From Prasinococcaceae sp. CCMP 1430 (taxonomy: Eukaryota; Prasinodermophyta; Palmophyllophyceae; Prasinococcales; Prasinococcaceae), in contig RQSC01001045.1 in the NCBI GenBank assembly GCA_013416795.1, forward strand, positions 1 to 29,920: a DNA stretch of 29,920 nucleotides, in the 5' to 3' direction. The position numbers were made by a program, and so were the translations under genes. Numbering within the stretch: the first letter of the stretch is position 1; each line of letters opens with the position of its first letter. Positions 1 through 29,920 of the stretch are shown here, one piece after another. The notes under the pieces were generated by a model that was given only the letters and a program-made list of their open reading frames with translations, was not told the DNA's origin and ran no database searches.

Positions 1-12
1 CCCGCCTCAGAC

Positions 13-30
13 GGGCGGGCGGGCGGGCGG
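13..30. repeat. GGGC microsatellite
   Basis: About four and a half copies of a GGGC tetramer lie in the noncoding 3' flank of the minus-strand Vms1-like gene. Simple sequence repeat; no function is implied. Confidence 0.8.
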
Positions 31-89
31 ACGCCGCGCTCTCCCGTAAAATATAATGAATGATGCGTTAGTTCGCACGCCGCGCTCGC

Positions 90-1463
90 TCAGTACCCGA
101 GCGCCTTGCGGTGCGCGTGCACGCAGTCGGTGGAGCAGTACTTGAAGCGCAAGCGCTCGAACGGCACGCCGACGATCGGCTTGCCGCAGGCGTCGCACGC
201 GGGCGCGATGTTGCCGCCGCCGCCTCCGCCGATGCCCATGGCGCGCAGCCTGCGCTCGGCGGCGGCGGCTCGCAGCTCCCTGTCCGAGGCCGCCGCCGCG
301 GCGCGGCCCGACGCCATCTTGCGCGCGACGAGCGCTGCCGCTCCGATGGCCGCGGCGGCGCCCAGCGTGGCGCCCGCGCCCCCTTGGCCCGATGCCTCCG
401 CCTTCTGGCGCTCCCTGCGCTCCTTCTCCTGCGCCGCGCGGCGTTTCTCCTGCTTGGCGGCGATCCTCGCCTTGACGGCGTCCGCCTTGGCCTTGCGCTT
501 GGCCTCGTGTTTCTCCTCCAGCTCGGCGGTGAGCGCCTCGGGCACCTTGGCCGCGTCCCAGTCCCAGCGCTGCGGCTCGGCGGCGCGCGCCTTGCGAAAG
601 GCCGTGACGACGGCGCGCTTGCCGCGCGAGACGGCGAGCGCGCACGCGAAGCGGCCGAGGTGGTCGGCCTCGCCGGGGTCGGCCCCGCGGGCCAGGAGCT
701 GCGCCACGCGCTCCGCCTTGCCCGCCAGTCCAGCGTTGAGACCCTCGGCGAGGTGCGAGCGGCGCCCTCCCGCTGCTGCCGCGCCTGCTCGGCGCGCCGC
801 GATTGCTCGGCCACGCGCTCCCGCTCGAGCTCGCGCTGGCGCAGGCGCTCCTGCCTTTGCCGGTGCTGCCTGTCGGCCTCCGCGCGCCGCACCTCGGCGT
901 CGGTGGCCGCGTCCGCCGCGTCGACGTACTCGACGCTCGCGAGCTGCGTGGCCACGCGCGTGGCCTCGGCGAACGTCGGCCGGCGCGTGGCGAAGGGCAC
1001 GGCGCGCACGCGCGCGTCGGCGCGGCTCACGGCGGCCGACGCGTACACCGACCTGGCCGCCGCGCCGGGCGCGTGCACGAAGATGAGCTCCGCGCGCGCG
1101 AGCTGCTCCGCCCAGCCGTCGAGCAGCTCCGTCGTCTCGCGGTCGAGCATCGCCTCGTTGTAGCGCCGCAGCGACGAGCCGGCCGACTTGGGCGCCTTGC
1201 CCGTCTTGTCCTCGGACGACTGGCGCCCGCCCGCCTTGGCGCGCACCACGTAGCGGTGGATGGTCTTGTGGTCGACGGCGGCCAGCGCGCCGCCGTCGCG
1301 GCGCTCGTACAGCGCGCACGCCACGTGGCCGCCCGCGGCGAGCACCACCGCCCACAGCTTGGCGCGCCCGGAGGCGTCGCGCGTGGCCGCGGCCGATCGC
1401 AGCGCGGCCTCGAGCTCGGCGTCGGTGGGCGACTCGTTGGGGCCGCAGAGCACCGCGCGCCGG
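90..1463 (-). CDS. Vms1/ANKZF1-like peptidyl-tRNA hydrolase (VLRF1 domain), N-terminus missing, one frameshift
   Basis: Homologue of Vms1/ANKZF1, the factor that releases nascent chains from stalled 60S ribosomes in ribosome quality control and works with p97/Cdc48. Visible in order: the VLRF1 release-factor domain with HKTIHRYVVRAKAGGRQSS, whose glutamine at 1220-1222 occupies the eRF1-like GGQ position; SAGSSLRRYNE; AELIFVHAP; PFATRRPTFAE; an ankyrin-like stretch (RVAQLLARGADPGEADHLGR); a Lys/Arg/Glu coiled coil; a VCP-interacting motif RELRAAAAERR (matches R-x5-AA-x2-R); and a C-terminal zinc finger CDACGKP...KYCSTDC ending in GY. Stop is TGA at 90-92. The reading frame changes near 765-767. 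Adding one base to that C run (a G on the coding strand) restores a continuous protein, so an assembly error is likely. The upstream C2H2 finger is absent and the gene runs directly into the EML fragment. Confidence 0.85.
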   Translation of the reverse strand, partial: PARGALRPQRVAHRRRARGRAAIGRGHARRLRARQAVGGGARRGRPRGVRAVRAPRRRRAGRRRPQDHPPLRGARQGGRAPVVRGQDGQGAQVGRLVAAALQRGDARPRDDGAARRLGGAARARGAHLRARARRGGQVGVRVGRREPRRRARARRALRHAPADVRRGHARGHAARERRVRRRGGRGHRRRGAARGGRQAAPAKAGAPAPARARAGARGRAIAARRAGAAAAGGRRSHLAEGLNAGLAGKAERVAQLLARGADPGEADHLGRFACALAVSRGKRAVVTAFRKARAAEPQRWDWDAAKVPEALTAELEEKHEAKRKAKADAVKARIAAKQEKRRAAQEKERRERQKAEASGQGGAGATLGAAAAIGAAALVARKMASGRAAAAASDRELRAAAAERRLRAMGIGGGGGGNIAPACDACGKPIVGVPFERLRFKYCSTDCVHAHRKALGY

Positions 1464-1466
1464 TGT

Positions 1467-2727
1467 GGGGAGGTGTGGGGCCTTGCGGCGCACCCGACAC
1501 TGCCGCACGTCTTTGCGACCGCTTCGGATGACAAGACACTGCGGCTGTGGGACGCGAACGCACGCCGGCCCCTCGCTCTGCTGCGCCTCCCGCACCGCGG
1601 TCGCTGCGTGGCCTTCCGGCCCAGTGGCAACGGCGAGCAGCACCTCGCGGTGGGCACCGCCTGCGGTGCAGTGCTCGTGTACGACCTTGCAACACTCTCT
1701 TGCGTGACACGGCTGGCATACGCGACACGCGCGTGTGCATGCGCTGCCTACTCGCCCGACGGGAGGTACCTCGCCGTCGGCGCCGCCGACAGCACTGTCG
1801 TCATCTATGACGCCAGTCGCTCGCGCGGTGACACTGGCGACGCTGGCAAGAGGTGGTCCCTTGCAGGCGTCGATGAGGGCCCGGGGGGCTCCGATGCGTG
1901 CGCGGGGTATCGCCCCGTGGGGAGAGTGCGGGCTGCGGCTGGCGTGACTCACCTGGACTGGTCGAACGACGGCTGTGTGCTTCGCACTAATGACGCCGAC
2001 GGTGAGCTGTGCTACTGGGCGATGCCTGCTGGAGAGGCCAAGCTATCGCCAGAGGCCGCGTGTGACCTCGAATGGGACTCGCACACGTGCCCGCTCGCAT
2101 GGGGCACGCAGGGTGTGTGGCCGAAGGACTCTTCGAGCGTGTCCGATATCAATGCGTGCGCCGCCACGCACGGTGGCGCGTGGTGGGAGGATGAGGTGGT
2201 GCTGGCCACCGCCGACGACGCGTCGCGCGTGTGCCTCTACCGGTATCCCAGCGACGTTGCGCGCGCGCAGGGGCGTGCGTACTCGGGCCACGCCGCTCAC
2301 GTCACGTGTCTGACTTTCGGGGCGGACGACAGGTGGCTGCTGTCAGTCGGTGGTACTGACCGATGCGTCATGCAGTGGCGGCACCTGCAACCCGACGAGG
2401 ACGCCGCCGAAGAGATCGACGAGGAGGCGGCGATCGATCAGCGCGCACGTGTGGCCGCACACGCGGCCAAGCACGCCTCAACGCACGCGCGCGTGGGTGT
2501 GCGCGATGGCACGCCGCAGTATGCGCACGCGCAGCAGGTGCTCGCAGGCGGTGGCTCGCGGCTCGCGCGCGCATTGGCAGCCGGCGCGCGGTCCCCTGCA
2601 GAGCTCCACCTCCGACGCGGCTATCGCTGCCCGCTCACACAGGCGTCGGAGGCGTTCGCGACGGGCGCGCTGGTACCGCCTCCGGACTTCCGCGCGCTCT
2701 CGGACACCCACGCGCGCGCCAGAGAGA
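1467..2727 (+). CDS. EML-type (echinoderm microtubule-associated protein-like) WD40 fragment, both ends missing
   Basis: Part of the C-terminal beta-propeller of an EML-family microtubule-binding protein, common in ciliated eukaryotes. Family signatures seen: GEVWGLAAHPTLPHVFATAS, DDKTLRLWD, CVAFRPSGNGEQHLAVGTA, YSPDGRYLAVGAADSTVVIYD, VTHLDWSNDG, WDSHTCPLAWGTQGVWP and GHAAHVTCLTFGADDRWLLS with VMQWRH. The HTC...GVWP element is typical of EML C-terminal propellers. After the last blade an Ala/Arg/His-rich segment with no recognised domain reaches the single N at 2728 without a stop. The N-terminal propeller is missing because homology begins within a few bases of the antisense Vms1-like gene. 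Third codon positions are less GC-rich than in the genes on either side. Confidence 0.8.
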
Positions 2728-2728
2728 N

Positions 2729-3855
2729 CAGGCGGCCGCGCGGCGCGTGCCCGAGGACGCCGCCGCGCGCACCAAGAGGACGCGCGTGGCCGTGGCGGAC
2801 GTCGAGGGCGCGGCGCCGCCCGGCAAGCTGAGGCTCTCGCTGGGCAAGACCGGCGTGGAGGTGCGCGCCGACCACCACGCCAAGCTCGAGGCGCTGCACG
2901 CCATCGCCTCGGCCGCCACCGGCCGCGCGGAGCCCTCCGCGGCGGAGCGGGCGGCGGACTGCTTCTCGCTGCTCGCGCGGTACTCGGCGGCGTGCGGCGC
3001 GCAGCTGCGCGGCGGCGGCTTCCACGCGGCGCTGCACGGCGAGTGCTTCGACGCGCTCGCCGCGGACTTCGGCGTGACGATGGAGTGCTTCGCGTCGCCG
3101 CTCAACTGCCGCTGGCCGCGCTTCTGCTCGCAGTTCCCCGACGTGGACCGGCCGTTCGGCTCGGTGGGCTCCTTCTTCGACGAGGAGGGCGGCTTCGCGT
3201 TCGCCGAGGGCTCCTTCGAGGCCAACCCGCCCTTCGACGAGGGCGTGGTGGCGCGCATGGAGCGGCGCATGCGGCGGCTGCTCAGGGGCGCGCAGGAGGG
3301 CGGGCGCGAGCTCTGCTTCGTCGTCATCATCCCCCACTGGCCCGACAAGTCCGCCGGCTGGGCGGCGCTGAGGAACTCGGAGTTCCTGGCGAGGCACGTG
3401 CGGATTCCGCTCAGGGACCACGGGTGCGTCGCGGTCGCGGTCGCCGTCGCTAGCGTTCGCGTGCGACGAAGCGCGCGCGCGGGTGTGTGTGTCGCGTGCG
3501 AGCGATGCGCGGGCCGGCGCGGCGCCCGCTGACTTCCTTTTCCTGGCGCGACGGCCGTCGCTGCTCGCCGCGCGCGACTCCCCGCAGCTACTTCGAGGGC
3601 GCGCAGCACAACAAGCTCAAGTCGCAGTACCGCGTGGCCTCCTTCGACACGTCGGTCTTCTGGCTGCAGAGCAGCAAGGCGCGAGAGCGCTGGCCCGTGA
3701 CCGACGCCAAGGTGGCGCGGCTCAAGGAGGCGTTCAGGCCCAAGCAGAAGGAGGACCCGAGCGGCTCGGGAGGAGCGCTCGCGGAAGGGGGCGCAGAAGG
3801 GGGGAGGCCCGCCAAGCGCGCACGTGCAGCGGCGGCGGGAGCGGCCCCCAGGTAA
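2729..3855 (+). CDS. PCIF1-like cap-adjacent m6Am RNA methyltransferase, N-terminus missing
   Basis: Similar to PCIF1 (CAPAM), which N6-methylates 2'-O-methyladenosine next to the mRNA cap in metazoans. The fragment covers the helical region (GKLRLSLGKTGVEVRADHH), the strongly conserved FGVTMECFASPLNCRW, the FCSQFPDVDRPFGSVGSFF stretch, the catalytic NPPF tetrapeptide (3224-3235) in GSFEANPPFDEG, and the LCFVVIIPHW strand. Exon 1 ends at 3423. A 164-nt GT-AG intron (3424-3587, donor GTGCGT, acceptor CCGCAG) precedes exon 2, which gives HGYFEGAQHNKLKSQYRVAS, FDTSVFWLQ, a Lys/Arg-rich tail and TAA at 3853-3855. No start codon or WW domain is visible because the coding frame begins at the single N at 2728. 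Catalytic identity is well supported; cap specificity is inferred from the family. Confidence 0.88.
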
Positions 3856-3942
3856 TGACATCGTGCGACGCACGTTCTTGTGGTGGTGTTTGTGGGAGCG
3901 AGCGAGGGAGTCGGGGGTCGAGGGGGATCGACTGCGGGAGGA

Positions 3943-4007
3943 GGGGGGGGGGGCGGTCGGCTTCTCTAGGAGACGATGTCGCTCTGGTCGACGGCGCCCG
4001 TCACGAC

Positions 4008-4060
<53 letters not shown>

Positions 4061-4092
4061 CGGTCGGCTTCTCTAGGAGACAGTGTCGACTC
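3943..4092. repeat. Imperfect direct repeat flanking a 51-G homopolymer
   Basis: A roughly 40-bp unit occurs twice: 3943-3984 and 4050-4092. Each is a G run followed by CGGTCGGCTTCTCTAGGAGA and then a diverged GTGTCG/ATGTCG tail. The unbroken poly-G tract runs from 4010 to 4060 (51 G) and ends the spacer between the units. It lies in the 3' flank of the PCIF1-like gene. Confidence 0.9.
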
Positions 4093-4209
4093 GGAGAGGC
4101 GCGGCAGAGGTGGCGGAGGAGGTCTGTGAATAGGGTGTGTGTGTGGGGGGGGAGACAGCTGGGGAAGCGGGGGAAGAAGCCAAAAAAAAAAGAAAGAAAT
4201 GGGGGGCTG

Positions 4210-4214
4210 AAAAA
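4210..4214 (-). terminator. RNA polymerase III terminator of tRNA-Gly
   Basis: Five A on the plus strand read as TTTTT on the minus strand, 8 nt after the tRNA discriminator base. This is the expected position and minimum length for pol III termination. Confidence 0.7.
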
Positions 4215-4222
4215 GAGGCGAG

Positions 4223-4293
4223 TGCGCCGTCCGGGAATCGAACCCGGGGCCCTTGCGTGGGAGGCAAGGATTTTACCACTAAACCAACGGCGC
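4223..4293 (-). tRNA. tRNA-Gly (anticodon CCC)
   Basis: A complete 71-nt cloverleaf can be drawn, including the discriminator A. The acceptor stem is GCGCCGT paired with ACGGCGC. The A box is TGGTTTAGTGG. The anticodon stem CTTGC/GCAAG closes the loop CTCCCAC, giving anticodon CCC, which decodes GGG. The T-arm and B box are CGGGTTCGATTCCCG. There is no intron and no encoded CCA, as in nuclear tRNA genes, and the A and B boxes provide the internal pol III promoter. A T5 terminator follows. Confidence 0.95.
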
Positions 4294-4481
4294 GGGGAAA
4301 TCGCAAAAGGCTCAAACTATTGAGAATATGAACGTAACCTCACATCGGCAGATCAAAATGCATTGGTCCCTGATCAAATTGCATGCCGGCGTTCCAGCGC
4401 AGCGCGGCGCGAGTGCGCGGTGCGCGCGCGGGCGCGCCACACCGCCCCCCCCCTCCCGCCGCCTCGCCTCCTCCCGAAGAG

Positions 4482-5266
4482 ATGGCGGCGGCGGCCGCCA
4501 CCACACCGGCGCGCCCACTCGCGTCGCCATCGCCCCTGACGGCCGCACGCAGCCCCGCCGCCCCCCCCTCCCCCCCTTCACACCACCACCAGCGCCTCCG
4601 CCGCCACGCCTCCGCCGAGAGCGAGGTGGAGGCCGCCATCGCCGCGCTGGTCGCGAGCGGCGGCGAGCCGCGCCCCGCGCGCAGCGCCAAGATCGAGGGC
4701 GAGTGGGTGCTGGCGTACACGAGCAAGAGCTCGTTCAGCGCGGCCGCGCCGCTCGGCCGGCGCACCGACGGCAGCGCCCCGGGCCTGGAGGCGCTCTTCA
4801 AGGCCGCATCGGACCTGCTGGGGGCGCCCGCGCCGGAGGGGCGGGAGGGCGGGGCCGCCGCCGCGGGCGCCGCCAGCAGCAGCCCGCTGCAGCGCGCGAT
4901 CACCGCCATCCCGTTCGTGGACGTCACGCAGCGCATCGAGCTGGGCATCGCCTCGGGCGCGCCGCGCGACGACTGGCGCTGCGACCAGTTCGTGAGGAGC
5001 CGCGACGGGCGCTTCGAGCTGCAGCTGGTGGCGCTGGCGGAGGGCGGCGCGGACGAGCGGGGGTGCCGCGTCGACTTCACCTTCGACAGCGGCACCATCC
5101 GCCTCCGGGACGCGCCCCTGGTGGGCAGCGTGGAGCTGCCGTACCCCGTGCCCTTCAAGCTGCTCGGAGACGAGGCCAAGGGCTGGCTCGACACGCTCTA
5201 CCTGAGCGACCGCGTGCGCATCTCGAAGGGCAACAAGGGCACCACCTTCATCCTCGTCAAGGCCCC

Positions 5267-5298
<32 letters not shown>

Positions 5299-5309
5299 CC
5301 TCGAGCTAG
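4482..5309 (+). CDS. Plastid lipid-associated protein / fibrillin (PAP_fibrillin)
   Basis: Fibrillins are lipocalin-like proteins of plastoglobules, thylakoids or stroma. The ATG at 4482 is preferred (context AAGAGATGG), giving 275 aa with an Ala/Pro/Ser-rich, acid-poor N-terminus suited to plastid targeting; an in-frame ATG at 4383 is also possible. The family core is seen as EGEWVLAYTSKSSFS near the start, AITAIPFVDVTQRIELG in the middle, and the C-terminal LPYPVPFKLLGDEAKGWLDT, LYLSDRVRISKGNKGTTFIL. The C-terminus is a run of ten glutamines, which is not part of the family core. No intron is evident. About 110 bp separate its stop from the KEA-like gene on the same strand. The family is well supported; the subgroup and the plastid location are inferred. 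Confidence 0.88.
5268..5297 (+). repeat. (CAG)10 trinucleotide repeat encoding poly-Gln
   Basis: Ten perfect CAG triplets at the 3' end of the fibrillin coding region encode ten glutamines just before the final Ala-Ser-Ser. Perfect codon identity suggests a recent, possibly length-variable expansion. Confidence 0.95.
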
Positions 5310-5457
5310 CGTTTCGACGTAAAAAGTCTCCCGTGGGACAAAATGATCCTTTGATGCTACAGTAGGTCCCTAGTTCAAAACGCATCGAGCCGCGCCGCGC
5401 GACCTCAGCCTCGGGAGTCGTGTGCGCCACACAGAGCGCGCGGCGCCCCTCCCCCCC

Positions 5458-7721
5458 ATGCGCGCGCGGCCTCGCGCCGGCGCTCTCGGCGCTCTCGGCG
5501 CTGGTGGCGCTCGCGCTGGCGCTGGCGCTCGCGGCCTCCGCCGCCTCAGACGCCGCAGCGGACGCCCTTTCCGCCTCGGCCGCCGACGACACCTTCGGAG
5601 GAGGAGCAGGAGGAGGAGGAGAAGGGGCCTCCTCCACAGCAGCAGCAGCAGCAACAGCAACAGCAACCACAACAGCAGCAACCACAACAACAACAACAAC
5701 GACGATCGCCCAAGTCACCGACGACCTCAAGGCCGACGAGGAGAGCGTCGAGCTCGGCCTCGCTCAGGACGCGAGCTCGGACCACAAGACGATCACCTCG
5801 CTCATCGACAGCGCGCTCGAGAAGGAGTTCCGCAAGGACGAGCTGCTCGAGGAGCAGGGCAAGGCGGGCGGCACCGCGGGGCGCTCGTTCAACAAGTCGG
5901 TGACGCAGGCGACGGCGGTCCTCGAGACGGTGGCGCGCGTGACGACGGACCGCAAGGAGCAGCGGGAGGCCCCCGAGCGGGAGGAGGGCGCCTCCGACAA
6001 GGGCGGCGGCGGCGGCGGCGCCGCGTCCGGCGCGTCGTCGTCGGCGGGCGCCAACGCCCCCTCGTCCAAATATAAGGCGGCCCCAGGAGGGGGCGCCCCC
6101 GGAACAGCGCCCGCCTCGTGGTCGCTGTACGGCATGATGCAGGCGATCGAGGCGCTCGCGGCAAGCAACGGCCTCACGTCCGCCCCCGACGTCGGCGAGG
6201 ACGTCGCGCGGCTCATCGACTCGCAGGACAACGAGTACGTGCTGTCGTCGCCCAAGCGCGCCATGGAGCTGCAGCAGGACCTGCGCCTCATCGCCGACTT
6301 CGTGACCATCGTCACCGCCGCCGCGGTGGGCGGGCTGCTGTTCGCCATGGCGGGCCAGCCGATGATCACGGGCTACCTCGTGGCGGGCGCGTGCGTCGGG
6401 CCGGGCGGCATGGGCGTCATCAAGGAGCTCGTGCAGGTGGAGACCCTCAGCCAGGTGGGCGTGGTGCTGCTGCTCTTCTGCCTGGGGCTCGAGTTCTCCA
6501 TGGCCAAGCTGCGCGCGGTGCGCGGCGTGGCCGTCGGCGGCGGGCTCCTGCAGGTGGGCATGCTCATGCTCATGATCGGCGCCACGTCGAAGAGCCTGGG
6601 CGCGCCCGTGGCGGAGGGCGTCTTCATCGGCGCGTTCCTCTCGATGTCGAGCACCGCGGTGGTGCTCAAGCTGTGCGCCGAGCGCGACGCCATGGCCACC
6701 GTGTACGGGCAGATCACCATCGGCACGCTCGTCACCCAGGACGTGCTCGTCGGGGTGCTCTTCGCGCTGCTCCCCGTGCTGGGGGGGTCGGGCGACGTGC
6801 AGGGCGGCTTCGCCGCGATGGCGGGCCTCGCGCTCAGGATGGCGCTCTTCCTGGCGGGCGCGCTGCTGCTGTCGCGCAGGGCCGTGGGGCCCTTCCTGCG
6901 CGCGCTGCAGCTGATCTCCGGCCGCTCGGGCGGCGAGGAGCTCTTCCAGATGGTGGTGGTCGCCTTCTGCCTAGTGGTCGCGTGGGCGAGCGACGCGCTC
7001 GGCCTGTCGATTGAGATGGGCGCCTTCGTCGCGGGGACCATGATATCGAGCACCGAGCACGCGCAGCGCACGCTGCACCACGTTGAGCCCATCCGCAACC
7101 TGTTCGCGGCCATGTTCCTCGCGAGCATCGGCATGGTCATCAACCCCTCCTTCCTGTGGCTGCACCTGGACATCCTGTTGGTGCGTGCGGGGCGGCGCAG
7201 CCCCCGGCGGCGGCGGCCGCCGCCTGCGAAGGGACGCCGCGGACAACGCCGCGATGCCGCCGTGCTGACGCGCGCCCCATCTCCCCTCGCCTCCCGTGTG
7301 CAACCCCCTCGTGTGCCTCCCACGCCACCCCCACCCACCCACCCACCCACCAAAAAAACACCAAAAAAAATAGCTGAGCTTGCTGCTGGTGATCGTCGCC
7401 AAGACGGCCATGTTTGGCGTGGTGGTGCGGTCGTTCGGCTACTCCTCGGTGGTGGCGCTGCAGGTGGGCATGTCGATGTCGCAGATCGGCGAGTTCGCCT
7501 TCGTGCTGCTCTCGCGGGCGAGCGCGCTCGGGCTGGTGCACCACCGCCTGTACCTGCTGCTGCTCGGGACCACCGCGCTCTCGCTGGTGACCACGCCGGT
7601 CGTGTTCTACTTGATGCCGCACATGGTGCGCCTCGGCGTGCGCTCGCGCTTCCTGCTGCCGGACGACCCGCAGGCCGGCCAGGCCGCGCGGAGGCACGGC
7701 GCGCCCAAGACCAGGGTGTGA
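5458..7721 (+). CDS. KEA4-6/TMCO3-type K+/H+ antiporter (CPA2 family)
   Basis: Monovalent cation:proton antiporter of the CPA2 family, closest in pattern to plant KEA4/5/6 and animal TMCO3, which act in endomembranes. The N-terminus has a signal-peptide-like stretch (ALSALSALVALALALALAAS), then a Ser/Thr-rich linker and the subfamily marker SFNKSVTQATAVLETVARVT with a preceding ALEKEF. About 12 membrane segments follow, with GYLVAGACVGPGG, LLLFCLGLEFSMAKLR, GAFLSMSSTAVVLK, IGTLVTQDVLVGVLFALLP, EPIRNLFAAMFLASIGM and IGEFAFVLLSRA. A 193-nt GT-AG intron (7181-7373) splits LDILL from LSLLLVIVAK. Stop is TGA at 7719-7721. No RCK/TrkA_N domain follows, as in TMCO3/KEA4-6. The start is unresolved: the only nearby ATG (5458) is one base out of frame, and dropping one C after it would give MARGLAPALSA. 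A GTG at 5420 is in frame but unlikely. Confidence 0.88.
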
Positions 7722-7777
7722 CCGACCGCCAGCCCGGGGCGGCGGCGCGCGTGCGCGCTGGGCCTGCCTGCATCCCT

Positions 7778-7782
7778 TGTAA
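7778..7782 (+). promoter_or_regulatory. Candidate TGTAA polyadenylation signal of the KEA-like gene
   Basis: TTGTAAAC lies 56 nt after the antiporter stop codon. TGTAA is the poly(A) signal known from core green algae. The same pentamer occurs after three other genes in this window, although AT-rich words are rare here. Confidence 0.4.
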
Positions 7783-7980
7783 ACTACTCCGTTGTACATA
7801 CACACCACGCGCGCCGACCGGCCGACCGGCCTCTGCGGGAGGAGGTAGGCGCCTCGCGCCATCGCTCGTTACACATGGCGCGCCCGCCCGCGTTCGGTGG
7901 TGTTCGCTGCTCTCGTGGGAGCCGCGCGCGCGCGCGCGCGCGCTGCGTGCTGCTCGGCGCTGGGGTAAGAAAAGACACCC

Positions 7981-8085
7981 CCGCCCGTCGAGGGCGCGTC
8001 GGCGCTCCGCGGTGCCCGCCGAGGGTGGCGAGGGAGCCGTGAGCCCGCTTTCACCGGCGGAGCGCGTCATCGTGCGCTGAGCAGA
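7981..8085 (-). promoter_or_regulatory. Candidate SECIS element in the 3' UTR of the glutaredoxin gene
   Basis: Read on the minus strand: ATGA (8070-8067), an unpaired C, GCGCTCCGC (8065-8057), a bulged C, GGTG (8055-8052), then AAA (8051-8049) opening a 34-nt GC-rich apical region. The returning arm is CACC (8014-8011), GCGGAGCGC (8010-8002), an unpaired C and GA (8000-7999). This gives 13 Watson-Crick pairs between the ATGA/GA non-canonical core and the apical AAA, as in eukaryotic SECIS elements. Below the core, AGCGCACG can pair with CGCGCCCT with two mismatches. The 15-nt ATGA-to-AAA spacing is slightly longer than usual. The long apical region, in which GCGGG can pair with CTCGC, suggests form 2. 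It starts about 130 nt after the glutaredoxin stop. Not tested with a SECIS search program. Confidence 0.65.
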
Positions 8086-8199
8086 GCAGCCCGCCGACCC
8101 GTGCAGCGCGCGCATCTCAGCCAGTCTCTCCATTCTCGGCCCTGATGGCCTCCTGACGACTCGGCCCCCCGTCTCGACGCGCCCCATCGTCTTCTCGAG

Positions 8200-8559
8200 C
8201 TAGGCCTTGCGCACGGCCGGCGAGCACCTCTCCAGGTACGTCTCCAGGCTGCCGTCTGCCACGACCGTCATCAGGCCCGGGCCGTCGTTGCAGCCGCCGA
8301 TGAACTCGCCGCCGATGAAGATGGCCGGCACGCTCGTGCGGTTGACGCGCGCCGCGAGCTCGGCGCGCAGCGGGGCGCCGTCGGGATCGGCGTCCGCGCC
8401 CGTGAGCTCAATCGCGGTGTAGTTCAGGCCAAGGCGGTCGAGTTCCGCCTTGGCCTGCACGCAGAAGGGTCACGTGGGGAAGGAGAGCATCAGGATGTCC
8501 GTGGTGTTGATGAGGTCCTCGAGGCGACCGCGCACGCGCTCGACGTCGTAGTCGCCCGC
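8200..8559 (-). CDS. Selenocysteine-containing glutaredoxin (active site TUPFC), 5' end unresolved
   Basis: Dithiol-type glutaredoxin in which the first active-site cysteine codon is TGA (8470-8472). The frame on both sides is continuous glutaredoxin: DYDVERVRGRLEDLINTTDI and LMLSFPT before the TGA, PFCVQAKAELDRLGLNYTAI after it, then NRTSVPAIFIGGEFIGGCND (the conserved TSVP cis-proline and GGCND glutathione-binding motif) and stop TAG at 8200-8202. Reading TGA as selenocysteine gives U-P-F-C in place of C-P-F/Y-C. A SECIS-like hairpin follows in the 3' flank. The first exon is not resolved: no in-frame ATG lies before the Met just upstream of the active site. An Ala/Ser-rich stretch upstream could be part of a targeting peptide, and a TG microsatellite lies beyond. 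The alternative is a sequencing error (TGC or TGT read as TGA) or a pseudogene. Confidence 0.78.
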
Positions 8560-8763
8560 GGCGCTGCGCGCGGCCGCGCGGGCGCTCGAGGAGGCGGAGG
8601 AGGCGGTGGCAGAGCGCGGCGGGGAGGGAGGAGATGACGGAGGAGGCGGACAGGGAGGAGGGGAAGATGGCGAGCGGCGGGTACGTGCGTGCGAGCGCCG
8701 CGGAGCGCCTGCGATCGCCGCGTGGGGGTGTTAGCGCGTGTGTATACGCTTGCGTGTGAGCCT

Positions 8764-8765
<2 letters not shown>

Positions 8766-8815
<50 letters not shown>

Positions 8816-8938
8816 GTGTGCGTGTTTGTGTGTGTGTGTGCGCGCGCGCGCGCATGCGCGTGTGTGTGCGCGCACGTGTGTCTGCGCGCGCGCCATTGTG
8901 CTTGCGTCTGCGTGTGCGCGCGTGCGCGCGCGTGTGCT
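8766..8938. repeat. (TG)n / (CG)n compound microsatellite
   Basis: About 21 perfect TG dinucleotides from 8767, then interrupted TG/CG alternation to about 8938. Alternating purine-pyrimidine DNA of this kind can adopt Z-form. It separates the 5' regions of the divergently transcribed glutaredoxin and unidentified plus-strand genes. Confidence 0.9.
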
Positions 8939-9030
8939 ACCGATGCATGACAAACGCGCGCGCGGCGTCGCCGTCGCGCACTGACACACGGACTTCGTCT
9001 GCGGCGTGGCAGGGGGCGTGTGTGTGGCAG

Positions 9031-9682
9031 CCGCTGCTGCGCCGCCTGCGGTCGCTGCGCGAGACGCTGGTGAGCCACCGCGACTTCGGCGCGCGCGCCG
9101 CCGCCGCGTGCGAGCTGAGCGTCGACGTGTGCGCGCGCGCCGGCGGCTGGGGGTGGGGGGAGATGCTCAAGGCGATGGCGCACCTGCTGGGAGAGGTCTA
9201 CCCGCGCGGCGGAGGTGCGGCGCGAGCGAGCGCACGAACACACCCACACACGCACACACACACAAACGCACAATCACACACAATCACACACGGCCTCGCG
9301 CGAGGTACACACGTGCACACGCACCTGCGCGTGCGCACGCCCGCGCTGACGCGCGCGCGCCCGCGCGCTGCCCGCAGGCGCGTTCCCGCGCGAGGCGGAG
9401 ATGCACGCGGCGTCGGCGGCGTACTTCGCGTGCGTGGCGGGCGACGCCGCCGAGTTCGGCCGCGCGCTCGCAAGGGCGCAGGCGCACGCGCACACGCACG
9501 CACACGCGTGCACGCACGGCGGCGACGGCATGCGCGCGTGGGCGGCGCGCGTGGGCGCGGCGAGGCGGGCCGCGCGCGCGGAAAGGGACGGCGGCGCGTC
9601 AGCAGCGCCCAGCGGCCCCCACCGGCTCCCTCGGCGATGCGCGCGCGCGAGACGCGGCCGCGCGCGAGCGATGAAGAAATGA
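9031..9682 (+). CDS. Unidentified helical protein, possibly SAC3/THP3 (LENG8)-like, partial model
   Basis: I do not firmly recognise this gene. Exon 1 encodes a well-behaved helical segment, PLLRRLRSLRETLVSHRDFG, then ARAAAACELSVDVCARAGG and WGEMLKAMAHLLGEVYPRGG. A GT-AG intron (9215-9377, donor GTGCGG, acceptor CCGCAG) joins it in frame to REAEMHAASAAYFACVAGDA and AEFGRALARA. The spacing of the helices, with LRSLRETL followed by an acidic-residue turn before EML, loosely resembles the SAC3/GANP domain of THP3/LENG8, but no diagnostic residue settles it. Exon 1 starts after a CAG acceptor at 9028-9030. The upstream exon is not visible, and the last 70 residues are low complexity, so the 3' end (TGA at 9680) may be wrong. 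Confidence 0.45.
9239..9292. repeat. (CA)n microsatellite inside an intron
   Basis: Interrupted CA repeats (ACACACCCACACACGCACAC and onward) fill the first half of the 9215-9377 intron. Confidence 0.85.
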
Positions 9683-9722
9683 GCGCGCAAGCGCTCAGGA
9701 GAGCACTCGTACTCCGACGCAC

Positions 9723-11017
9723 CTGCCAGCCCACGCCTGTGAAGAGCTCCGAGTGCGAGGACGGGCTCATGTCCACGTACACCTGCAGCCCACGCAGCTG
9801 GTCGCGCAGCGCTCGCAGCTCGGGATCGCCGCGCTCGTCCTTCTCGAGCACCAGCACGGTGGGGAGGTTGTTGCGCGTCTTGATCGCGGTCGAGCGCACC
9901 AGCCGGAAGGTGCCGCTCGCCGAGGCGAACGCGCGCGCGACGTCCTGCGGCGGACGGCGAGGCGCTCCGTCAGGCTCAGCGCGAAGGCGCGGTCGCCGCG
10001 CTCGCGCGCAGGCTCGCCGCCGCGCGACAGCCGGCCGGGCGCGCCGCGCGTCACCCACCAGGAACAGGAAACCTCGCAACACCAGCACCACGAGCCGCCC
10101 GCCGGGTCTGAGCAGTTGCCAGGCGGTCTTGAGCAGCGCTCGGTACATCGTCTTGAGGTCGGAGCCCTTGCCGGTCTGCACCCCCCACGGGGGATTGCTC
10201 ACCACCGCGTCCACGAGCGTGCCCTTGGGCACGGTGAAGAGCGCAGCGGCGACGTCCGCGCGCGAGCAGTGGACGCGCCCCTCGAAGCCCGCCGCCTCGG
10301 CGTTCGCCAGCGTCCCCTTGCACGCGTTGGCGTTGGCGTCGGCGCCGTAGGCGGTGCTCGCCAATCCGGCGTCGAGAGCCTCGAGCAAGATGGTGCCGCT
10401 CCCACAGAAGGGGTCGAGCACGGCCCCGGAGCCGTCCGCGGGCAGGCCGGCCTCGCGCAGCATGGCGTACGCGACGTTGGCCTTGATGGTGACCTTGTTG
10501 AGGTAGGCGGCCTTGTGGCGCCTGCTGAGCGCCTCCTCGTGCAGCTGGGTGCTGAGGGCGAGCGTCTCGCCCACGCAGTCGGCGCGCACGTGGACGTCGT
10601 AGCCGCGCATGCGCGGGGCGCAGCCGTACCGGTCGTGCAGGCAGCCGCCCACGACGCGCGCGAGCTCCCCGCTGTTGAAGCGGTGCGCCTTGCCCGTGCG
10701 CCAGCCCGTCACGCGGAACGACGCGGCGCCCTCGAGCGTGGGCACGCGCACGCGCCCCGCCGGCAGCGCGGACTCGAGCCACAGCTCGAGGGCGCGGAGC
10801 GCGGGGGAGGTCGCGAGCGACTCGCCCTCGGCCGGTCCGCCCTCGCCCTCGCCCTCGCCCTCGCCCTCGCCCTCGGTCTCGCCCTCGGTCTCGCCCGCCG
10901 CGGGCATCGCGATGACAGCGTGGAGCTCGCACACGTAGTGCACCGAGCGGAGCTCGAGCAGCGCCCGCTTGGCGGCGAGGAGCGCGCCCTCGCCGGCCGC
11001 CGCGGGCACGCGCACGC
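9723..11017 (-). CDS. THUMP-domain RNA guanine-N2 methyltransferase (THUMPD2/3, Trm14-like), 5' end in gap
   Basis: Class I SAM-dependent RNA methyltransferase of the UPF0020/THUMP group, which makes m2G in tRNA or snRNA. The visible part begins inside the THUMP region and continues through SFRVTGWRTGKAHRFNSGEL and ARVVGGCLHDRYG to the Rossmann core: AVLDPFCGSGTILLEALDAG (SAM-binding motif I), then DAVVSNPPWGVQTGKGSDLK with the NPPW catalytic motif IV, and LLRPGGRLVVLVLRG. A 114-nt intron (9945-10058, donor GTGGGT, acceptor CCGCAG) leads to FRLVRSTAIKTRNNLPTVLV. Coding similarity stops at GWQ, where GTGCGT at 9722-9717 looks like another donor, so the final exon is not placed. A Gly-Glu repeat interrupts the THUMP part. 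The N-terminus lies in the N gap, divergent from cystathionine beta-synthase. Confidence 0.82.
10838..10893. repeat. CCCTCG hexamer repeat encoding a Gly-Glu tract
   Basis: Eight or nine near-perfect 6-bp units (CCCTCG with two GTCTCG variants). On the minus strand they encode alternating Gly-Glu/Thr-Glu inside the methyltransferase, as an acidic insertion not found in the family core. Confidence 0.9.
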
Positions 11018-11825
11018 NNNNNNNNNNNNNNNNNNNNNNNNNNNNNNNNNNNNNNNNNNNNNNNNNNNNNNNNNNNNNNNNNNNNNNNNNNNNNNNNNNN
11101 NNNNNNNNNNNNNNNNNNNNNNNNNNNNNNNNNNNNNNNNNNNNNNNNNNNNNNNNNNNNNNNNNNNNNNNNNNNNNNNNNNNNNNNNNNNNNNNNNNNN
11201 NNNNNNNNNNNNNNNNNNNNNNNNNNNNNNNNNNNNNNNNNNNNNNNNNNNNNNNNNNNNNNNNNNNNNNNNNNNNNNNNNNNNNNNNNNNNNNNNNNNN
11301 NNNNNNNNNNNNNNNNNNNNNNNNNNNNNNNNNNNNNNNNNNNNNNNNNNNNNNNNNNNNNNNNNNNNNNNNNNNNNNNNNNNNNNNNNNNNNNNNNNNN
11401 NNNNNNNNNNNNNNNNNNNNNNNNNNNNNNNNNNNNNNNNNNNNNNNNNNNNNNNNNNNNNNNNNNNNNNNNNNNNNNNNNNNNNNNNNNNNNNNNNNNN
11501 NNNNNNNNNNNNNNNNNNNNNNNNNNNNNNNNNNNNNNNNNNNNNNNNNNNNNNNNNNNNNNNNNNNNNNNNNNNNNNNNNNNNNNNNNNNNNNNNNNNN
11601 NNNNNNNNNNNNNNNNNNNNNNNNNNNNNNNNNNNNNNNNNNNNNNNNNNNNNNNNNNNNNNNNNNNNNNNNNNNNNNNNNNNNNNNNNNNNNNNNNNNN
11701 NNNNNNNNNNNNNNNNNNNNNNNNNNNNNNNNNNNNNNNNNNNNNNNNNNNNNNNNNNNNNNNNNNNNNNNNNNNNNNNNNNNNNNNNNNNNNNNNNNNN
11801 NNNNNNNNNNNNNNNNNNNNNNNNN
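11018..11825. other. Assembly gap (808 N)
   Basis: A run of 808 undetermined bases. It hides the 5' ends of the divergent THUMP-methyltransferase and cystathionine beta-synthase genes and any promoter between them. Confidence 1.
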
Positions 11826-13431
11826 CAAGGCGGCGCTCGCGGCGCTCGACGCGGCGGCGCTCGGGGCGGGCGCGCCGAGCCGCTTCTCGCGGCGGGCCAA
11901 CGTGTACTCGCGCCTCGACCACCACGAGGCGCTCGAGGCGCGCCCCAAGGGGACGTGCGCGTCGGTGCTGGACGCCATCGGCAACACCCCGCTCGTCCGC
12001 CTGCGCAACATCGAGAAGGCCGAGGGGCTGGCCTGCGAGGTGTACGCCAAGTGCGAGTTCCTCAACGCGGGCGGCTCGGTGAAGGACCGCATCGCCAAGC
12101 GCATGGTGGAGGACGCCGAGGCCAAGGGGCTGTTGCAGCCGGGCGACACCATCATCGAGCCCACGAGCGGCAACACGGGCATCGGCCTCGCGCTCGCCGC
12201 GGCCGTCAAGGGCTACCACTGCATCGTGGTGATGCCCGAGAAGATGTCCAAGGAGAAGGCGGATGTGCTCAATGCGCTGGGCGCGAAGATCGTACGCACT
12301 CCCAACGAGGCGGCCTGGGACGCGCCCGACTCTCACATCTCTGTGGCCGCGCGCCTCAACTCGGAGACGCCCCGCTCGCACATTCTCGATCAGTACACCA
12401 ACGTGGGCAACCCGCTCGCGCACTACGACGGCACGGGCGCCGAGATCCTCGAGCAGATGGACAACAGGGTCGACGTGCTCGTGGCCGGCGCGGGCACGGG
12501 CGGCACGCTCACCGGCACGGCCAGGCGCGTGCTCGAGGGCTGCCCCAACGCGCGCGTGGTGGGGGTCGACCCGCTGGGATCCATCCTCGCGCTCCCCGAG
12601 AGCCTGAACACCTCCGAGGAGAACGTGTCGCAGGGTATGTACCAGGTGGAGGGCATCGGCTACGACTTCATCCCGGCGGTGCTCGACCGCGAGGTGGCGC
12701 ACGAGTGGGTCAAGTGCAACGACGAGCAGGCCTTCCGCTGGGCGCGGAGGCTCATGCGCGAGGAGGGGCTGCTGTGCGGCGGCTCGAGCGGCGCGGCGTT
12801 CTCGGTGGCCATCGGCGAGGCGCGCAAGCTCAAGGCCGGCGAGCGACTGGTGGTGGTGCTGCCCGATTCCATCCGCAACTACATGACCAAGCACCTCGAC
12901 GACGACTGGATGGTGGAGAAGGGCTTCATGCAGGCGTCCGCCGTCGGAGACCGCTCGCAGCCGTGGGCGGCCAACACCGTCAGCGAGCTCGCGCTCGAGT
13001 CGCCCGTCACCATCTCTCCCGGCATCGCCCTGAGGCGCGCGGTGGAGATAATGAACGCCAAGGGCTTCGACCAGCTGCCCGTCGTGGACGTTGGCGGACG
13101 CGTGATGGGAGTGGTGACCGAGGGCAACATCTCAGCCAAGGTGACGAGCGGCGCGGCCTCGCTGGACGACCCCGTCGAAACCATCGTGTACAAGGACGTC
13201 GCGCGCGTGCTCAGCTCCACCACGCTCGCAGAGCTCTCGCGGAAGTTCAACCGCTATCACTTTGCGCTGGTGACGCGCAACCAGACCCGCTACTCCAACG
13301 CCGGCGAGGAGATCCACACGATGGTGACGGCCGTGGTGACGCGCATCGACCTGCTCAAGTTCATCTCCGCCAAGGCGCAGCATGGGCGCGCCGCCAACGG
13401 CGTCGCCACGGACGTCGCGCCGTGCGCGTGA
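11826..13431 (+). CDS. Cystathionine beta-synthase, 5' end in gap
   Basis: PLP enzyme condensing serine and homocysteine to cystathionine (transsulfuration). The catalytic domain shows [20 protein letters not shown], the PLP lysine in [14 protein letters not shown] (codon 12082-12084), the phosphate-binding [32 protein letters not shown], and the Ser-containing [11 protein letters not shown] with [13 protein letters not shown] near the domain end. A C-terminal pair of CBS (Bateman) modules follows ([40 protein letters not shown]), which in the animal enzyme bind S-adenosylmethionine. The YMTKHL region and the paired CBS modules favour true CBS over cysteine synthase. Whether the animal haem-binding N-terminus exists cannot be seen. 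No intron is visible. Stop TGA at 13429-13431. Confidence 0.93.
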
Positions 13432-13433
13432 GG

Positions 13434-13453
13434 CCGCGCGCGCGCGCGCGCGC
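13434..13453. repeat. (CG)n microsatellite
   Basis: Nine to ten CG dinucleotides directly after the cystathionine beta-synthase stop codon, in its 3' flank. Confidence 0.85.
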
Positions 13454-13642
13454 TCGCGCACGCCCAACTGCCGCCGCGGGTATGCATGCGCACGCTCGCG
13501 GGGGTCGCGCACGACAGTACAATACAACTTTAGCAGTGCACAACAACGCACGCACTATACAGTAAGCAACGATGGCCAGGTAGCACACGCGCTCCCGCGC
13601 GCCCTCCCGCCGCCTCGCCGCGCGCGCGTCGCCGTCGCGCGN

Positions 13643-13831
13643 CTCTCGAACTCGACGAACGCGATGCCCGGCTTCTGTTCCACCATGCGCACCTCCTTGT
13701 AGCCAGGGAACTGTTGGAACAGCATGGAAACCATGAGGTCGGTCGCCTCGGCGGGCAAGTTCTGCACGAAGAGGATCTTGTTGGGCGCTGCAGCGAGGTC
13801 GGGCGCGGCGGCGGCGGGCGCAGCGCTCGAG
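13643..13831 (-). CDS. U1A/U2B'' (SNF family) second RRM, fragment
   Basis: Fragment of a U1 snRNP A / U2 snRNP B'' spliceosomal protein. The RRM2 start is unmistakable: [40 protein letters not shown] and IAFVEFE, matching RNP2 and RNP1-like strands of the SNF family. Upstream is an Ala/Pro linker with a CTGCAG that could be an acceptor (exon from about 13783 downward). The frame ends abruptly at the single N (13642), and what follows does not continue the RRM (the expected FENE and later helix are missing). RRM1 is not found on the upstream side, where an antisense RPA3 exon begins. The piece therefore looks like a contig end rather than a working gene. Confidence 0.75.
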
Positions 13832-14233
13832 GCCGCCGACGGCGGGCGCGTCGCCGTGGTGCAGGTGCCCGGCTCGAGCTACAACACCAAGTACGTCGAG
13901 GTCGTGGGGCGCGTGACGGACGAGGCGACCATTCAGGAGGAGGAGTACACGTGCTTCGGGGACAACTTCGGTGCGTTGCGCGGTCCGGCCGCTCGCGAGC
14001 GCGCCGAGGGAGAACGAGAGCGCGCCGCCGATCGGGCGCGCGGCGCGGCGAGTGCGAAGCTCGCAGCGCGCAGCGATCTGAGCGCCTCTCCGGCCCGCCG
14101 CTGACCGTCGATCGCCGCTGCGATCTCCGTCTGCTATGTGTCGCGCGCATGCGCGCGCACACGCGCAGACCTCAAGACGTACAACGAGCTCTGCGTGCTC
14201 ATGAACGGCGACCACGCCAGCCTCTTCATCTGA
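13823..14233 (+). CDS. Replication protein A 14-kDa subunit (RPA3/RFA3), N-terminus missing
   Basis: Small OB-fold subunit of the single-stranded-DNA-binding RPA trimer. Visible residues: [40 protein letters not shown] and [13 protein letters not shown] intron (13971-14168, donor GTGCGT, acceptor CGCAG) follows, then [21 protein letters not shown] and TGA at 14231-14233. The intron restores FDLKTYN, matching the family's FDL..YN. About 35 N-terminal residues, including the first OB strand, are absent. An acceptor-like GCGCAG ends at 13822, but no upstream exon is found before the antisense U2B''-like fragment. RPA3 is short and poorly conserved, so the call rests on the EVVGRVT...ATI and FDLKTYNE elements together. 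Confidence 0.7.
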
Positions 14234-14266
14234 AGGCGCTCCGCCACCTCCCTGCCCGGATGCCCC

Positions 14267-14271
14267 TGTAA
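14267..14271 (+). promoter_or_regulatory. Candidate TGTAA polyadenylation signal of RPA3
   Basis: CTGTAACAT lies 33 nt after the RPA3 stop codon. This is the same motif and a similar distance as seen after other genes here. Confidence 0.45.
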
Positions 14272-14439
14272 CATTGACCCCATTGCGCCATCCGCACCGC
14301 CACGGCACACCGACGCACGCCGCGGGGGCGCGCTCGCTCGCCGGCGCGTCCCCTCGACACGACACAGCGCATCGCAAATGCCCTCGCCGCCCCCCCTTTG
14401 GCTCCGGCGACTGCGCGCGCGTCGAGTGTGAACAGTATG

Positions 14440-14444
14440 TTACA
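14440..14444 (-). promoter_or_regulatory. Candidate TGTAA polyadenylation signal of the 14465-16303 gene
   Basis: On the minus strand TTGTAACATAC begins 20 nt after the stop codon of the long disordered protein. Confidence 0.5.
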
Positions 14445-14464
14445 ATGGGATGGGCGTCCTGCCG

Positions 14465-16303
14465 TCACTTGCGCCTCGCGCGCTCGCGCTCCATGTGGCT
14501 GGGCACCTGCAAGTAGTGCGGCAGCTTATGGCCGAGCGTGCGCACGTACTCGCGGTAGAGCTGCGCGCTGTACAGGTTGGAAATGTTGGGGATTCGTTGC
14601 TCGAAGGACGCGACCAAACCCGCGCGATCGCCGTCAGCGCCGTCGGCCCCGCCAGCCGCGCCGCGTCCCCTCGGCTGCACCTGCCAGTGCTTCGGCGGCA
14701 GGTACCACGCGCCGTATCGCGGCGGTCGCGCGCGCGCGCGCCCCGTCGACGCCATCGAGGCGTCGCGGTCGCCGTTACTGCCGCCTTCGCCGCCGCCGAA
14801 GCTGCCATCCAGCCCGTGGTCGCCAACGCTGTCGACAACTTCGAGCGGCGCGTGCATTGTGTCCGTGCGCAGGCTCATGAAGGCTGCGCGCTCGGCACGC
14901 GCCTTCGCCTCCCGCTGGCGGCGCATGGCCGATATGGTTGCTGGCCTCGTGGTGACCGCCGGAGGCGTGCCCCCGGGACCCGGCGGAGCGAGCATGAATG
15001 GGTCGGTGTCGGCACCTGAGTCATCGGCAAGCATCGCCAGCAGCTCCTCCGGGACATCCGTCGCAAGCTTGACGCGCGTCGACGGGCGCCACATAATCGT
15101 TGGCCCCTCGGAGCGCTCGGGGAGCTTGCCGGCGTGCCGATCGCCCTCCATGCCGGCGTCGGCGGCGTCCCGAGCAAGATAGGACTTATTTGTAGCCTTG
15201 CCCTCGTCGGCCGGCACGCCCCCCGCTTCGTCCATGGTCTCGACGGCCTCGTCCAGCCCTGCAGGCACAATGGATGACCGCGTGCGGAGCTTGGGAGATT
15301 CGAGCTCCATGCCGGCGCCGTGCTCGCGGCTGGCCTGCTCGATCGTCGCGGCCTCCTCCTCTGCCTTGGCCATCTCAAGCTCCATGAGCGAGCGCGGCAG
15401 CACACTCGCGCGCCGCCGCAGCTCGCTCAGCTTGCGCTCCAGCCCTGCGCCAGCGCGGTCCGACTTTCTCCTCGACTTGCGTCGCAAGGTCACGGGCGGG
15501 GCGTCTGCATCATCGCCGTCCTCGTCGGGCGCAAAGCTGACGCGGGAGGCGTTGGTGCCGCCGTCGACTCCACCGTCCTTCTCGATCGCCGCGGCGGTGT
15601 CAGGCATGCCCGCTGCGCCGTCGAAGCTCGCCCCGCCCTCCATGGCAGCGCGGTGCAGCGACCCTTCGCGCCGCAGTGACGGCCGCTGCTGCCCGCCGGG
15701 TCCGCCGTCTGGCCCGCCGCTGCCGCTGCCGCTCGTCGCAAACAAGCCCGAGAACTCGCTGCTGGGCGAGACCGCTCCGCCGGGCGTCTGAGCGGGCGGC
15801 TCCGGCCCGAGCAACGAGTTCATGCTCGCATTTGAGTCAAAGGTCAACCCGAGCTCGAGCTCGAGCTTTCGCTCGAGCCTGTCGAGGTCGTCCACGGAAG
15901 CCTTGGCGCCTAGACCCGCCGCGGCGAGCGCGCTCGCGCCGCCGAGCGCCGGCGGCGCAGGACGAAGCGAGAGCTCCTCGGCGCGCAGGAACTTCCAGCC
16001 GGTTGCCAGAAGGTCCGTCGTCGTCACGGCCCTGGTGCGACCGCCTCCACCGGTGCGGCCGCGCCTCGTGCGCAGCTTCCCCAACTTCTGCGCGCCATCA
16101 CTGCCCATGGCCGCGACCAGCTCGCTCGGCGGCGGCGCTGCGGCGCTCATGGCGGACGCGCGGCGCGGCGACCCGGCGGGGTACGTGAAGGGCGCCGTCC
16201 GCTCCGCCTGGGCCGCTTTGTCCAGCTCGGCAGTATCGCGGGCAGCCGCGAGCCGCCGCTCCACCCGCGCGCGCCCCGACTCCGCACCCGTCGCGTCTCC
16301 CAT
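14465..16303 (-). CDS. Large disordered protein with conserved-looking YGAWYLPPKHW C-terminus (possibly FAM47-like)
   Basis: A 612-aa single-exon protein from ATG at 16303 (MGDATGAESGRARVERRLAA); an upstream in-frame ATG exists but adds unlikely sequence. I do not recognise a firm family. Most of it is Ser/Gly/Ala/Arg-rich and predicted disordered. Short ordered segments are TDLLATGWKFLRAEELSL, DDLDRLERKLELELGLTFDS, ERKLSELRRRASVLPRSLME, PTIMWRPSTRVKLATDVPEE and the C-terminal PPRYGAWYLPPKHWQVQP, then IPNISNLYSAQLYREYVRTL. The RYGAWYLPP...W element recalls the C-terminus of FAM47-type proteins of ciliated organisms, but this is weak. It is divergent from FAM161 across an AT-rich spacer, which would fit a shared flagellar programme. 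A TGTAA signal follows the stop. Confidence 0.65.
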   Translation of the reverse strand: MGDATGAESGRARVERRLAAARDTAELDKAAQAERTAPFTYPAGSPRRASAMSAAAPPPSELVAAMGSDGAQKLGKLRTRRGRTGGGGRTRAVTTTDLLATGWKFLRAEELSLRPAPPALGGASALAAAGLGAKASVDDLDRLERKLELELGLTFDSNASMNSLLGPEPPAQTPGGAVSPSSEFSGLFATSGSGSGGPDGGPGGQQRPSLRREGSLHRAAMEGGASFDGAAGMPDTAAAIEKDGGVDGGTNASRVSFAPDEDGDDADAPPVTLRRKSRRKSDRAGAGLERKLSELRRRASVLPRSLMELEMAKAEEEAATIEQASREHGAGMELESPKLRTRSSIVPAGLDEAVETMDEAGGVPADEGKATNKSYLARDAADAGMEGDRHAGKLPERSEGPTIMWRPSTRVKLATDVPEELLAMLADDSGADTDPFMLAPPGPGGTPPAVTTRPATISAMRRQREAKARAERAAFMSLRTDTMHAPLEVVDSVGDHGLDGSFGGGEGGSNGDRDASMASTGRARARPPRYGAWYLPPKHWQVQPRGRGAAGGADGADGDRAGLVASFEQRIPNISNLYSAQLYREYVRTLGHKLPHYLQVPSHMERERARRK

Positions 16304-16746
16304 CGCGGCGGCCGAGGCCCGCCGTCGCCGCCAACCCCCACACACACCCCTCGTAGGCCAGCGCTCCGAGGGAGTCCCGCTTTGGGAACCCGCCCTCCCG
16401 GCCGAGGGGGAACGCGGGCAGCTTGGCGTACATGTACATGTAGGTACAGAGGTCGTCAAAAAATTTGTCTGCCTCGCCAGGCGGATTTACGCCCGCATAA
16501 AAATCGTTCCAGCGCGCGCCGCTTGGCCAGGGCGCCCAGTTTTACCCGCGCTACTCATAGAGACTTTCCGCACCCCCGCCGCTGCAGCGAGGCGCCGTAC
16601 ACCCACAGTAACAAAAACAAAAAGAAATGAGAGGTCAGAATGCGTGTAGAGGGACCCTTAAAATCTTTTTGTTTCTTTTTATTTCGACGCTGCGCGGCCG
16701 TGCACATTCGGGTTTTAGGGTTCGTTGTTTAATGCATTTATATGAG

Positions 16747-16786
16747 TCATTTTGGTTCATTTTGATTCATTTTGGATCATTTTGCT
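16747..16786. repeat. Four tandem 10-bp TCATTTTGNN repeats
   Basis: Four exactly phased decamers: TCATTTTGGT, TCATTTTGAT, TCATTTTGGA, TCATTTTGCT. The period is close to one helical turn, so the repeats present the same face of the DNA. They lie in the spacer between divergent genes. Confidence 0.9.
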
Positions 16787-17002
16787 GCGAGTTCGGGTTA
16801 CTTTACGGTTGACCAAGCCATTTTTCGCGCCCCTCCGTCCTCATTTCCATGTGTTTTGATGTGTCGTTTTGCTAGAAGGGTTTACACTAAATCTTTCTGT
16901 GTGCTCTCTCAATTTGATATAAAATGATATCAACCCTAACTCATACGGCGCGGATGCGGCTCGAACCGCGACCCGCCCGCCGCGCGCGGCGCCGCGCTCC
17001 CG

Positions 17003-17033
17003 GCGCAAAAAAAAAAAAAGCGCAAAAAAAAAA
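17003..17033. repeat. Two GCGC-poly(A) units
   Basis: GCGC followed by 13 A, then GCGC followed by 10 A, in tandem, inside the AT-rich spacer upstream of FAM161. A slippage product or a nucleosome-excluding tract is possible. Confidence 0.85.
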
Positions 17034-17190
17034 TTCAAAGCGCGCGCGCGCGCGCGCGCGGGGCGCGGCCCGCGCGGCCCGAAAAACTAACAACTCCGAG
17101 AACCTGAACGCGGTCGGCGCGCCGCCCGCGCAAAAAGGCGCGCTTTTCCTTTTGTTGTGACGTGTGTCATAAACCCTTATTTTTGTGCAG

Positions 17191-19958
17191 ACCGAAATGC
17201 GGCGCGAGCGCGCGCGCGCGAACGTTGCGCCACACTGCGCGCGCGGCGAGCGGCGCGCAGAGCAGCGGCGGGGGCGCCGGCGCCGGCGCCCGCCGCGGCC
17301 GACGAGGAGGACGTCGACGCGGTGGAGGCGCGAATCGCAGAGCTCGTGGCGCGGCGCGACGCGCTCAGGGCGTCCAACGACTCCGCGGTGGCCGCAGCGC
17401 CGTCCGAGGAGCCTGCGAAACAGCACCAGCAGCACCGGCAGGTACAAGCCGAGCGGGTGCAGGTGCTGCAGGTGCAGAACTTTGACTTCAGCGTGGTGGC
17501 CGACGGCGAGTTCGCCCCGGGCATGGTCGCACCCGCCGCTGCTGCCCGCAAGCCCCGAGGCGTGGGCGCGGGTGCGCTCGCTGCTGCGGCGACGCGCCGG
17601 CCGAAGACCGCGAGCGGCAACAGGCGCAGCGCGCGCCCTCCGTCGTCCGCGCGACCTTCGTCGGCCTCGGCGGGGCAAGCGCGGCTCGGAGCGAAGCGCG
17701 CCGAGGCCACCGAGGCGGGCGGCGACGAAAACAAAGGCACACTAGCCGATCACGTCGCATCGGCGCAGCGCCGTGCCGCTGAGGCCACGGCCGCCGCGCT
17801 GCGCGCCGCCGAGGACGCCGCCCGCGAGGACGGCACCGCCCGCCAAGAGCCGGCCGCCGGTGACGACGAGTACGCGGAGCGGTACCCGCTCATGTCGGCT
17901 GCGCTCGCTAGCCGGCGTCAGAAGGAGGGCAAGAAGGAGCGCGGCGCGCGCAAACAGTCTGGAGGCGCGCGGGGTGGCGCAGACGAGGTCGGGGTGGACG
18001 GCCTCACCAACGCGGAGCGCGCCGTGGCGTACAGCGACACGATGGCGGCCTTCGAGGCGCTCGAGGCTTCGCTCCTCGCCGCTTCCGAACGCGTCGCAGC
18101 GAGCGACGGCGACGGCGAAGGAGATGAGGGCGTCGGCGCCGCCGCTGCCGACGGGTCGACGGACGATGTCGTCGAGATGACGCGCCGGTACTACGACCCC
18201 GCGCGCGAAGGCCTGGCTTTCAGCGGCGAGCCCGAGCCAGAGTCCGAGCCCGACGCAGTGGGTGGCGCGGCGTCGGTGTCCGGCGTCGTCGATGGCGCCG
18301 GCGCGCGCCCCCCGCCGCCACCGGTGGGAGAGGACGAGCACATGCCTGGCGCGGATGGCGACGGGGAGGGCAGCTGGGAAAAGGCGTACGAGTTCCGTGA
18401 CGCCGATCTCATCGCGCGGACGCGCGACATGGCCGCGCGCCGCAGGCGGCGGCCGAAATCCGCCGACGCCAGCCGCAGCAAGGTGCGCTACATCGGCCCG
18501 CCACCGCCGGGCACGACCAAGGTGAAGCCATTTTCGTTCGACAACCGCGACAGCCGCCCGCGCAAGACGATATCGCAGATGCGCCTCGAGCAGGACCTCG
18601 CAGCTGCGAAGGCGCGCGAGGAGGCGGAGCTGAAAGTGCGCTTCAAGGCGAAGCCCATCCCCTCTAGCACGCTGCTGCCCCTGTACGCGCAGCTCGTCGA
18701 GGCATCCGAGCAGCGGCGCGACGAGGTGCGGCGCATGTGCAAGGAGTGGCTCAAGTCCGTCGAGGCGCCATTCTCCTTCCAGGACCGGCAGACCAAGTCG
18801 AGCGCGATGGCCAAGGGCCTGGCGGAGGCGCCAGGTGCCGTGCCCGAGGGCCCGGCCTTCAGGGCCAACCCCGTGCCCGCGCATGTCAAGGAGCTGCGCT
18901 ACATGGAGATGGTGGCGGATGACCACAAGCGTGCTTTTGTCAACAAGGCGCTCGCCGAGGCCAAGTTCCGCGAGTCGAGCCTGCCGCCGCGCATGAAGGC
19001 GCATGCGCAGCGCCTCAAGGAGCAAGAGGGTCAAGAGGTGGTGGTGCTCGACCCCGAGTGCACCTTCAAGCCGCACATCAAGCACTCAATCCCGGACTTC
19101 AACGCCCAGCACGCCAAATTTGAGGCGGCGCTTGCGGCGCGCCGCAAACAGCTGCCGAGCACCGAGGTACAGCCGTTCACGCTGGCCTCAAAGGAGCGGC
19201 AGGCACAGGAACGCATCAAGCGAGACGCCATGCTTGCCAAGGCACGCAGGAAAGCCGCGCGCGACGAGGCCGAGGCCATCGAGCATCGCTGGCCATACTA
19301 CTCAGAGCGCGGTGCCGTGCCCAAGAAGGCCATGCCCGACTTCACCAAGCTGCAGCGCAGCTTCGGCGAGAAGCTCAACGCGTCGCGCGCCGACTTCAAG
19401 CCGACTGTCCTGAAGCCGTTCAAGCTTGGACGTGACCAGACCGACCGTGAGATGGCGCGCAGCCGAGAGGCGCTCGCCAAGGCCGACGCGCCCGTTTTCG
19501 CGCACCAGCGCCCCACACGCGCCGAGGAGCTGCGTCTCAAGGCCACCAGGGAGGCCACCGCCGAGGGCCGCTTCGACAGCGCGGCGGAGCGTGACGCCAA
19601 GGAGCAGCAGCGTCGCAAGCTCGATGCGAAGCGTCGTGAGGAGGCGTGGGCGGCCATGCAGAAGAAGAAGAAAGTCGAGGACGACAGCCTCGGTCTTGGC
19701 GACGGCACGGACGCGCCGCCTCCCGCGGAGGGCGTCGGCGCCGCCGTGGATGCACCCGCGATCGTGCCCGCAAAGCCCCCAGCATCGTCAGCAGCGGAGG
19801 CCGCGGCGGTCGTTGATGATGGCCACGATGGCGAGTCGTTGCATCGCCAGGCGCGTCACAAGCAGGTTGAGGAGCGCGCTGCCGCCATAGTTGAGCAGAC
19901 ACTCCTCGAGCACGGCGTGCTCGACTACGTCGAAGGCACGGGTTTGACTCCGCGCTGA
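17191..19958 (+). CDS. FAM161-family (UPF0564) ciliary/centriolar protein
   Basis: Homologue of FAM161A/B, microtubule-binding proteins of the connecting cilium, basal body and centriole inner wall. The open frame encodes about 920 aa. The first half is disordered (Ala/Arg/Glu), with a coiled-coil start near VDAVEARIAELVARRDALRA. The conserved region has repeated PF-x-F blocks: VKPFSFDNRDSRPRKTISQM, EAPFSFQDR, FRANPVPAHVKELRYMEMVA, FRESSLPPRM, ECTFKPHIKHSIPDFN, VQPFTLASKERQAQERIK and LKPFKLGRDQTD, separated by long Lys/Glu-rich helices. No ATG fits this frame near the beginning. The exon opens after a strong acceptor at 17190, so at least one 5' exon lies upstream (the ATG at 17197 is out of frame). 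Stop TGA at 19956-19958. It converges on the phosphodiesterase gene, 212 bp away. Confidence 0.8.
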
Positions 19959-20056
19959 GTTGGTCGCACTCGGCTGCCGCCGCCTCAGACCGGCGGCGCG
20001 AAAGTAGCACGGGGCTCGACTCTGCAAACGCCAGTCATTCACACACAGCAATCATG

Positions 20057-20061
20057 TTACA
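20057..20061 (-). promoter_or_regulatory. Candidate TGTAA polyadenylation signal of the phosphodiesterase gene
   Basis: TTTGTAACATG on the minus strand lies 109 nt after the phosphodiesterase stop codon, in the spacer between the convergent genes. Confidence 0.4.
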
Positions 20062-20170
20062 AAGTCATCAGGTTTAGTTGTGATTCCGACGCACCCCCCA
20101 GCTGCACGCACACAGCACCTGCGCGCGAAAGAGAGAGAGGTCGGGCGCTGCCTGCCGTGCCGTCCGCTTC

Positions 20171-21739
20171 TCATGCCTTCAGCGCCTTAGCCTCGTCGGC
20201 CTCCTTCTGCCACGAGGCGCGCACCTCGGCGATCTTGTCGCGGAAGGGCGCAACGGCGGGGTTTTGATTGGCCCATGCGTCATAGAGCGGCAGCAGGACG
20301 ATCTTGATAAAGTTCACCTGCGACTCGGGCACGTTGGCAGTCGCGCGGTCACACAGCGGGGACACGGGCACTCCCATCGAGCGCTCCTCGTCGCCTTGCG
20401 AGTGGAACTCCTCGAGCATCATCTTCGCCCACCTTCGAGCAGTCCGGACTCTCGTCTGATTGGAGATGTCTGCGGCCTTCAAGCACATTTGCATGAGCAT
20501 GAGCCGGTCGTTGGTGTTACCCAGATCAAAGCCCGCGAGGGTCTTCTCCTTGAAGTCGGCGACGAAGGGGAAGTGCTCGGCCATGTCAGTCACACACACG
20601 AGTGAGATCACCAGCCCCCGAATCTTTCTGCGGTCCTCTTCGGCCAGCCCGCGAAGGATGTCGATGGACTCGTCGTCGCGCATCATCTCGAACATGAGCG
20701 CACAGTGCATGTTTTCAAGCACGGCCTTGTCGTTGTAGCGCAGCGCCACCGGCGTGCCGTTTCTCACGTGGAAGCCATTGTTCCTGCCTGGGTGCCCAAT
20801 GTCGTGGCCCACCACCGCCATGAGCATCGCCAGAACCTCGTGCGTGGCCATCCAGTTGAGAAAGCCCGCCTCCCGGAGGTACACGATGGTGGTCTGCAGC
20901 ACGTCCGCGGCGTGGGTGGAGTTGTGATAGGGAACCTCCGGGTTGTAGCGCGCCTCGATAGCCGAAGCCCAGCGCGCCACGAGCTCGCGGCCGAGCGTGA
21001 ACTCGTGCACCTGATCGTGCATGCCCAGCTGGTCGAATGCGGCGCACGCGACCACCGTGAGGCACCGCCCACGCCCAACCACGCCCTCGAGCTTGAAGAT
21101 GTCCCAATCGTGGTGGTTGAAGCCCTCGAGCGCCGCCGAGGTCTCGGGTGCCACGAGCCAGCTCCGCTTTTCGTCGGCCGCGGCGTCGAAAACCGCGAGC
21201 TCGCGGTCTTTGTCCGCGCCGTTGGCCCTGTCCATCGCCGTGAGGAACGACGTGCGGCGCGACTGCGTGCGCATTCGGGTGGTCTCCTTTGCGTGCACCG
21301 CGTATTGCTGTTGGAGCCAGGCGACTGTTTCCTTGCTATGCTCCGAGGCGGCAGCGGCGGCGGCTGCCTTTGCGTCGGCCTTGTTGACGGCCGATCCGAG
21401 CGCCTTCAGCACCCGATCGAGCGCTCGCTTGGACTCAAAGCCGAGTATGGTCGAGTCGCCGAGCTTGCCGTCGCGCAGCGCAACGAGATCGGTCGCAATC
21501 TCTAGCACGAGCATGCTGCCAGCCAGGGCGGCTTCGGCCGGGGCTTCCACGGGTGCCCCGCCATTCGTCTGTCTCGAGGCGGCCACGTCGTCACTCGCGC
21601 TGTGCCCGCCGGCACCATCGTTCGTGCCGCCTCCTGCGTGCGCACCGCCGCAGGTCCCCTCATCGCCACGCCAGTACCGCTCGTAGCAGTATCTCGCCGC
21701 TACGCCGGCCACGAAGGGCAGCGCGAGTGCCGCCACCAT
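20171..21739 (-). CDS. 3',5'-cyclic nucleotide phosphodiesterase (class I PDEase), membrane-anchored N-terminus
   Basis: Hydrolyses cAMP and/or cGMP. The 522-aa model starts at ATG 21739 (context CAGGCATGGTGGC) with a short hydrophobic segment MVAALALPFVAGVAARYCYE, a likely membrane anchor. A variable region and a long helix (ETVAWLQQQYAVHAKETTRM) follow. The catalytic domain has all class I metal-site motifs: VPYHNSTHAADVLQ (HNxxHA), VVGHDIGHPGRNN (HDxxHxG), LRYNDKAVLENMHCA, CLKAADISNQTR (the second Asp metal ligand), and SQVNFIKIVLLPLY with the invariant purine-binding Gln. The C-terminus is AKALKA. No GAF or PAS domain is present. Substrate preference cannot be read from the sequence. Upstream, the coding strand runs into a GC-rich stretch ending at the single N at 21956. 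Confidence 0.93.
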   Translation of the reverse strand: MVAALALPFVAGVAARYCYERYWRGDEGTCGGAHAGGGTNDGAGGHSASDDVAASRQTNGGAPVEAPAEAALAGSMLVLEIATDLVALRDGKLGDSTILGFESKRALDRVLKALGSAVNKADAKAAAAAAASEHSKETVAWLQQQYAVHAKETTRMRTQSRRTSFLTAMDRANGADKDRELAVFDAAADEKRSWLVAPETSAALEGFNHHDWDIFKLEGVVGRGRCLTVVACAAFDQLGMHDQVHEFTLGRELVARWASAIEARYNPEVPYHNSTHAADVLQTTIVYLREAGFLNWMATHEVLAMLMAVVGHDIGHPGRNNGFHVRNGTPVALRYNDKAVLENMHCALMFEMMRDDESIDILRGLAEEDRRKIRGLVISLVCVTDMAEHFPFVADFKEKTLAGFDLGNTNDRLMLMQMCLKAADISNQTRVRTARRWAKMMLEEFHSQGDEERSMGVPVSPLCDRATANVPESQVNFIKIVLLPLYDAWANQNPAVAPFRDKIAEVRASWQKEADEAKALKA

Positions 21740-21955
21740 GCCTGCTGACGGCCAAGTCGCGGGGGCACTGCCCCCCCCCCACCCCCACCCCCGTCCGGCG
21801 TCCCACCTGCGCACTGTGGTGCAGCTGCGACGGCGCGCGCGGGCGGGCGGGCGGGCGCGCTGCCGCCTCTCGCCCGCCGCCCTATGCCACGGCCAGCCGA
21901 CGCCGACGCGGCGCCCGAGGCGCCCGGGGGCGCGCCGCCACAGGCGCCGCCCTCC

Positions 21956-22792
21956 NCGGCGGTGGATGCCATGCGGCTCGTGCTCAACACGGTCATCATG
22001 GACGGCAAGGTCGTCATCGGCGAGGGCGAGAAGGACGAGGCGCCGATGCTGTTCAGCGGCGAGTACCTCGGCGACGGCAGCTGGCCGGCGGTGGACATCG
22101 CAGTCGACCCGCTCGACGGCACCTCGCTCGTCGCGAAGGGCAAGCACGGCGCCATCACCGTGATCGCGCTCGCCGAGCGCGGCGCCATGTTCTCCCCGGG
22201 CAAGGCCTACTACATGAACAAGCTGTGCGTGCCGTACGAGGCCGCCGGCATGGTCGACATCGACGCGCCCGTCGCGCGCAACGTCAAGGCCGTCGCCGAC
22301 GCACTGGGCAAGGACGTGTGCGACATCTCGGTGGCGGTGCTCGACCGCCCCCGCCACTCGGAGCTCATCTACAACATCCGCCGGGCGGGCGCGCGCGTGC
22401 ACCTCATCGACGACGGCGACGTGGCCGCCGCGCTGGCGGCCGCCACGCCGGGCAACGACGTCGACATGCTCATGGGCATCGGGGGCTCGGCCGAGGGCGT
22501 CATCACCGCCGCCGCCATGCGCTGCCTCGGCGGCGAGTTCCAGGGAAAGCTGTGGGCGCGCGACGAGGCCGAGGCCGAGCGCCTCGAGGACGAGGGCTTC
22601 GACCTGGAAACCACGATGACCGCCACCGACCTCTGCCGCGGCGAGCAGATCTTCTTCGCGGCGACCGGCGTGTCCACCGGCGACCTGCTCAAGGGCGTGC
22701 GCTTCACGCCCGGCGGCGCGCTGACCTCGAGCCTGGTCATGCGGGCCAAAAGCGGCACCGTTCGCTCCATCGAGACCACCCATCGCTTCTAG
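21956..22792 (+). CDS. Class II (GlpX-type) fructose-1,6-bisphosphatase, N-terminus missing
   Basis: GlpX-type FBPase, the bacterial/cyanobacterial class, which in cyanobacteria also acts on sedoheptulose-1,7-bisphosphate in the Calvin cycle. Hallmarks: AVDAMRLVLNTVIMDGKVVI, GEGEKDEAPML, VDPLDGTSLVAKGKHGAITV (metal-binding DPLDGT), DRPRHSELIYNIRRAGARVH, MLMGIGGSAEGVITAAA, and DLCRGEQIFFAATGVSTGDL ending RSIETTHRF, then TAG. The protein enters at the single N at 21956 (NCG, alanine if N is G). About 45-50 residues before AVDAMR are missing, and the preceding open frame is Ala/Pro/Arg-rich with no GlpX similarity. Codons are extremely GC-ending, unlike eIF2-beta and the phosphodiesterase beside it. 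A plastid role is likely but the targeting peptide is not seen. Confidence 0.9.
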   Translation, partial: XAVDAMRLVLNTVIMDGKVVIGEGEKDEAPMLFSGEYLGDGSWPAVDIAVDPLDGTSLVAKGKHGAITVIALAERGAMFSPGKAYYMNKLCVPYEAAGMVDIDAPVARNVKAVADALGKDVCDISVAVLDRPRHSELIYNIRRAGARVHLIDDGDVAAALAAATPGNDVDMLMGIGGSAEGVITAAAMRCLGGEFQGKLWARDEAEAERLEDEGFDLETTMTATDLCRGEQIFFAATGVSTGDLLKGVRFTPGGALTSSLVMRAKSGTVRSIETTHRF

Positions 22793-22971
22793 CTAGTGGT
22801 GGGGCCGTGTTCCACTAGCGCGTGTTCCATACACATTGTTGTCACTAAGCAAGCTGCATGCACCCAGAGAGGCGTGCTCATTCGTTCCTTCCCCGTGCCC
22901 CCCCCCCCTCACCGCGCTCCCCGCACGCGCGCGCGCACGCTCCCCTTTGCGCCTTGATTGTCCGCGCGAAG

Positions 22972-23893
22972 GTCGACGACGAAGAGGGCGCAGACGCGGC
23001 GGCGGAGGGCCTTGACGAGCTGAGCCTCGACCTCAGCGGCGCCAAGAAGAAGAAGAAGAAGAAGAAGGACGCAGCGCCGGCGGACGACTTGGACGGCGAC
23101 GACCTCTCGCTCGACCTGGGGCTGAGCAAGAAGAAGAAGAAGAAGAAGAAGAAGGACGCCGCGGAGGAGGTGAGGGGGCGCGCGCGCGGCAATGCACGAA
23201 GCTCGCGGACGCTCGCGGGTGCGCGCGCGACACGCGCGCACCCCGTCGCGTTCAAAATCGATATATAGAGGCGTGCGCCACTGCCCGAGCGTCGCCTGAC
23301 CCGCCGCGCGTGCGCACCTTTAGGGCGGCGAGGCTGAGGCGCCCAAGGCGCGCAATCCGTACGACTCGGACTCGGACTCGGAGGACGACGCGCCGAAGAA
23401 GGACTACCCGTGGCAGGGCAGCGACCGCGACTACAAGTACGACGAGATGCTCGACCGCGTGTTCGGCATCATTCGCACTGCCAACCCCGAGCTCGGCGGC
23501 AAGAAGCGCACCGTGCTCAAGCCGCCGCAGGTGCTGCGTGAGGGCACCAAGAAGACCGTGTTCGTCAACTTCGTCGACCTGTGCAAGGCGATGCACAGGC
23601 AGGAGGACCACGTGATGCAGTACCTGCTGGTTGAGCTGGGCACGACGGGCTCTCTGGACGGCCAGAAACGCCTCATTTGCAAGGGCCGCTTCATGCCCAA
23701 GGTGTTTGAGGGCATCTTGCGTCGCTACGTCAATGAGTACTGTCTGTGCTCCATGTGCAAGTCGACAGACACAGTGCTTTCCAAGAAGGACAGGCTCACA
23801 TTCGTTTCTTGCAACTCTTGTGGCGCCACGCGCTCGGTGCAGGCGGTCAAGGCGGGCTTCGTCGCGCAGGTGGGGCGCCGGCCGCGCAAGTAA
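22972..23893 (+). CDS. Translation initiation factor eIF2 subunit beta
   Basis: Beta subunit of the eIF2-GTP-Met-tRNAi complex. Exon VDDEEGADAAAEGLDELSLD contains two lysine blocks (K8 and K9), which in eIF2-beta bind eIF5 and eIF2B-epsilon. The family usually has three, so one may be lost or on an unseen first exon. A 154-nt GT-AG intron (23170-23323, donor GTGAGG, acceptor TTTAG) leads to an acidic linker, DYPWQGSDRDYKYDEMLDRV, the conserved VFVNFVDLCKAMHRQEDHVM and LICKGRFMPKVFEGILRRYV, and the C-terminal zinc finger CLCSMCKS...FVSCNSCGATRS. Stop TAA at 23891-23893. Exon 1 may start after GCGCGAAG at 22971. An in-frame ATG at 22858 would add an unlikely Pro/Arg/His-rich leader. Confidence 0.93.
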
Positions 23894-24274
23894 ACGAAAG
23901 CTGCACGCCCAAACACGTCCGCGCCCGCTCGCTGGCGCGAGCGGTGTCCGGAGTCGCGCGCACGCGCGCTATGCGCGCGTGTGCGAACCAAGCGCACGTG
24001 CGGTGTGCGGTGTGCGGTGACAGCCGCAGGTGCGCGCGCTGGACCCATTTGAAAAGTATGCCCATCTTACTTGACCTCACTACGTGGGCTTCTCAGGTGA
24101 GCCATGGACTTCCCGACACGCTACGAGGCGGCCAAAAACGCGGAGCGCGCGCTCCGGCACGGATGAGCCCGTCTTGCGTAGCCGGTCGTCTGCGAAGGGC
24201 AGCCGTCTTGGGCGCGCAGGAGACGCTTCGCAGACTCAGTCGATGGAGTGCATCTGCAGCAGTAGCAGGAAGCG
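23894..24274. other. Intergenic spacer between convergent genes
   Basis: About 380 bp between the convergent eIF2-beta and secreted-protein genes. I see short GTGCGGTGTGCGGTG duplications near 24000 but no gene, RNA or clear terminator signal. Confidence 0.6.
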
Positions 24275-26092
24275 CTAGTGGCCATAGCCCTGAAATGCGA
24301 CGTCGATGCTGTCGCACGTGCGCGCGACATCGTTCCAAGGGTTGGGCCCGAGCACATCGGGACAGTCGTCCGCCATCAGCGTGAGTGGCTGCGCGCCCGC
24401 CGTCAAATCGCGGAACCAAAGCCGCAGCGGCTCGGCCTCGCCCTCGACGTGCCCGTAGATGCCTCCGGCCAGGTCCTGCAGGACGGCGTCGGCCATGACT
24501 ATCGCCCCCTCGAACCAGTCCAGTCCACCGCCCACCGACAGTATGCCGTCTTCGCGGAGCACCGTCTTCACGCCGCCGGGCAGCGCACTGACGTTGTAGG
24601 TGAGCAGGAACGAGGTCAGGTTGTACCCAACAGGGTCGGGCGAGTAGGACTCGTCGACGATGACGGAGACATTTTGCGCGGACAGGTAGTCCCACATCTC
24701 GCCGCTGGTGTTGAAACCCACGTGCGAGGGCAGGCCTGACCACGAGCTAATCTGGACCGTCATGTTGGACGTGTCGACGTTGCGCGCGCCGGCGTCGGCA
24801 ACCAGCGCCAACTTGTAGTCTGCCACGGATACCACAAACTCGGGGGGCGTCGAAAACGAGCTGTAGCTGATGAAGGCGACACCGGGGCGGTCGCTCGCCG
24901 GCACATCCGCGGCAGCCATGGCCTTGGTGCATTCGTAGTTCGCGGCGATCTTGCTGAACACCTCCTCGGCCTCGAGCTCCATGTTGTAGAAGAAGCTCAC
25001 AAACTTGAGCCACTCAGACCTATGCAACGGCCCCGGGTCGGCCGAGGCGGAGAAGCTGATCGCCTTCGGTTGATCAGGATTGGGAGAGCCATTGAGCAGC
25101 CCGTCGACGGCCGCCATCTGCTCGTCGTAGACTGGGAGCGCGAACAAGCGTCAGCAACAGAGAGAAGGGCACTCTAGCTAGCTAGAGAGTATACAAGGAG
25201 AGGTAGCAACAGGGCGAGCGAGAGAGCGCGACAACGCGTGGGCTCCACCGCGACACGTCGGGCGTGGCATCGGCACACCCGCTCGCCGCCTGCTGTTTCG
25301 CCAGGCACGATGCCTCTACTACTGCGCCGCGCAATCTGCGTGTCTCGCGGCATGCCCCTCACTCACTCAGCTCGTTGCCCGGGTTGTAGTACGAATCAGG
25401 GGACGGCTCGACCTGGGTGACGAGACCCTGGTTGTTGGCGAGGTGAAGGCACGGGTTGGTGGCATACTGGAGATCGACGTACAAGATAGACTCGCGCAGC
25501 CCGAGGAGCTCCATGTACGCGATCACGGTGGTGTCCGTGACAGACACGTCGCTCAGTGGCACGTTGAAATGCTTGGCGTCCCAGGGCACCTTCGGTGGCT
25601 TCGGCGGCACGCCGCAGACGGTCAGCACGTACGTCTCGTTGAAGAGCAGGTTGCGCACGATCTTGTAGTTGTAGTAGTACTCGACCTGGTTGAGCAGATG
25701 GCAAGGGGGGGAGGAGAGGCGTGATCATCGAGTCAGGGTCAGCGTCGTCGACAATCATCAATGGCTGTCAGACTGTCATTACTCGAACGAGCATGTGCGT
25801 GCGAAAGCGCTCCCCCGCCATCGCCGATCCCTGGCAGGCGATCACTTACTTCGAAGTGCTCGGCGACGCGCACGGCGGCATTCGGCTGAGCCCCGCCGTC
25901 CGATGCGTCCACCTCGTAGGCGCTCGTGAGGCCGAGGGGATCGACGCTCTTCGCCGCCGTCAGCTTCGCCGCGAAGTTGTCGGTGGGGGACGCGCACGGG
26001 GGGAGCCCCTCCTGGGCGCTGGCGCCCGCGGCGGCGCACAGCGCCAGCGCCAGCCCCACCGCCGCGCGGCGCGTCGGCATCTCGAGGCCCAT
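24275..26092 (-). CDS. Secreted protein, three exons, possibly of periplasmic-binding-protein type
   Basis: Starts at ATG 26092 (or 26080) with a clear signal peptide, MPTRRAAVGLALALCAAAGA followed by SAQ. Exon 1 is 25850-26092, exon 2 is 25367-25685 and exon 3 is 24275-25131. The introns are 25686-25849 (GTAAGT...ACCAG) and 25132-25366 (GTGAGT...CCCAG), and all phases agree, giving 472 aa. Exon 2 has YYYNYKIVRNLLFNETYVLT followed by VCGVPPKPPKVPW and VIAYMELLGLRESILYVD. Exon 3 has YDEQMAAVDGLLNG, VAFISYSSFSTPPEFVVSVA, MWDYLSAQNVSVIVDESYSP and GLDWFEGAIVMADAVLQDLA, ending FQGYGH and TAG. Several N-glycosylation sequons (NET, NMT, NTS, NVS, NLT) support passage through the ER. The NETYVL-x-CG motif and overall order resemble uncharacterised algal, plant and fungal proteins related to iron/cobalamin periplasmic-binding proteins; I cannot assign a ligand. 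Confidence 0.75.
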
Positions 26093-26179
26093 TCCCTCCA
26101 CGATACGATCGAGCCGCGCGCTGTACGACCGCCCGGGCTGCACGCGAACGCGCGCGCTGTGGCACGCCGCGCCGGCAGC

Positions 26180-26226
26180 CGCCCCTCGCCCCTCGCCCCT
26201 CGCCCCTCGCCCCTCGCCCCTCGCCA
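26180..26226. repeat. CGCCCCT heptamer repeat
   Basis: Six to seven copies of a 7-bp unit (CGCCCCT) followed by CACCGC triplets, about 90 bp upstream of the secreted-protein start on its coding strand, so in its 5' UTR or promoter. Confidence 0.9.
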
Positions 26227-26396
26227 CCGCCACCGCCAGCGAGCTGCCACGCCAGCAATGTGTCGGTGAGGGTTTCATCTTCGCGATCGCCGGAGCGCGT
26301 CATCCAATACGCCGCCGATATTTTCCGTCGCGCGCTTATCGCGCACGAAAAAACTCCGAAAGAATTCGAACCCTCATCGATTCTATCTTTACACAA

Positions 26397-26678
26397 ATGC
26401 CTCAAAAGAGCGGCGGAACGAATTTGAGCGTGAGTTTCTGTTTTTGTTGAGTTTGTGTGCGGCGCGCCGCCGCGGCGCGCGCGGGTGAGCGTGGCGCCCG
26501 CCGGGGTTCGCACGGCGCCCGCACACCGCACTGCACCTGGTGGCGCACCACGCCAGCCCTCCCGCGTGCGCTGTGTACGTCCCAGGATGGCATGGGAAGC
26601 TGCGTGCGGCGCGAGGGGGCGTACCACACGCGAGGGGAGCCGCTGAGCGAGCGCATCGACTCCACGTGCGTCCGATAG
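26397..26678 (+). CDS. Candidate small two-exon gene (41 aa)
   Basis: Hypothetical. An ATG at 26397 sits after an AT-rich leader (TTCTATCTTTACACAAATG) and opens MPQKSGGTNLS, then a GTGAGT donor at 26430. A CCCAG acceptor ends at 26585. The two ends have matching phase 0, and exon 2 reads DGMGSCVRREGAYHTRGEPL, SERIDSTCVR and TAG at 26676-26678. The 156-nt intron size matches others in the window. I do not recognise the product. It is divergent from the secreted-protein gene. It could be chance, or the first exon of a longer gene whose other exons I do not see. Confidence 0.3.
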
Positions 26679-27473
26679 GATGTGATCGTGTGGTCAGGCG
26701 GTCACAGCCGCCCAGCACTATGTCGAGCTCTTGGTACGTCCATCTCATTCGTGGATGCGTGTGCCACCGCGCGGGCGCACGTGCGCGGCGGCAGGGCAAG
26801 GGCAAACCTGTGTGAACGTGCGGCGGAAAAGTACAGTACTTGTGCCGTACAGGTGGCTGTGGCGAAATACAACCAACTCCAAATAATAAGTCCCAGATAC
26901 GAAAACAAAAGCGAGCATGCACGGTCACGCACATGAGGTGACCCCCAGCACTCCACGTCCCACGCACCGCGTCGAGGCCCCCGCACACGCGCATGGCGCG
27001 CACGCATCAGCCAAGTCAGGCAGCCATCGGAAACGTTTGGTGTGATCATTGACGTAGGTTTACACTCCACCCCCCCCTTCCTCTGCGCCTCTCATCTCAC
27101 ATCTTCCTTCTCTCCCCTCTCATCCCGTCCTTGGCCCGCTTGCGTCGGTGCTCCCTCCCTCGCGCGCGTCCAAGCAGTTAAGTGATTGTTGTTGTGCGCG
27201 TGCGCTCCCGCTCTCTCTGCCGCTGCGTGTGTTGGCCCGGCGTGGCCCGCTCGCGTCGATGCTCCCTCCCTCGTGCGCGTCCAAGCGGTTAGTGGCTGCG
27301 CTCGTGCGTTCCGCTCTCTCGCCTCCTGCGTGTGTTGCCCGGGAGCGCGACTCGGAGGCGCGCGTAGTATACCGGCGGGGCGCGCGCGCGCGGACGCCCA
27401 GCAACGCAGCCGCGCCGGCGCGCGCCCGGCTGGTCGCCAATGCGCGGCCGAGCGAGGTGCCGGCGGGCGCGCA
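26679..27473. other. Intergenic spacer with no recognisable gene
   Basis: About 800 bp between the candidate small gene and the Myb-like gene. It contains an AT-rich patch (26840-26920), CT-rich sequence (27065-27130) and a roughly 100-bp tandem duplication. No protein, tRNA or other RNA gene is supported. Confidence 0.55.
27132..27341. repeat. Tandem duplication of a roughly 100-bp unit
   Basis: Unit A (27132-27240) and unit B (27243-27341) share the order TGGCCCGCT(T/C)GCGTCG, TGCTCCCTCCCTCG, GCGCGTCCAAGC, GTTA, a GT-rich middle, CGCTCTCTC, and GCGTGTGTTG(G)CCCGG. The middle differs by small indels. Neither copy has a supported coding frame. They lie in the 3' flank of the Myb-like gene. 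Confidence 0.9.
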
Positions 27474-29498
27474 TCAGTCGAGCTCGTCGTACAGGTGCGC
27501 CCAGAGCTTGACCGCGGCGCCGCCCTCTTTGAGCGACACTTTGCGCACGAGGCGGCGCGCCGCGTTCACGCGGTTCTTGAGGGCATTGGCCGAGCGCCCC
27601 TTGACGAGCTTGGCAAGCCCCGACCAGTCGTTGCCGTGCTTGGCGTGCATGCGCGCGAGCAGCTCCACCTCGTCGTCGGTGAAGGGCCCGCCAACGATTC
27701 CGGGGCGCAGGTAGTCGCGCCAGCGCGCGTGAATCTGCTTGGGGCGCTTGCCCATCTCCTTGGAGACGGCCACCCACTTGCCGGTGCCGTACTTGGCGAC
27801 CAGCTTCTTGCACAGCTCGTCGTCCTCGGAGGTCCAGTGGCGCGACTGAAAGATGCGCGTGTCGGGATCCTTGCTGCCGCCCCTGCTGCCGCCCGCGCCA
27901 GCACCCGGCGGCGCGAAGGCCGAGCGCGGGGAACCCAACGCCACGCTCGAGCGCCTCCTCTTCCTCTTGCTGCTGCTGCCCCCCCTGCCTCTCTTGCCGC
28001 CGCCGTCGTCGTCATCGGAGTCGCTCGAGGCGTACTCATAGTCAGAATCATCGTCCAGGTCGGCCTCGGCGAGCGAGCGCTTGCGCATGGGCACGTGCTG
28101 CCGCAGGTGCGCCGGACGCGGACGCTGCGGCTGCGGCTGTTCCAGGCGCTGCGCCAGGGCATCGTGCTGCCCCGCTGCCTTGGCCGCCTTGCTCCTCTTG
28201 CCGTGCGCCTTCTTGCCATCCCTCCCACCTGCCCCCGCCCCTGCCCCCGCCCCGCCCTCTTCGCCCGCCCCGTTGGACACGGCAAGCTCCCACTCTTCGG
28301 CCCCGTCTGTCGGATCCTCCGCGTGCCCGTCCGCGTCGATGGGGTGCTTGGATTTGCGATGCGCTCCTGCGGGGCTGCTGACGGCGTCGTAGTCGGTCGA
28401 GCGCTTGCCCCCGCGCCCTGGCTGCTTCGCCTGTCTGCCGCGGGCGCCATTGGCTGCGCCGCCGCACAGCTTCTTCTGCGCCTTCTTGCCCTTGCCCTTG
28501 GCGATGACGCCAGCGGCCGCGCTGCTTCCGTTGGTGCCACGGCTGTCAGAGGGCGAGCCACCGCGGCGGGCCTTCGTCGGATTGCCGTTCGCGGTGCCGC
28601 CGCCAACAGGCGAGGCGAGCGCGTTGCCCTTGATCAAGTTGGCGTGCGCGCCACTGGGCTGCTTGATGATGCCAGGGAGGCCACCCAGCGCGAGCGAGCG
28701 CGGCGAACCGAAGACCACGCCGGGCACGCCCGCCGCTGCGCGCGGCGAGCCAGCACCGAGGGCGGCGCCTGTCGCCCACGCCGCCTGGAAGGCCGCGGGC
28801 AGCACGCTCATCGTCGCGTCCACGCCCGCGGCTCCGGGCGGCGGCGGGAAGTTGGCGAAGGCGCCCGCCGTCCCGCCGCCGGTGGCGATGCCGCTGTAGC
28901 CGCCGCCCCCAGTGTGCAGGCCCTCACTCGGCGAGGCGAGCCCGTCACCCGGGCGCCCGTGCCACCCGTTGGCGTTCGTGGGGGAGCGCTGCTCCTCGGA
29001 GTCGTCACCGCCCACGCAGTAGAGCGCAGAGGCGTGCGCATACGCCGCGTGGCGTGCTCCCGCCACCAGGTACCGCGAGCGTTTGGCTGCGCCGCCGCCG
29101 CCGCCGCCGGCGACCGCGCGGCGCGCGCCCCCCGCGGCGTCCACCGCCGCGCCGGGCACTGGCACCATCATGAAGGGGTTCGAGGAGTCAAGGCGCATCA
29201 CGTCGGCCACGTCGGACGTCTGCGCGGCGCGGCCCTCCTCCGTGGTGCCGCTGGTGCCCGCGGCACCCGACACCACCGTGCCGCCGCTGTTGTTGCTCAG
29301 GCTCGCGGTGGGCGCCATGCCGCCCCCCGCCGTGGCAGCCGCGGCCGAGGCGCCCGCGCGGTGCGCGCCGCTGGCCGCCGCAGGCGGCTGCACGGGCGCC
29401 GAGAGGCCCACCTGCAGCCCCAGGAGGTCGCCGCAGTGGTGCGCGTCGTCGTCGGAGCCCAGCGGCGACGGCGTGGCCTTTCGTTTGGATGGCGGCAT
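27474..29498 (-). CDS. Two-repeat Myb/SANT DNA-binding protein
   Basis: A 674-aa single-exon protein from ATG 29498 (MPPSKRKATPSPLGSDDDAH). The first 500 residues are low-complexity Gly/Ala/Ser/Pro with basic patches (KRKRRRSS, RKSKH) usable as nuclear localisation signals. Near the C-terminus are two Myb repeats: RHWTSEDDELCKKLVAKYGT and GKWVAVSKEMGKRPKQIHAR-WRDYLRP, then GPFTDDEVELLARMHAKHGN and DWSGLAKLVKGRSANALKNR. The tryptophan of the second repeat's first helix is replaced by Phe, as is common in plant R2R3-Myb R3, and the LKNR segment matches the R3 recognition helix. This suggests an R2R3/CDC5-like transcription factor. Stop TGA at 27474-27476. No other domain is recognised. Confidence 0.88.
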   Translation of the reverse strand: MPPSKRKATPSPLGSDDDAHHCGDLLGLQVGLSAPVQPPAAASGAHRAGASAAAATAGGGMAPTASLSNNSGGTVVSGAAGTSGTTEEGRAAQTSDVADVMRLDSSNPFMMVPVPGAAVDAAGGARRAVAGGGGGGAAKRSRYLVAGARHAAYAHASALYCVGGDDSEEQRSPTNANGWHGRPGDGLASPSEGLHTGGGGYSGIATGGGTAGAFANFPPPPGAAGVDATMSVLPAAFQAAWATGAALGAGSPRAAAGVPGVVFGSPRSLALGGLPGIIKQPSGAHANLIKGNALASPVGGGTANGNPTKARRGGSPSDSRGTNGSSAAAGVIAKGKGKKAQKKLCGGAANGARGRQAKQPGRGGKRSTDYDAVSSPAGAHRKSKHPIDADGHAEDPTDGAEEWELAVSNGAGEEGGAGAGAGAGGRDGKKAHGKRSKAAKAAGQHDALAQRLEQPQPQRPRPAHLRQHVPMRKRSLAEADLDDDSDYEYASSDSDDDDGGGKRGRGGSSSKRKRRRSSVALGSPRSAFAPPGAGAGGSRGGSKDPDTRIFQSRHWTSEDDELCKKLVAKYGTGKWVAVSKEMGKRPKQIHARWRDYLRPGIVGGPFTDDEVELLARMHAKHGNDWSGLAKLVKGRSANALKNRVNAARRLVRKVSLKEGGAAVKLWAHLYDELD

Positions 29499-29678
29499 CG
29501 CGGGCGTCGGGAGGGAAGGGCGCAGGTCGGGAGTGAGTGCCGTGTCAGCCGTCGGCGCAAGCGCATCCCTCCCCACTCGAGCGTGACAACTGACCGGGCC
29601 AGTGTGCGCGCATCGGCGCATTGCACCCCTCGCGCCGGCGGTTTCGTCGGCGAGCGCGCGCGACCGCGCGCGCCGCAG

Positions 29679-29920
29679 GGCCGCCCGGCCGCCCCGGCCT
29701 CTTCCCCCCTCGGGCGGCCTCCTCCCCACGGACCCCACCCTCCCGCGCGCGGCGCCGGCGCCCGGCGGGCTCTACAGCGAGGACATTGCCCAGACCTCGA
29801 GCGCGGACATGCGGCTGCTCGAGACGGTCAACCTGGCGAGGAAGCTCGAGCAACAGAGCACTGCTTTCAATCCGCGCTTCCTCGATGGCGTGGTGTATCA
29901 CCCGGGCGTAGGGGTTGACC
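29679..29920 (+). CDS. Start of an unidentified gene cut by the window end
   Basis: After an in-frame stop at 29584 and a CCGCAG acceptor (29673-29678), an open frame reads LPPSGGLLPTDPTLPRAAPA, then GLYSEDIAQTSSADMRLLET and VNLARKLEQQSTAFNPRFLD-GVVYHPG to the window end. The second part has the amphipathic, balanced composition of real protein, unlike the other frames. There is no clear ATG except ADM at about 29809. I do not recognise the family. It is divergent from the Myb-like gene. Confidence 0.5.

Follow-up and report, generated by a model that had tools for sequence, protein, structure and literature searches.

Whether an in-frame TGA is a genuine stop or a codon for selenocysteine (Sec) is the question raised by a glutaredoxin (Grx) gene in the 29,920-nucleotide stretch of DNA analysed here, hereafter the window. 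The gene lies on the minus strand, a point left unstated in the sequence-only reading of this DNA; the plus-strand letters at 8470-8472 are tca, and a plus-strand translation was rejected because it contains no Grx. The minus-strand translation of 8200-8700 reads ...VRGRLEDLINTTDILMLSFPT, the TGA, PFCVQAKAELDRLGLNYTAIELTGADADPDGAPLRAELAARVNRTSVPAIFIGGEFIGGCNDGPGLMTVVADGSLETYLERCSPAVRKA and the closing stop, the TGA at 8472-8470 being the only internal stop. The following features were delimited:

8203..8562, minus strand: glutaredoxin coding exon of 120 codons including the TGA, recognised by PF00462 and by GC3, its 5' border being approximate
8470..8472, minus strand: in-frame TGA at the catalytic (nucleophilic) position, very probably read as selenocysteine, from the translation and the Cys of its relatives (a biased sample)
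8200..8202, minus strand: TAG stop codon of the glutaredoxin frame, from the translation

The frame is intact on both sides of a single TGA located at the catalytic Cys, just as the sequence-only reading had described it: PF00462 matches across the TGA with an E-value of 5.2e-15 when this codon is read as Cys, no other stop is present, and a six-frame genome search that kept the stop in place recovers the Grx stretch with an E-value of 9.1e-11. In that six-frame search, this was the only one of the 15 glutaredoxin matches of the genome to carry an internal stop. GC3 hardly changes across the TGA (0.97 ahead of it, 0.94 in the 89 codons that follow), so both flanks look equally coding. The sequence around the TGA is LMLSFPT-TGA-PFCVQAKAELDRLG, which places the TGA exactly at the nucleophilic Cys of a class I dithiol glutaredoxin (T-U-P-F-C), and the TSVP and GGCND motifs, whose preservation had also been reported, are both present downstream in the translation. 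The protein thus combines a Grx domain, U-P-F-C in place of C-P-[YF]-C, and glutathione motifs of the TVP and GG-x-D types, features that we take to define class I dithiol glutaredoxins, TSVP and GGCND presumably forming the glutathione site. Searches against the PDB retrieved 38 distinct sequences with E-values up to 0.001, the best being 5zvl (E 1.2e-12); most bear the name glutaredoxin or thioltransferase, and the remainder (thioredoxin reductase 3, thioredoxin-glutathione reductase and HI0572) we take to be carriers of a Grx domain. The Uxx-star glutaredoxin-like (seleno)protein family (NF041212) gave 21.7 bits, below its curated cut-off of 66, and the protein is not assigned to it.

The extent of 8200-8559 given in the sequence-only reading fits the conserved part of the gene but does not cover all of it, as the feature extends to a putative SECIS element at 7998-8070. 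On the 5' side, the frame is closed by a stop at 8733, and the sole in-frame ATG, at 8490, falls inside the domain, six codons ahead of the TGA; neither a start codon nor exon 1 was located in the exon frame between the stop at 8733 and the conserved domain. By eye, the conserved part is preceded by a stretch rich in pyrimidines, which points to a possible intron. A long GT/CA microsatellite occupies 8740-8860 of the window; read in the minus sense, it lies shortly before the conserved Grx exon, and it may belong to an intron or to a promoter shared with a divergent gene on the plus strand. Elsewhere in the window, an N run (11018-11825), which may be an assembly gap or withheld sequence, lies inside a gene-dense region. 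A frame at 11982-13428 matched no family, probably through a wrong choice of frame.

The residue aligned with the TGA was Cys in 97 of 97 relatives (80 viral, 15 bacterial and two paralogues of the same genome, L001 and L006), a count that is biased, since one of the six search patterns demands CPFCVQAK and the viral set consists of the best 80 of 187. The locus displays the pattern of a eukaryotic selenoprotein gene, with an in-frame TGA aligned with the Cys of its homologues and coding conservation on both sides. A viral origin of the gene was discarded, as the viral relatives (the same best 80 of 187) reach 31-44% identity in their best segments and all have Cys.

The strongest evidence for Sec comes from an element absent from the sequence-only reading, located about 130 nt past the TAG and on the same strand as the Grx frame:

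7998..8070, minus strand: SECIS-like element consisting of ATGAC, a 13-bp helix with one bulge, AAA plus an apical region of 37 nt, and CGAC, in the presumed 3' UTR, from the core scanner, the fold and the shuffles

From 8070 down to 7998, the sequence is ATGAC-GCGCTCCGCCGGTG-AAAGC...CACCGCGGAGCGC-CGAC, so that the 3' flank holds the succession typical of a eukaryotic SECIS (ATGAN, helix, apical AA, NGAN), and the minimum free energy fold contains the 13-bp helix with the AAA opening the apical region. A scanner requiring [AG]TGAN, an arm of 9-15 nt, AA, an apical region, a complementary arm and NGAN, written after the candidate had been spotted by eye, gave this element a score of 34, and no other site on either strand of the window reached 24. 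When dinucleotide-preserving shuffles (3-kb blocks, Ns removed, both strands counted) were scanned, sites of at least 34 were found six times in 5697 shuffled windows, that is, 0.00105 per window. The Rfam SECIS model did not report the element even with E-values up to 10 and gave no SECIS in a scan of the locus or in one of eight loci, and the folding energy of this GC-rich sequence is ordinary with respect to shuffles (z of -0.58 and -1.21). Therefore, the case for the SECIS rests on its conserved core, helix and position rather than on its stability.

Other genes with a TGA of this kind are present in the genome, a 24.5-Mb assembly of 145 contigs that is eukaryotic by its introns and genes. 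It contains a PAP_fibrillin gene and, in AT-rich sequence on contig C136, an apparently organellar EF-Tu gene, from which we infer the algal nature of the organism. Glutathione peroxidase (GPx) gave nine matches on seven contigs; six of the nine carry exactly one TGA, and in all six it falls at the Sec position (e.g., NVAGL-TGA-GTT and NVASR-TGA-GAT), while the seventh GPx gene, on C11, has Cys in place of Sec. Together with a SelT/Rdx gene and a DsbA-like gene, the TGA-bearing genes are:

Contigs C68, C3, C89, C135, C76 and C75: TGA-bearing GPx genes (loci L023, L024, L025, L026, L028 and L060)
G000:C107:226295-226705, minus strand: SelT/Rdx gene (L021), the sole SelT/Rdx match, with one TGA (FCQS-TGA-QMAG)
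G000:C82:810484-815000, minus strand: DsbA-like gene (L050), with VTCTQ-TGA-PHGY and a PF01323 match of E 1.6e-11 with X at the TGA

The DsbA-like gene, found through the SECIS-like element directly downstream of it, is, judging by its sequence, probably a further selenoprotein gene.

SECIS-like elements accompany several of these genes. Genome-wide, the Rfam SECIS model gave three weak matches, none of them over its cut-off; the two best of these sub-threshold matches follow GPx genes, that of C3 at 206 nt and that of C68 at 201 nt from the stop of the last exon (an exon recognised by eye), and the third is on C82. Our scanner, applied to 49 loci (156,035 bases, some overlapping), found five sites scoring at least 24, and four of them are downstream of TGA-bearing genes on the coding strand: behind the Grx gene, the GPx gene on C89 (98 nt past the stop), the DsbA-like gene on C82 and the GPx gene on C75, the last being called downstream without its last exon being defined. 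The fifth site, in L006, does not share the strand of its gene and probably arose by chance. Below that threshold, the GPx genes on C3 and C68 score 17, with a second site of 17 in L018, and the GPx gene on C76 and the SelT gene have only weak candidates with a score of 20; behind the GPx gene on C135, the scanner found no SECIS-like site, none reaching even 13. The six SECIS sequences of the genome align poorly and their loops are very different. The 37-nt apical region of the Grx element contains two small hairpins, compared with 8-19 nt in the other elements of the genome, leaving out the weak SelT candidate with 49.

Regarding the machinery for Sec, for which the sequence-only reading had proposed a check, the results were mixed: SepSecS was found and PSTK probably so, but tRNA-Sec, eEFSec and SPS were not. 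SepSecS is encoded in the genome, with a PF05889 match of E 4.2e-112 and a match of E 2e-107 to 3hl2, which we take to be the human structure. A locus on C54 (L044), which carries DDNHFYRSMRREFY, gave a collinear three-part match to eukaryotic PSTK (E-values of 3e-8, 0.005 and 0.01), and PSTK (TIGR03575) was the best of 43 NCBIfam families on it, with an E-value of 4.8e-16, though this match falls short of the curated cut-off; from these matches, it is probably the PSTK gene. None of the 11 Rfam matches for tRNA-Sec in the genome reached the cut-off, and the eight of these 11 candidates that have loci were assigned by ARAGORN to Leu, Ser, His or Gly tRNAs. Searching for tRNA-Sec with patterns gave no match for one of them and six for a looser one, against four in the control. 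Stretches rich in tRNAs are present on C136, C41 and C98, where the recurrence of tRNA sets suggests that the assembly contains duplicated copies. By eye, none of the 15 TIGR00475 matches of the genome looks like eEFSec, and they presumably correspond to EF-Tu, IF2, LepA, TypA, eIF2-gamma, HBS1, BMS1 and EF2/EF-G types. The genome search did not find SelD/SPS, which is described in PMC4561486 as conserved in all selenoprotein-encoding genomes. In an exon-wise search, the AIRS domain had no match at all in the assembly. This domain is common to SPS and to the purine enzymes PurM and PurL, which a free-living alga should have. The void, in which PurM and PurL are missing as well, thus indicates that the assembly is incomplete or that the exon-wise search missed these genes, and the absences in the machinery weigh little. 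The genes that were not recovered would then be expected to exist in the organism.

Other explanations of the TGA must be confronted with these observations. A sequencing or assembly error, the true codon being TGC or TGT in an ordinary Cys glutaredoxin, would require a single base, and the sequence is not free of defects, as the window contains three single Ns besides the run at 11018-11825. However, such an error would account neither for the SECIS-like element that follows on the same strand after 130 nt nor for the matching TGA pattern in other genes of the genome, and we regard it as very improbable. A pseudogene, or a Grx copy inactivated by a nonsense mutation, appears slightly less probable still: the lack of a start codon upstream of the conserved domain within the exon would be in line with decay, but there is no other stop or frameshift, a strong GC3 bias and conserved motifs persist over the 89 codons past the TGA, and a SECIS is present.

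The least probable explanation, to which we give hardly any credit, is that the TGA is spliced out or is a sense codon in this genome. Splicing around the TGA, which the sequence-only reading had named as an outcome that would overturn its proposal, was examined on the sequence: a GT..AG pair 19 nt apart does start one base before the TGA, but removing 19 nt breaks the frame, and among the 20 in-frame GT-AG pairs spanning the TGA, all seven of at most 150 nt (the other 13 being longer) delete the UPFC motif. As for a sense codon, TGA ends six of the 11 window ORFs checked, and a plain change of the genetic code was rejected on the same grounds, since TGA terminates other genes. A selenoprotein of bacterial type was also discarded, given the eukaryotic type of the SECIS and the presence of SepSecS.

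Selenocysteine is by far the best reading of the TGA, because a SECIS-like element is well placed behind the gene, other genes carry a TGA at the Sec position, SepSecS is encoded and PSTK probably so; on this evidence, we adopt the identification of the TGA as Sec made in the sequence-only reading. The locus is thus, with a high degree of confidence, a genuine eukaryotic selenoprotein gene, encoding a class I dithiol-type Grx whose N-terminal active-site Cys is replaced by Sec (UPFC). From established knowledge of class I glutaredoxins and of eukaryotic Sec insertion, a mechanism can be proposed. If the gene is expressed, SBP2 and eEFSec with Sec-tRNA would be recruited by the SECIS hairpin in the presumed 3' UTR, Sec would be inserted at the UGA, and the protein would end 90 codons further on, at the TAG. 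By analogy, the selenolate could act as the nucleophile in the reduction of protein disulfides or of mixed disulfides with glutathione, and perhaps of peroxides, and the intermediate would then be resolved by GSH or by the second Cys (PFC), three residues further along.

This gene, with its SECIS, is a well-supported addition to the Sec-glutaredoxins, a family that has been seen in some algae only, and the GPx, SelT and DsbA-like genes point to a larger selenoproteome in the genome. Any annotation that reads TGA solely as a stop would truncate such genes. Given the engineered selenium-glutaredoxins with glutathione peroxidase activity, which are cited as GPx mimics in a review (PMC10298544), a natural Sec-Grx may bridge thiol-disulfide and peroxide chemistry. 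Since Cys-Grx paralogues are present in the same genome, the benefit that Sec brings to this enzyme is directly testable. A further idea is that Cys changed to Sec in the Grx of this lineage independently of the known algal Sec-GRX clade, and that its SECIS, whose apical region is long and branched, represents a divergent form missed by standard models; we consider this unlikely.

Among known systems, class I dithiol glutaredoxins (CPYC/CPFC; 5zvl) share with the window protein the fold family, the resolving Cys of PFC, and TSVP and GGCND, and differ in that the nucleophilic Cys is here replaced by Sec. In bacteria, the SECIS is located within the coding region, just after the UGA. The SECIS of the window gene, in contrast to that of bacterial Sec Grx, is of eukaryotic type and located in the 3' flank. 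A bacterial selenoprotein glutaredoxin is attributed to Kim et al. (2011) in PMC3281104, and the GOS survey (PMC2398784) lists bacterial Sec Grx and Grx-like proteins, which have in common with the protein described here that they are UxxC glutaredoxins.

The closest counterparts are found in algae. According to Jiang et al. (2020, PMC7539508), the occurrence of Sec-containing GRX is limited to haptophytes and several selenoprotein-rich SAR species, Plantae having none, and most Sec-GRX share an ancestor; the GPx, SelT and DsbA-like families are also listed there. The replacement of Cys by Sec had been presented in the sequence-only reading as known in algae, which agrees with these reports for SAR algae and haptophytes, and the enzyme type is, on the strength of the same paper (PMC7539508), not new to algae. 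As in the algal Sec-GRX described there, the gene of the window encodes a eukaryotic algal Grx with Sec, in a genome that contains other selenoproteins and Cys-GRX paralogues.
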